From Synechococcales cyanobacterium S06 (GTDB taxonomy: Bacteria; Cyanobacteriota; Cyanobacteriia; Cyanobacteriales; JAABRE01), in the NCBI GenBank assembly GCA_011391125.1, contig JAABRE010000040.1:1-47207 (forward strand): 47,207 nt of DNA, written 5' to 3'. The position numbers and the translations under genes were made by a program. Shown here piece by piece: positions 1-47,207 of this stretch; positions within the stretch are counted from its first letter, which is position 1; each line of letters starts with the position of its first letter. The notes beneath the pieces are model-generated. The model saw only the letters and a list, made by a program, of their open reading frames with translations. It was not told the DNA's origin and did no database searches.

Positions 1-854
1 TCACAGAACATCATTTGCCCTTGGTCACACAACCAATGAGCTAGTTTAAAGTGAAAATCACGCCTAGCATTCGCTATTTGTTCGTGAACTTTAGCTATTT
101 TTTTCTGTAACTTCCACCAATTATTGCTAAACTTAATCTTATTTTTTAGCCTTCTTTGCAGCAATTTCAGCTTGCGTTTTAAGGTGTCAAAAAACTTAGG
201 TCTAGCAACTATTTTCTTGTCAGAGGTGACTAGATAGTTTGACAGGTTAATATCAACCCCTAGCCCTTTTCCGTGAGGAAAAGGCTCGGGTACGCTAACA
301 TCTAACTGAAAAGTAATTAAGACAAAATAACCAGAAGGTTTCTTTAAAATACGGGCTTGTTTAGCTGTAAAACCTTCTGGGTATTCTCTTGATTGTCGTA
401 AGTTAACCCAACCAAAATGAGGTAATTTTATTTTCCCATCAGCTAAAGGATTTTTTCCTAACTGAGGGAAGACAAAACTTTTGAGCTGACCCGTTCTTTT
501 AAAACGCGGATAGCCCTTACCTAACGATTTCATTTGGGCAAAAGATTCCTCAAGTTTTTTCAAAACTTGCTGTCCAACTTGGGAGTGAATTTTGCCTAAA
601 TTGGGGTTAGTTTTACGAGCTTGAGTTAAGTTTTTTGCCTGAATATTGTAGTTAGGGTAAGGTGCGTCAGCAGGAATGATATATTCTGCAAATAAAGAAC
701 ACCTATCTACCAAAGATTTACGAGAATTAGACCAGTCTTTTCTTTCCTTGAGCGCAAAATTCCAAATTTGACGGCAGACCTCTAAAGTCTCATCAAACTC
801 TTGCATTTGCGCTCTGGTTGGTTTAAGTTTGTACTTATACGAAATATTAAGCAT
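1..854 (-). CDS. tnpB: RNA-guided nuclease/transposon protein TnpB (IS200/IS605 OrfB), 3' part outside window
   Basis: An uninterrupted minus-strand reading frame starts at ATG 852-854 and runs off the left edge (about 284 codons seen). It begins MLNISYKYKLKPT, the typical TnpB N-terminus, and continues with the family motifs RQIWNFAL, the GKGYPRFK region and a first RuvC-like motif GLGVDINLSNYLVTSD. TnpB proteins are RNA-guided DNA nucleases carried by IS200/IS605 and IS607 elements. The second and third RuvC motifs, the zinc finger and any omega-RNA would lie beyond position 1, so integrity cannot be judged. No tnpA lies upstream; an IS607 TnpA fragment exists far away at 37708. The Asp of motif I is present. 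Confidence 0.92.
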   Translation of the reverse strand, partial: MLNISYKYKLKPTRAQMQEFDETLEVCRQIWNFALKERKDWSNSRKSLVDRCSLFAEYIIPADAPYPNYNIQAKNLTQARKTNPNLGKIHSQVGQQVLKKLEESFAQMKSLGKGYPRFKRTGQLKSFVFPQLGKNPLADGKIKLPHFGWVNLRQSREYPEGFTAKQARILKKPSGYFVLITFQLDVSVPEPFPHGKGLGVDINLSNYLVTSDKKIVARPKFFDTLKRKLKLLQRRLKNKIKFSNNWWKLQKKIAKVHEQIANARRDFHFKLAHWLCDQGQMMFC

Positions 855-963
855 CTTATCCTCGTTGGATTAGGTGTTCTTTTTTTTGATTTTAATAGTT
901 CTTTGTCTAAATGTCAAGTAGGTTGTAGCTATGACTTGCTTGTATATATCGTCTGCTTCTCAT

Positions 964-1015
964 CCCCTCCTTGTCCTACCTAAACTCTACCGAGTTTAGC
1001 TGTCCGAAGGAGGGG
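964..1015. repeat. Two-stage hairpin upstream of tnpB, probable IS end
   Basis: An outer perfect 9-bp stem (CCCCTCCTT 964-972 with AAGGAGGGG 1007-1015) encloses an inner perfect 8-bp stem (CTAAACTC 980-987 with GAGTTTAG 992-999) around a TACC loop. It lies 110 bp upstream of the tnpB start. IS200/IS605 elements have subterminal hairpins at their ends that the HUH transposase recognises, so this is a good candidate for the element's left end. A transcription terminator for the opposite strand is the alternative. Confidence 0.55.
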
Positions 1016-1077
1016 TATTCTCAGCAGGTACGATAAATTACCAAAGAAATTGGATCTGATGCCTCTCCCCTTTTGTA

Positions 1078-1282
1078 GCAGGGTGTTTTCATTCTAAATT
1101 TTTTATTTTGAACAAGGAACCACAAACAGTGAATAAGCAATCTTTTTTGATAATTTATAGCCACAAATTGATAATTTTATGACTTTTAATTAGGATTGAA
1201 AATCCGAGAGTAAAAAATCCCCCCAATCCCCCAATACCCTAATACCCCACCGTTTTCACCTCCGAGAATGAAAACACCCTGC
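1078..1282. mobile_element. MITE family 1, copy 1, with TTTTGTA target duplication
   Basis: Perfect 18-bp terminal inverted repeats, GCAGGGTGTTTTCATTCT (1078-1095) and its complement (1265-1282), bound a 205-bp element with no coding capacity. The heptamer TTTTGTA flanks both sides directly (1071-1077 and 1283-1289), as a target duplication. Internally there is an A+T-rich left part shared with the copy at 4729 and a C-rich right part. The element sits inside an older palindromic repeat (hairpin at 1291-1311), so this is a nested insertion. A DDE-type transposase supplied elsewhere is inferred; its family is not identified. Confidence 0.8.
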
Positions 1283-1290
1283 TTTTGTAG

Positions 1291-1446
1291 GGGTAGGGTT
1301 TATCCCTACCCTTAGCTCCTACAGTACCTACCCAGAAAATCAAAAAATTATTCCTTGTTCAACCCTATCGAGAACTTCCCCCTCGTGTAGGAGCAGGGGC
1401 CACCAATAGGGGCAGGGCAATCCCTTGTGGTTGCCCCTACACGATT
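1291..1446. repeat. Palindromic REP-like units
   Basis: Two palindromic units occur here. GGGTAGGG (1291-1298) pairs with CCCTACCC (1304-1311). GGGCAA (1415-1420) pairs with TTGCCC (1431-1436) around TCCCTTGTGG. Both units reappear together inside the element at 38087-38220. They look like dispersed repeats rather than gene-specific signals. Confidence 0.6.
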
Positions 1447-1672
1447 CCAGAAGTAATAAAAATATTCCTTATTTCAAGCTACCGACGGCTGTCTAGGGGT
1501 TAACGGCCGTTAACTGTTAACTGATTTAGGGTTTTCTTAAAAGTGATGATAGATTACTGAAACTGTTAAAATTAAATTTAAGTTTGCAAAATGCTCTAAA
1601 TTGCAATCAGCAGCGCCACCGCAGAATTGTTACAAATATGTTATAACTGTTAACAAAACTTAATGAATATTC
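1447..1672. other. Non-coding stretch upstream of the FBT transporter
   Basis: I see no gene here. It contains a perfect 16-bp palindrome GTTAACGGCCGTTAAC at 1499-1514 followed by GTTAACTG-type repeats of the kind found elsewhere in the window. The transporter's promoter must lie in this stretch, but no convincing -35/-10 pair stands out. Confidence 0.4.
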
Positions 1673-3097
1673 ATGTTTATTAATTTAAAAATGCCATCAT
1701 TGAAACAGATTTTCCAAGAAAAAATCCTCTTTGGTAACGAGCTAAACTCAGAATTGGTGGGGATTTTGACCGTTTATTTCGTTCAAGGAATACTAGGATT
1801 AGCCCGTTTAGCGGTGAGTTTTTTCCTCAAGGATGATTTGGGGTTAAGTCCAGCCCAAGTCGCAGCTTTAACGGGGATTTCCGCACTTCCTTGGGTAATT
1901 AAGCCCGTTTTTGGCTTTATTTCCGATGGTTTGCCGATTTTTGGCTACAGAAGGCGACCTTATCTCATTCTCTCGGGTTTTCTCGGTGCTGCGGCTTGGC
2001 TGGCGTTGGCTACTGTGGTCAATAATGCTTGGGCCGCCACCATCGCCATATTATTCACTTCCCTTTCCGTGGCCATTAGTGATGTTATCGCCGATTCCAT
2101 GGTGGTTGAAAGGGCTCGCAAGGAAAGTTTAGGCCAAGTTGGCTCTTTACAATCCTTAACTTGGGGAGTTTCCGCCTTAGGAGGTTTAACTACTGCCTAT
2201 TTGAGCGGTTTATTATTGCAGCATTTTAGTAAAGAAACTATTTTTGCGATTACGGCAACCTTTCCTTTGTTGGTAACTGCGATCGCTTTCTTCATCACAG
2301 AAGAAAAGCTCAAGCAAGAACAATTAGACCAATCTGCCACTGCAAGTATAGTTAAACAAACTCAGCAACTTTGGGGTGCAATTAAACAAAAGTCAATCTG
2401 GTTGCCAACTTTGTTCGTGTTTCTCTGGCAAGCGACACCCACTGCTGACTCGGCCTTCTTCTTTTTTAGTACCAATGAATTGGGTTTTCAACCAGAATTT
2501 TTAGGCCGGTTACGTTTGGTGACAAGTCTAGCTTCCCTCGCTGGAATTTGGGTCTATCAGCGTTTTCTCAAGAATGTACCTTTTCGGGTAATTTTAGGCT
2601 GGAGTACCGTTATATCGGCGATTTTAGGCATGACAGCGCTCATTTTGGTGACCCATACCAATCGACTACTGGGAATAGATGATCAATGGTTTAGTTTAGG
2701 GGATAGTTTGATTTTAACGGTGATGGGTCAAATTGCTTTTATGCCCGTCTTGGTGCTTTCGGCTAGATTATGCCCTCCCGGAATTGAAGCGACACTGTTT
2801 GCATTATTAATGTCGATTTTTAACCTTTCGGGCTTAATTTCCCATGAAATCGGCGCACTTTTAACCCAATATCTCGGAGTTACGGATACTAACTTTGATA
2901 ATCTCTGGTTATTGGTTGTCATTACTAATTTATCAACGTTGCTGCCTTTGCCGTTGATTAAATGGCTGCCAAAAGGTGATCCGAAAGCGGACATTGAACA
3001 AAAGCTTAACAAATTACCACCCATTGAAATTTTTGAACATCGGACTCCAGGTTCAATGGTGGAGCAACCTTTTTTACCTGAAATTTTACCGGAATAA
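1673..3097 (+). CDS. Folate/biopterin (FBT) family MFS transporter
   Basis: A 474-residue integral membrane protein with about 12 hydrophobic segments and the hallmarks of the folate-biopterin transporter family: PWVIKPVFGFISDGLPIFGYRRRPY near residues 70-100 and SDVIADSMVVERAR near 145-158. Characterised relatives, including the Synechocystis Slr0642 type, carry folates across a membrane; the substrate here is inferred from the family. Length matches the family (about 470-500). The first ATG (1673) lacks a ribosome-binding site; ATG 1691 (MPSLKQ) is an alternative. It is followed after 152 bp by the carotenoid oxygenase, probably a separate unit. Confidence 0.88.
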   Translation: MFINLKMPSLKQIFQEKILFGNELNSELVGILTVYFVQGILGLARLAVSFFLKDDLGLSPAQVAALTGISALPWVIKPVFGFISDGLPIFGYRRRPYLILSGFLGAAAWLALATVVNNAWAATIAILFTSLSVAISDVIADSMVVERARKESLGQVGSLQSLTWGVSALGGLTTAYLSGLLLQHFSKETIFAITATFPLLVTAIAFFITEEKLKQEQLDQSATASIVKQTQQLWGAIKQKSIWLPTLFVFLWQATPTADSAFFFFSTNELGFQPEFLGRLRLVTSLASLAGIWVYQRFLKNVPFRVILGWSTVISAILGMTALILVTHTNRLLGIDDQWFSLGDSLILTVMGQIAFMPVLVLSARLCPPGIEATLFALLMSIFNLSGLISHEIGALLTQYLGVTDTNFDNLWLLVVITNLSTLLPLPLIKWLPKGDPKADIEQKLNKLPPIEIFEHRTPGSMVEQPFLPEILPE

Positions 3098-3219
3098 TTG
3101 ACAATTTAAAATTGCTTTATTTATTGTTAATAAGTTAAAGCTAGGGTTGGCAATTATTTTTAATTATCTATATATTAAAAAATATAGTTTATTTAATTGC
3201 TTACACACAATAATTTTAG

Positions 3220-3237
3220 AGCGCTAAAGCACAACTA
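3220..3237 (+). repeat. Fragment of the 128-bp MITE family 2
   Basis: AGCGCTAAAGCACAACTA matches the core of family 2 (AGCGCTAAAGCGCAACTA) with one mismatch, a short distance upstream of the carotenoid oxygenase start. A decayed copy is the likely origin; chance similarity is possible because the match is only 18 bases. Confidence 0.4.
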
Positions 3238-3249
3238 GAAATAAGAAAA

Positions 3250-4689
3250 ATGAGCATTAAATCTTACACACAAAAAGACTGGCAAAAAGGTTATCAATCC
3301 CAAACTAATGAATTTGACTACTGGATTGATGAAATTGAGGGGACAATTCCTGCTGAATTAAACGGTACTTTATTTAGAAATGGTCCCGGTTTATTAGATA
3401 TTAATGGTCAAATTATTGCCCATCCTTTTGACGGTGATGGTTTAATTTGTGCGATTAAATTTGAGCAGGGGAAGGCCCATTTTCAGAATAAATTTGTTAA
3501 AACTGAAGGCTATTTACAGGAACAAAAAGCAGGTAAAATTCTCTATCGTGGGGTATTTGGAACATCTAAACCGGGTGGTTTTTTAGCGAATATTTTTGAT
3601 TTGAAATTTAAAAATATTGCCAATACTAATGTTATTTATTGGGGGGGGAAATTGTTGGCACTTTGGGAAGCGGCCGAGCCTCACCGTTTAAATCCTGATA
3701 CTTTAGAGACAATGGGACTTGACTACCTTGACGGAATTTTGCAACCTGGGGATGGTTTTTCAGCCCATCCTTGGATTGATTCTAGTTGTATTTTTGACCA
3801 TGGCAATCCCTGTTTAGTCAATTTTGCCATCAAACCGGGGCTTTCTACAACCATTGTCACCTACGAAATTAGCCCTGAAGGTAAGTTGTTAAGAAAAAGG
3901 GAACATTCTGTACCTGGTTTTGCTTTTATCCACGATTTCGCCATTACTCCGAATTACTGTATTTTCTTCCAAAATCCGGTTAGTTACAACCCTTTTCCCT
4001 TTTTATTTGGTTTTAAAGGCGCAGGTCAATGTATTAAATATCAACCTGACCAGTTAACCCGTGTGATTCTAATTCCGCGAAATCCCGATGATACTGAGGT
4101 TAAAATACTGGAAACGCAATCCGGTTTTATCTTTCATCATGCTAACGCTTTTGAACGTAACGGGCAAGTGTATGTGGATTCCGTTTGTTATGAAAATTTG
4201 CCCGAAGTTAAGGAAAATACCTCTTTTCTTGAGACTAATTTTGATGAGTTACCCCCTGGGCAATTGTGGCGTTTTAGTTTAGACTTAAGTCAGGAAACAG
4301 TGTCTAGTCAAATAATTGAGTCTCGTTGTTGTGAGTTTCCCGTAGTCCATCCTGACAAAGTCGGCCGAGATTACCGTTATTTATACCTCGCAGCGGCTCA
4401 TAATTCAAGCGGTAATGCCCCTTTACAGGCTATCCTTAAGTTAGATTTACAGACTAATACTAGCAAATTACAGTCTTTCGCCAATCGTGGTTTTGTCAGT
4501 GAGCCAATTTTTGTCCCTAAACCCAATTCACTTGTTGAAGATGAAGGTTGGGTTTTGACCATGGTTTATGATGCTAATTATCATCGCTCGAATGTGGTCA
4601 TTTTGGATAGTCAAAATCTGGAAACTGTGGCCACTTTACACCTTAAACATCATATTCCCTATGGATTACATGGTAGTTGGTACAAATAA
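3250..4689 (+). CDS. Carotenoid cleavage oxygenase (apocarotenoid-15,15'-oxygenase type)
   Basis: A 479-residue member of the RPE65/carotenoid oxygenase family, non-heme Fe(II) enzymes that split carotenoids or apocarotenoids at a double bond. The family's four iron-binding histidines are all in place: H173 (AHPWID), H228 (IHDFAIT), H296/297 (FHHANAF) and H474 in the C-terminal HGSWYK. FRNGPGL (42-48) and HPFDGDGL (58-65) are standard family motifs. Length and termini fit the Synechocystis ACO (Diox1) type that makes retinal from apocarotenals; cleavage position and substrate are inferred. The start ATG is the only sensible one, though the upstream GAAATAAGAAAA is a weak ribosome-binding site. 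No partner gene is adjacent. Confidence 0.92.
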   Translation: MSIKSYTQKDWQKGYQSQTNEFDYWIDEIEGTIPAELNGTLFRNGPGLLDINGQIIAHPFDGDGLICAIKFEQGKAHFQNKFVKTEGYLQEQKAGKILYRGVFGTSKPGGFLANIFDLKFKNIANTNVIYWGGKLLALWEAAEPHRLNPDTLETMGLDYLDGILQPGDGFSAHPWIDSSCIFDHGNPCLVNFAIKPGLSTTIVTYEISPEGKLLRKREHSVPGFAFIHDFAITPNYCIFFQNPVSYNPFPFLFGFKGAGQCIKYQPDQLTRVILIPRNPDDTEVKILETQSGFIFHHANAFERNGQVYVDSVCYENLPEVKENTSFLETNFDELPPGQLWRFSLDLSQETVSSQIIESRCCEFPVVHPDKVGRDYRYLYLAAAHNSSGNAPLQAILKLDLQTNTSKLQSFANRGFVSEPIFVPKPNSLVEDEGWVLTMVYDANYHRSNVVILDSQNLETVATLHLKHHIPYGLHGSWYK

Positions 4690-4728
4690 TAATAATTAAT
4701 TATTATTATTTATTAATTGTATTTATAA

Positions 4729-4973
4729 GCAGGGGGTTTTCATTCTAAATTTTTTATTTTGAACAAGGAACACTAAACAAGGAGTTGGGGAGTTAGGGAC
4801 TTAGGGAGTTAGGGACTTAGGGACTTAGGGAGTTAGGGACTTAGGGAGTTAGGGACTTAGGGACTTAGGGAGTTAAGAATATCGTTCCCCCCAATCCCCT
4901 AATCCCCCAATCCCCCACTCCCCCAATACCCTAATTCCCCACCGTTTTTACATCCGAGAATGAAAACGCCCTG
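4729..4973. mobile_element. MITE family 1, copy 2, with ATTTATAA target duplication
   Basis: The ends GCAGGGGGTTTTCATTCT (4729-4746) and AGAATGAAAACGCCCTG (4957-4973) are the same inverted repeats as copy 1 with two mismatches. The octamer ATTTATAA flanks both sides (4721-4728 and 4974-4981). The left interior matches copy 1; the right interior is a C-rich arm. The right target duplication contains the stop codon of the regulator gene at 4976, so the element landed exactly at that gene's 3' end. Confidence 0.82.
4785..4873 (+). repeat. G-rich tandem repeat inside MITE copy 2
   Basis: Irregular tandem array of 10-mers GAGTTAGGGA and CTTAGGGA, with about nine GGG runs spaced 5-7 bases apart. 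Four or more such runs in a row fit a G-quadruplex pattern, and the C-rich arm at 4887-4944 could pair with it. Copy 1 lacks the G-rich array, so it expanded here or was lost there. Confidence 0.75.
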
Positions 4974-4975
4974 AT

Positions 4976-6235
4976 TTATAAAGGGGATAATTGTATTTTT
5001 GAAGGCTCAGATTTATCGTTTAAATTTTCATGATCCTCCTTATTTTTCTGCTGAGATAATGTTTTTTCAATCTTGTTAATTACCTCTTTTTCGACAATTG
5101 GTTTAGCCATAAATCCCATGGAGCCTACCATTTTTGAACGTACTCGATCTACGACTCCATCGTTACCAGTTAAGATTATTACCGGTATATTTTCTAGTTT
5201 CGAGACTCGTTTAATTTGCGCACATAATTCGTAACCATTAACAATGGGCATTACTAAGTCTAAAAAGATTAGATCTGGGGTCTTTTCTATTAATGTTGGT
5301 ACTGCTTGCAATGGGTCTTGAATACCAATAAAATTATAACCGATTCTCGTAATAATTTTTTCCATTATTTCCCTTACCTGTGGACTATCGTCAATACAAG
5401 CAATTAATGGTTTTTTGGTTAAGCTTTTTTGCCCTTCCATAACTGAAGATAAATTTACGGATTTTAACGGTGTTAAATCATCAGCTAAATCGGGAATTTC
5501 TACTAATTGTACCCATCCTTTTTGCATATAATTTGCTAAGGATACTGTGATTTTAACTAAATCTTGATTCATTTTTAAGGCTAATTCTCTTAAGGAGAAT
5601 TTTCCATTAAGAATCCTTTGAAAGTTTTTATATATTACCGGAGAAACATTTTCTTGTAGTTTTTCTGGTTCGGTTAATAACGGTGCATAATTGGGAAAAT
5701 ATGGCGTTAAATTGAGCTTAAACCATTTTTGCCAAGAATCTTCTAGTTTATTTAAGGCTGAATCAATTGTTACTAATTTAAGGGATATATTTAAACCGAT
5801 TTTTAAGAGAAAATCGGCTGATTCAGCTTCTTTGATCGCAAATTTTACCCCTTCTAAGACTTCTTTTTGAAGAATATCAAATAAAATTTCGTCAATTTTA
5901 TATTCAATTAATTCCACTACTTGTTCTTTCTTGATTAAATTTTTTTTCAGCAGTAATGTCAACAAATTATAATCCCAACATTCCAGTTCTTCTTTTTCGG
6001 GTAAACTAATTTTATTAGTGTCAATATTCGCAAAATATTTTAACCATAATCTCCGCCAATCTCGGTTCGGAGTTATTCCACCATCTACCCAAACTATTCG
6101 ACTTAAACATAAAAATATACGCCAATTTTGACCAGATTTTGATTGAACTCTTATTATCCCGGTAAATTGTTTATTTTCTAAGGATTTTAGTCTGGTCGCT
6201 AACTCGCTTTTTCTCATATTTGTTAACATATTCAT
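4976..6235 (-). CDS. PATAN-domain response regulator (PatA-like, C-terminal receiver)
   Basis: A 419-residue protein. The N-terminal 250 or so residues match the PATAN/DUF4388 domain (KQFTGIIRV near 22, IVWVDGGI near 48-55), known from PatA of heterocyst patterning and PixG/PilG-type phototaxis regulators. The C-terminal part is a complete receiver: ACIDDSPQVREIM, phospho-acceptor in FLDLVMPIVNG, ILTGND, and the conserved Lys in FMAKPI. There is no DNA-binding domain, so it probably acts through protein contacts. It diverges from the regulator/hybrid-kinase pair starting at 6582, and its receiver is a possible acceptor for that kinase's HPt domain (inference). Its stop codon lies in the target duplication of the adjacent MITE. 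Confidence 0.88.
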   Translation of the reverse strand: MNMLTNMRKSELATRLKSLENKQFTGIIRVQSKSGQNWRIFLCLSRIVWVDGGITPNRDWRRLWLKYFANIDTNKISLPEKEELECWDYNLLTLLLKKNLIKKEQVVELIEYKIDEILFDILQKEVLEGVKFAIKEAESADFLLKIGLNISLKLVTIDSALNKLEDSWQKWFKLNLTPYFPNYAPLLTEPEKLQENVSPVIYKNFQRILNGKFSLRELALKMNQDLVKITVSLANYMQKGWVQLVEIPDLADDLTPLKSVNLSSVMEGQKSLTKKPLIACIDDSPQVREIMEKIITRIGYNFIGIQDPLQAVPTLIEKTPDLIFLDLVMPIVNGYELCAQIKRVSKLENIPVIILTGNDGVVDRVRSKMVGSMGFMAKPIVEKEVINKIEKTLSQQKNKEDHENLNDKSEPSKIQLSPL

Positions 6236-6581
6236 TATATTTGTTTCCCTCTTCTTTATCTCTATTTATTGGCGATCTTTTTTTAAGAGCTAATTTTCAT
6301 TTCTTGTTTTAACCTCTCTATGATAACCTTACTTTACCTTTCTTGACCAGCCAGATTATTTATTTTTTTTTGTTATTTATTACACCTTTTCATGATCACT
6401 TTTTTATTATATTATCTTTGGCCATTTTTGGGATCGGTCAAATATCTTAAATTATTATCAACTAATTTAGCTTAAGTTATAATTGAGATCACAAATTTTC
6501 GGTGATTACAGCACAAGTAAAGCTAAAATAGAAGCAGGTATGGTAGAATTTATCTTTTTAATACCACTTTTGCTTCATCTT

Positions 6582-7262
6582 ATGACTATCAGTATTTTGC
6601 TAATCGAAAATGAAGTCAGTTTTGCTAATTTTATTAAGTTAGAACTCGAATATGCTAATTACTCTGTCACTATTTCCCATCGTGGCTTAAATGTCTTTAA
6701 TTTTAATCATAATTGTCTTTATGATTTGATTATTGTCGAACGTAATTTATCTGATCTTTCTGGTTTAGATGTCTGTCGTAAATTACGGCAATCTGGCGAT
6801 CGCACTCCCCTTATTTTACTTACCCCCCATGATAGCATTGGCGATCGGGCTGAGGCTTTAGATGTCGGTGCTGATGATTATTTAGTGAAAGATTTTACGG
6901 TGGATGAATTATTGGCCAGAATCCGCGCTCATCTTCCTTTGATTTCCAGTCCAGAATTAGGTTTAGTGGAATTATCAGATCTGAAACTTAATCGTCAGAC
7001 TAGACAAGTTTATCGAGGTCAAAGATTGCTTGAATTAACTATCAAAGAATTTGATTTACTGGAATATTTGATTTGCAATGCTAGACAAGTGCTAAGTCGT
7101 GAACAGATTTTAACCCAGGTTTGGGGTGATGATTTTAATGGGGATTCTAATATTATTGAGGTTTATATTCGTTATTTACGCTTAAAATTAGAGGCTCAAA
7201 ATGAAAAACGTTTAATTCAAACTGTTCGCGGTGTCGGTTATGTTTTACAAGAAAAATTATAG
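6582..7262 (+). CDS. OmpR-family response regulator with degenerate receiver
   Basis: From ATG 6582 (MTISILLIENE) this is a 226-residue receiver plus winged-helix regulator. A longer frame back to TTG 6483 would add 33 atypical residues, so the ATG is preferred. The DNA-binding half is normal (LTIKEFDLLEYL, a GDSNIIEVYIRYLRLKL-like recognition region, TVRGVGYVL). The receiver is not: the residue aligned with the phospho-Asp is Glu53 (LIIVERNLSDLSG), and the acidic pair reads E9-N10 instead of E/D-D. Thr (LLTPHD) and Lys103 (YLVKDF) remain. It is followed 48 bp later by a hybrid histidine kinase, probably in the same operon. A phosphorylation-independent regulator is inferred, as known for some cyanobacterial NblR-like proteins. 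Confidence 0.88.
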   Translation: MTISILLIENEVSFANFIKLELEYANYSVTISHRGLNVFNFNHNCLYDLIIVERNLSDLSGLDVCRKLRQSGDRTPLILLTPHDSIGDRAEALDVGADDYLVKDFTVDELLARIRAHLPLISSPELGLVELSDLKLNRQTRQVYRGQRLLELTIKEFDLLEYLICNARQVLSREQILTQVWGDDFNGDSNIIEVYIRYLRLKLEAQNEKRLIQTVRGVGYVLQEKL

Positions 7263-7310
7263 CTTTTCTTGCTATTTTTTTTGAGAAAAATTCTGTCAAA
7301 TTTTATTTTT

Positions 7311-10300
7311 ATGTCTAAATTAACACCAAATAAAAAAAAATCATTTTCATCACCAGATAGCTATCAACAGATAGTTGACAATATTGATCAAATTATGCTC
7401 AAAATTAATTGGCAAGGTCGTCTAAAATTTATCAATCAATCGTGGACAAAAATTTTAGGTTATAGCGAATCCGAATCAATCAATCAATATTTTCAAAAAT
7501 TTATCACAGTAAAATATAAAAATATTAAAGATAATTCTTATATAAAAACCCTGAATATTTTTCATAAAAATGGTGAGTTATTAACTTTTGAAGCTCATTT
7601 TACCAAGCAAGAAGATCAATCTTTAATCGGTATATTAATTTATAATCAAGCGAATAAACAAGAGCAATTAGAAACCATTAATTCTCGTTTAATCTCATTA
7701 ATTAAAAATTTACAATCAGGAATCTTATTAGAAGATGAAAATGGCTTAATAATTTTAGCAAATCAGGAATTTTGTCAAATATTTAATTTAGAGATTCCAC
7801 CTGAATCATTAATTAATCGTAATTGTCAAGCTCAAACCACTCCAATTATGAAAAATTTAGTAGTTGATTCGGAAAATTTTATCGAGAGAATTGAAGAAAT
7901 TATTGCAGAGAAAAAAATGATCATTAAGGAAGAAATCTTCTTACAAAATAAGCAAATTTTAGAAAGAGATTATATACCAATATTTGTGGAAGAAAAATAT
8001 TGTGGTAATCTTTGGCTTTATCGAGATATTACCACGAAAAAACGCACAGAAATCTTAATTAATACCACGACAGTAAGATTAACGGCCTTGATTGAAACTA
8101 TTGAAGCTGGTATTATTATTGAGGATGAAAATAATATAGTTGTTTTAATAAATCAAAGCTTTTGTCATTTATTTAATATTCCTCTTCTTGCTCCCATGAT
8201 GATTGGAGCAGATTTTGGCGATTTTGCGGAAGAATATCAAGAAGATTTTGTTAATCCTGAAGAATTTGTGAGACGATATCAAGAAATTATTGAAGCTAAA
8301 AAAATAGTCTCTAACGAAGAAGTTTTATTAATAGATGGCACAATTTTAGAAAGAGATTATATTCCGATATTTTTAGAAGATAAATATTATGGTCATTTAT
8401 GGATGTATCGAGATATAACAGAGAGAAAACAAGCAGAAAAAAAATTAAAAAACAATAATCAAGAATTATCAAAAGCGAAAAAAATAGCGGAAGAAGCTAA
8501 TAAATTTAAAGGTGAATTTTTGGCAACCATGAGTCATGAAATTAGGACTCCCATGAATGCTGTAATTGCCATGACTGACTTTTTATTAGATACTCCTTTA
8601 AATTATGAACAGAAAAATTTTGTGGAAACTATTAAAATAAGTGGCGAAGCTTTATTAAATATAATTAATGATATTTTAGATTATTCTAAAATTGAAGCGG
8701 GAAAATTAGAGTTAGAAAAACAATCTTTTGATTTACAATTATGTGTGGAAGAATCCGTTAATTTATTATCAATTCAAGCGGTAAATAAGGGCCTAGAATT
8801 AGTTTATTTAATCGAAAAAGATGTTCCTAATTTTATTATCGGTGATGTTACTCGACTGCGCCAAATTTTAATAAATTTAATTTCTAATGCAGTTAAATTT
8901 ACGGAACAAGGCGAAATTTCTGTTTATGTCAATGCTTTATTGGTTGATAAAACTAATAATATATATGAGTTAATTTTTACGATTAAAGATAGCGGAATTG
9001 GAATTTCTCCTAATAATTTACAACGTTTGTTTAAGTCTTTTAGTCAAGCTGATACTTCCATTACTCGTAAATATGGAGGCACCGGTTTAGGACTAGCTAT
9101 TTGCAAAAGTTTAACTGAAATAATGGGAGGTAATATTTGGGTAGAAAGTAGGGGAAATTATGGCGGAAATCCACCTCAAAATTGGCAACTTCAGGAAAAT
9201 TATCAGGAATTTGGTTCTATTTTTTACTTTACTATTCAGGTACAAAGTGACCTAAATCAGTTTAAGAATAAATGTTATTTAGAACCAAATTTATGGGGAA
9301 AAAGAATTTTAATTATTGATGAACATCCTTTTAATCGTCAGTTATTAACTCAGTTAATTGAAGCTTATGGAATGCAACCTACGGCCGTTACTTGTCAAGA
9401 AGAAGGAGTTAATTTAATTAAACATAATCACCACTTTGATTTAATTATTATGAAACAAGGAAATTTATCAACTTGGTCTGGTTATCTCAAGGAAGATCAA
9501 GCCTTTTTATTACTGGTTAAAATTAATACTAATCCCCGAATTTTGAAACAGTTTAAATTTTTATATCAACCCATTAAAAAAAATCAATTATACCAAGTTT
9601 TACAAGATATTTTTCTCGTCAATGCTCCCGTTAATGAACTAACAAATTTAGATTTGAAAACAACACCAGTAAGCAATTTAGAAATTCTTTTAGCTGAAGA
9701 TAATATAATCAATCAACAAATTATGGTATTAATGTTAAAAAAACTAGGTTATACCATTGATATTGCTAATAATGGTAAACAGGTAATTCAAGCTTTAGAA
9801 AAGATTAATTATGATGTCATTTTAATGGATTTAGAAATGCCAGAAATGGACGGTTTAACAGCAACTCGAGAAATAAAAAAATATTTTCCCCAAGAAAAAA
9901 TGCCTTATATTATCGCTTTAACTGCTTATTCTTTACCCGAAGATAAAGAAAAATGCTTACAAGTGGGCATGAATGATTATCTTACTAAACCCATTAGAAA
10001 ACCTGAATTAATTTTAGCTTTAGAACAAGCCATAAATTATAAATTTGAACAGCCTAAATTTGAACCTAAATTATTAGTTGAAAAACCAGAACTTATCTCA
10101 GAAAACACAGAAGCAATCATATTAGATTACAAAGTTTTACAGATAATTATGGAACTTGCTGAGGAAGAAGCTGAAACAATTTTAACCGATTTAAGAGAAC
10201 AATATTTTAAAGATTCAGAAATAAGATTAGGCGAACTTGATGAGGCGATCGCCAATAAAAAACCCGAAGTTTTAAAACAATTAGCCCATACTTTAAAATC

Positions 10301-10466
10301 TAGTAGTGCTAACTTAGGAGCCATAAAATTAGCGCAAATTTGTAAAGAATTAGAAACCATGGGACGCAATAATTTAATGACCAGAGAAACCGAAAATTTA
10401 GCGCAAGAATTAAACAAAGAATACCAAAAATTTAAACAAGAATTACTAAATTTTAAACCAAAATAA
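7311..10466 (+). CDS. Hybrid histidine kinase: three PAS, HisKA, HATPase, two receivers, HPt
   Basis: Numbering from ATG 7311 (1051 residues; a TTG at 7269 would add 14). PAS-like regions lie near 15-115, 125-245 and 255-375; the last two are recent-looking duplicates sharing ILERDYIPIF and LWxYRDIT. HisKA has H409 in SHEIRTP. The ATPase domain shows N (LINLISNAVKFT), G1 (DSGIGIS), F (FKSFSQAD) and G2 (GGTGLGLA) boxes. Receiver 1 has Lys715 where Asp is expected. Receiver 2 is intact with D840 (LMDLEMPEMDG). The C-terminal HPt carries H993 (AHTLKSSSANLGA). No transmembrane segments are evident, so it senses in the cytoplasm. Phosphate could run H409 to D840 to H993 and then to a separate receiver. 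A strong terminator follows immediately. Confidence 0.93.
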   Translation: MSKLTPNKKKSFSSPDSYQQIVDNIDQIMLKINWQGRLKFINQSWTKILGYSESESINQYFQKFITVKYKNIKDNSYIKTLNIFHKNGELLTFEAHFTKQEDQSLIGILIYNQANKQEQLETINSRLISLIKNLQSGILLEDENGLIILANQEFCQIFNLEIPPESLINRNCQAQTTPIMKNLVVDSENFIERIEEIIAEKKMIIKEEIFLQNKQILERDYIPIFVEEKYCGNLWLYRDITTKKRTEILINTTTVRLTALIETIEAGIIIEDENNIVVLINQSFCHLFNIPLLAPMMIGADFGDFAEEYQEDFVNPEEFVRRYQEIIEAKKIVSNEEVLLIDGTILERDYIPIFLEDKYYGHLWMYRDITERKQAEKKLKNNNQELSKAKKIAEEANKFKGEFLATMSHEIRTPMNAVIAMTDFLLDTPLNYEQKNFVETIKISGEALLNIINDILDYSKIEAGKLELEKQSFDLQLCVEESVNLLSIQAVNKGLELVYLIEKDVPNFIIGDVTRLRQILINLISNAVKFTEQGEISVYVNALLVDKTNNIYELIFTIKDSGIGISPNNLQRLFKSFSQADTSITRKYGGTGLGLAICKSLTEIMGGNIWVESRGNYGGNPPQNWQLQENYQEFGSIFYFTIQVQSDLNQFKNKCYLEPNLWGKRILIIDEHPFNRQLLTQLIEAYGMQPTAVTCQEEGVNLIKHNHHFDLIIMKQGNLSTWSGYLKEDQAFLLLVKINTNPRILKQFKFLYQPIKKNQLYQVLQDIFLVNAPVNELTNLDLKTTPVSNLEILLAEDNIINQQIMVLMLKKLGYTIDIANNGKQVIQALEKINYDVILMDLEMPEMDGLTATREIKKYFPQEKMPYIIALTAYSLPEDKEKCLQVGMNDYLTKPIRKPELILALEQAINYKFEQPKFEPKLLVEKPELISENTEAIILDYKVLQIIMELAEEEAETILTDLREQYFKDSEIRLGELDEAIANKKPEVLKQLAHTLKSSSANLGAIKLAQICKELETMGRNNLMTRETENLAQELNKEYQKFKQELLNFKPK

Positions 10467-10497
10467 AAATCCGATTTTTTCAAAAAATCGGATTTTT
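10465..10497. terminator. Bidirectional terminator between hybrid kinase and dnaK
   Basis: A perfect 16-bp stem (10465-10480 with 10482-10497) has A-run and T-run on the outer sides, so it works as an intrinsic terminator in both directions. It overlaps the stop codon of the kinase and lies 8 bp past the dnaK stop, serving both convergent genes. Confidence 0.85.
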
Positions 10498-10504
10498 AAA
10501 CGGA

Positions 10505-12424
10505 TTATTTAGTTTCTGAGAACTCAGCGTCGATTACGTCATCACCACCACCGCTGGAACTGCCTCCAGTAGGACCTGAACCTCCTCCAGGAGGAGCATC
10601 TTCAGGACTTGATCCGGCTCCCGCTTGTTGGTAGATGTTTGTACCAATGCTGTAGAGGGTTTGCTGCAATTCGGGGGTGAGAGTTTTAATTTTCTCGTCA
10701 TTTTCGGAGGCCACAGCCTCTTTGAGGTCCTTAATTAAGCCTTCAGCTTTGGTTTTATCCGCCGCAGGTACTTTGTCGCCTAATTCAGTTAACTGTTTTT
10801 CAGCTTGATATACTAAGGAATCAGCTTGGTTCTTGCGATCGATGACCTCGCGACGTTCCTTATCAGCAGCTGCATTGCGTTCCGCTTCTTGAACCATGCG
10901 ATCAACTTCTAGGTCTGGTAAAGTGGAAGCTCCGGTAATACTGATTGATTGTTCTTTACCCGTGCCTTTATCCTTAGCCATGACATTGAGGATACCGTTA
11001 GCATCAATATCGAATACAACTTCAATTTGAGGTACACCACGGGGAGCAGGAGGAATTCCATCTAAACGGAAAGTTCCCAAACTCTTGTTATCTTTACTAA
11101 ATTCCCGCTCACCTTGTAAGACGTGAATTTCTACATTGGTTTGACCATCCACTGCGGTCGAGAAGGTTTCTGATTTTTTGGTGGGAATGGTGGTGTTACG
11201 GGGGATAATTTTGGTCATTACACCGCCAAGGGTTTCCACACCTAAAGAGAGGGGAGAAACGTCTAAGAGGAGGATGTCTTTAACTTCACCAGCAAGCACA
11301 CCACCTTGAATGGCTGCACCGATGGCCACAACTTCATCAGGGTTAACGGATTGGTTTGGTTCTTTATCCAAGACACGTTTAACCACATCTAAAACTGCGG
11401 GAATACGGGTAGAACCACCCACCATCACAACTTCGTCGATGTCACTTTTGCTTTGTTTGGCATCACGAAGGGCATTTTCCACCGGAATGCGACAACGATC
11501 AATCAAATCAGAGCATAATTCTTCAAATTTAGCTCTGGTTAAAGTGGTATCAAGGTGTTTAGGACCTTCAGGAGTTGCGGTGATAAACGGAAGGTTAATT
11601 TCCGTTTGAGTAACGCTAGAAAGCTCAATTTTCGCTTTTTCCGCCGCTTCGGTGAGACGTTGTAAAGCTTGTTTGTCTTTGCGAAGGTCAATTCCTTCGG
11701 CTTTTCTAAAGGTATCGGCTAGGAAATCTACAATTTTTTTATCGAAGTCATCACCACCTAAATGGGTGTCACCGGAAGTGGATAAAACTTCAAATACACC
11801 GTCACCTACTTCTAGGATCGAAACGTCAAAAGTACCACCACCCAAGTCAAAAACGAGGATAGTTTCATTAGTTTTTTTATCTAAACCATAGGCTAAAGAT
11901 GCAGCGGTAGGTTCGTTAATGATACGTTTAACTTCAATACCGGCAATTTTACCTGCGTCTTTGGTGGCTTGACGTTGGGAATCATTAAAATAAGCAGGAA
12001 CAGTAATTACAGCTTCGGTAACAGTTTCACCTAAATATTTACTAGCGTCTTCAACTAATTTGCGTAAGATTTGAGCCGAAATTTCTTCGGGAGCAAATTG
12101 TTTTTCTTGAGAAGGACAATTTAATTTAACATTTCCCGTACCGTCTTTAAGTACGTCGTAGGCAACTTCCGTCGCTTCGTTAGAAATTTCGTCATGTTTA
12201 CGACCAATGAAACGTTTGACGGAATAGAAGGTGTTGGAAGGGTTCATTACCCCTTGACGTTTGGCGATTTGACCGACAAGGCGATCGCCATTTTTGGCAT
12301 AAGCAACCACAGAAGGGGTAGTTCTAAAACCTTCAGCATTAGCAATAACAACGGGTTTACCACCTTCCATCACGGCCACACAAGAGTTGGTCGTACCTAG
12401 ATCAATACCGACAACTTTTCCCAT
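10505..12424 (-). CDS. dnaK: Chaperone DnaK (Hsp70), DnaK2-like
   Basis: A 639-residue Hsp70 starting [22 protein letters not shown]. Nucleotide-binding motifs are in order: [48 protein letters not shown] and [12 protein letters not shown]. The substrate-binding domain follows ([19 protein letters not shown]), then a helical lid and a glycine/serine-rich tail ending [11 protein letters not shown]. The start and tail resemble the essential cyanobacterial DnaK2. DnaK is an ATP-driven cytosolic chaperone working with DnaJ and GrpE; neither partner is nearby. The 293 bp upstream show no CIRCE inverted repeat, so HrcA control is not supported. The gene is more GC-rich than its neighbours, as expected for high expression. 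Confidence 0.98.
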
Positions 12425-12587
12425 AAGATTATCTCCAAAAAATAACTACAATAGACTATTAGTCATAAAAATTGAACTCAGTTTAAAGAACTTCGGTTCA
12501 TTCGCTATCTATATATAGTGAAGCTAATTATAAATCTATGGTAGTGTAGTTTACCGAACCTCTCAAGGACGGTCAAATTCAAGTAAA

Positions 12588-12622
12588 AAGTAAGAAGTAG
12601 AAAGTAAGAAGTAAGAAACTAA
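12588..12622 (+). repeat. Short tandem repeat AGTAAGA/AGTAGAA
   Basis: About five copies of a 7-8-base AAGTARAA-type unit lie between dnaK and the pentapeptide gene. This is one of several heptanucleotide arrays in the window, of the short tandem repeat class known in cyanobacteria. Confidence 0.55.
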
Positions 12623-12717
12623 TTTTGAAGTAAAAAGTGGCAAGAAAGATGTAACGTATCAATTACATAATATAGTTTGTAAAATAAAGAATAAAAATAG
12701 AGTTAATTAATAAAACA

Positions 12718-13416
12718 ATGGAAATTAGTCAAATTATTAAGGAATATCAAGAGGGTAAAAGGGAGTTTTCGGAGGTTAAATTACAGGAAGCAGAAATTAT
12801 TAAACTTAATTTAAGTGGTGCTAATTTCGGCTTTGGAGATTTTCGTCAAGCAAGATTAGGGAAAACAAATTTTAGTGATTCTTGTTTTCAAAATGCTGAT
12901 TTATCTGAAGCTTTATTGTGGGGTACAGATTTTACCAACGCCAATTTAACTAATAGTATTTTACGAGAAAGTGATCTTAGTGGCGCTATTTTAACCTCGA
13001 CAAATTTAACCAAAGCTAACTTAATTAAGGCAATTCTTAGTGGTGCAAATTTAAGTTATGCTAATCTAGGTTCAGCTTTAATGATTGAAGCGGATTTAAG
13101 TTCCAGTTCAGATCATCGAACCAATTTAACTCAATGTAACTTAAAAAATGCGGATTTAAGTTATGCTAATTTTGCCGGAGCTTCCTTATATCAAGCTAAT
13201 TTACAAGGTGCGAAATTGTGTCGTGCTAATTTTCAAATCGGGTTTCATAAAAATTATTTAATAACCGATTTAACGGAAGTAAATTTAGAAAATGCTGACT
13301 TAAGTTATGCTGATTTAACTGGTGTTATTTTGCGGAATGCGAATTTAAAAGGTGCAGATTTAACTCGGACTATTTTAACTAATACTGATTTAACGGGGGC
13401 AATTATGTCAGAGTAA
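12718..13416 (+). CDS. Pentapeptide repeat protein
   Basis: A 232-residue protein. After about 30 residues it consists almost wholly of A(N/D)LxX pentapeptides (for example SGANFG, ADLSEA, ANLTNS, SDLSGA, TNLTKA, ANLKGA), roughly 35 units, with two short interruptions near residues 135-142 and 175-185. Such repeats fold into a square right-handed beta-helix. No signal peptide or extra catalytic domain is visible, so it is probably cytosolic. Cyanobacteria carry many such proteins; the role is unknown. It stands alone, divergent from dnaK. Confidence 0.9.
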   Translation: MEISQIIKEYQEGKREFSEVKLQEAEIIKLNLSGANFGFGDFRQARLGKTNFSDSCFQNADLSEALLWGTDFTNANLTNSILRESDLSGAILTSTNLTKANLIKAILSGANLSYANLGSALMIEADLSSSSDHRTNLTQCNLKNADLSYANFAGASLYQANLQGAKLCRANFQIGFHKNYLITDLTEVNLENADLSYADLTGVILRNANLKGADLTRTILTNTDLTGAIMSE

Positions 13417-13708
13417 CAAATAATTGGTAGTTGCGCTTAAAAAATTGTTAAATAATTAGGTAAATTTTATGACTGTTGCTATTAATGAGATTGTCAGAAA
13501 GGGGATAATTGGCGACTTGAAAAATTGAAAAAAAAGAACCTTGAATAGCAATGATCTAATTATGAGCTTATAGAATGAGGTATAAAAGTTAAGATTTATA
13601 TATATTTAAAGAAGTTTGTCTATTCTCAGCTCCATGAAGATGTAAATCATCAATGAGAATTGAAAAAAAATTGTTTTAGATTCAACTATTGCGCAATAGT
13701 TTAAACTT

Positions 13709-14203
13709 ATGTCAAGAAAAACAGAAGTAGGTACTACAGAAGCAGCTTTTTTATTGAATATTTCGGCTCAAAGATTGCGATGGTTGTTAAAACAAGGCAG
13801 GGTTAAAGGGGCAAAAAAAGTCGATCGTTTTTGGCTGATTCCTTTATTTAAAGGAATGCCAGTAATTTCTAAGGGCGATCGAGGACCGGAGGGCACTTGG
13901 CGCAAAAGACTGGGTTGTGCTCCTACTATGGTTCATGTTAATCGTTATGTGATTAGCATGAACCAAAAACAGGGCCTTAATTTGCCACCATTGCTCTTAA
14001 AACGAGGTAACAAAACTGAAATTTGTCACGAAATTGAGGTAGGTAAATTGATAAAAATTGTTTATCGTCCTGATCATAAAAGTATCAGTGGAGCGGTTGT
14101 CTGGATAGAATTTCACCCTTCTGTCCAACTTGAAGCTAAACTTTTTGAGCCTTATTCTTCTCAGATAATTGAAAAGATTAAAAAGAAAAAATTAACGATC
14201 TAA
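13709..14203 (+). CDS. HTH (excisionase/MerR-like) protein of unknown function
   Basis: A 164-residue protein. Residues 7-50 read as a helix-turn-helix of the excisionase/MerR type (VGTTEAAFLLNISAQRLRWLLKQGRVKGAKKV, with FWLIP following), which reads DNA through a short winged motif. The remaining 110 residues, containing WRKRLGCAP and a beta-rich C-terminus, do not match a family I recognise. It is not next to an integrase, so an excisionase role is not supported by context. It sits 39 bp before the YraN-like gene and could be co-transcribed with it. A DNA-binding regulator is the cautious reading. Confidence 0.7.
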   Translation: MSRKTEVGTTEAAFLLNISAQRLRWLLKQGRVKGAKKVDRFWLIPLFKGMPVISKGDRGPEGTWRKRLGCAPTMVHVNRYVISMNQKQGLNLPPLLLKRGNKTEICHEIEVGKLIKIVYRPDHKSISGAVVWIEFHPSVQLEAKLFEPYSSQIIEKIKKKKLTI

Positions 14204-14242
14204 AATAACAATAATTTTAATAAATACAAAAAATCTAAATTT

Positions 14243-14614
14243 ATGGCGAAAATTGGGGAATTAGGGGAAATTTTTGTGGGTCAATGGTTAGAAAATAAGG
14301 GTTATTTAATCTTACATTATCGTTGGCGTTGTAAGTGGGGTGAAATCGATATTATTGCCCAAAATAAAGCTAATTCTAGTTTAATTTTTGTGGAAGTAAA
14401 AACTCGTAGTAAAAATAATTGGGATGAAGATGGACTTCTGTCCGTTACGGCGCAAAAACAGAGTAAAATACAAACCACGGCCGAACTTTTTTTAAGTGAA
14501 CATCCCCATTTAGCCGACTTACCTTGTCGTTTTGATGTGGCGATCGTCAAATATCGACCGAGTCAGGTAGGAGCAGGATTAACTTTAAAGGATTATCTAA
14601 AATCAGCTTTTTAG
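14243..14614 (+). CDS. yraN: YraN family protein (UPF0102, endonuclease-like fold)
   Basis: A 123-residue protein with the full UPF0102 pattern: GELGEIFVGQWLENKGY near residue 5, RCKWGEIDIIAQ (about 28-39) and LIFVEVKTRS (47-56). The D, E-x-K set resembles the catalytic core of Holliday-junction resolvase and restriction-type nucleases. Biochemical function is not settled in the family. Length is typical. It is followed by an independent exported protein gene. Confidence 0.9.
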   Translation: MAKIGELGEIFVGQWLENKGYLILHYRWRCKWGEIDIIAQNKANSSLIFVEVKTRSKNNWDEDGLLSVTAQKQSKIQTTAELFLSEHPHLADLPCRFDVAIVKYRPSQVGAGLTLKDYLKSAF

Positions 14615-14700
14615 GCAATTTAATAAACTTTCTCTTTTTTTCCGGAAAAATAATTTATGCTTTGGTAGTAGTAAATATCGAATTGAGATAATAACTGGAC

Positions 14701-16161
14701 ATGAATAAAATCAATCTTCTACAAACTATCGGTCTCTCTAGTCTCCTTACTGTAACTGCTTTCACTACCATACCAACTTCCGTGACAGCCTCAGAAACAA
14801 TGCAGCCTAGTATTGGTTTAAAACAAAATTCCCAGCAGTTTGCCCTCTATGTTAACCCAAGACAGGGTACAGATACCGCCGGTGCTGGCAGTAGCTTAGA
14901 TCAACCCTATCGCAGTATTAGTTATGCTCTTCAATTTGCTAAATCTGGTACAGAAATTCGTTTAGCTGATGGTGAATATACCACCGAACAATTTCCCCTA
15001 CAAATTCCTGCGGGTGTTAAATTAATCGGCAATGCACAACAAAAAGGTAGTAATGTCAAAATTATTGGTGGTGGAGATTACTTAACTAAAACTTTTGGTT
15101 TACAAAATGTTGCTGTTGTTCCCGGTGATAATTCTCAGTTAATTGGTATTACTGTTAGTAATCCTAATGGTCGTGGAACTGGTGTTTGGATCGAAAATAC
15201 TAAACCGGTAATTAGTGATAGTTCTTTTGTTGATAATAACCGAGAAGGTATTTTTGTTACTGGTACAGCTTCTCCTCTGATTGAAAATAGTCTGTTTAAA
15301 AATAATACTGGTAATGGAATTGGATTCGGTCGTCAAGCTAAAGGTGAAGTAAGAAAAAACACCTTTGATAATACTGGTTTTGCTTTATCTATGGGAGGAG
15401 ATGTCACACCTTTTATTAGTCAAAATACGATTATTAATAATAATAGTGGTATAGTTTTAACGGAAAATGCTAAACCGATTCTCCAAGGTAATACCATCCA
15501 AAATAATCGCGATTATGGCATTATTGCTACCAGTAAAGCTAACCCTCAAATACAAGATAGTAATAATTTTGCTAGTAATGGTAATGATGTCTATATTTCT
15601 TTTACGAAAAGTTCGACTCCCTCAGTTACGATCACAAAACCGACTCAACCTTCCACAACTATAGCTACTGATTCTACCACTTATTCGGAAAAAATATCTT
15701 TTGAATGTGCTGCCATTAAAAGTAATTATGCTACCGTAGTTCAACGAGATAACCCCAAAGTTTTACCTCGTACCATGATTAATTGGACTCGACAAATTGG
15801 TAATGAATATACCCCAGAAAAACGTTGTCAGATTGTCACAGAAAAACTCAATAAGATTGTCTCTCAAAATGGTGGCAAAATTGATAATTTGTCTTTTACG
15901 ATCGGTACAGTTGGCACTTCTTCTGTGGTATGTTTAGCTAACTCTTCTGGTTGCAATTCTACTAATATGTTATTTACTTTAAGTGCTGACAATGCGAAAA
16001 ATCCCGCCGAAGTAATCACCAGTTTAGCTAATAGTATGGGTTCTCAGGCCAGTGGGGGAAGTTCTCCTGTGGTGGAATCTAATGGCAAATATTTTGTTCC
16101 TTTAACTTCTTTGAATCAGAAATTACAACCCGAAACTGGTTTGTGGTTTGCTAATTATTAA
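14701..16161 (+). CDS. Exported beta-helix (DUF1565) plus COP23-domain protein
   Basis: A 486-residue protein with a signal peptide (about 1-30, ending SVTASE). Residues 50-310 start with VNPRQGTDTAGAGSS...PYRSISYAL, the DUF1565 entry motif, and continue as right-handed parallel beta-helix rungs (ENTKPVISDSSF, NNSGIVLTENAKPIL). After a Ser/Thr/Pro linker, residues 330-470 match the COP23 domain named after a circadian oscillating membrane protein: four spaced cysteines in FECAAI, KRCQIV, VVCLAN and SGCNS, plus MLFTLSADNAKNP. The product is probably periplasmic or surface-located; no enzymatic role is evident. Clock control is only suggested by the domain name. A terminator-like hairpin follows. 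Confidence 0.82.
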   Translation: MNKINLLQTIGLSSLLTVTAFTTIPTSVTASETMQPSIGLKQNSQQFALYVNPRQGTDTAGAGSSLDQPYRSISYALQFAKSGTEIRLADGEYTTEQFPLQIPAGVKLIGNAQQKGSNVKIIGGGDYLTKTFGLQNVAVVPGDNSQLIGITVSNPNGRGTGVWIENTKPVISDSSFVDNNREGIFVTGTASPLIENSLFKNNTGNGIGFGRQAKGEVRKNTFDNTGFALSMGGDVTPFISQNTIINNNSGIVLTENAKPILQGNTIQNNRDYGIIATSKANPQIQDSNNFASNGNDVYISFTKSSTPSVTITKPTQPSTTIATDSTTYSEKISFECAAIKSNYATVVQRDNPKVLPRTMINWTRQIGNEYTPEKRCQIVTEKLNKIVSQNGGKIDNLSFTIGTVGTSSVVCLANSSGCNSTNMLFTLSADNAKNPAEVITSLANSMGSQASGGSSPVVESNGKYFVPLTSLNQKLQPETGLWFANY

Positions 16162-16172
16162 TTAATAAGTAG

Positions 16173-16189
16173 GGTGGGCATTGCCCACC
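16173..16189. terminator. Hairpin after the COP23-domain gene
   Basis: GGTGGGCA pairs with TGCCCACC around a single T, 12 bp past the stop codon. The sequence belongs to a widespread palindromic repeat type (TAGGGTGGGCA...TGCCCACC) but is well placed to end transcription. Confidence 0.5.
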
Positions 16190-16289
16190 TTATTCTATAA
16201 TGGGGATATTCTGCTATTTTAATCTTTGTAATTTATTACTTGCTATTTCTTAATTTTTACTTCTTATTTTTTATTTCTTACTTCTTCTT

Positions 16290-17780
16290 ATGTCTGGTCC
16301 TTATCAAAGTCGGTTATTTAATTTTCTCAATCGACAGGCGATCGCCGTCAATGATCGTTTAGGCAAGACTGTTCGGCATCTTAAAGTTGCGGCCAGTTGG
16401 GGGGTACAGGTTTTACTTTATCCTTTTTATCTTTTAGTACAAACGGCTCGTTGGGCTGAATTTCAGCTAGAAAATAAATTTGAGGAAATTAAATATCAAT
16501 TACCGATCAATAATCAGGAATCTTTAACGGAAACTGAATCAATTACCACGGATGAAGTTATTTCTAATGTGTTGGCAAAAGTCCAAAGTTCTTTAGATGG
16601 TTTTATTATTAAAAGTTTTAAGGATACTAATAATAATTCCTTGGTAAAAACGGAGCAAAATCAAACTGTTTCTCTGGTTCAAAATGTGCCGAAAATAGAA
16701 GCGATCGCCTGTTTATTGGAGCATAAAAGTTTAGTTTTAGTCGCAAAAAATAACGAAATTATTGATATTTTAACTTCAGAACAACAGTCAAAATTAGCAC
16801 AATTAATTAGTTGGCAAATTACCAAATATGGGATTTATAGTCGCAATAAAATCAAGAAATCACGTTCTTCTTTACCTTTAATTACGATTAATAATAGTCA
16901 TATTATTGCCCCGATTAGATGGTTTTGGCAAGTTATGGGATGGATGCAAGTTAGTGACGTTGCTAGAGGTATCAATTTATTTGGAGAATTAAGATATTCT
17001 TCTTATTCAGAAAATAGTTTAAATTTATCCAGACCGACTCCGAAAATTATTAATAAATTAGATGGGAAAATCGCCTATTTAGAAAGACAACAAGACAGGG
17101 AAACAGGTCAACTGGTTAACAAGAATCATCAGTTGATAGTTAACCAAGAAGATAATCCTTTTCAAATTCAAGTTTTAATTTTAGCAGCAATTGATTACTT
17201 TTTTGGACAAAAAAATACTAATAAAAATAGTTTAAAAACCGAATTAAACCAAAATCAACTAACAGAAAGTAACTCAGAATTAGAGGAAAATGAATCTGAT
17301 CCTTGGTTATCTTGGTCAGATTTAGCCAAGCAAAAAAATGAAGCGATTGTAACGGAAATAGAGGAAGAAAAACCGTTAAATTTACTGACTGGGAAGGTCT
17401 TACCCCAGAGCAAAAATAATCCTTGGAATGGTCTAACTAATTTAATTAAATTGTTTTCTGGTCAAACCAAATTAGAGAAACAAACCGACGAAACAGTTTC
17501 ACAAATGACCTCCCAAAATACCGAAAATAAAAAGACAAAGAAAAGCCTAGTTTTAAGCACATTTAATAATAATAATAACCACAAATTGGCTAAATTTGCA
17601 GATTACGATAATCGTAGTTCTAATAATTTAGAAGCTAAACCGGAATGGATAGAAACAGATGCAAAACCCATAGGATATGTCAAAAACCCATTAGAAATCG
17701 TTTTGCAATGGTTAGATAAAATCATTCTTTGGGTCGAAGAAATGGTGATGTATATTGTTAGTTTAATAGAAAAAAAATAA
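16290..17780 (+). CDS. Cyanobacterial conserved hypothetical protein
   Basis: A 496-residue protein I cannot assign to a named family, although its N-terminus (SRLFNFLNRQAIAVNDRLG) looks like a conserved cyanobacterial type. Residues 33-60 form a hydrophobic or amphipathic segment (SWGVQVLLYPFYLLVQTARW) that may attach it to a membrane. The middle has a moderately conserved region near 135-230 (IEAIACLLEHKSLVLV, IIAPIRWFWQVMGWMQ), and 240-450 is charged, Asn/Glu/Lys-rich and probably disordered. A hydrophobic C-terminal helix (LQWLDKIILWVEEMVMYIVSLI) ends it. The stop is followed at once by a heptanucleotide array, and the next gene converges. Confidence 0.65.
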   Translation: MSGPYQSRLFNFLNRQAIAVNDRLGKTVRHLKVAASWGVQVLLYPFYLLVQTARWAEFQLENKFEEIKYQLPINNQESLTETESITTDEVISNVLAKVQSSLDGFIIKSFKDTNNNSLVKTEQNQTVSLVQNVPKIEAIACLLEHKSLVLVAKNNEIIDILTSEQQSKLAQLISWQITKYGIYSRNKIKKSRSSLPLITINNSHIIAPIRWFWQVMGWMQVSDVARGINLFGELRYSSYSENSLNLSRPTPKIINKLDGKIAYLERQQDRETGQLVNKNHQLIVNQEDNPFQIQVLILAAIDYFFGQKNTNKNSLKTELNQNQLTESNSELEENESDPWLSWSDLAKQKNEAIVTEIEEEKPLNLLTGKVLPQSKNNPWNGLTNLIKLFSGQTKLEKQTDETVSQMTSQNTENKKTKKSLVLSTFNNNNNHKLAKFADYDNRSSNNLEAKPEWIETDAKPIGYVKNPLEIVLQWLDKIILWVEEMVMYIVSLIEKK

Positions 17781-17785
17781 AATTA

Positions 17786-17831
17786 ACTATCAACTATCAA
17801 CTATCAACTATCAACTATCAACTATCAACTA
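17786..17831 (+). repeat. Heptanucleotide tandem repeat (CAACTAT)n
   Basis: Six to seven near-perfect copies of CAACTAT fill the gap between two convergent genes and reach the stop codon of the DUF3769 gene. The same unit recurs at 21975-22131. Short tandem heptamers of this sort are a known feature of cyanobacterial genomes. Confidence 0.9.
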
Positions 17832-19880
17832 CCTTTCCACACCTTGAATAACTGGTTTAATATTTCCCCTTTCAAAGGTTTGAGTGTCACCTGTCCAATT
17901 AAAATCACTAATTTTAAAACCAATGGAACCCACTTGTAAAACAGGGTTATAACGTAAAATAAGATTATAGGTACGACGACTATATTCTAAAACATAATCT
18001 GTGCTAATTTCTTCACCTGTATCTAGGTTTAAATAAGTTTGAAAACCGATTAAAAATGGTCCATAAATTTGTTGAGTTAGCCCCAAGGATAAGGTAGTGG
18101 TGTCACTAATGCGATCGAATAAAAACGGTGATTCATTAATTAAAAATATTTGATTAAATCCAATATTAAAGTTAGTATAATCGAAAAAGTTACGGGCAAA
18201 ATGTCCAAATTGTCCTTCTAATCCAATACTACCACCAATGGAGTTTTGGGTATCACCATTACTATAAAAACTACCGACTCCGGTGATACCTGTATTTAAC
18301 CTCAAATAAGGAACCACCGGTGATCTACGATAACGTAGGCCTTCTTCTTTGGTGGCCGGTAAAGGTTGACCTGACCACAGGGAGAATCCTTTGCCAAGGG
18401 CGATCGCCCCTTGGTAACGGGTTAAATTAATCAGATCATCCTCTCGGTTTGGTTCAAGTAAATCCGTTCTATCGGTTTCTGCATCAATTTGCTGCACTCC
18501 GACTTGATAACTTAAGTTAACTCCTGAGTTTCCGAGGGAAAGACTCGGAGAGGTAAAAATACCTCCAAAACTACGTTGAACGGTTTGAAACCCTTGAGAA
18601 CCATTAAAAAGGCGATCGCGATAGGTATATTCCAGGCTAAGATTGTAAGGACGTTCAAGATTGCCAAAAGATTGTTTTAAACGCACATTTGTCCGCAAGT
18701 TATCTTCAATTTTACTCAAATCTAAACTGGTGAGGGAACTGGAACTTCTCAAACTTGTCCGAGGACTTAAATCAAAATTAAATTTAGTTTTAACCCCAAA
18801 AACATCACCCGAAAATCCTTCATTGAGAGATTTTTCAATAAAATATTGGGGTGAAATCGTAAAGTCTAACTTTTTATTTTTAATCAGGGCAAAATTACCT
18901 TGAACAAATAAACCGCTACGTTCTTCGGCATCATAACCAACTTGAACTAAACTAGGTTGACTGGGACGATTACTGAACACCAATCTATTTTGAAAAATGG
19001 GTACAGAGAACCCTTGATCAAAAACCACCCGAGATTTCGTGGTTCTTAGTTCACTTCGTCCCTCCCCTAATTGACTTAAAGTTGCGGTATCAGCTCTAAT
19101 TTCCAACTCCGGTGGGGAAAAAGGATCATTAGTCAAACGTACCTTGGTCGCTTTCCATGTCTCGCCTTCAAAATCAATACGCTCGGCCTGAAAACGAATT
19201 TTATTAATTTGACCACCACCGGCGGGACTTGGTGAATTGGTCTCCCCTCCCACTGAACCTGACCCAAAAGTAAAGCCCTCTTGACCACTGATATTTTGTA
19301 AAGATTGTGTTCCCCCTGGGTCACGAACCCTACTATTATTAAGATCAGTGGGTAATTTCAGATCAAAATCATTACTGCTGGTTGATTGATCTACTTCCCC
19401 TCTTGCGTCAAAAATTACACCGCTATTTTGCGAGAAAAAATACTCAAAACGAGTTCCCTTTAAGACCTGATTTCCCCGTGTTAAGGTCACGTCTCCTTCT
19501 GCAACTGCTTGATTGGTGACTAAATTAACTGTCAAATTGTTGGCCGTTAACACCGCTTGATTAAAACGCATGACAACCTGACCTTCGGCGGTAATTAGTT
19601 GCTGTTTTTGATCATATTCCTGGTGATCGGCGTTGAGTTCTACGACACTAATTTTGCCGATGTTCACAGGTAAAGGTTGATCGGCCTGATTTTGACCCAC
19701 AAGAATGGTAAATTCCTGTGTTTGTTCTCCCCTTTGTTGCACAATTAAACGGGTTTCGCCACTGGAAACCAAATCAGGTATAACTAAAGTTTCCTGGGAG
19801 TTATTTTGTATATTTGTATTTTGAGCAACAATGACTTCATTGATAATAGGTGGTGCAATTTGGATAATATAAGGTAACAT
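17829..19880 (-). CDS. DUF3769 outer-membrane protein (LptD-like)
   Basis: A 683-residue protein. Residues 75-145 form an OstA/LptA-like domain (VVELNADHQEYDQKQQLITAEGQVVMRF, then a second ADNL-type unit around ANNLTVNLVTNQAVAEGDVTL). From about 225 to the end, alternating hydrophobic/polar strands ending in FNWTG predict a beta-barrel (FDLSPRTSLRSSSSLTSL, YNLSLEYTYRDRLF). This is the DUF3769 family, the cyanobacterial counterpart of LptD that inserts lipopolysaccharide into the outer membrane; that role is inferred. No clear signal peptide follows the chosen ATG, so the true start might be different. It shares a direction with the amidase upstream, 67 bp away. Confidence 0.82.
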   Translation of the reverse strand: MLPYIIQIAPPIINEVIVAQNTNIQNNSQETLVIPDLVSSGETRLIVQQRGEQTQEFTILVGQNQADQPLPVNIGKISVVELNADHQEYDQKQQLITAEGQVVMRFNQAVLTANNLTVNLVTNQAVAEGDVTLTRGNQVLKGTRFEYFFSQNSGVIFDARGEVDQSTSSNDFDLKLPTDLNNSRVRDPGGTQSLQNISGQEGFTFGSGSVGGETNSPSPAGGGQINKIRFQAERIDFEGETWKATKVRLTNDPFSPPELEIRADTATLSQLGEGRSELRTTKSRVVFDQGFSVPIFQNRLVFSNRPSQPSLVQVGYDAEERSGLFVQGNFALIKNKKLDFTISPQYFIEKSLNEGFSGDVFGVKTKFNFDLSPRTSLRSSSSLTSLDLSKIEDNLRTNVRLKQSFGNLERPYNLSLEYTYRDRLFNGSQGFQTVQRSFGGIFTSPSLSLGNSGVNLSYQVGVQQIDAETDRTDLLEPNREDDLINLTRYQGAIALGKGFSLWSGQPLPATKEEGLRYRRSPVVPYLRLNTGITGVGSFYSNGDTQNSIGGSIGLEGQFGHFARNFFDYTNFNIGFNQIFLINESPFLFDRISDTTTLSLGLTQQIYGPFLIGFQTYLNLDTGEEISTDYVLEYSRRTYNLILRYNPVLQVGSIGFKISDFNWTGDTQTFERGNIKPVIQGVER

Positions 19881-19947
19881 TTTTATTTAAGTGCTAATTG
19901 AAAATTGATAATTAATCCTGAACTATTAATTATTAATTATTTTTTCC

Positions 19948-21771
19948 CTAATTTTTCTTGTTAATATATTCTAAAATGCCATAACCGATCGCCTCGGCCA
20001 TGCGACGGCGGTAATCTGGATTCGTCAAATTGGCGACATCTTCACGTCCGGTAAGAAAGCCAACTTCCACCAAAACCGAAGGCATTTTACTGTTTCTAAG
20101 CACAAAAAATCTAGAAGTACGGACACCACGGTCTTTAATCTTGATTCTTTGCAAAATATTGCGATGGATACTATTGGCCAAACCTGCACCACTGCCATAA
20201 TGATAGGTTTCGAGGCCATTCACATCTGGACGAGAGAGACTAATGGCGTTAGCATGAATACTAACAAAAAGGTCTGCTCCGGCACGATTGGCTAACTCAG
20301 TGCGTCCTTCCAAACTGACGAAATAATCCGTATCTCTGACCATGAGAACTTGAACTCCATTGTCAGTGAGAAATTGTTGCAAATGCTGAGAAATGGGAAG
20401 GATAATATTTTTTTCTTGAATTCCACCAATACCAATCGTACCGGGGTCTTTACCACCATGACCGGGGTCAATAACGACTAAACTTCGCCCTTGTCGATTA
20501 TTATTGACAACTCTGGGAGTGGAAGTGGTGGGGGGAGTGGAATTATTTTCTGGAGGGGGTACAGGAATGGTGGTAAGTTCGGGAAGAGGAGTACCAGCAC
20601 GCTTGAATTCTAAGGCTAAGAGTTCCCCTGTTGGTTGATTTAATGCCTGAATGTTGGCTCCCGAAGCTGGTTGCAGCAAAATACTAACAATATCGGATTC
20701 TTCTTCAATAATGCGCATTACCGCAATGGGGTCAGTGGGTTGTAACTCTGGTCCGCGAAACTGTTCCGCTATTTTAGCATTACTAATTCTAATCTCATAA
20801 ATTCCTGATTCACGATTCCAGTTACTGGTAGAGTTGGCTTCTCCCTCCGTTTTAATTAGTAATTGACTACGATTATTGGACCATTCCACCGACTGGAGCA
20901 AAGTTTGTTGGCCACGGGGTATAGGTTTAGTGGCATTGGGGTTAGGATCATTAGTGTTGCCTTGATTAAATTTACCTAAGCCACCTTCCGGTAATAAGAT
21001 GACAGCGCCATCACGACTGTAAGTAGCTTGCCAATTTGGGCTATCCCGTTCAACTTTCAGGGTAATTCTCGACCAAGGTTCTCGTTGACTCGATGACTGA
21101 AAAAAAGCAACGGTATTAACTCCATAGCGATTAACCGCAAAGGATTTATCCTTGAGAGTAGAATCAAGAGTAATTCCATCTAAAAAAAAATCAATTTGTT
21201 GCCCATCGCCATTACGTCTCACGGTAATTCGTTGAGGTTCTTGGTCACCGATTTTGACGACTAATCCCTGATCTGTAACTTGAAAAAAGGGAGAATCACT
21301 GGAATTAGAGGAAGTGGGATTACGACTAATCGTCGGTTCAGAAGAAGGCTGACTAGGGGGTAAAGTATTGGGGAGAAGATTAATTCTTTCCGGGGTTGGT
21401 AATTCAATGCTCCATTGTTGAGGATTATTACCTTGAATTTTAATTTGATTGGGGTCAATGGTATAACCGGGAGCTAATTCAATGACTAAACGGGTAGTTT
21501 GAGCATCAAACTGCCCAATTCTAACACTGGTAATGGTTCCACCAATGGGACGATTAATAGTCGGTTGACCGAGGGTTGTGCCAGGTAAGTCAACAATTAA
21601 ACGAGTGGGGTTAGAAATTAATTGAGCTTTCGGTTGTACTCCTTCATCGGTGGTGAAAGTTAGTCGATTTTGCGATCGATCAAAATTCCAATTGGTAATT
21701 TTCCCAGCTTCGGCTGGAAACGCAAACAGAAAGAAACTTAAAAAACTCAGAGTTACCAACTTAAATTTCAC
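19948..21771 (-). CDS. N-acetylmuramoyl-L-alanine amidase with AMIN domain
   Basis: A 607-residue exported cell-wall hydrolase. A signal peptide covers about 1-22 (LSFLSFFLFAFPAEA). An AMIN domain at about 25-115 (NWNFDRSQNRLTF, PTRLIVDLPGT, RLVIEL) targets peptidoglycan or the septum, and a second AMIN-like stretch appears near 290-380. After a Pro/Thr linker the Amidase_3 domain occupies 430-602, with zinc ligands H438 (DPGHGG), E453 (EKN) and H506 (SIHAN) and catalytic E569 (VEVGF). It cleaves the amide bond between MurNAc and the stem peptide, as AmiC does in cell separation. The adjacent DUF3769 barrel makes this an envelope cluster. Confidence 0.95.
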   Translation of the reverse strand: MKFKLVTLSFLSFFLFAFPAEAGKITNWNFDRSQNRLTFTTDEGVQPKAQLISNPTRLIVDLPGTTLGQPTINRPIGGTITSVRIGQFDAQTTRLVIELAPGYTIDPNQIKIQGNNPQQWSIELPTPERINLLPNTLPPSQPSSEPTISRNPTSSNSSDSPFFQVTDQGLVVKIGDQEPQRITVRRNGDGQQIDFFLDGITLDSTLKDKSFAVNRYGVNTVAFFQSSSQREPWSRITLKVERDSPNWQATYSRDGAVILLPEGGLGKFNQGNTNDPNPNATKPIPRGQQTLLQSVEWSNNRSQLLIKTEGEANSTSNWNRESGIYEIRISNAKIAEQFRGPELQPTDPIAVMRIIEEESDIVSILLQPASGANIQALNQPTGELLALEFKRAGTPLPELTTIPVPPPENNSTPPTTSTPRVVNNNRQGRSLVVIDPGHGGKDPGTIGIGGIQEKNIILPISQHLQQFLTDNGVQVLMVRDTDYFVSLEGRTELANRAGADLFVSIHANAISLSRPDVNGLETYHYGSGAGLANSIHRNILQRIKIKDRGVRTSRFFVLRNSKMPSVLVEVGFLTGREDVANLTNPDYRRRMAEAIGYGILEYINKKN

Positions 21772-22119
21772 TTTTATTACTCCAAATTACAATTAACCAT
21801 GGACAATTGACTGTAAAAGCGAGGTTTCCCTCGCCTCTACTTTACGAGGTTTCTGCACATACACATAATAGCGCTGTCATTTCAGTTATCAGTTAACAGT
21901 TATCAGTTAACAGTTATCAGTTAACAATTGATAACTGAGGGAAGGGAGGAAACCTGAAACCTTTTTTTCTGGTCAACTATCAACTATCAACTATCAACTA
22001 TCAACTCTCAACTGTCAACTATCAACTGTCAACTATCAACTATCAACTCTCAACTGTCAACTATCAACTCTCAACTCTCAACTGTCAACTGTCAACTGTC
22101 AACTATCAACTGTCAACTA
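21772..22119. other. Repeat-filled gap between amidase and antiporter
   Basis: No gene is seen. A small hairpin GCGAGG-TTTC-CCTCGC lies near 21820-21835, a 14-bp unit CAGTTATCAGTTAA repeats three times at 21882-21925, and the heptamer array starts at 21975. The amidase promoter must lie in the first part of this stretch. Confidence 0.6.
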
Positions 22120-22131
22120 TCAACTATCAAC
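21975..22131 (+). repeat. Heptanucleotide array CAACT(A/C/G)T
   Basis: About 22 tandem copies of CAACTAT, CAACTCT and CAACTGT run into the 3' end of the antiporter gene; the stop codon and the last codons lie within or at the edge of the array. The third-position variants are interleaved, suggesting duplication of longer blocks. Length is likely to vary among strains. Confidence 0.92.
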
Positions 22132-23484
22132 TATGATCTTTTTCTTAGGTTCTTGAAAAACTAATCTCAAGAAAGGAGGGGCCACAAATGTAGTGGTAAT
22201 TACCATCATGATAATCGCTGCCTCGGTGGATTGATTAAGAGCGCCACTAGCAGCACCGACTCCTGCGAAGACTAATCCTACCTCACCACGAGGAATCATA
22301 CCGACACCGATCGCCAATTTATTCAAATCAGGTTGACCAAAGACAGCTAAACCCGTCACCATTTTGCCAATGATGGCGACAACAATCAAAAAAGCCGCGA
22401 TAATCAAACCTTCTCGGTTACTGGGAATAGCGGGGTTTAACACACTTAAATCGGTTCTTGCACCCACACAGACAAAAAACACAGGTACAAGAATATCAGC
22501 AACAGGAATAACTTGTTTTTCCAATTCCTTGCGTTTTTCTGTTTCCGCTAGGATTAAACCGGCAGCAAAAGCGCCTAAAATTGCTTCTAAATGGATCGCC
22601 GTGGCAATATAAGAAAGGATAAAAGCGAAAATAAGGCCAATAATTAAAACTTGACCTCTGGTTTTCATTTTATTAACCAGGTGAACGAAATAAGGGGCAA
22701 GAAAACGGCCGATTAAAATTGAACCAATTAAAAAAGTACCGGCACTAATAATCAAATAAATAATATTAGTAACTTGAATTTCGCCAGTTTTGGCCAAACT
22801 AGCTACAACTGCGAGGACAATAATACCTAAAATATCGTCTAAAACCGCAGCACCAATAATAATTTGCCCTTCTGGGGAGCTAATTTGCCCTATTTCGGCC
22901 AGGACTTTGGCCGTAATACCAATACTGGTGGCGGTTAGTGCTGCACCTGCGAAAATGGCGGGTATTAAAGGAGTATGAAAAAGATAGACTAATCCAGCAG
23001 TTCCCGCCGCAAAAGGAGCGACCACCCCAACTACCGCAACTATGGCAGCTTGGGGACCAACTTTGATTAATTCTTGTAAATCTGATTCTAAACCGATTTC
23101 AAATAGTAAAATTATTACGCCAAGTTCAGCTAAAACCGAGATAATTTCACTTTGGGTGGCAAAAACTCCAGACGCAGCTTCGGGAGTCAAGCCAGCAGTT
23201 TTTTCCAATATTGTGATAATCAGGGAATTGCTGGCCGATGCGCCACTTTCGGGAAATACGAGCAAACTTAAAGCCGAAATACCAATGACGACACCGCCGA
23301 CTAATTCTCCTAACACTGGGGGTAGGTTAATCCTAGCGCAGATTTCACCACCAAGTTTGCTGGAAAAATAAATTATGACTAAACTTAGTAAGACTCCCGC
23401 TAAAACTAAGCCACCGTTTTCAGCTTCCGTTGCTGTTGCGAGGAGTAATGATTTTAATTGCGATTGTATGAGTAAATCAGCCAT
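22120..23484 (-). CDS. nhaS3: CPA2 cation/proton antiporter, NhaS3-like
   Basis: A 454-residue membrane protein with 11-13 hydrophobic helices, of the CPA2 Na+/H+ exchanger domain. Residues 20-75 (EAENGGLVLAGVLLSLVIIY, KLGGEICARINLPPVLGELVGG) closely resemble the cyanobacterial NhaS3 antiporter, which in Synechocystis is essential and placed in the thylakoid membrane. Discontinuous-helix acidic residues D216-D217 (LDDILG) are the expected ion-binding pair. Late motifs MIPRGEVGLVFAGVG are also typical. The name rests on remembered similarity, so symbol confidence is moderate. Transcribed alone; the heptamer array marks its 3' end. Confidence 0.85.
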   Translation of the reverse strand: MADLLIQSQLKSLLLATATEAENGGLVLAGVLLSLVIIYFSSKLGGEICARINLPPVLGELVGGVVIGISALSLLVFPESGASASNSLIITILEKTAGLTPEAASGVFATQSEIISVLAELGVIILLFEIGLESDLQELIKVGPQAAIVAVVGVVAPFAAGTAGLVYLFHTPLIPAIFAGAALTATSIGITAKVLAEIGQISSPEGQIIIGAAVLDDILGIIVLAVVASLAKTGEIQVTNIIYLIISAGTFLIGSILIGRFLAPYFVHLVNKMKTRGQVLIIGLIFAFILSYIATAIHLEAILGAFAAGLILAETEKRKELEKQVIPVADILVPVFFVCVGARTDLSVLNPAIPSNREGLIIAAFLIVVAIIGKMVTGLAVFGQPDLNKLAIGVGMIPRGEVGLVFAGVGAASGALNQSTEAAIIMMVITTTFVAPPFLRLVFQEPKKKIIVDS

Positions 23485-23596
23485 AGGTTAGGTGAAAGTT
23501 GTTCTTTACAATACTTTACACTACCTTGACGAACCGAACTCCGATTTCGATAAGGATTTTAAAACAATAATTTTAGACCTCCGACAATGGCAAAGT

Positions 23597-23724
23597 TATA
23601 GTAATTCCAAATAAAAATTAAACAAAAGTTTTTAGTTTGTTGTTGGACTTTAGTCCTAAGAAGCGCTAAAGCGCAACTACGAACCTATTTTTCAACTGTT
23701 TTAATCTTAATTGGAATCACTATA
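23597..23724 (+). mobile_element. MITE family 2, copy A (128 bp)
   Basis: Begins TATAGTAATTCCAA and ends TTGGAATCACTATA, a near-perfect 14-bp inverted repeat, with internal mini-hairpins GGACT-TT-AGTCC and GCGCT-AA-AGCGC. It is near identical to the copies at 40943 (same orientation) and 37511 and 37912 (opposite). Ends in TATA are consistent with a TA target duplication as made by IS630/Tc1-type transposases; that is inference. Its right end encodes the last 13 residues of the copB remnant. Confidence 0.85.
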
Positions 23725-23885
23725 TCTATTTTTTCGCCTTCTTTTTTGGCAAAATCCGCACTTTGGGCAAATTTATGCTCCCAATTTATGCCTAGATAAG
23801 GCGCAATTTTGGGGTTAATTTGATACCTTAAGCTTAAACCTAAATCAAGTTCATTTAAACCTATTTTTACTCTAAATTTTGCCAC
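23685..23885 (-). pseudogene. copB: copB remnant (C-terminal end of copper resistance outer-membrane protein B)
   Basis: A 66-codon frame from GTG 23883-23885, with a stop codon immediately upstream in frame. The text KIGLNELDLGLSLRYQINPKIAPYLGINWEHKFAQSADFAKKEGE matches the last beta-strands of CopB/PcoB outer-membrane proteins, where IG.NWE..FG.TADFAR..GE is conserved. A normal CopB has over 200 residues, so almost the whole barrel is lost, and the natural C-terminus is replaced by MITE-encoded residues. It lies 31 bp after the DUF411 gene, in the order expected for a former copper operon. It is unlikely to be functional. Confidence 0.82.
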
Positions 23886-23916
23886 TTATGGGTGGGACAA
23901 TTCTACTTAATTAAAA

Positions 23917-24468
23917 TTAATAATTTTCGTAGCTTTTAAATACTTGAGTTGAGCCATTTTTTCCTAATGTTAAAACCTCAAAAGGTTGCTTGTTTGATGA
24001 TTCCATACCCGGTGAACCAGAGGGCATTCCGGGGACAATTAATCCTAAGCTGTTGGGTTTTTGTTTCAGGAAACGTTTAATATCTGTTGCTGGAATATGA
24101 CCTTCCATGACATAGTTGTCAATAATAGCCGTGTGACAAGAGGCTAAATTGGCAGGGATTTTATACTGTTTTTTAATGGCTTCCATCTTGTCGGTTTTAA
24201 CGTCAGTAATCTGAAAACCCTGTTTTTTGGCGTGATCTATCCATTGGTGGCAACATCCACAGGAAGGACTGCGGTAAACTGTCATGTTCATGTTTCCTGA
24301 GTAGTTTTCCTGATCTAGGTCCCAAATACTGGCTAAAGTGCTATTTTTCTGAATGTCAGTCACGGTATGAGCTTGATTAGAAGAAAAGCCAGAAGAACCC
24401 ATGATCAATATTATAGCGCCAGTAGCGGCGATCGCATTCAAGAAATAGTTTTTCCACATAATTTTCAC
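23917..24468 (-). CDS. Exported DUF411 (CopG-like) metal-binding protein
   Basis: A 183-residue protein with an N-terminal signal or anchor segment (residues 8-30, FLNAIAATGAIILIMG). Residues 62-165 are the DUF411 domain: VYRSPSCGCCHQWIDH with C70, C72 and C73, SCHTAIIDNYVMEGHIPATDI with C111, H112 and H124, and GMPSGSPGME. These Cys/His/Met groups are typical of periplasmic copper-linked proteins found with copAB operons. It acts in the periplasm or membrane; binding of copper is inferred. Ribosome-binding site AGGAG lies 8 bases before ATG. A TGAAAT-N5-TGAAAT direct repeat lies 49 bp upstream, shared with the next gene. Confidence 0.88.
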   Translation of the reverse strand: MKIMWKNYFLNAIAATGAIILIMGSSGFSSNQAHTVTDIQKNSTLASIWDLDQENYSGNMNMTVYRSPSCGCCHQWIDHAKKQGFQITDVKTDKMEAIKKQYKIPANLASCHTAIIDNYVMEGHIPATDIKRFLKQKPNSLGLIVPGMPSGSPGMESSNKQPFEVLTLGKNGSTQVFKSYENY

Positions 24469-24517
24469 TCCTAAATTACTCTTTTTTCTAGCTAATTTTT
24501 ACTATATATTATTAAAA

Positions 24518-24534
24518 TGAAATTAAGATGAAAT
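24518..24534 (-). promoter_or_regulatory. Direct repeat operator, DUF411 gene
   Basis: TGAAAT (24518-24523) and TGAAAT (24529-24534), 11 bp apart, lie 49 bp before the DUF411 start. Read on the gene's strand, a TATA-type -10 sequence (TATATA, near 24502-24507) begins about 10 bases after the repeat, so the site covers the -35 position. OmpR-family activators bind such 11-bp-spaced half sites. Confidence 0.65.
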
Positions 24535-24644
24535 TTTTTTTTTTCTATTCTATTTCATACTCAATTCCAAATTTTTGATTAAACTTTAAGAGAAGGCTAT
24601 TGTGAATAGTTTTTTAAGATAAATTAGTTCTTAAAAATAAAGAT

Positions 24645-24671
24645 AAGCAGTTAAATCTTAAATAACTGCTT
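24645..24671 (-). terminator. Hairpin after the Met/Cys-rich peptide gene
   Basis: AAGCAGTTA (24645-24653) pairs perfectly with TAACTGCTT (24663-24671) around nine bases. It lies 34 bp past the stop codon at 24705 and is followed on the minus strand by a T-rich stretch. Confidence 0.6.
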
Positions 24672-24704
24672 CACTTATGAAATAATTAATCTTTGTCTCA
24701 TTAA

Positions 24705-24929
24705 TTAAGTGCTTTTTTGCTGAGTTGTTGGTGTCTGTTGATTATTTCCTGGCATTTGGTGATTTGGCATCATATTTGACATCATATCTTTACAACAGGG
24801 ACAAGCCATCGGAGGATTATTAGGAGGATTATTGGGAGTTTGAGCATTAACAGATTGAGAATTTAAACCAACGAAAAAAAGACTACTTAATAATAAACCA
24901 AAACTAGATGTAAAAATTACTGATTTCAT
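24705..24929 (-). CDS. Small exported Met/Cys-rich peptide, probably metal-binding
   Basis: A 74-residue product with a clear signal peptide (about 1-29, FGLLLSSLFFVGLNSQSVNA). The mature part is Asn/Pro-rich and carries MACPCCKDMMSNMMPNHQMPGN: three cysteines, seven methionines and one histidine within about 25 residues, a soft-metal ligand set. It belongs to no family I can name with certainty. Context (DUF411 protein, copB remnant, adjoining two-component genes, shared operator) supports a periplasmic copper or related metal role. It is divergent from the response regulator, with 68 bp between starts. Confidence 0.75.
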   Translation of the reverse strand: MKSVIFTSSFGLLLSSLFFVGLNSQSVNAQTPNNPPNNPPMACPCCKDMMSNMMPNHQMPGNNQQTPTTQQKST

Positions 24930-24979
24930 GGTAATTACCTTTAATTTATTTACTACATTTTTATTATGGTTTTTAATTA

Positions 24980-24996
24980 TGAAATGAGGGTGAAAT
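24980..24996. promoter_or_regulatory. Direct repeat operator between the small peptide gene and the regulator gene
   Basis: TGAAAT (24980-24985), GAGGG, TGAAAT (24991-24996) repeat the site at 24518 with identical half sites and spacing. It lies 50 bp before the start of the small peptide gene, with CATAAT (about 24963-24968) as a possible -10. On the plus strand it ends one base before the regulator's ATG, and the GAGGG spacer is also that gene's ribosome-binding site. Activation of the peptide gene and repression or autocontrol of the regulator are both possible. Confidence 0.65.
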
Positions 24997-24997
24997 A

Positions 24998-25687
24998 ATG
25001 AGAATTTTATTAGTTGAAGATGAATGTGATTTAGGTTTGAGTATTAAAAAATCCCTTGAACAATCTAATTATCTTGTTGATTTTGTCATGGATGGCGAAG
25101 AGGCGTGGAATTATTTGGAAACCAATTCTCAACAATACACTTTAGCTATTTTTGATTGGCTTTTACCCAGTTTATCCGGAATTCAATTGCTGCAAAGATT
25201 ACGGAGTAAGGGTAACACTTTACCAGTTTTGATGTTAACAGCCAAGGATACTATGCAGGATAAAATCATGGGATTAGATGCGGGAGCAGATGATTACTTA
25301 GTGAAACCCTTTGGTATGGCTGAATTATTGGCCAGATTACGCGCTCTGCAACGGCGATCGCCTGCCTTAAATAATCAGCAAATGTGCTACGGTGATTTGA
25401 CGTTGGATTACAATACCTATACGGTTACTTGGAAAAAACAGGTTATATCCCTGACTGCAAAAGAGTTTCAGCTTTTAGAATATTTTATGAAACATCCTGG
25501 CCAAATTCTCACCCGTGACCAAATTTTAGACCATTTATGGACTTGGGATAGCGAAACTATCAGCAATGTTGTTGCAGCACAGGTTCGACTCCTGCGCAAA
25601 AAATTAGCAATTTATGGAGCTGATCATTGGATCGAGACTGTTTACGGTTTAGGCTATCGCTTTACTAGCGCTAAAGCGCAACAATGA
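24998..25687 (+). CDS. OmpR-family response regulator (copper/metal type, CopR/RppA-like)
   Basis: A 229-residue regulator with an intact receiver (MRILLVEDECDLG; phospho-acceptor D53 in IFDWLLPSLSG; LMLTAKD; YLVKPF) and a winged-helix output domain (LTAKEFQLLEYFMKHPGQILTRDQILDHLW, IETVYGLGYRF). It pairs with the sensor kinase 7 bp downstream. Context with DUF411 and copB points to copper; nickel (NrsR) or redox (RppA) roles described for Synechocystis relatives remain possible. The last codons after YRFTS are read from a fragment of MITE family 2, giving the tail AKAQQ. The GAGGG ribosome-binding site lies within the putative operator. Confidence 0.9.
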   Translation: MRILLVEDECDLGLSIKKSLEQSNYLVDFVMDGEEAWNYLETNSQQYTLAIFDWLLPSLSGIQLLQRLRSKGNTLPVLMLTAKDTMQDKIMGLDAGADDYLVKPFGMAELLARLRALQRRSPALNNQQMCYGDLTLDYNTYTVTWKKQVISLTAKEFQLLEYFMKHPGQILTRDQILDHLWTWDSETISNVVAAQVRLLRKKLAIYGADHWIETVYGLGYRFTSAKAQQ

Positions 25688-25692
25688 ACCTA
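25667..25692 (+). repeat. Fragment of MITE family 2 forming the regulator's 3' end
   Basis: AGCGCTAAAGCGCAACAATG then AACCTA matches the family 2 core AGCGCTAAAGCGCAACTACG plus AACCTA with two mismatches. It covers the last six codons and stop of the response regulator and reaches almost to the kinase start. No inverted-repeat ends remain. Confidence 0.6.
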
Positions 25693-25694
25693 AT

Positions 25695-26990
25695 ATGAAT
25701 AATCAATTATTTAAACTTACACGACAACGTTTGGCTCTTTATTCTGGAGGAATGATTACCCTAATTCTTACCATGGGGGCGATCACCTTTTATGAAGCTA
25801 TCATCCACGCCCACCGTTTAACTATTGACCAAGAATTGAAAACAGTGGCAGCTACTATTCATGACGGTTTAGAAGTAATTTTGCAACAACCAGGGAAATG
25901 GGAACAGGAAGCTAGTCGGATTTTACCTGCAACGTGCGTTTTACCGAATACTTGTAGCTGGAAAACCCATAGTATTGTCAATGATAAATATTATGTGCAG
26001 TTATTCACTTTGTCAGGTAAATTGCTGGTAACAGGGGGAATGCCTGCCGTCTCTGAACAAATGAGCAATCAAGAATGGCAAACTTTAAATGATAAAAATG
26101 GTCATCGTTATCGTCAAATCTGGTTTAGTCTCCATACTCAACGCGGAGAAAATTGGGGTTATTTGCAGGTTGGACGCAGTCTTCAAGATTTTGACGATTA
26201 TATGACTAATTTAATTTGGCTTATCTTGCTAGTATTGCCGTTAATCGTAGTATTAGTAGGGATTTCAGCTTGGTGGTTAGCGGGTATTTCTATTCGTCCA
26301 TTATATCAATCTTACCAAAAAATGCAGCAATTTACTGCCGATGCCGCCCACGAATTGCGCACTCCTTTAGCTAGTTTACAGGCTACCATCGAATCGACCT
26401 CAAAGGAGGAAACAAGGGAAATTTTACCGACTTTGGATCGACAAACCAAGAGGTTGATTAATTTAGTGAGGGATTTATTAACTTTATCCCGTTTAGATTG
26501 GCAGTTAACTCAAGGAGATGAGATAGTTTTTGAAGACATTTGTTTACAGGATTTAATTAATGATTTAATCGAGGAATTATCTCCTTTAGCTTTAAAAAAG
26601 AATATTCAATTAACTGCGATAATTACTATTAGTAATGAGTTAATTATTAAAGGGATTTCTGAACAAATTTATCGTCTATTTTCTAATTTAATTACTAATG
26701 CTATTAATTACAATTATTCGGGAGGAAAAGTAACAGTAATTTTGGAAAAGATTAACCAAAAAGTTTTAATTCATATTCGAGATACTGGTTTAGGAATGGA
26801 TAATGAGCAGTTAAATCACATTTTTGACCGCTTTTATCGGATTAATCAAGCTAGAAGTCGGGATCAAGGAGGAGCAGGTTTAGGGTTGGCTATTTGTGAG
26901 GCGATCGTCAAAAATCATCAAGGTAAAATTAAAGTCAAAAGTGAGATGGGAAAAGGTACTATTTTTACGGTAGAATTTATTTTACCGTAG
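25695..26990 (+). CDS. Membrane sensor histidine kinase (CopS/RppB-like)
   Basis: A 431-residue kinase. One transmembrane helix at about 17-37 and another at 172-198 bracket a periplasmic domain of some 130 residues that contains two cysteines (TCVLPNTCSW, C81 and C87) and several His and Met that could bind metal. The HAMP region is very short. The kinase core is complete: H219 (AAHELRTPLAS), N box (LFSNLITNAINYN), G1 (DTGLGMD), and G2 (GGAGLGLAI). With the regulator 7 bp upstream it forms a classic two-component pair. Resemblance to RppB/NrsS/CopS is from memory; the ligand is inferred from neighbouring genes. Confidence 0.9.
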   Translation: MNNQLFKLTRQRLALYSGGMITLILTMGAITFYEAIIHAHRLTIDQELKTVAATIHDGLEVILQQPGKWEQEASRILPATCVLPNTCSWKTHSIVNDKYYVQLFTLSGKLLVTGGMPAVSEQMSNQEWQTLNDKNGHRYRQIWFSLHTQRGENWGYLQVGRSLQDFDDYMTNLIWLILLVLPLIVVLVGISAWWLAGISIRPLYQSYQKMQQFTADAAHELRTPLASLQATIESTSKEETREILPTLDRQTKRLINLVRDLLTLSRLDWQLTQGDEIVFEDICLQDLINDLIEELSPLALKKNIQLTAIITISNELIIKGISEQIYRLFSNLITNAINYNYSGGKVTVILEKINQKVLIHIRDTGLGMDNEQLNHIFDRFYRINQARSRDQGGAGLGLAICEAIVKNHQGKIKVKSEMGKGTIFTVEFILP

Positions 26991-27041
26991 AGATAATGAT
27001 AAATTATCCCGACGAAGACAAGTTAAATTGATAATTACACA

Positions 27042-27656
27042 ATGATTAATGAGACGGAATTACAAGAAAAGTTAACTTACTGGAATAATTATATTAAGAT
27101 TAATCCCCATGAGCCTAAAGGATATGTTCAAAGGGGAATGATACATTTTAAATTAGCTAATATTGAGCAATCTATTACTGATTTTGATTGTGCAGAAACT
27201 TTAGATTCAAGTTTAACACCATATTTGTGGCAACGGGGCTTATCTTATTTTTATGCACAAAGGTATTTAGAAGGAGCAAAACAGTTTGAAATTGATTTAA
27301 CGGTTAATTCTCAAGATGTAGAAGAAACTGTGTGGCGTTATCTTTGTCTTAGTCAATGTCAAAATTATACTATTAATAATAACAAATTATTAGTAGTTAA
27401 AAATGACTCCAAAAAATTACTTAATAAAATTTATCAACTTTTTGCTAATACTTGTCAGGTAAATGAGGTTTTAAATGTAGGTAAAAAGGAAGGAGTTAAA
27501 GGTAATTTTTATGCTCATCTTTATGTTGGTTTATATTATGAATCTCAGGGTAATATTGAGGATGCTAAAATTTATCTTATTAAATCTCTCGAATACCAAT
27601 TAGATGATTATATGTGGTATCTTGCTCATGTTCATAAATATTTAAGGAATTGGTAA
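27042..27656 (+). CDS. TPR-repeat protein
   Basis: A 204-residue protein. Residues 10-95 hold two to three tetratricopeptide-like helical pairs (PHEPKGYVQRGMIHFKLANIEQSITDFDCAETLD, YFYAQRYLEGAKQFEIDL), and another pair lies near 155-195 (FYAHLYVGLYYESQGNIEDAKIYLIKSLEY). TPRs bind partner proteins. No signal peptide is seen, and the partner is unknown. It lies 51 bp after the sensor kinase in the same direction, but has no evident metal link. The next gene converges 22 bp away. Confidence 0.82.
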   Translation: MINETELQEKLTYWNNYIKINPHEPKGYVQRGMIHFKLANIEQSITDFDCAETLDSSLTPYLWQRGLSYFYAQRYLEGAKQFEIDLTVNSQDVEETVWRYLCLSQCQNYTINNNKLLVVKNDSKKLLNKIYQLFANTCQVNEVLNVGKKEGVKGNFYAHLYVGLYYESQGNIEDAKIYLIKSLEYQLDDYMWYLAHVHKYLRNW

Positions 27657-27678
27657 TGATTAATAATTTTTGTTATTT

Positions 27679-28770
27679 CTAATTACTCAGATTTTCCCCC
27701 GTAATTTTATCAAAAAAGTACAGTTTATCTAAATCTAGTTTAATCCTAATTATTTCCCCTGTTTTAATGTTATCTGAAGCAGAAGTATTAAAATTTAAAA
27801 TCAAATTAGAGTTGACTAAACTAGCTCTGACTAAAGTTTCTTTTCCTAATGGTTCTATTACCTCAATTTTTGCCTGTAATTCCCCTAAATTATCGCCTTC
27901 TTTGCCACTAATTGTGATATTTTCGGCTCGTATACCAAAATCAATTTTTTCTCGGTTAATTCTGGTTAATTTAGCCGCTAATTTTTCGCTAATTTTTAAT
28001 AACTGATTTTCGATAATTACCTGCTGATTCTGATAGTTTACCGGTAAAATATTCATTTGCGGATTACCAATAAAAGTTGCCACCATTCTATTAGTTGGAT
28101 GGTTATATATTTCGTTTGGTGACGCAATTTGTTGGATTTTTCCCTGATTTAACACCACAATTTGATCCGCTAAAGTCATCGCTTCAATTTGATCATGGGT
28201 GACGTAAATCGTAGTAATACCAAGGTTTTGATGCAGTTGTTTTAATTCTGCTCTTGTGTCATCCCTTAATTGCGCATCTAAATTGGATAATGGTTCATCT
28301 AATAAGAAAACTTGGGGTTGGCGAATAATTGCTCTACCTAAAGCTACCCTTTGTTGTTGACCTCCAGATAGTTGCTTAGGTTTTCTTTTTAGTAAATGTT
28401 CAATGGAAAGTGAGCGCCCGACAGATTCAACTTTTTGGGCGATCGTTGCTTTATTTTCCTTACGCATTTTTAACCCAAAAGCTAAATTTTCAGCCACGGT
28501 CATGTGAGGGTAAAGGGCATAATTTTGAAACACCATGGCCACATCTCGTTGACGAGCAGGAATCTCATTTACTAAAGTATCCCCAAGGTAAATATTTCCG
28601 CTAGTTGCTGTTTGTAAACCGGCAATTGTGCGGAGAATTGTCGATTTTCCACAACCGGAAGGACCAACTAAAACCCAAAATTCACCATCGGGGATTTCAA
28701 AACTAATATTTTCAATAGCATTTATATTGCCAAATTTTCGGTTGACATTTTCTAATCTAACTTTGGCCAT
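27679..28770 (-). CDS. ABC transporter ATP-binding protein, UgpC/MalK type
   Basis: A 363-residue ATPase for a carbohydrate-class importer. Walker A GPSGCGKST (36-44), Q-loop FQNYALYPHM, signature LSGGQQQR (134-141), Walker B VFLLDEP (154-160) and D-loop LSNLDA are all present, followed by a C-terminal TOBE/regulatory region (240-360) typical of MalK/UgpC. Such proteins energise uptake of sugars, glycerol-3-phosphate or, in cyanobacteria, glucosylglycerol (GgtA). No permease or binding protein is adjacent, so the substrate is unknown and the subunit may be shared by several importers. Confidence 0.93.
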   Translation of the reverse strand: MAKVRLENVNRKFGNINAIENISFEIPDGEFWVLVGPSGCGKSTILRTIAGLQTATSGNIYLGDTLVNEIPARQRDVAMVFQNYALYPHMTVAENLAFGLKMRKENKATIAQKVESVGRSLSIEHLLKRKPKQLSGGQQQRVALGRAIIRQPQVFLLDEPLSNLDAQLRDDTRAELKQLHQNLGITTIYVTHDQIEAMTLADQIVVLNQGKIQQIASPNEIYNHPTNRMVATFIGNPQMNILPVNYQNQQVIIENQLLKISEKLAAKLTRINREKIDFGIRAENITISGKEGDNLGELQAKIEVIEPLGKETLVRASLVNSNLILNFNTSASDNIKTGEIIRIKLDLDKLYFFDKITGENLSN

Positions 28771-28828
28771 ATTTAATCCTTAAATTCGGATTGATAAAGA
28801 CAGTTTAATGAATAAAAGTAGAAGATTA

Positions 28829-29143
28829 TCAAGCAATTTCGGCTTTCATTCTTTCTAAAGTCTGATGCATTTGATCAAACATTTGTTGGGGAGTCATCCC
28901 AAATTGACCAAGTTGAGTTTTCAACTGTTGTACTGTCATTTGTGCCATAAAATCTTCACTTAATTCAAAGCGTTTCATGAAAATTTGCCAACGCTCCATC
29001 AAGGTTTCCATTTGTTCAATAAACAGCTTTTTTCCTTCTCGGTCAAATTTACCATAATCACCTCCCAATTGCACCAAATTTTGATAATCTTCAAACAATC
29101 TTTTCGCTTCTTGTTGTACAACTTCTGATTCAAAAAATCCCAT
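28829..29143 (-). CDS. DUF1825 family protein
   Basis: A 104-residue, highly charged, all-helical protein beginning MGFFESEVVQQEAKRLFEDYQ and ending in MTPQQMFDQMHQTLERMKAEI, which fits the DUF1825 family restricted largely to cyanobacteria. Function is not known. No signal peptide or membrane helix. The start ATG is followed by the typical family N-terminus. It is divergent from the TM2-domain gene across a 122-bp gap. Confidence 0.85.
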   Translation of the reverse strand: MGFFESEVVQQEAKRLFEDYQNLVQLGGDYGKFDREGKKLFIEQMETLMERWQIFMKRFELSEDFMAQMTVQQLKTQLGQFGMTPQQMFDQMHQTLERMKAEIA

Positions 29144-29265
29144 TTTTTTATACCAATTTGATCATAAATAACTTTTTTCCCATTGTAGGCTATTTTTTTC
29201 ACACCGCGAAAGTATGGTTTACCGTATTTGTTATAGTGGAGTTAGTCATAAACTAAAGTCAAGAT

Positions 29266-29679
29266 ATGTCTTTATTTGATACGTTTTTTAAAGAGCCGAA
29301 AAGCCGTAAAATAGCCATTATATTCGCTTTATTGGGGACAATTTTGCCCATTGGTGGATTGCACAAGTTTTATTTAGGTCAATATTTGTGGGGAATAATC
29401 TATCTTTTATTGCGGTTTAGTCCTTGGGGTCATTTTGACTTATTACTCCAGAGTGCCTGTGCTTTTGAAGCGGTTTGGTATTTCCTGCAATCACCGGAAG
29501 ACTTTAATTTGCGTTTTAATTTAGGATGGGGATTAGAACAAGTCAACCAAGCTAGTATGGCTGCTCAACAAATTAGAGATTTGGGTCAAGCTTTACAAAC
29601 TTTGGAAAAATTGCGTCAAGATGGCCTAATTTCTGAGTTAGAATTTGAGCAAAAACGAAGGAATTTAGTTGATAATTAA
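29266..29679 (+). CDS. TM2-domain membrane protein with SHOCT-like tail
   Basis: A 137-residue protein. Residues 13-75 form a TM2 domain: two membrane helices with the loop motif GGLHKFYLGQYLWGIIYLLLR. The C-terminus (LEKLRQDGLISELEFEQKRRNLV, about 112-135) is a SHOCT-like short helical motif common at the ends of bacterial membrane proteins. Function is unknown. Probably co-transcribed with the DUF29 gene starting 23 bp later. Confidence 0.85.
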   Translation: MSLFDTFFKEPKSRKIAIIFALLGTILPIGGLHKFYLGQYLWGIIYLLLRFSPWGHFDLLLQSACAFEAVWYFLQSPEDFNLRFNLGWGLEQVNQASMAAQQIRDLGQALQTLEKLRQDGLISELEFEQKRRNLVDN

Positions 29680-29701
29680 TAGTTTTTTAGGAGCGTAATT
29701 A

Positions 29702-30151
29702 ATGTTAGTAAAAACTAATTTGCAACAACTTTATGAAATTGATGAGTTTCAATGGTTAGAAGAAATGATTAAACTATTAAAAGATCATCGTTTAGATGAA
29801 CTTGATTTAGAAAATTTAATCGAGGAGTTAGAAGATTTGAGTAAGAAAGAAAGGTCAAAAGTTAAAAGTCTGTTAGAACAAATTATTATTCAGATTCTGT
29901 TATTATCTTTTTGGGAGCAAGAATATGAGAGAAATTATCGACATTGGCAATATGAAATATTAGGTTTTCGCCATCAATTAACCGATGAATTAACGACTAA
30001 TCTCCGAAATATGTTAACAATAGAATTGCCAGATATTTATCAACGTGCTGTTAATCGTGTACTTAAAAAAACAGGACTTTCTCCCCATTTATTTCCCGCT
30101 AAATGTCCCTATTCTTTAGAGCAATTATTAGAGGAAAATTGGCTACCTTAA
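29702..30151 (+). CDS. DUF29 family protein
   Basis: A 149-residue helical protein of the cyanobacterial DUF29 family: LYEIDEFQWLEEMIKLLKDHRLDELDLENLIEELEDLSKKERSKVKSLLEQI is its usual opening, and CPYSLEQLLEENWLP its usual end. These proteins are abundant in cyanobacteria and lack a known function. The ribosome-binding site AGGAG lies eight bases before the ATG. No membrane segment. Confidence 0.88.
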   Translation: MLVKTNLQQLYEIDEFQWLEEMIKLLKDHRLDELDLENLIEELEDLSKKERSKVKSLLEQIIIQILLLSFWEQEYERNYRHWQYEILGFRHQLTDELTTNLRNMLTIELPDIYQRAVNRVLKKTGLSPHLFPAKCPYSLEQLLEENWLP

Positions 30152-30162
30152 TTAATAGTCTT

Positions 30163-30226
30163 GGGTGGGTTAAGCTACTTTAATTTCAGCAAAAAACCAA
30201 GAGATAAAAATAGCCGTAACCCACCC
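30163..30226. repeat. Palindromic repeat GGGTGGGTTA...TAACCCACCC
   Basis: A perfect 10-bp inverted repeat (30163-30172 and 30217-30226) encloses 44 bp just after the DUF29 gene. A sister copy is at 40774-40840. It may act as a terminator, but its recurrence marks it as a dispersed repeat. Confidence 0.7.
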
Positions 30227-30287
30227 TTATTTAATCTAATTTAAGACGAGATTTTTAGCACAATCAGCGCAACAACCAACAACGAAA

Positions 30288-30797
30288 ATGTTTAATTTTG
30301 CTTTAAAATATAAGTTAAAAAATGACCCTTTTTATCGCTTTAAATCCTTAGAGGAAGTAAGAATGGCCGGAGAATTGGGTGTTAAAATTGATGTTAATTT
30401 GGCTGGTGTTGATGATTGGTTGCGTTTGCCAGGAATCTCCATTCATCAAGCTAAATATTTGGTTGATTTAGTTAAGTTGGGAGTAAAATTTTTATGTCTT
30501 GAAGATTTAGCCTCTGCGTTAAATACGCCCATTCAACGCATTAAATATTGGGAATGTGTGTTATCTTTTTGTTATTATGATTCCATTAGTTTACTTTCAC
30601 CTGTTAAAATTAATCTTAATTCGGCTACAATTTTGGAGTTAACAAATATACCAATTATTAATAGTAGTTTAGCGGAACTTATCGTTAAAAATCGTGTAGA
30701 AAATGGAGCTTTTACTAACTTTATTGACCTAAAAAATAGGCTTAATTTAACAGCTGATTTTATCTCTCAGTTAATAACCAATTGTCAAATCAATTGA
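30288..30797 (+). CDS. Helix-hairpin-helix (ComEA-like) protein
   Basis: A 169-residue protein with two helix-hairpin-helix regions: VDVNLAGVDDWLRLPGI-type sequence at 29-60 (actual IDVNLAGVDDWLRLPGISIHQAKYL) and INLNSATILELTNIPIINSSLAELIVKNR at about 108-138. HhH motifs bind DNA without sequence preference; the INLNSA start is shared with ComEA of natural transformation. Unlike ComEA there is no membrane anchor, so a competence role is only a possibility. Its stop codon lies inside a terminator hairpin. Confidence 0.8.
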   Translation: MFNFALKYKLKNDPFYRFKSLEEVRMAGELGVKIDVNLAGVDDWLRLPGISIHQAKYLVDLVKLGVKFLCLEDLASALNTPIQRIKYWECVLSFCYYDSISLLSPVKINLNSATILELTNIPIINSSLAELIVKNRVENGAFTNFIDLKNRLNLTADFISQLITNCQIN

Positions 30798-30808
30798 CAA
30801 TTGGTTAT
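30774..30808 (+). terminator. Terminator overlapping the HhH gene's stop codon
   Basis: A perfect 15-bp stem (30774-30788 with 30794-30808, loop ATCAA) includes the last codons and the TGA at 30795-30797. There is only a short T-rich tail, so strength is uncertain. Confidence 0.6.
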
Positions 30809-30885
30809 TGCTTATTACCTATTACTTATTCATTCGGAGTCAATTTCTGTCACAATAAACTAGGATAACTATGGGAGAATTGAAT

Positions 30886-31578
30886 ATGGCTATTAATCGG
30901 TCAGATATTGATCTTGCTTTATATATCGATCATGCTTTGCTACATCCAGCAATTACAGAAGAAGACCTTAAACATGGTTGTACCATAGCTTCTCGCTATA
31001 ATTTTGCCACGGTTTGTGTTTATCCCAGTGCAGTTCGACTGGCTGTCGAATTTTTGCACAATCAAAAAACCAAAGTTGGTACGGTGATTGGTTTTCCAAC
31101 TGGTGCGACGACGACAGCAACAAAGCTTCAGGAAGCGGAAGAAGCACGAGAATTTGGTGTGGAGGAGCTAGACGTTGTAATTAATTTAGGATGGCTAAAA
31201 GCGGGCAAATCTGAGGCAATTTATCAGGAAATCGCCGCAATTTGTAATGAAACGGGGAAAACTGTTAAAGCCATTATCGAAACTGGTTTATTAACCAATA
31301 CTGAAAAAAGGTTGGCCACGGAAATTGTCATGGATGCTGGTGTTGCTTTCGTCAAGACAAATACAGGTTGGTTTGGTGGCGCAACTGTCGAAGATGTGCG
31401 CTTATTGCATAAAATAACTAAGGGGCAAATCGGGATTAAAGCGTCAGGTGGGATTAAAACCTTAGAACAAGCAATCAGCTTGATTGAAGCAGGAGCTACC
31501 CGTTTAGGTACTTCCCACGGACCTGAATTACTGCGCCAAAGAGACAATTTAGGCGCACAACAGGGGGAAAATGAGTAA
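30886..31578 (+). CDS. deoC: Deoxyribose-phosphate aldolase
   Basis: A 230-residue class I aldolase from ATG 30886, preferred over ATG 30871 because GGGAG sits eight bases before it. It splits 2-deoxyribose-5-phosphate into glyceraldehyde-3-phosphate and acetaldehyde in deoxynucleoside breakdown. The Schiff-base Lys157 lies in AFVKTNTGW, and the second active-site Lys185 in GIKASGGIK; the entry motif YIDHALL and the [10 protein letters not shown] strand are also typical. It overlaps recO by 8 bp, so the two are translationally coupled. Confidence 0.95.
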
Positions 31579-32374
31579 AACCTATCAAACTACGGGAATT
31601 ATCGTCAAAAAAAAGCCATTAGGTGAAGCAGACCTTCTTTTAACGGTTCTTTCTCCCGAATACGGTCTATTTCAGGCGATCGCCCCTGGTGCAAGGAAGT
31701 ATAAATCAAAATTGCGGGGGCGAACTGAGTTATTTGTAGTCAACGATATGTTGTTGGCGGAAGGTCGCTCTCTTGAGAGAATAATTCAACTAGAAACTTT
31801 ACAGATTTATGCTAATTTAAGTAAGGATTTGGGTAAATTATCAGCTAGTCAATATTTAGGGGAATTAGTGTTAAGTTTAGGGGGAAAAAATGAGCCACAA
31901 ATTGAATTATTTGAATTATTTAAAGAGCATTTAAAACGTTTAAATAACTTAGAAAATAAAGAAATAACTCTCTTATATGGTCATTTATCTCAAGCAGTAT
32001 TTCATTTATTAGCTATTAATGGAATTGCGCCTCAATTTAATAAGTGTTGTGTGACAAATACACAAATCAAGGCTGATTTAACTAATCCTCAATGGAAAAT
32101 TGGTTTTAGTTTTGAGGCAGGTGGAATAATTAACCATGGTACTAATTTCCCCATCAATGTCACCCTAACTGGTTTAGAATTAAGCCTAATGCAACATTTA
32201 GGAGCTCAAACACTGCTGGAAACTGCGGCAATTTGGCCGCCAAAATTAGATCCGTTATCCTTAGAATTTGCCTGGGTGAATATAGAACATAATTTACGCA
32301 ATTATGCTAGTTATCATTTAGGTCGTTCTTTTAAATCCTCAATTTTAATAGATAATTTAATCGCTTTAAAATAG
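31571..32374 (+). CDS. recO: DNA repair protein RecO
   Basis: A 267-residue RecO, the mediator that loads RecA onto SSB-coated single strands with RecR. The N-terminal OB fold ([37 protein letters not shown] and LRGRTELF) is clear. The C-terminal zinc region is reduced to a single adjacent cysteine pair (FNKCCVTN) rather than the usual four spaced cysteines, while FSFEAGG is kept. ATG 31571 lies inside the end of deoC, giving an 8-bp overlap. The MFS gene follows after 9 bp, so the three form an operon. Confidence 0.93.
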
Positions 32375-32383
32375 AAAATAAAA

Positions 32384-33736
32384 ATGCAATTATCGCCTGA
32401 AAATACAGAAAAGAAAACTCAAGAAGAAACCTTAGAAGAACCACCAACAAATAAACGTGGTTTTCGACCAGTTTTAAAAAATAAACGCTTTTTGGCCCTG
32501 TGGAGTGGCCAAATTTTTTCCCAATTAGCTGATAAAGTTTATTTAGTATTAATGATTGCGATTATTGCTAGTAATTTCCAAAAAGCTAATCAAAGTATTA
32601 GCGGTTGGGTATCATTAATTATGATCGCTTTTACGATTCCGGCGATTTTATTTGGTTCTTTAGCCGGAGTTTTTGTTGACCGTTGGCCGAAAAAAGAGGT
32701 CTTAGTCTTTTCTAATTTAGGACGAGGTTTTTTGGTTTTAAGTTTACCCCTGTTATTATCTTTTTTTAATGGTAAAAATGAATTTTTTGCTTTACCAGTA
32801 GGGTTTTGGATTTTATTAATTGTTACTTTTTTAGTCTCTACTTTAACTCAATTTTTTGCACCGGCCGAACAAGCTACTATTCCTTTAATTGTCAAAAGTC
32901 GTTATTTATTAGCCGCTAATTCCCTTTATACTACCACGATGATGGTGTTATTAATTGTTGGTTTTGCCATTGGTGAACCTTTGTTAGTTTTAGCCGATCA
33001 TTTAATAGCTAATTTGGGTTTATCTTGGAATTTTGGCAAGGAATTAGTCGTAGGAGGTTCTTATGCGATCGCCGGGGTGTTATTATTAATCCTAAAAACG
33101 GGGGAAAAACGGGAAAATTTAGCCTCAGAACAACCCCACGTTTTCGATGATATTAAGGAGGGAATTTTATATCTTAAAGCTAATCATAAAGTTAGAAATG
33201 CCCTAGTTCAATTAGTAATTTTATTCTCAATTTTTGCAGCTTTAGCTGTTTTAGCGGTCCGTTTAGCGGAAACAATTCCCGGGATGAAAGCTGAACAATT
33301 CGGCTTTTTACTGGCTTCGGCTGGGGTGGGAATGGGAATCTCAGCGGCGATTTTAGGTCATTGGGGGACAAAATTTAGCCATATACAGCTTAGTTTGTGG
33401 GGTTCCATGGGATTTGCTACCTCTTTGTTCGGTTTAGCTCTGTTTACTCACAATTTAGCCCTAGAATTGCTGATGACGGCTTTATCGGGAGGTTTTGCTG
33501 CTTTAATTGGCGTTCCCATGCAAACTACGATCCAATCGGAAACTCCCCCGGTGATGCGGGGCAAAGTTTTTGGTTTACAAAACAACGCTGTGAATATCGC
33601 TCTGAGTCTTCCTTTAGCTTTGGCCGGTCTAGCAGAAACTCAATTTGGTCTGCAACCGGTGTTATTTTCCCTCTCGATTTTAGCCATCATTGGTGGTATA
33701 TTAAACTGGTTATTACAAATAACAATTGATAATTAA
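32384..33736 (+). CDS. MFS transporter
   Basis: A 450-residue major facilitator protein with about 11-12 membrane helices after a 27-residue charged N-terminus (EKKTQEETLEEPP). The motif GSLAGVFVDRWPKKEVLVFS is the MFS A-type loop between helices 2 and 3, and the LWSGQIFSQLADKVYLVL start is that of the enterobactin-exporter-like/DHA3 group. Substrate unknown. It is the third gene of the deoC-recO operon; co-transcription does not by itself suggest a substrate. Confidence 0.88.
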   Translation: MQLSPENTEKKTQEETLEEPPTNKRGFRPVLKNKRFLALWSGQIFSQLADKVYLVLMIAIIASNFQKANQSISGWVSLIMIAFTIPAILFGSLAGVFVDRWPKKEVLVFSNLGRGFLVLSLPLLLSFFNGKNEFFALPVGFWILLIVTFLVSTLTQFFAPAEQATIPLIVKSRYLLAANSLYTTTMMVLLIVGFAIGEPLLVLADHLIANLGLSWNFGKELVVGGSYAIAGVLLLILKTGEKRENLASEQPHVFDDIKEGILYLKANHKVRNALVQLVILFSIFAALAVLAVRLAETIPGMKAEQFGFLLASAGVGMGISAAILGHWGTKFSHIQLSLWGSMGFATSLFGLALFTHNLALELLMTALSGGFAALIGVPMQTTIQSETPPVMRGKVFGLQNNAVNIALSLPLALAGLAETQFGLQPVLFSLSILAIIGGILNWLLQITIDN

Positions 33737-33809
33737 CTAATAAATATTAATTAATCACAGTTAACTTATAATTGTTAACTGATAACTGATAACTGATAAC
33801 TGATAATAA

Positions 33810-34946
33810 ATGCACATAGCTTGGTTAGGAAAAAAAACCCCTTTTTGTGGTAATGTTACCTACGGTAGAGAGATTACTAATTCTTTATTAGACCGCGGAT
33901 ATCGGGTTAGTTTTCTCCATTTTACTGAAGCGGAAATATGTCCAGTAGATTGGCCAGAATGCAATGAAATTGCTTTACCTTTTTTATATAAGTCGCAAAT
34001 TTATACGATTCCTACTTTAAAATCGAGTAAAATTTTAAGAAAATCTCTCCAACAATTAAAACCCAATTTAGTCCATGCTTCTTTAACACTTTCAACTCTG
34101 GATTTTCTCTTACCAGAAATTTGTGAAGAGTTAAATTTACCCTTAATTGCTACTTTTCATCCTGCTTTTGATAGTAAGATTAGAAACCTATCTTCTAGTA
34201 CCCAATATTTAACCTATCAATTGTATGCTCCTTTCCTCGCCAATTATGATCGGGTGATCGTTTTTTCCCAAATTCAAAAAGATTTATTGGTAAAATTAGG
34301 TGTACCTGATTATAAAGTCGTGATCATTCCCAATGGAGTTGATATTGATAAGTATTCCCCCGGTGATTCTGATATTAAATATCACTTAAAAGCAAAAAGA
34401 TTATTTGTTTATCAAGGCAGAATAGCGACAGAAAAGAATGTAGAAGCCCTTTTAAAAGCATGGAAATTGAGTAAATTAGGTAACGACAGTAAATTATTAA
34501 TATTAGGAGATGGTCCTTTAAAATCATCCTTAGAACAATTTTATACCGAAGAAGATGCCATAATTTGGTTTGGGTTTGTGGGCAACGAACAAAAAAGAAT
34601 TGATATTTTAAGGGGGTGTGATGTCTTTATTTTACCTTCTTTGGTTGAAGGTTTATCCTTGTCATTATTAGAGGCCATGGCCACGGGATTGGCGTGTATT
34701 GCTACGGATGCAGGCGCGGATGGTGAAGTATTAGAAAATGGTGCAGGAGTGGTGTTAGAAACCCAAGGAGTTACCACCCAATTAAAAACCTTATTACCCC
34801 TATTTAATGAACATCCAGAAATTACCAAATTATTAGGAGCAAAAGCCCGACAAAAGGTCTTAGAAAAATATACCTTAAAAGATAATATTACCCGTTTAGA
34901 AAAACTGTATATCGAAACTTTAAAAAACAAAAAGCAATTTATTTAG
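33810..34946 (+). CDS. Glycosyltransferase family 4
   Basis: A 378-residue GT-B fold retaining glycosyltransferase. The N-terminal acceptor half starts MHIAWLGKKTPFCGNVTYG; the donor half contains IPNGVDIDKYSPG, LFVYQGRIATEKNVEALLKAW, LLILGDGPLKSSLE and the EX7E motif in LPSLVEGLSLSLLEAMATG. It transfers a sugar from a nucleotide donor, probably to a lipid or cell-surface glycan; the acceptor is not evident. GT4 enzymes of this sort sit singly in cyanobacterial chromosomes. Its start follows an ACTGATA heptamer array (about four copies). Confidence 0.9.
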   Translation: MHIAWLGKKTPFCGNVTYGREITNSLLDRGYRVSFLHFTEAEICPVDWPECNEIALPFLYKSQIYTIPTLKSSKILRKSLQQLKPNLVHASLTLSTLDFLLPEICEELNLPLIATFHPAFDSKIRNLSSSTQYLTYQLYAPFLANYDRVIVFSQIQKDLLVKLGVPDYKVVIIPNGVDIDKYSPGDSDIKYHLKAKRLFVYQGRIATEKNVEALLKAWKLSKLGNDSKLLILGDGPLKSSLEQFYTEEDAIIWFGFVGNEQKRIDILRGCDVFILPSLVEGLSLSLLEAMATGLACIATDAGADGEVLENGAGVVLETQGVTTQLKTLLPLFNEHPEITKLLGAKARQKVLEKYTLKDNITRLEKLYIETLKNKKQFI

Positions 34947-34949
34947 CTT

Positions 34950-35012
34950 AGGTTAAATAAAGTTAAAGTAATTTGAGATTTTTTTAACCTTTAAATTATT
35001 TCTTGTTAATTT
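34950..35012. promoter_or_regulatory. Pho-box-like half sites before the PhoX-like gene
   Basis: Against the cyanobacterial PHO half site (C/T)TTAA(C/T)(C/T)(A/T), TTTAACCT at 34983-34990 is perfect. Eleven-bp steps give AATTATTT (weak) at 34994 and GTTAATTT (one mismatch) at 35005. The opposite strand has two perfect half sites, at 34950-34957 and 34960-34967. The position, 100-160 bp before a phosphatase-like gene, suits SphR/PhoB control. The low GC content makes chance matches fairly likely. Confidence 0.45.
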
Positions 35013-35110
35013 GACCATGACACACTAAGAAAAGTGTTTCTGATTAATTTGGTGAGGTATTTTCCCCAAATTAGCTTCAACAAAAACCAGAGCAAAATAA
35101 TAGTGAGTTT

Positions 35111-37243
35111 ATGAGTCAAGATACAAATCAACCTTCCCAAATGGCCGGCCTCAATGGCTATACAGTTGATCCTTTTTTTACTGTTGGTGAAACCATTGGG
35201 GGTTATACTCCCATTGGTATTTTAGACGGCACGGGAGCTTACAAATTAGACAACGATACAGTTAGAATTTTGGTTAACCACGAGGTTAGTTCTAACCTCG
35301 GTTATACTTACACCCTCGAAAGTGGAGTGAGTTTAACGGGAGCGCGAGTTAGCTATTTTGATCTTAATATTCAAACCTTGGCAATCGAAGCATCAGGCTT
35401 GGCTTTTGATGCCATTTATAACCGTGCTGGTAACATGGTGGATGCCAACAACGCCCTTGATACCGTTGAAGCACCCGTCGGTTTAGATCGCTTTTGTGCA
35501 GCCAATCTCTTTGCAGCTGGTGAATACGGCTTTGTTGATACAATTTTCTTTACTGGCGAAGAAACCGATGGTGGTACGGAATTTGCCCTTGATACAGCCA
35601 ACAATGCACTCTACGCTTTACCTTGGTTAGGTGTGGCTGCTTGGGAAAGTGTGACTGCTTTGGAAACCGGTACTGAGGATAAAATTGCTCTTTTAATCGG
35701 TGATGACCGAGAAACTGCTCCCCTTTACCTTTATGTGGGTACTAAGGGCGTTGACTATAATACCGATGGCACGATTGACTTCCTCGAACGCAACGGTTTA
35801 ACGGGCGGTGATTTATTCGTCTGGGTATCTAATAATGCGACGGAAGTTGATCCTCGTGATTTTGCTGGTACTGGCAACACCACCACTGGTAGTTTTGTGG
35901 AAATTGAGGTTTACAGCGAAAATGGCCCTAAAGCTGTGGATGGTGATGACGAAGGCAATAGTATTCAAGATGAATTGGGCTATGATGCTTTAGGCTTTGC
36001 TACCCAAGCTCAACAAGATGCTTTAGCTATTGAGGTCAATGCCTTCCGCTTCTCCCGTCCTGAAGATGTGGCCACCAACCCTAACGATGGTACTCAAGCT
36101 GTGTTGGCTTCTACAGGCCGTACGGGTATTTTTGATGATGCTGATGTGTGGGGAACTACCTATATTGTCGATGTAGATTTCACTAATATTGCTACAAAAA
36201 CCATTGATGCTGAGTTGAACATTCTTTACGATGGCAATGACGAGGGTAACGAAGATTTCGGTCTTAGAAGTCCGGATAATTTAGATTGGGCAGATAATGG
36301 CTTGATTTATTTACAGGAAGATCGCGCCATCAGTGCTGATCTTTGGGGTGCAACTTCCGGGGAAGAAGCTTCCATTTGGACCATTGATCCAGCCGATGCT
36401 AACCCTGAATCTACTTTAACTCGTGTGGGTCAAATCGATCGCACTGCTGTTCCAGCCGGTCAAACTGATACGAATCCCACGGATTTAGGTAACTGGGAAA
36501 GCTCCGGTATTTTGGATGTTTCTACCTTGTTTGGTAATCAACCTGGAGAAATGTTGCTTTTTAATGTCCAAGCTCACAGTCTTAGAGATGGGGCGATCGG
36601 TAGTTCCACAGTGGAAGGCACAGATCCTAGCTCCGATGATCGCAACTTAGTTCAAGGTGGTCAATTGTCCTTCTTGATTACTCCCACTGCTGACATTAAG
36701 CAGGATCAAGCCATGGTAGTTCCGACCGGTGATGATGTCAGGGGCGGAATTGATTTTGACGGCACAAATGACTTGGTTTTCACTGGTGCTGGCAATGATG
36801 AAGTGGATTCTACTTTGGCGGGAGCATCAGCAGGTGCTAATCGTATCTTTACGGGTAGTGATAATGATGTCATCTATCTGGCCCATCAAGATCGGGTTTT
36901 CGCTGGTACTGGGGATGATACATTCTACTTAGGTACAGCTGGCCGTGCTATTGGTGGTCAGGGCAATGATACTTTTTACGCCAATGAAGGTGGTGATAAT
37001 CTGCTTTCTGGTGGTGCAGGTTCTGATGCTTTCTGGATCACTACTGGTGAATTACCTTCGGCCAATACCATTCTGGACTTTACTAAGGGTGAAGATGTTA
37101 TTGGTGTTGCAGGTCAAGGCGCAAATTTTGGCTTTGATGACTTAGGTTTCAGTGGTAATGACATCCTCATCGGTGACAAGGCGATCGCCACCTTGATCGG
37201 TGTTGACACCAACACCTTGACAGCTGAAGATTTCGCATTTTAG
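35111..37243 (+). CDS. PhoX-like (DUF839) protein with RTX-like C-terminus, probably secreted
   Basis: A 710-residue protein. Residues 10-535 match the PhoX/DUF839 beta-propeller family of calcium- and iron-dependent alkaline phosphatases (RILVNHEVSS, GLDRFCAANLF, FFTGEETDGGTEF, RPEDVATNP, EDGLIYLQEDR-type block). After about 545 the sequence turns into glycine/aspartate-rich calcium-binding turns (GAGNDEVDS, GSDNDVIYL, GTGDDTFYL, GGQGNDTFY, GGAGSDAFW) and ends in an acidic/hydrophobic tail. There is no signal peptide or Tat motif; such tails go with type I secretion. Codons are richer in G+C than in neighbours, as in highly expressed genes. Phosphatase activity is inferred. Confidence 0.85.
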   Translation: MSQDTNQPSQMAGLNGYTVDPFFTVGETIGGYTPIGILDGTGAYKLDNDTVRILVNHEVSSNLGYTYTLESGVSLTGARVSYFDLNIQTLAIEASGLAFDAIYNRAGNMVDANNALDTVEAPVGLDRFCAANLFAAGEYGFVDTIFFTGEETDGGTEFALDTANNALYALPWLGVAAWESVTALETGTEDKIALLIGDDRETAPLYLYVGTKGVDYNTDGTIDFLERNGLTGGDLFVWVSNNATEVDPRDFAGTGNTTTGSFVEIEVYSENGPKAVDGDDEGNSIQDELGYDALGFATQAQQDALAIEVNAFRFSRPEDVATNPNDGTQAVLASTGRTGIFDDADVWGTTYIVDVDFTNIATKTIDAELNILYDGNDEGNEDFGLRSPDNLDWADNGLIYLQEDRAISADLWGATSGEEASIWTIDPADANPESTLTRVGQIDRTAVPAGQTDTNPTDLGNWESSGILDVSTLFGNQPGEMLLFNVQAHSLRDGAIGSSTVEGTDPSSDDRNLVQGGQLSFLITPTADIKQDQAMVVPTGDDVRGGIDFDGTNDLVFTGAGNDEVDSTLAGASAGANRIFTGSDNDVIYLAHQDRVFAGTGDDTFYLGTAGRAIGGQGNDTFYANEGGDNLLSGGAGSDAFWITTGELPSANTILDFTKGEDVIGVAGQGANFGFDDLGFSGNDILIGDKAIATLIGVDTNTLTAEDFAF

Positions 37244-37272
37244 CCTAATTTAAAACTTCGTTGACAGAGCAA

Positions 37273-37312
37273 GTCAAATAGACAACTTAAACCGATAAGT
37301 TGTCTATTTGAC
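37273..37312 (+). terminator. Strong terminator after the PhoX-like gene
   Basis: A perfect 17-bp stem (37273-37289 with 37296-37312, loop AACCGA) lies 30 bp past the stop codon and is followed by CCTTTCAACTTTT. Confidence 0.85.
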
Positions 37313-37510
37313 CCTTTCAACTTTTAAATTTTTGTAGTTAATTTAGATAAAACTACGAACAAATAATTGATTATTGACAATACTTATCAATAAATCTAAG
37401 GTAAAAATTTTATAATTTAGCTGTTTTGACGTGACTTAATTGAATAAAAATACTTGAAAAGTTAAAACAATTATGTAAGTATTTTTTAGTTATCAAAAAT
37501 ATTTTTAAGT

Positions 37511-37636
37511 TATAGTAATTCCAATTAAGATTAGAACAGTTGAAAAATAGGTTCGTAGTTGCGCTTTAGCGCTTCTTAGGACTAAAGTCCAACAAGAAAC
37601 TAAAAACTTTTGTTTAATTTTTATTTGGAATTACTA
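37511..37636 (-). mobile_element. MITE family 2, copy B (126 bp)
   Basis: Same element as at 23597, in opposite orientation: TATAGTAATTCCAA at the left, TTGGAATTACTA at the right, with the same internal mini-hairpins. Two bases are lost at the right end. Confidence 0.85.
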
Positions 37637-37707
37637 GAATAGCCATGTTATCTAATCAGCTAAAATAGTAGTAAACTGGAGTTAAACATTATCAATCGTC
37701 TCCAAAA

Positions 37708-37821
37708 ATGAATTGTTTAACTCCTACTCAAGTTGATTGCAAATTTTGCTACCATCCCAAAACCCTAGCAGAATGGGCAGACCAAGGGAAAATAGAGTAT
37801 AATAATTTATATTATTACTGA
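37708..37821 (+). pseudogene. IS607-type TnpA N-terminal fragment
   Basis: ATG 37708 opens a 37-codon frame, MNCLTPTQVDCKFCYHPKT followed by LAEWADQGKIEY, then unrelated residues NNLYYY and a stop. It matches the MerR-like DNA-binding start of IS607 serine transposases (LT..QV...F.V.PKTLR.WA..GKI). The resolvase catalytic domain is gone. IS607 elements also carry tnpB, but the tnpB at the window's left edge is 37 kb away. Confidence 0.7.
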
Positions 37822-37911
37822 GTTGAAAAGCAATTAAATTATGGCTCGTTATCAAAAAACAAAAGACAAAATTATAGTGACTAGAATTGCCAACCTTGGC
37901 AATCTGAAGCT

Positions 37912-38039
37912 TATAGTAATTTCAATTAAGATTAGAACAGTTAAAAAATAGGTTCGTAGTTGCGCTTTAGCGCTTCTTAGGACTAAAGTCCAACAACAAA
38001 CTAAAAACTTTTGTTTAATTTTTATTTGGAATTACTATA
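37912..38039 (-). mobile_element. MITE family 2, copy C (128 bp)
   Basis: TATAGTAATTTCAA to TTGGAATTACTATA, in the same orientation as copy B and 275 bp from it. Its left part extends a short open frame started at 37842. Confidence 0.85.
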
Positions 38040-38086
38040 ACTTTTTGTTAATTAAATACTTTAGCAAATTAAATTACTATTTTTAG

Positions 38087-38220
38087 GGCGTTGCATGACT
38101 CTGAGATGAAATTGTAGGGGCAATCCCTTGTGGTTGCCCCCGAAACGCTGATAGGGTAGGGACAAGCCCTACCCCTACATTGAAAATAAATATCAAATCA
38201 TCTTGCATAGGTGCAACGCC
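38087..38220. mobile_element. Family 3 inverted-repeat element with ATTTTTAG target duplication
   Basis: A 134-bp element starting GGCGTTGCA and ending TGCAACGCC (perfect 9-bp inverted repeat). ATTTTTAG is duplicated directly at both sides (38079-38086 and 38221-38228). Inside are two hairpins: GGGGCAA/TTGCCCC (38117-38140) and GGGTAGGG/CCCTACCC (38154-38174), both also found singly at 1291-1436. No coding capacity. Confidence 0.75.
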
Positions 38221-38383
38221 ATTTTTAGAGGATAAAACTAAGAAAATATCCATAGGATATTAGATCAATTTGTTTGGTATCTATTTAGTGCATATCTATT
38301 ATTAAAAAGATTCATTTTACAAAGAGAGAAATTTAACTTAAGATGATCCTTATGAATATAATTCTCAATTAAGGAGAACTTTT

Positions 38384-40744
38384 GTGGCCAAAAATGGATT
38401 AGCAATCAACAAAGATGGGCAAATTATTAATCAGATCAATCAGAGCTTTTCTGATCAAGGGTTAAATGGAATTATAGTCAACGGAAGCAGTAACGTTGTT
38501 TCTTTGGGTGCAGTTCAAATCAAAAATAACGGAGACGATGGCCTAAAAATTAATGGCGCAAACAATAATATTAGCGCTTATTTAACCAATATAGCCAGAA
38601 ATACGGGTGATGGTGTTGACATCAATGGAGACAACACTATGTCTGCTTTTACTCAGGTCAAATTCACTGGAAACGGAGAAAACGGCTTAGAAATTGATGG
38701 CAATGGTGTTTCTGTTCTAGTTTCTCAAAGTTCTTTGTTAAATAACAAGGGAGATGGTTTCAGCGTAGATGAAGGTAGTAATGCCAATGTCAGATTCCTG
38801 AACTCTGAGTCTAGTAATAACAGAGGAGATGGTTTTGATGTCGCTTCCTCTGATAATAGAATTTTCATCAGCAATAGCGCAATTCAAAACAACCGAGAAG
38901 ATGGCGTTGAAATTGATGGTACTTTTAACCAAGTGAACATAGTCAGCACTCTGGTAAGTGGTAACACCAACAAGGGTGCTGACCTCAATGGTGGCGATGG
39001 AATCGACATTAATGGTGACAATAATACGGTCAGATTGATTGAGGTCACGTCCTCTCACAATGCTGCTGATGGTTTAGAAATTGATGGTAGTTTCGCTACC
39101 GTGCTGGCCAGTAAATCTAATTTTGTCGGCAATGGTGGTGACGGAGTAAACATTGATGAAGGTAGCGATAGTTCAATTACTTTGACCAATTCTATCTCCA
39201 AAGACAATACCGGTGATGGGATTGATATTGTGAGAACTAATAGTATTATCACTCTCAATAGTCTAGCCATCAGTAACAACAAAGAAGATGGGATCGAAAT
39301 TGACGGTACTAATAATACAATCCGCATCCAAAATACCAGCAGTAATCGTAATATTAACGATGGTGTTGATCCTAGTGGTGGTGATGGTCTTGACGTTAAT
39401 GGTGACGACAATTACCTCTCTTTATCCCTGGTTAATTTGATTGGTAATAAATCTGAAGGTTTAGAGATTGATGGAGCTAGTAACGATTTTACCCTCAATC
39501 AAGTTAGAATCATCAATAATGGTGCGGATGGTTTGAGTATTGATGAAGGTGACGAGACTATTCTCCGTGTTACCAATTCCGTGATGAGGGATAACTACGG
39601 GGATGGTCTGGATGTCAATTCTAACAACAATACCATTATCATCAATACTTCTAAGATTATTGGTAACTCAGAAGATGGCTTCGAGGTTGATGGTAATGGA
39701 AATAACATTACAGTTAATCAATCTGTAATTAGCTACAACAAAGATGGTGATGGTCTGGATATCAATGGTGTTAACAACCAAATAACTTTATCTGACGTTA
39801 ATAGTCATCATAACCAAGAAGAAGGTGTTGAACTTGATGGCGACTATCTTCAATTCAATGTCAACAATAGTGTTTTTCACTCTAATGGTAATGATGGCTT
39901 AAACATTGATGATTCTGATTATAGCATCATTGATGCGAATAATATAGAGGTTCGCGACAATGCAGGTGATGGTATTGACGTGGCCTCCAGTAACAATGAT
40001 ATTTCCATCGCCAATAGTCTGATTGAAGAGAATGCCGAAGATGGTTTTGAAGTGGATGGTTCATCTAATTTAATTACCATTAGTCAGACGGCCATTGTGG
40101 GTAATACCAATACGGGAGCGGACATCAACGGTGGTGATGGTTTAGACCTTAATGGTAATTCTAACACTGTTAAACTGTCGTTAGTTACCATCGCCAACAA
40201 TGCTGTGGATGGTGTCGAAATAAATGGCAACAATAACATCTTGTCAATTAACGATAGCGTAATCAACAACAATGATGGTGATGGATTACGTCTTGATGGT
40301 GGTTCAGGAAATCGTGTCGAGATTGCTTATTCACAATTGAGTGGTAACACCGGTGATGGGATTGATATTCTCACCAGTTACAATACCCTTGTTTTACAAA
40401 CTGGAACAGCAGCAAATAACGGCGAAGATGGAATAAAAATTGAGGCTAATGATACCGTCGAGATCAATGATTTCGCTTTTATTAATAATAAAGGGGATGG
40501 AATTGAGGTCAGCGGTAACGATGGCTTTATCAATCTTACAGGAGTAAGTTCCACTGGAAATGGTGAAGATGGCTTTGAACTTAGTGGTAGTAATAACGTC
40601 ATTAATATCAGTGATAGTAACTTCACTGGTAATACTAATAAAGATGTTTCCATTTTAGGTGATAACAACATCATTAATATTAGTAACTCCGTTATTACTA
40701 ATTTTGAGAATCTTGGTACTGGTAATATCATTAACTATTTTTAG
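38384..40744 (+). CDS. Large beta-helix repeat protein (Asn/Asp/Gly-rich), probably secreted
   Basis: A 786-residue protein from GTG 38384, supported by AAGGAG seven bases upstream. Nearly the whole chain is short rungs of about 24-26 residues of the form NN..DG(L/I/V/F)(E/D)(I/V)(D/N)G..N.(I/V).(I/L), a right-handed parallel beta-helix, some 28 rungs. The rungs follow a higher-order cycle of five (tags IDEG, DVAS, EIDG, GGDGLDING, LEIDG) of about 128 residues, repeated four to five times. There are no cysteines, no signal peptide and no catalytic motif; it ends GNIINYF. Acidic repeats suggest calcium binding and non-Sec export; an S-layer, adhesin or glycan-binding role is speculation. Confidence 0.88.
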   Translation: MAKNGLAINKDGQIINQINQSFSDQGLNGIIVNGSSNVVSLGAVQIKNNGDDGLKINGANNNISAYLTNIARNTGDGVDINGDNTMSAFTQVKFTGNGENGLEIDGNGVSVLVSQSSLLNNKGDGFSVDEGSNANVRFLNSESSNNRGDGFDVASSDNRIFISNSAIQNNREDGVEIDGTFNQVNIVSTLVSGNTNKGADLNGGDGIDINGDNNTVRLIEVTSSHNAADGLEIDGSFATVLASKSNFVGNGGDGVNIDEGSDSSITLTNSISKDNTGDGIDIVRTNSIITLNSLAISNNKEDGIEIDGTNNTIRIQNTSSNRNINDGVDPSGGDGLDVNGDDNYLSLSLVNLIGNKSEGLEIDGASNDFTLNQVRIINNGADGLSIDEGDETILRVTNSVMRDNYGDGLDVNSNNNTIIINTSKIIGNSEDGFEVDGNGNNITVNQSVISYNKDGDGLDINGVNNQITLSDVNSHHNQEEGVELDGDYLQFNVNNSVFHSNGNDGLNIDDSDYSIIDANNIEVRDNAGDGIDVASSNNDISIANSLIEENAEDGFEVDGSSNLITISQTAIVGNTNTGADINGGDGLDLNGNSNTVKLSLVTIANNAVDGVEINGNNNILSINDSVINNNDGDGLRLDGGSGNRVEIAYSQLSGNTGDGIDILTSYNTLVLQTGTAANNGEDGIKIEANDTVEINDFAFINNKGDGIEVSGNDGFINLTGVSSTGNGEDGFELSGSNNVINISDSNFTGNTNKDVSILGDNNIINISNSVITNFENLGTGNIINYF

Positions 40745-40773
40745 CTTTTTTTAAAAGTTAAGTAGTTAAGTAG

Positions 40774-40840
40774 GGTGGGTTAGCAGCGAGGTTAATTTTG
40801 ATAAAAAACTAATAAGTTTTGCTTCGCAGCGTAACCCACC
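40774..40840. repeat. Palindromic repeat GGTGGGTTA...TAACCCACC
   Basis: A perfect 9-bp inverted repeat (40774-40782 and 40832-40840) sits 30 bp after the beta-helix gene. It is the same family as 30163-30226, with an extra GCAGCG/CGCAGC direct pair next to the arms. Possible terminator. Confidence 0.7.
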
Positions 40841-41111
40841 ATTTTCGCAATGGCAAGATAAAATACATTTTTCACTAGATGTCGCTTACCTATGGTTTCA
40901 CCGGCAAAAATCAACTTTTGTAATCATCTTAGTGTCAAGATATATAGTAATTCCAAATAAAAATTAAACAAAAGTTTTTAGTTTGTTGTTGGACTTTAGT
41001 CCTAAGAAGCGCTAAAGCGCAACTACGAACCTATTTTTCAACTGTTTTAATCTTAATTGGAATCACTATACCTTCATAAATCTTGACATTTTTTTGTAAC
41101 CAAGGTAAATT
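40841..41111. other. Non-coding gap with MITE before the sasA stop
   Basis: Apart from MITE family 2 copy D nothing is recognisable between the palindromic repeat and the end of sasA. Confidence 0.5.
40943..41070 (+). mobile_element. MITE family 2, copy D (128 bp)
   Basis: TATAGTAATTCCAA to TTGGAATCACTATA, nearly base-for-base identical to copy A over its whole length, which suggests recent movement. It lies 42 bp beyond the sasA stop codon. Confidence 0.88.
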
Positions 41112-42251
41112 TTAAGGTTTATAAACAGGTAAAGTAAAGTGAAAACAACTACCTCCAGAAGAGCAATTTTCCACCCAAATTTGTCCATAATGGGAAGTAA
41201 TAACTTGACGACATAAAGCCAAACCAATACCAAAACCATCCTTATGGTGATCCCGTTGTAAACGAAAATGTTCCTCAAAAATTAAATATTTATCCTCTTC
41301 AGGAATACCAGGGCCATTATCACAAATACTCACCTGTATTTTTTGGCTAGTACGATGTAATAAAGAAAGAGCTATTTTGCCTTTTTCGGGTGTATATTTA
41401 CTAGCATTTTCTAAAAGATTAACTAATACTTGGCCAATTAATTCTTCATCAGCATAAACTTGAGGTAAATCTTGGGGTAAATCTTCTGTCAAAATTTGCG
41501 ATTTCGATTCTATTTTCGGGCTTAATTGAGTTAAAATAACTTGACAAATATTTTGTAAATAAATAGGTTTAGGTCGAATTTCAAACTTATTACTAACACT
41601 TTGGGAAGCTTGCAAAATATCACAAATCATGCGATCCATTAACTTAAACTGATGTTTTGTTTGTTTATATAACTGTTCCTTTAATATCAGTAAACGTTCA
41701 GGAGATTGTTTTTTTTCCGCTATTTGTAAAGTATCCAAAGCCAGAGTTGCAGCAGTTAAAGGACTGCGTAAATCGTGGACCAACATCGCTAAAATTTTGT
41801 CCTTAAACTTTAATTGTTTTAATAGTTCCTCATTTTCTTTTTTTAAAATAAAAACCTCATCAGCAAACTTTAATAACTCAGCAGAATAGCCAACTGAACT
41901 ACAATCTGGACCACTATGTAAAGTATTTTCTAAAAGAGATTTTTCCTCGATAATTAAATCATTTTGCCAATGATCCCACCATTTTTCAACTTGAGAAATT
42001 AAATCAGTTCCAGCGATGGTTTGTCGAGTTCCGGGAGCAATTTTCACTAAAGCAGGAGTCACAATTAATTTAAAATGTTCCACTAAATGGGGCTGATCTT
42101 CTAACTGAATTACCTCTAATTGAAAAGAATAAACTGAATCTAAATTATATAGATATTGCTGTAATTTTTGAATATACTCTTGAGAACTAGGACGATGATC
42201 CACAAACAAAAGAAGTTGAAGAGATACTTGCTTAGAACTGTCTTTAGTCAA
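41112..42251 (-). CDS. sasA: Circadian clock output histidine kinase SasA
   Basis: A 379-residue kinase. Residues 10-100 form the KaiB-like thioredoxin-fold sensor (LQLLLFVDHRPSSQEYIQKLQQYL, LIVTPALVKIAPGTRQTIAG), which in SasA binds KaiC. The kinase core follows: H159 in LVHDLRSPLTAATLALD, N box LVNLLENASKYTPE, G1 DNGPGIPEEDK, F/G2 FRLQRDHHKDGFGIGLAL. No transmembrane segments; it works in the cytoplasm and phosphorylates RpaA to drive circadian transcription. The kai genes and rpaA are not in this window. Length fits the family (about 380). Confidence 0.96.
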   Translation of the reverse strand: MTKDSSKQVSLQLLLFVDHRPSSQEYIQKLQQYLYNLDSVYSFQLEVIQLEDQPHLVEHFKLIVTPALVKIAPGTRQTIAGTDLISQVEKWWDHWQNDLIIEEKSLLENTLHSGPDCSSVGYSAELLKFADEVFILKKENEELLKQLKFKDKILAMLVHDLRSPLTAATLALDTLQIAEKKQSPERLLILKEQLYKQTKHQFKLMDRMICDILQASQSVSNKFEIRPKPIYLQNICQVILTQLSPKIESKSQILTEDLPQDLPQVYADEELIGQVLVNLLENASKYTPEKGKIALSLLHRTSQKIQVSICDNGPGIPEEDKYLIFEEHFRLQRDHHKDGFGIGLALCRQVITSHYGQIWVENCSSGGSCFHFTLPVYKP

Positions 42252-42470
42252 ATTTCCTTACCTCTAATACAATGATGGTAATTGAATTACAGACAAACAT
42301 AAAACAAAATTAGGTTAATTCCTCGTCATTGTTTTATCTACGATACTTTTTAGATAAATCTTGTGTGATTTAACACGGTTTCAAGTACAATCTTAAGATA
42401 GTATAAAATTTATTATAAACTTAAATTAGCGTTTTATTCACACAACTAAAAATAGCGAAAAGAAAAAATT

Positions 42471-44075
42471 ATGGCTCTTGGCTATCTCGCCCTTGTGCTT
42501 CATGCTCATTTACCTTTTGTCAGACATCCTGAAAGTGATTACGTTTTAGAAGAAGAATGGCTTTTTGAAGCAATTACCGAAACTTACATTCCCCTTCTTC
42601 AAGTTTTTGAGGGTTTAAAAAGGGATGGAATTAACTTTAAAATTACCATGAGTATGACACCTCCCTTGGTGTCCATGTTGCGTGATCCACTCCTCAACGA
42701 TCGTTATGATCAGCACTTGGCACTGTTAGAAGAGCTAGTACAAAAGGAAGCGGAACATAATGAACATCATGGCCATATTCGTTACCTAGCCAATTATTAT
42801 GCCCAGGAATTTAGCACGATTCGTCAAACTTGGCAAAAATACGATCGCGATTTAATTAAAGCATTTAAGCAATTTCTCGACAGTGGCAATCTGGAAATCA
42901 TTACCTGTGGAGCAACTCACGGTTATCTCCCCTTGATGAAAATGTACCCAGAGGCTGTGTGGGCGCAAATTAAGGTCGCTTGCGAACATTACGAGGAAAA
43001 CTTCGGCCGAGCTCCAAAAGGGATTTGGCTGCCAGAATGTGCCTATTATGAGGGCATGGAGCGTATGTTGGCCGATGCTGGCCTACGTTATTTTCTCATT
43101 GATGGACACGCCATTCTTTACGCTCGGCCTCGTCCCCGTTATGGGACTTATGCACCAATTTTCACCGAAGCTGGGGTAGCCGCTTTCGGCCGGGATCATG
43201 AATCATCTCAACAAGTTTGGTCTTCTCAAGCTGGTTATCCCGGTGATCCTGTTTATCGGGAATTTTACAAGGATTTGGGTTGGGAGGCTGAATATGAGTA
43301 CATTAAGCCCTATATTATGCCCAATGGGCAACGGAAAAACACGGGGATTAAATACCATAAAATTACCAGTCGTCAGGCCGGTTTAGCCGATAAAGCATTG
43401 TATGATCCTTATTGGGCGCGGGAAAAAGCTGCTGAACACGCAGGCAATTTTATGTTCAATCGACAACAACAAATTCAGCATTTACAAGCTATTATGAACC
43501 GACCTCCCCTGGTGGTTTCTCCTTATGATGCTGAATTGTTCGGTCATTGGTGGTATGAAGGTCCTTGGTTTATTGATTACCTATTCCGGAAATCTTGGTA
43601 TGACCAAAATGTCTTTGATATGACCCATTTAGCTGAATACTTACAAATCGAACCTACCCAGCAATTGTGTCAACCTTCTCAATCCAGTTGGGGTTATAAA
43701 GGTTTCCACGAATATTGGTTAAATGACTCAAACGCTTGGATCTATCCCCATTTACATAAAATAGCCGAAGACATGATTGAAATTAGCGCCATGGAGCCAG
43801 CGGACGAATTGACCCAAAAGGCATTAAACCAAGCTGCTCGGGAAGTGCTTTTGGCGCAATCTTCAGACTGGGCATTCATCATGCGTACAGGTACAATGGT
43901 TCAATATGCTGTACGTCGTACCAAATCCCACGTCATGCGTTTCCAAAAACTTTATGAAGACATCAAAGCGGAACAAATTGATTCTGGTTGGTTAGAAAAA
44001 GTGGAGCAAATTGATAACATTTTTCCGAACCTTGATTATCGGGTTTATCGTCCTTTATTTGCTACTAATAAGTAA
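42471..44075 (+). CDS. GH57 glycoside hydrolase, 1,4-alpha-glucan branching enzyme type
   Basis: A 534-residue cytosolic enzyme of family GH57 with DUF1957. It starts GYLALVLHAHLPFVRHPE (conserved region 1), has GATHGYLPL (145-153), the probable nucleophile E189 in WLPECAY, and acid/base D353 in SPYDAELFGHWWYEGP. The C-terminal helical domain is complete (SSDWAFIMRTGTMVQYA). GH57 branching enzymes make alpha-1,6 links in glycogen; some relatives are amylases or 4-alpha-glucanotransferases, so branching is the best but not the only reading. No SD-like sequence; single gene. A long tandem repeat starts right at its stop. Confidence 0.92.
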   Translation: MALGYLALVLHAHLPFVRHPESDYVLEEEWLFEAITETYIPLLQVFEGLKRDGINFKITMSMTPPLVSMLRDPLLNDRYDQHLALLEELVQKEAEHNEHHGHIRYLANYYAQEFSTIRQTWQKYDRDLIKAFKQFLDSGNLEIITCGATHGYLPLMKMYPEAVWAQIKVACEHYEENFGRAPKGIWLPECAYYEGMERMLADAGLRYFLIDGHAILYARPRPRYGTYAPIFTEAGVAAFGRDHESSQQVWSSQAGYPGDPVYREFYKDLGWEAEYEYIKPYIMPNGQRKNTGIKYHKITSRQAGLADKALYDPYWAREKAAEHAGNFMFNRQQQIQHLQAIMNRPPLVVSPYDAELFGHWWYEGPWFIDYLFRKSWYDQNVFDMTHLAEYLQIEPTQQLCQPSQSSWGYKGFHEYWLNDSNAWIYPHLHKIAEDMIEISAMEPADELTQKALNQAAREVLLAQSSDWAFIMRTGTMVQYAVRRTKSHVMRFQKLYEDIKAEQIDSGWLEKVEQIDNIFPNLDYRVYRPLFATNK

Positions 44076-44285
44076 TAGGTAGGAGGTAATAGGTAGGAGG
44101 TAATAGGTAATAGGTAGGAGGTAATAGGTAGGAGGTAATAGGTAATAGGTAATAGGTAATAAGTAATAGGTAATAGGTAGGAGGTAATAGGTAATAGGTA
44201 ATAGGTAATAGGTAATAGGTAATAGGTAATAGGTAATAGGTAATAGGTAATAGGTAATAGGTAAGAGGTAAGAGGTAAGAGGTAA
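44072..44285 (+). repeat. Tandem heptamer array TAATAGG/TAGGAGG
   Basis: About 30 units of 7 bases (TAATAGG, TAGGAGG, later TAAGAGG) start at the stop codon of the GH57 gene and run for 210 bp. Blocks of mixed units repeat as larger blocks (for example TAGGAGGTAATAGG). It is the longest array in the window and is likely to vary in length. Confidence 0.95.
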
Positions 44286-44536
44286 AGAAATTGACGCTTT
44301 CTGTAGGAAAATTGATTTTATTCTGAGTTTCCCAAGAGGTCTAATAATTAATAATTAATAATTACTTATTAATTGAAAAAAATTCACCTCTACTCCTTGT
44401 GGAAGTAGAGGTGAAAGATGAGAATTAGACCTCAAATGATTAAGAAATGCCATAAATTTAGTTATTAGTTATTGGTTATTAATAAAAAATTAGTTGTTAT
44501 TTGTTTATTCCTATTAAATAACCAATAATCAGAAAT
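44286..44536. other. Gap between the GH57 gene and desC
   Basis: Besides the hairpin at 44383-44415 and A+T-rich TAATAAT repeats, nothing recognisable is present; the genes converge here. Confidence 0.5.
44383..44415. terminator. Hairpin between convergent GH57 and desC genes
   Basis: TTCACCTCTACT (44383-44394) pairs perfectly with AGTAGAGGTGAA (44404-44415) around nine bases. The 12-bp stem with AAAAAA on its left could stop transcription from desC; T-richness on the right is poor. Confidence 0.55.
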
Positions 44537-45352
44537 CTAATCCTTGGGAGCTAGTTTAATATTACTAGCAATACCAAGAATTTCTAATAATCGAATCGTC
44601 ATCCAAGTAATATCAAGTTCCCACCATTCTAAACCATGGCGAGCGGAATATTGAAAAGCATGGTGGTTATTGTGCCAACCTTCGCCAAAGGTTAGCAATG
44701 CAACCCACCAGCAATTGGTAGAACGATCATTAGATTCGTGACTTTTATAACCAAATTTATGAGTAGCACTATTAACAAACCAAGTAAAATGGAAGACTAC
44801 CACTAATCTGACAAAAATTCCCCAAATTACAAAAGGCCAACCCCCCAACCAATACAGAAAGAGTCCTAAAACAACTTGAATGGGGATAAAGAATTTTTGT
44901 AAAAATTGATAAACAGGGTCATCTGCAATATCTTTAGTGTAGCGGGGAATCTCGGCTTTAGAGGGAACTTTGTGTAACATCCAACCCATGTGACTCCACC
45001 AAAATCCTTTGTTAGAATCATGGGGATCTTGTTCCATGTCAGAATATTTATGATGAAGTCTGTGTTGGCCAACCCACTCAATGGGGCCACCTTCACAGGC
45101 CAAAGTACCACAAAAAGCTAAAAAATATTCGACAATTTTAGGCACTTCAAAACTACGATGAGTGATCAAACGATGAAACCCCAACGTAATTCCTAGGCCT
45201 CCTGTAATCCAGTAAAGCACAAAGGCTACTCCCACTGCTCCCCAGCTAAAATTACTAGGAAATACCGCTAATAAAGCTACTCCGTGAATTAGTCCCATGT
45301 AGGCAATAATCACCCAGTCGAGACTTAGTTTATTTGATGTTGCAACAGTCAT
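44537..45352 (-). CDS. desC: Acyl-lipid delta-9 fatty acid desaturase
   Basis: A 271-residue membrane di-iron desaturase. The three histidine boxes are HRLITH (60-65), HRLHH (97-101) and HNNHH (227-231), with membrane helices near 13-32, 38-56, 72-90 and 155-190. Cyanobacterial DesC puts the first double bond at C9 of membrane-lipid acyl chains with ferredoxin as electron donor; that reaction is inferred. Start MTVATSNKLSLDW and length match DesC. It is transcribed away from the PLP enzyme gene across a 173-bp region. Confidence 0.95.
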   Translation of the reverse strand: MTVATSNKLSLDWVIIAYMGLIHGVALLAVFPSNFSWGAVGVAFVLYWITGGLGITLGFHRLITHRSFEVPKIVEYFLAFCGTLACEGGPIEWVGQHRLHHKYSDMEQDPHDSNKGFWWSHMGWMLHKVPSKAEIPRYTKDIADDPVYQFLQKFFIPIQVVLGLFLYWLGGWPFVIWGIFVRLVVVFHFTWFVNSATHKFGYKSHESNDRSTNCWWVALLTFGEGWHNNHHAFQYSARHGLEWWELDITWMTIRLLEILGIASNIKLAPKD

Positions 45353-45481
45353 TAGTTTTCCAAATCTGAATTTTAAAAACCGTCTTGGCCATAAATTTAA
45401 CCATCGTCATGCTTTAATTAATGTTGGTTTAATTAGGAGAAGCAATCAAAGTGAAAACTTTTTACCAAGACCTTTTTTAAT

Positions 45482-45511
45482 TTTACACTTATTTACATAC
45501 TTATTTACATT
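45482..45511. promoter_or_regulatory. Triple TTTACA repeat before the PLP-enzyme gene
   Basis: TTTACA occurs at 45482, 45492 and 45504, the first two exactly 10 bp apart, as in the RpaB-binding HLR1 element ((G/T)TTACA(T/A)(T/A) NN (G/T)TTACA(T/A)(T/A)). The first copy is followed by CT instead of two A/T bases, so the match is imperfect. It lies 15 bp before the ATG at 45526 and 130 bp from desC. Confidence 0.35.
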
Positions 45512-45525
45512 AGTTTTATCACTTT

Positions 45526-46740
45526 ATGGATATACAACGATTAACTCAAGAAGCTGCCACCGCTTTAATGCCTACTTTTCAAGGAATAGACGCAAATGTT
45601 AAAGAAAATCTTAAGAAAATTTTAGACGCTTTTCGCAAGTATAGGGTAGGAGTTCATCACTTCTCTAGTGTTTCTGGTTATGGCCATGATGATTTAGGCA
45701 GAGAAGTGTTGGACAAAATTTATGCTGAAATTTTCGGCTGTGAAAGTGCGGCCGTGAGGGTGCAGTTTGTTTCCGGGACTCATGCGATCGCCACTTGTTT
45801 ATTTGGGATACTTCGACCGGGGGATGAACTGTTGGCCGTTGCTGGCCACCCCTACGACACCTTAGAAGAGGTTATCGGTTTACGGGGGGCAAATCAGGGA
45901 AGTTTGGCTGATTTTGGCGTTTCCTACCGGGAATTGCCACTTACTGACCAAGGAAACATCCACTGGGAAGGTTTAAAAACGGCCATCCAACCCCACACCC
46001 GTTTAGCTTTAATTCAGCGCTCCTGCGGTTACTCTTGGCGATCGAGTCTATCCATTGAAGAAATCGGTCGTATAATTGAGATGATTAAAAAACAAAACCC
46101 CGATACCGTCTGTTTTGTGGATAACTGTTATGGTGAATTCATCGAAACCCTTGAACCAACAGCCGTGGGAGCAGATTTGATGGCTGGTTCACTGATTAAA
46201 AACCCCGGTGGGACAATTGTAACTGCTGGAGGCTACGTTGCCGGTAAAGCCGAATATGTTGAAATGGCCTGTTGTCGATTAACTGCTCCGGGGATTGGTA
46301 GTAGTGGAGGAGCAACCTTTGACCAAAATCGCCTGTTATTTCAAGGATTATTCCTCGCTCCCCAAATGGTAGGAGAAGCAGTCAAGGGGACCCATTTAAT
46401 TGCTTACGTTTATGACAAGTTAGGTTATGAAGTTAACCCCAAGCCTTTTTTACCGCGTCGTGACGTAATTCAAGCGATCAAATTGGGTTCAAAGGAAAAA
46501 TTAATCGAATTTTGTCGCGCGATTCAGCAATGTTCCCCGATCGGATCATACCTCGATCCTGTACCTGCTCCCATGCCGGGTTATGAAAGCGAATTGGTCA
46601 TGGCTGGAGGTTCATTTATTGACGGAAGTACCTCGGAATTCTCCGCCGATGGTCCTTTGCGCGAACCTTTTGTGGTATTCTGTCAAGGTGGCACTCACTG
46701 GACCCATGTGGCGATCGCCCTTGAGTCTATTAACAACTAG
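45526..46740 (+). CDS. Methionine gamma-lyase family PLP enzyme (aluminium-resistance protein family)
   Basis: A 404-residue fold-type I PLP enzyme of the Met_gamma_lyase/aluminium resistance family. The probable PLP lysine is K225 in GSLIKNPGGTIVTAGGYVAG; the phosphate cup is in FVSGTHAIAT (81-90), and the ring-holding Asp is in VCFVDNCYGEF (about 196-206). PLP proteins of this type are thought to act on sulfur amino acids, but the real substrate of the cyanobacterial member is not established. The protein is of normal length and opens MDIQRLTQEA. A triple TTTACA lies directly upstream. Confidence 0.9.
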   Translation: MDIQRLTQEAATALMPTFQGIDANVKENLKKILDAFRKYRVGVHHFSSVSGYGHDDLGREVLDKIYAEIFGCESAAVRVQFVSGTHAIATCLFGILRPGDELLAVAGHPYDTLEEVIGLRGANQGSLADFGVSYRELPLTDQGNIHWEGLKTAIQPHTRLALIQRSCGYSWRSSLSIEEIGRIIEMIKKQNPDTVCFVDNCYGEFIETLEPTAVGADLMAGSLIKNPGGTIVTAGGYVAGKAEYVEMACCRLTAPGIGSSGGATFDQNRLLFQGLFLAPQMVGEAVKGTHLIAYVYDKLGYEVNPKPFLPRRDVIQAIKLGSKEKLIEFCRAIQQCSPIGSYLDPVPAPMPGYESELVMAGGSFIDGSTSEFSADGPLREPFVVFCQGGTHWTHVAIALESINN

Positions 46741-46765
46741 GTTAATTGTAAGGTCAATAACCAAC

Positions 46766-47058
46766 CTAATCCATTTCTTTGATAATATCCATAGTTTCAA
46801 TACTAACAGTTGTAACCCGTTTTATTAACTCGATTACCTCTTCTTTGTAGTCAGAAAAATGGTAGTTATTAAAATGTTTGGAAATGGTTTCATCTTTAAT
46901 TTTCTTCTCTTTATATTGGTCTAAAATCCACTCAATTGCGGAGCGATTTCCGAGTTTATATTCCCATGCAATTGGAGGTATATTTTCTAAGGTTGTTATC
47001 TCATCTATGAATATTTTACCCTGATTTTGATCGACTTTTAGTTTAGGTTTAGGTGTTG
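46766..47058 (-). pseudogene. C-terminal remnant of a type ISP-like restriction-modification enzyme
   Basis: The minus strand reads, without start codon, KVDQNQGKIFIDEITTLENIPP, then IAWEYKLGNRSAIEWILDQYK, KIKDETISKHFNNYHFSDYK and EEVIELIKRVTTVSIETMDIIKEMD before TAG at 46766-46768. The GNRSAxEWxxDQYK block and the LxRVxTVSxETMxI end are typical of the far C-terminus of large type ISP-like helicase/methylase/restriction fusion proteins. The frame continues only into repeat sequence (Gly-rich) and hits a stop inside the MITE end, so the rest is missing or lies beyond the window. Confidence 0.7.
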
Positions 47059-47069
47059 TAACCCCCCAA

Positions 47070-47098
47070 CCCCCCTTACTAAGGGGGGCTTTTTCTTC
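47070..47098 (+). repeat. CCCCCCTTA-C-TAAGGGGGG hairpin with T-run
   Basis: A perfect 9-bp stem (47070-47078 with 47080-47088) followed by CTTTTTCTT looks like an intrinsic terminator on the plus strand, but this sequence type is a dispersed repeat in cyanobacteria. It abuts the break in the restriction-gene remnant. Confidence 0.6.
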
Positions 47099-47111
47099 CC
47101 CCCCTTGTAAA

Positions 47112-47207
47112 GCAGGGTGTTTTCATTCTCAAAATTTAAACGAAAGAAAGAGCAAAACTTTTATCTTTATTAGCTCTTTTTTCGATTTTTAAACGATCAA
47201 CATTATT
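47112..47207 (+). mobile_element. End of a third MITE family 1-type element (cut by window)
   Basis: GCAGGGTGTTTTCATTCT at 47112-47129 is identical to the left end of copy 1. The sequence after it (CAAAATTTAAACGAAAG) differs from both earlier copies, so this may be the end of another derivative or of the full-length parent transposon. The other end lies outside the window. Confidence 0.6.

Follow-up and report, generated by a model that had tools for sequence, protein, structure and literature searches.

Direct repeats beside a CopR-type two-component system as probable copper operators of a DUF411 gene and a gene encoding a small Met/Cys-rich secreted protein

Activators of the OmpR/PhoB family, as exemplified by PhoB-type pho box promoters, bind to direct repeats with an 11-bp step and in this way replace the –35 element of the promoter. 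In Synechocystis sp. PCC 6803, the regulator CopR was reported to bind the promoters of copMRS and copBAC (PMC4284471) and its published motif, as quoted in PMC4182526, is TTCATN4-5TTCAT. The 72-nt promoter of copM contains two direct repeats and a start point located 26 nt upstream of the start codon (PMC4890671). On pSYSX, we find the repeat upstream of copM (L114:8336, matching 14 of 14 positions of the family motif) and of the adaptor gene of copBAC (L114:11043). The two TTCAT elements at copM are 6 bp apart, compared to the published spacing of N4-5, with the full repeat (L114:8336-8353) reading ATTTCAT-N4-ATTTCAT.

The locus described here resides in a stretch of 47,207 nucleotides, termed the window, and its features are compiled in Table 1. 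A response regulator gene is followed at a distance of 7 bp by the gene of a sensor histidine kinase, and both proteins score above the NCBIfam cut-offs that define the RppA/CopR-type two-component family. The regulator shares 64.6% identity with CopR from pSYSX and 55% with NrsR, and the kinase 44% with CopS from pSYSX and 41% with an NrsS-like kinase. The recognition helix of the regulator (SNVVAAQVRLLRKKL) differs in a single residue from the one of Synechocystis CopR (SNVVAAQVRLLRRKL), while the helix of a paralogue encoded in the same genome (EETVKSHLKSLRHKL) is strongly different. In the tree of regulators, the window protein is not firmly placed within the family, whose membership does not fix the metal since the same NCBIfam family holds the nickel-responding NrsR. 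Elsewhere in the window (6483-10466), another OmpR-family response regulator precedes a large hybrid histidine kinase with two TTG-start ORFs, a pair that is unrelated to the copper genes.

Table 1. Features of the locus, with positions counted from the first letter of the window.
Feature	Position	Strand	Basis and remarks
DUF411 gene, secreted CxCC-type protein	23917..24459	-	PF04214; ATG 24459, GTG 24468 possible
–10 hexamer TATAGT of the putative DUF411 promoter	24501..24506	-	Sequence; register as in 109 promoters of relatives
Putative CopR-type operator 1, ATTTCAT-CTTA-ATTTCAT, upstream of the DUF411 gene	24517..24534	-	14/14 match to family motif
Gene of 74-aa secreted Met/Cys-rich protein (MACPCCKDMMSNMMPNHQM)	24705..24929	-	ORF
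Possible weak third operator, ATTTCAT-GGTA-ATTACCT, pointing to the regulator operon	24923..24940	+	12/14 match; tentative
–10 hexamer CATAAT of the putative Met-rich gene promoter	24963..24968	-	Sequence; register as in relatives
Putative CopR-type operator 2, ATTTCAC-CCTC-ATTTCAT, upstream of the Met-rich gene	24979..24996	-	13/14 match
Response regulator, RppA/CopR family	24998..25687	+	NF041734, 368 bits (cut-off 250)
Sensor histidine kinase, RppB/CopS family	25695..26990	+	NF041735, 522 bits (cut-off 400)

An exact search of the window for TGAAAT-N5-TGAAAT recovered the motif at both places where it had been predicted, at 24518-24534 (TGAAATTAAGATGAAAT) and 24980-24996 (TGAAATGAGGGTGAAAT), with no further mismatch-free copy in the 47 kb. 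The two operators had been described as identical, which holds for the half sites and their 11-bp step, whereas the 5-bp spacers differ (TAAGA vs GAGGG). On the minus strand, which also carries the target genes, both sites read ATTTCA(T/C)-N4-ATTTCAT. Both contain the TTCAT...TTCAT direct repeat of the copM type, with the first half of site 2 carrying TTCAC in place of TTCAT, and the suspected likeness to copper-regulator sites of Synechocystis is thus borne out by the same repeat upstream of copM and the copBAC adaptor gene. Site 1 is the sole match in the window to all 14 positions of the family motif. By chance, as estimated with a second-order Markov model built from the window, 0.02 exact pairs would be expected over 47 kb and about 0.001 over the 529 bp that contain both sites, where two are observed. 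The plus-strand sequence at 24923-24940 is the only other window match of at least 12/14; it could serve the regulator, with about two matches of this quality expected per window by chance, and we regard it as tentative since there is an overlap between its first half and the Met-rich start codon. A search against Rfam at gathering thresholds detected no structured RNA in the region.

The –10-like hexamers noted in the original prediction are present, each located 10 bp past the repeat on the minus strand and both in one register. The proposed distance of about 50 bp to a minus-strand start also agrees with the sequence, as the end of site 2 is separated by 50 bp from the ATG of the Met-rich gene (24929), and site 1 by 49 bp from the GTG at 24468 or by about 58 bp from the ATG at 24459, the latter of which has the better-placed Shine-Dalgarno sequence. 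Since a sigma-70 scan of the region gave only matches at the level of shuffled sequence and no plus-strand promoter that passed, our assignment of promoters relies on comparison with related loci. These were obtained from a scan of genome contigs using the window regulator, which provided 80 loci, and from a search of 60 relatives. When hexamers recurring at a fixed step were counted without bias within 300 bp upstream of the 80 regulators, ATGAAA and ATTTCA with a step of 11 were found in 15 and 14 loci, respectively, while every other hexamer, at any step tried, was found in at most four. The pattern ATTTCAT-N4-ATTTCAT, subsequently referred to as the box, matched 112 times in 110 loci, compared to at most 13 matches for any other gap between 0 and 12, a single match for the backward pattern and 0–4 in Markov simulations. 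Nearly all matches in the loci scanned (117/120) fall outside long ORFs. Once aligned, the boxes display a conserved promoter consisting of ATTTCATCYTRATTTCAT, 7 bp, TG, one base and CAAnCT, in which the extended –10 element is conserved in a fixed register (TG at positions 26–27, A at 30 and T at 34). The hexamer occupies positions 29–34 at both window sites as well as in 109 promoters of relatives, 99 of which carry A at its second and T at its sixth position, and with the published start point of copM (PMC4890671), the –10 element of this promoter also lies where it does in the window. The TG one base before the hexamer, a criterion derived in the present analysis rather than a published one, is found in 90 of the 109 promoters and is absent from the other 19, as it is from both window promoters. 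Without it, the window –10 elements are closer to TATAAT than those of the Synechocystis cop promoters, and the mean match to TATAAT is slightly better in the 19 promoters devoid of the TG (3.3) than in those containing it (2.7), which may point to a trade-off between both elements.

Among the genes preceded by the box, 32 encode DUF2808 proteins, 23 regulators of the same family, nine CusB/HlyD adaptors and nine DUF305 CopM proteins; the remainder encode outer-membrane efflux proteins, RND pumps (CusA), a multicopper oxidase, a DUF326 protein and others, as assigned by Pfam. Judged by these assignments, the genes downstream of the box form a copper set, which includes the regulator itself. 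The secreted DUF2808 proteins (L028:3376-3970 and 31 similar loci) are the commonest behind the box (32/105), which suggests a role in the copper response. A contig labelled Candidatus Gracilibacteria (L024) carries a regulator grouping among the cyanobacterial sequences, and this contig is probably mis-binned.

With the stricter pattern ATTTCATCNNNATTTCAT, the motif was detected in 33 of 41 genomes containing a close CopR-like regulator but in only one of 19 genomes that do not, among the 60 genomes compared (Fisher p 2.6e-8, a value that, owing to the relatedness of the genomes, does not refer to independent events). The sole motif-positive genome of the second group contains 11-bp units ATTTCATCACA arranged in tandem (G048:C306:1821-1871), which probably constitute a repeat rather than operators. 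At DUF411 loci of the same order, a box matching at least 13/14 positions is found within 400 bp upstream in six of 30 cases, compared to about 0.02 expected from the Markov rates of the window; five of the six originate from one family of genomes and four are linked to an RppA gene. In four loci of this family (L228, L229, L230 and L231), DUF411 is clustered with RppA and with RppB or what remains of it, in three of them followed by a Met/His-rich secreted protein, with separate boxes for the DUF411 and the Met/His-rich gene, and the window gene set thus recurs in another order.

The DUF411 product of the window matches PF04214 with an E-value of 6.1e-26 and 90 bits (cut-off 27), whereas the 74-residue protein has no match in Pfam or NCBIfam. 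Its composition and the analogous box-preceded Met/His-rich genes beside DUF411 in related genomes make it a probable periplasmic copper binder. This analogy relies on composition and position because no significant homology was found: a relationship to its counterpart at L014 was rejected in the absence of a significant alignment, and so was homology within the order, where matches in other genomes were marginal (E 0.004 to 0.009). Together, the DUF411 protein and the Met/Cys-rich protein probably both bind copper in the periplasm.

In the scan of the genome suggested in the original prediction, three exact copies of TGAAAT-N5-TGAAAT were found in 4.81 Mb and thus not many random occurrences. 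The third copy is located on another contig inside a coding ORF of 92 residues and was rejected as a further target. Perfect matches to a fuller form of the motif are confined to the two window sites, and allowing for one mismatch resulted in 21 matches compared to 23 for the backward control. Being at control level and mostly inside ORFs, these one-mismatch copies were rejected as targets, and no promoter-like context was apparent among the other ones examined. The single DUF305 gene and several RND pump genes of this genome show no box of at least 13/14 in the stretches read around them, for which reason the regulon would be small, and a gene set of the copMRS/copBAC type of Synechocystis was not found under the box in this genome.

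We conclude that the repeats are very probably operators of the adjacent CopR-type regulator, which would activate the DUF411 and Met-rich genes from separate promoters in response to copper. The proposed link to the neighbouring regulator is supported by its family, its recognition helix, the repeats in Synechocystis, the published motif and the co-occurrence of motif and regulator. Where the sites, the –10 register, the regulator family, the conservation in cyanobacteria and the co-occurrence are features of the sequences, binding, activation rather than repression, the copper signal and the functions of the targets would provide their best explanation, with the copper signal, phosphorylation and activation carried over from CopRS. 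In the suggested mechanism, the partner kinase would sense periplasmic copper and promote phosphorylation of the regulator, which would then bind to the two half sites head-to-tail, one helical turn apart. Bound in this manner, the regulator would occupy the place of the –35 element and recruit RNA polymerase to the –10 element at its fixed distance of 10 bp, thereby switching on both target genes, each from its own promoter.

Other explanations were considered. The region is very AT-rich and one-mismatch forms occur in the genome at control frequency, as would be expected if the repeats had arisen by chance in intergenic DNA. Such an origin is hardly conceivable and was rejected, given the Markov expectation for a stretch in which both sites are in register with a –10 element, the counts in 110 loci relative to their controls and the independent discovery in relatives of a motif that tracks the regulator. 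It is also very unlikely that the sites belong to a different OmpR-family regulator, for instance the paralogue encoded on contig C101: although regulators of this family commonly bind direct repeats with steps near 11 bp and paralogues of about 47% identity are present, the divergence of the paralogue helix argues against this assignment, as does the lack of the motif in 18 of 19 genomes with only distant paralogues, the exception being the tandem array. The lack of the TG in both window promoters, the missing box in the stretches read around the DUF305 and RND pump genes and the report of another RppA motif (AAMAWCTCYYWCCCC) for sll0797 (PMC13421787) count against CopR operators. With operators and regulator unchanged, the signal might instead be nickel or several metals, in line with the near-identical recognition helices of NrsR and CopR within one NCBIfam family, a similar repeat before an RND gene that is divergent from an NrsR-like regulator in G035 and CopR-like sequences between nrsRS and nrsBACD (PMC4182526). 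We consider this unlikely, since regulator and kinase are both closer to CopR and CopS than to their NrsR and NrsS-like counterparts, the Met/Cys-rich and DUF411 targets are of the kind expected of ligands for the soft ions Cu(I) and Ag(I), and a DUF411 protein of P. aeruginosa responds to copper (PMC6444534).

A separate question concerns the regulator itself. As anticipated, site 2 overlaps its ribosome-binding site, with the GAGGG (24986-24990), which precedes the ATG at 24998 by 7 nt, forming the spacer between the half sites. Feedback on the regulator through operator 2, for which this overlap is only a hint, might have either sign. The main role of operator 2 could be to allow the bound regulator, from within its own leader, to block its own transcription, as the operator spans the Shine-Dalgarno sequence in a gap of just 68 bp between the Met-rich gene and the regulator gene, and a plus-strand TATTAT (24962-24967) overlaps the minus-strand –10 element so that both promoters could exclude each other. 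We regard this as rather doubtful, since the orientation of the operator and the register of its –10 element match the divergent Met-rich gene in the same manner as at site 1, which lacks a divergent regulator, and since no plus-strand promoter passed the sigma-70 scan. In 23 relatives, the regulator gene is placed directly behind a box on the same strand, which suggests positive autoregulation there, whereas operator 2 of the window faces away from the regulator. Somewhat speculatively, and with low odds in our view, the copper operator may have moved into the regulator leader in this lineage, where overlapping face-to-face –10 elements would make transcription of effector gene and regulator operon mutually exclusive and convert the positive autoregulation of CopR into negative feedback.

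The CopR motif and this type of switch are already known, and the window is a well-supported further example. Modestly new are the DUF411 and Met-rich targets, the promoter logo extending across cyanobacteria, as compared to the openly licensed literature, and the operator in the regulator leader. Two poorly characterised types of proteins, DUF411 and small secreted Met/Cys-rich proteins, are hereby tied to a cyanobacterial CopR regulon, and the pattern ATTTCAT-N4-ATTTCAT, 7 bp, TG-N-CAAnCT gives access to copper regulons in genomes for which no measurements exist. The DUF2808 proteins provide one testable prediction of this pattern, and the overlap of operator and ribosome-binding site a small, checkable case of gene order altering the feedback of a regulator.

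In comparison to described systems, the window operators share the 11-bp step with the pho box but differ from it in half site and signal. The Synechocystis system NrsRS (RppAB) with its targets nrsBACD belongs to the same NCBIfam families and has nearly the same recognition helix as the window proteins, while differing in its lower identity, its response to nickel and the absence of any DUF411 or Met-rich target that we could see. A repeat similar to that of the window (TTTTCACCTGAATTTCAT, L136:3488-3505) is found upstream of an RND gene fragment divergent from an NrsR-like regulator, and a nearly identical site may thus be common to the branches for copper and nickel within the family. In CopRS, the targets are the DUF305 protein CopM and an RND pump and the regulator is co-transcribed with a target, whereas the window combines DUF411 and a small Met/Cys-rich protein as targets with a regulator that is divergent from its target; yet both systems resemble each other in the families of regulator and kinase, the direct repeat itself and its step, and the register of the –10 element.
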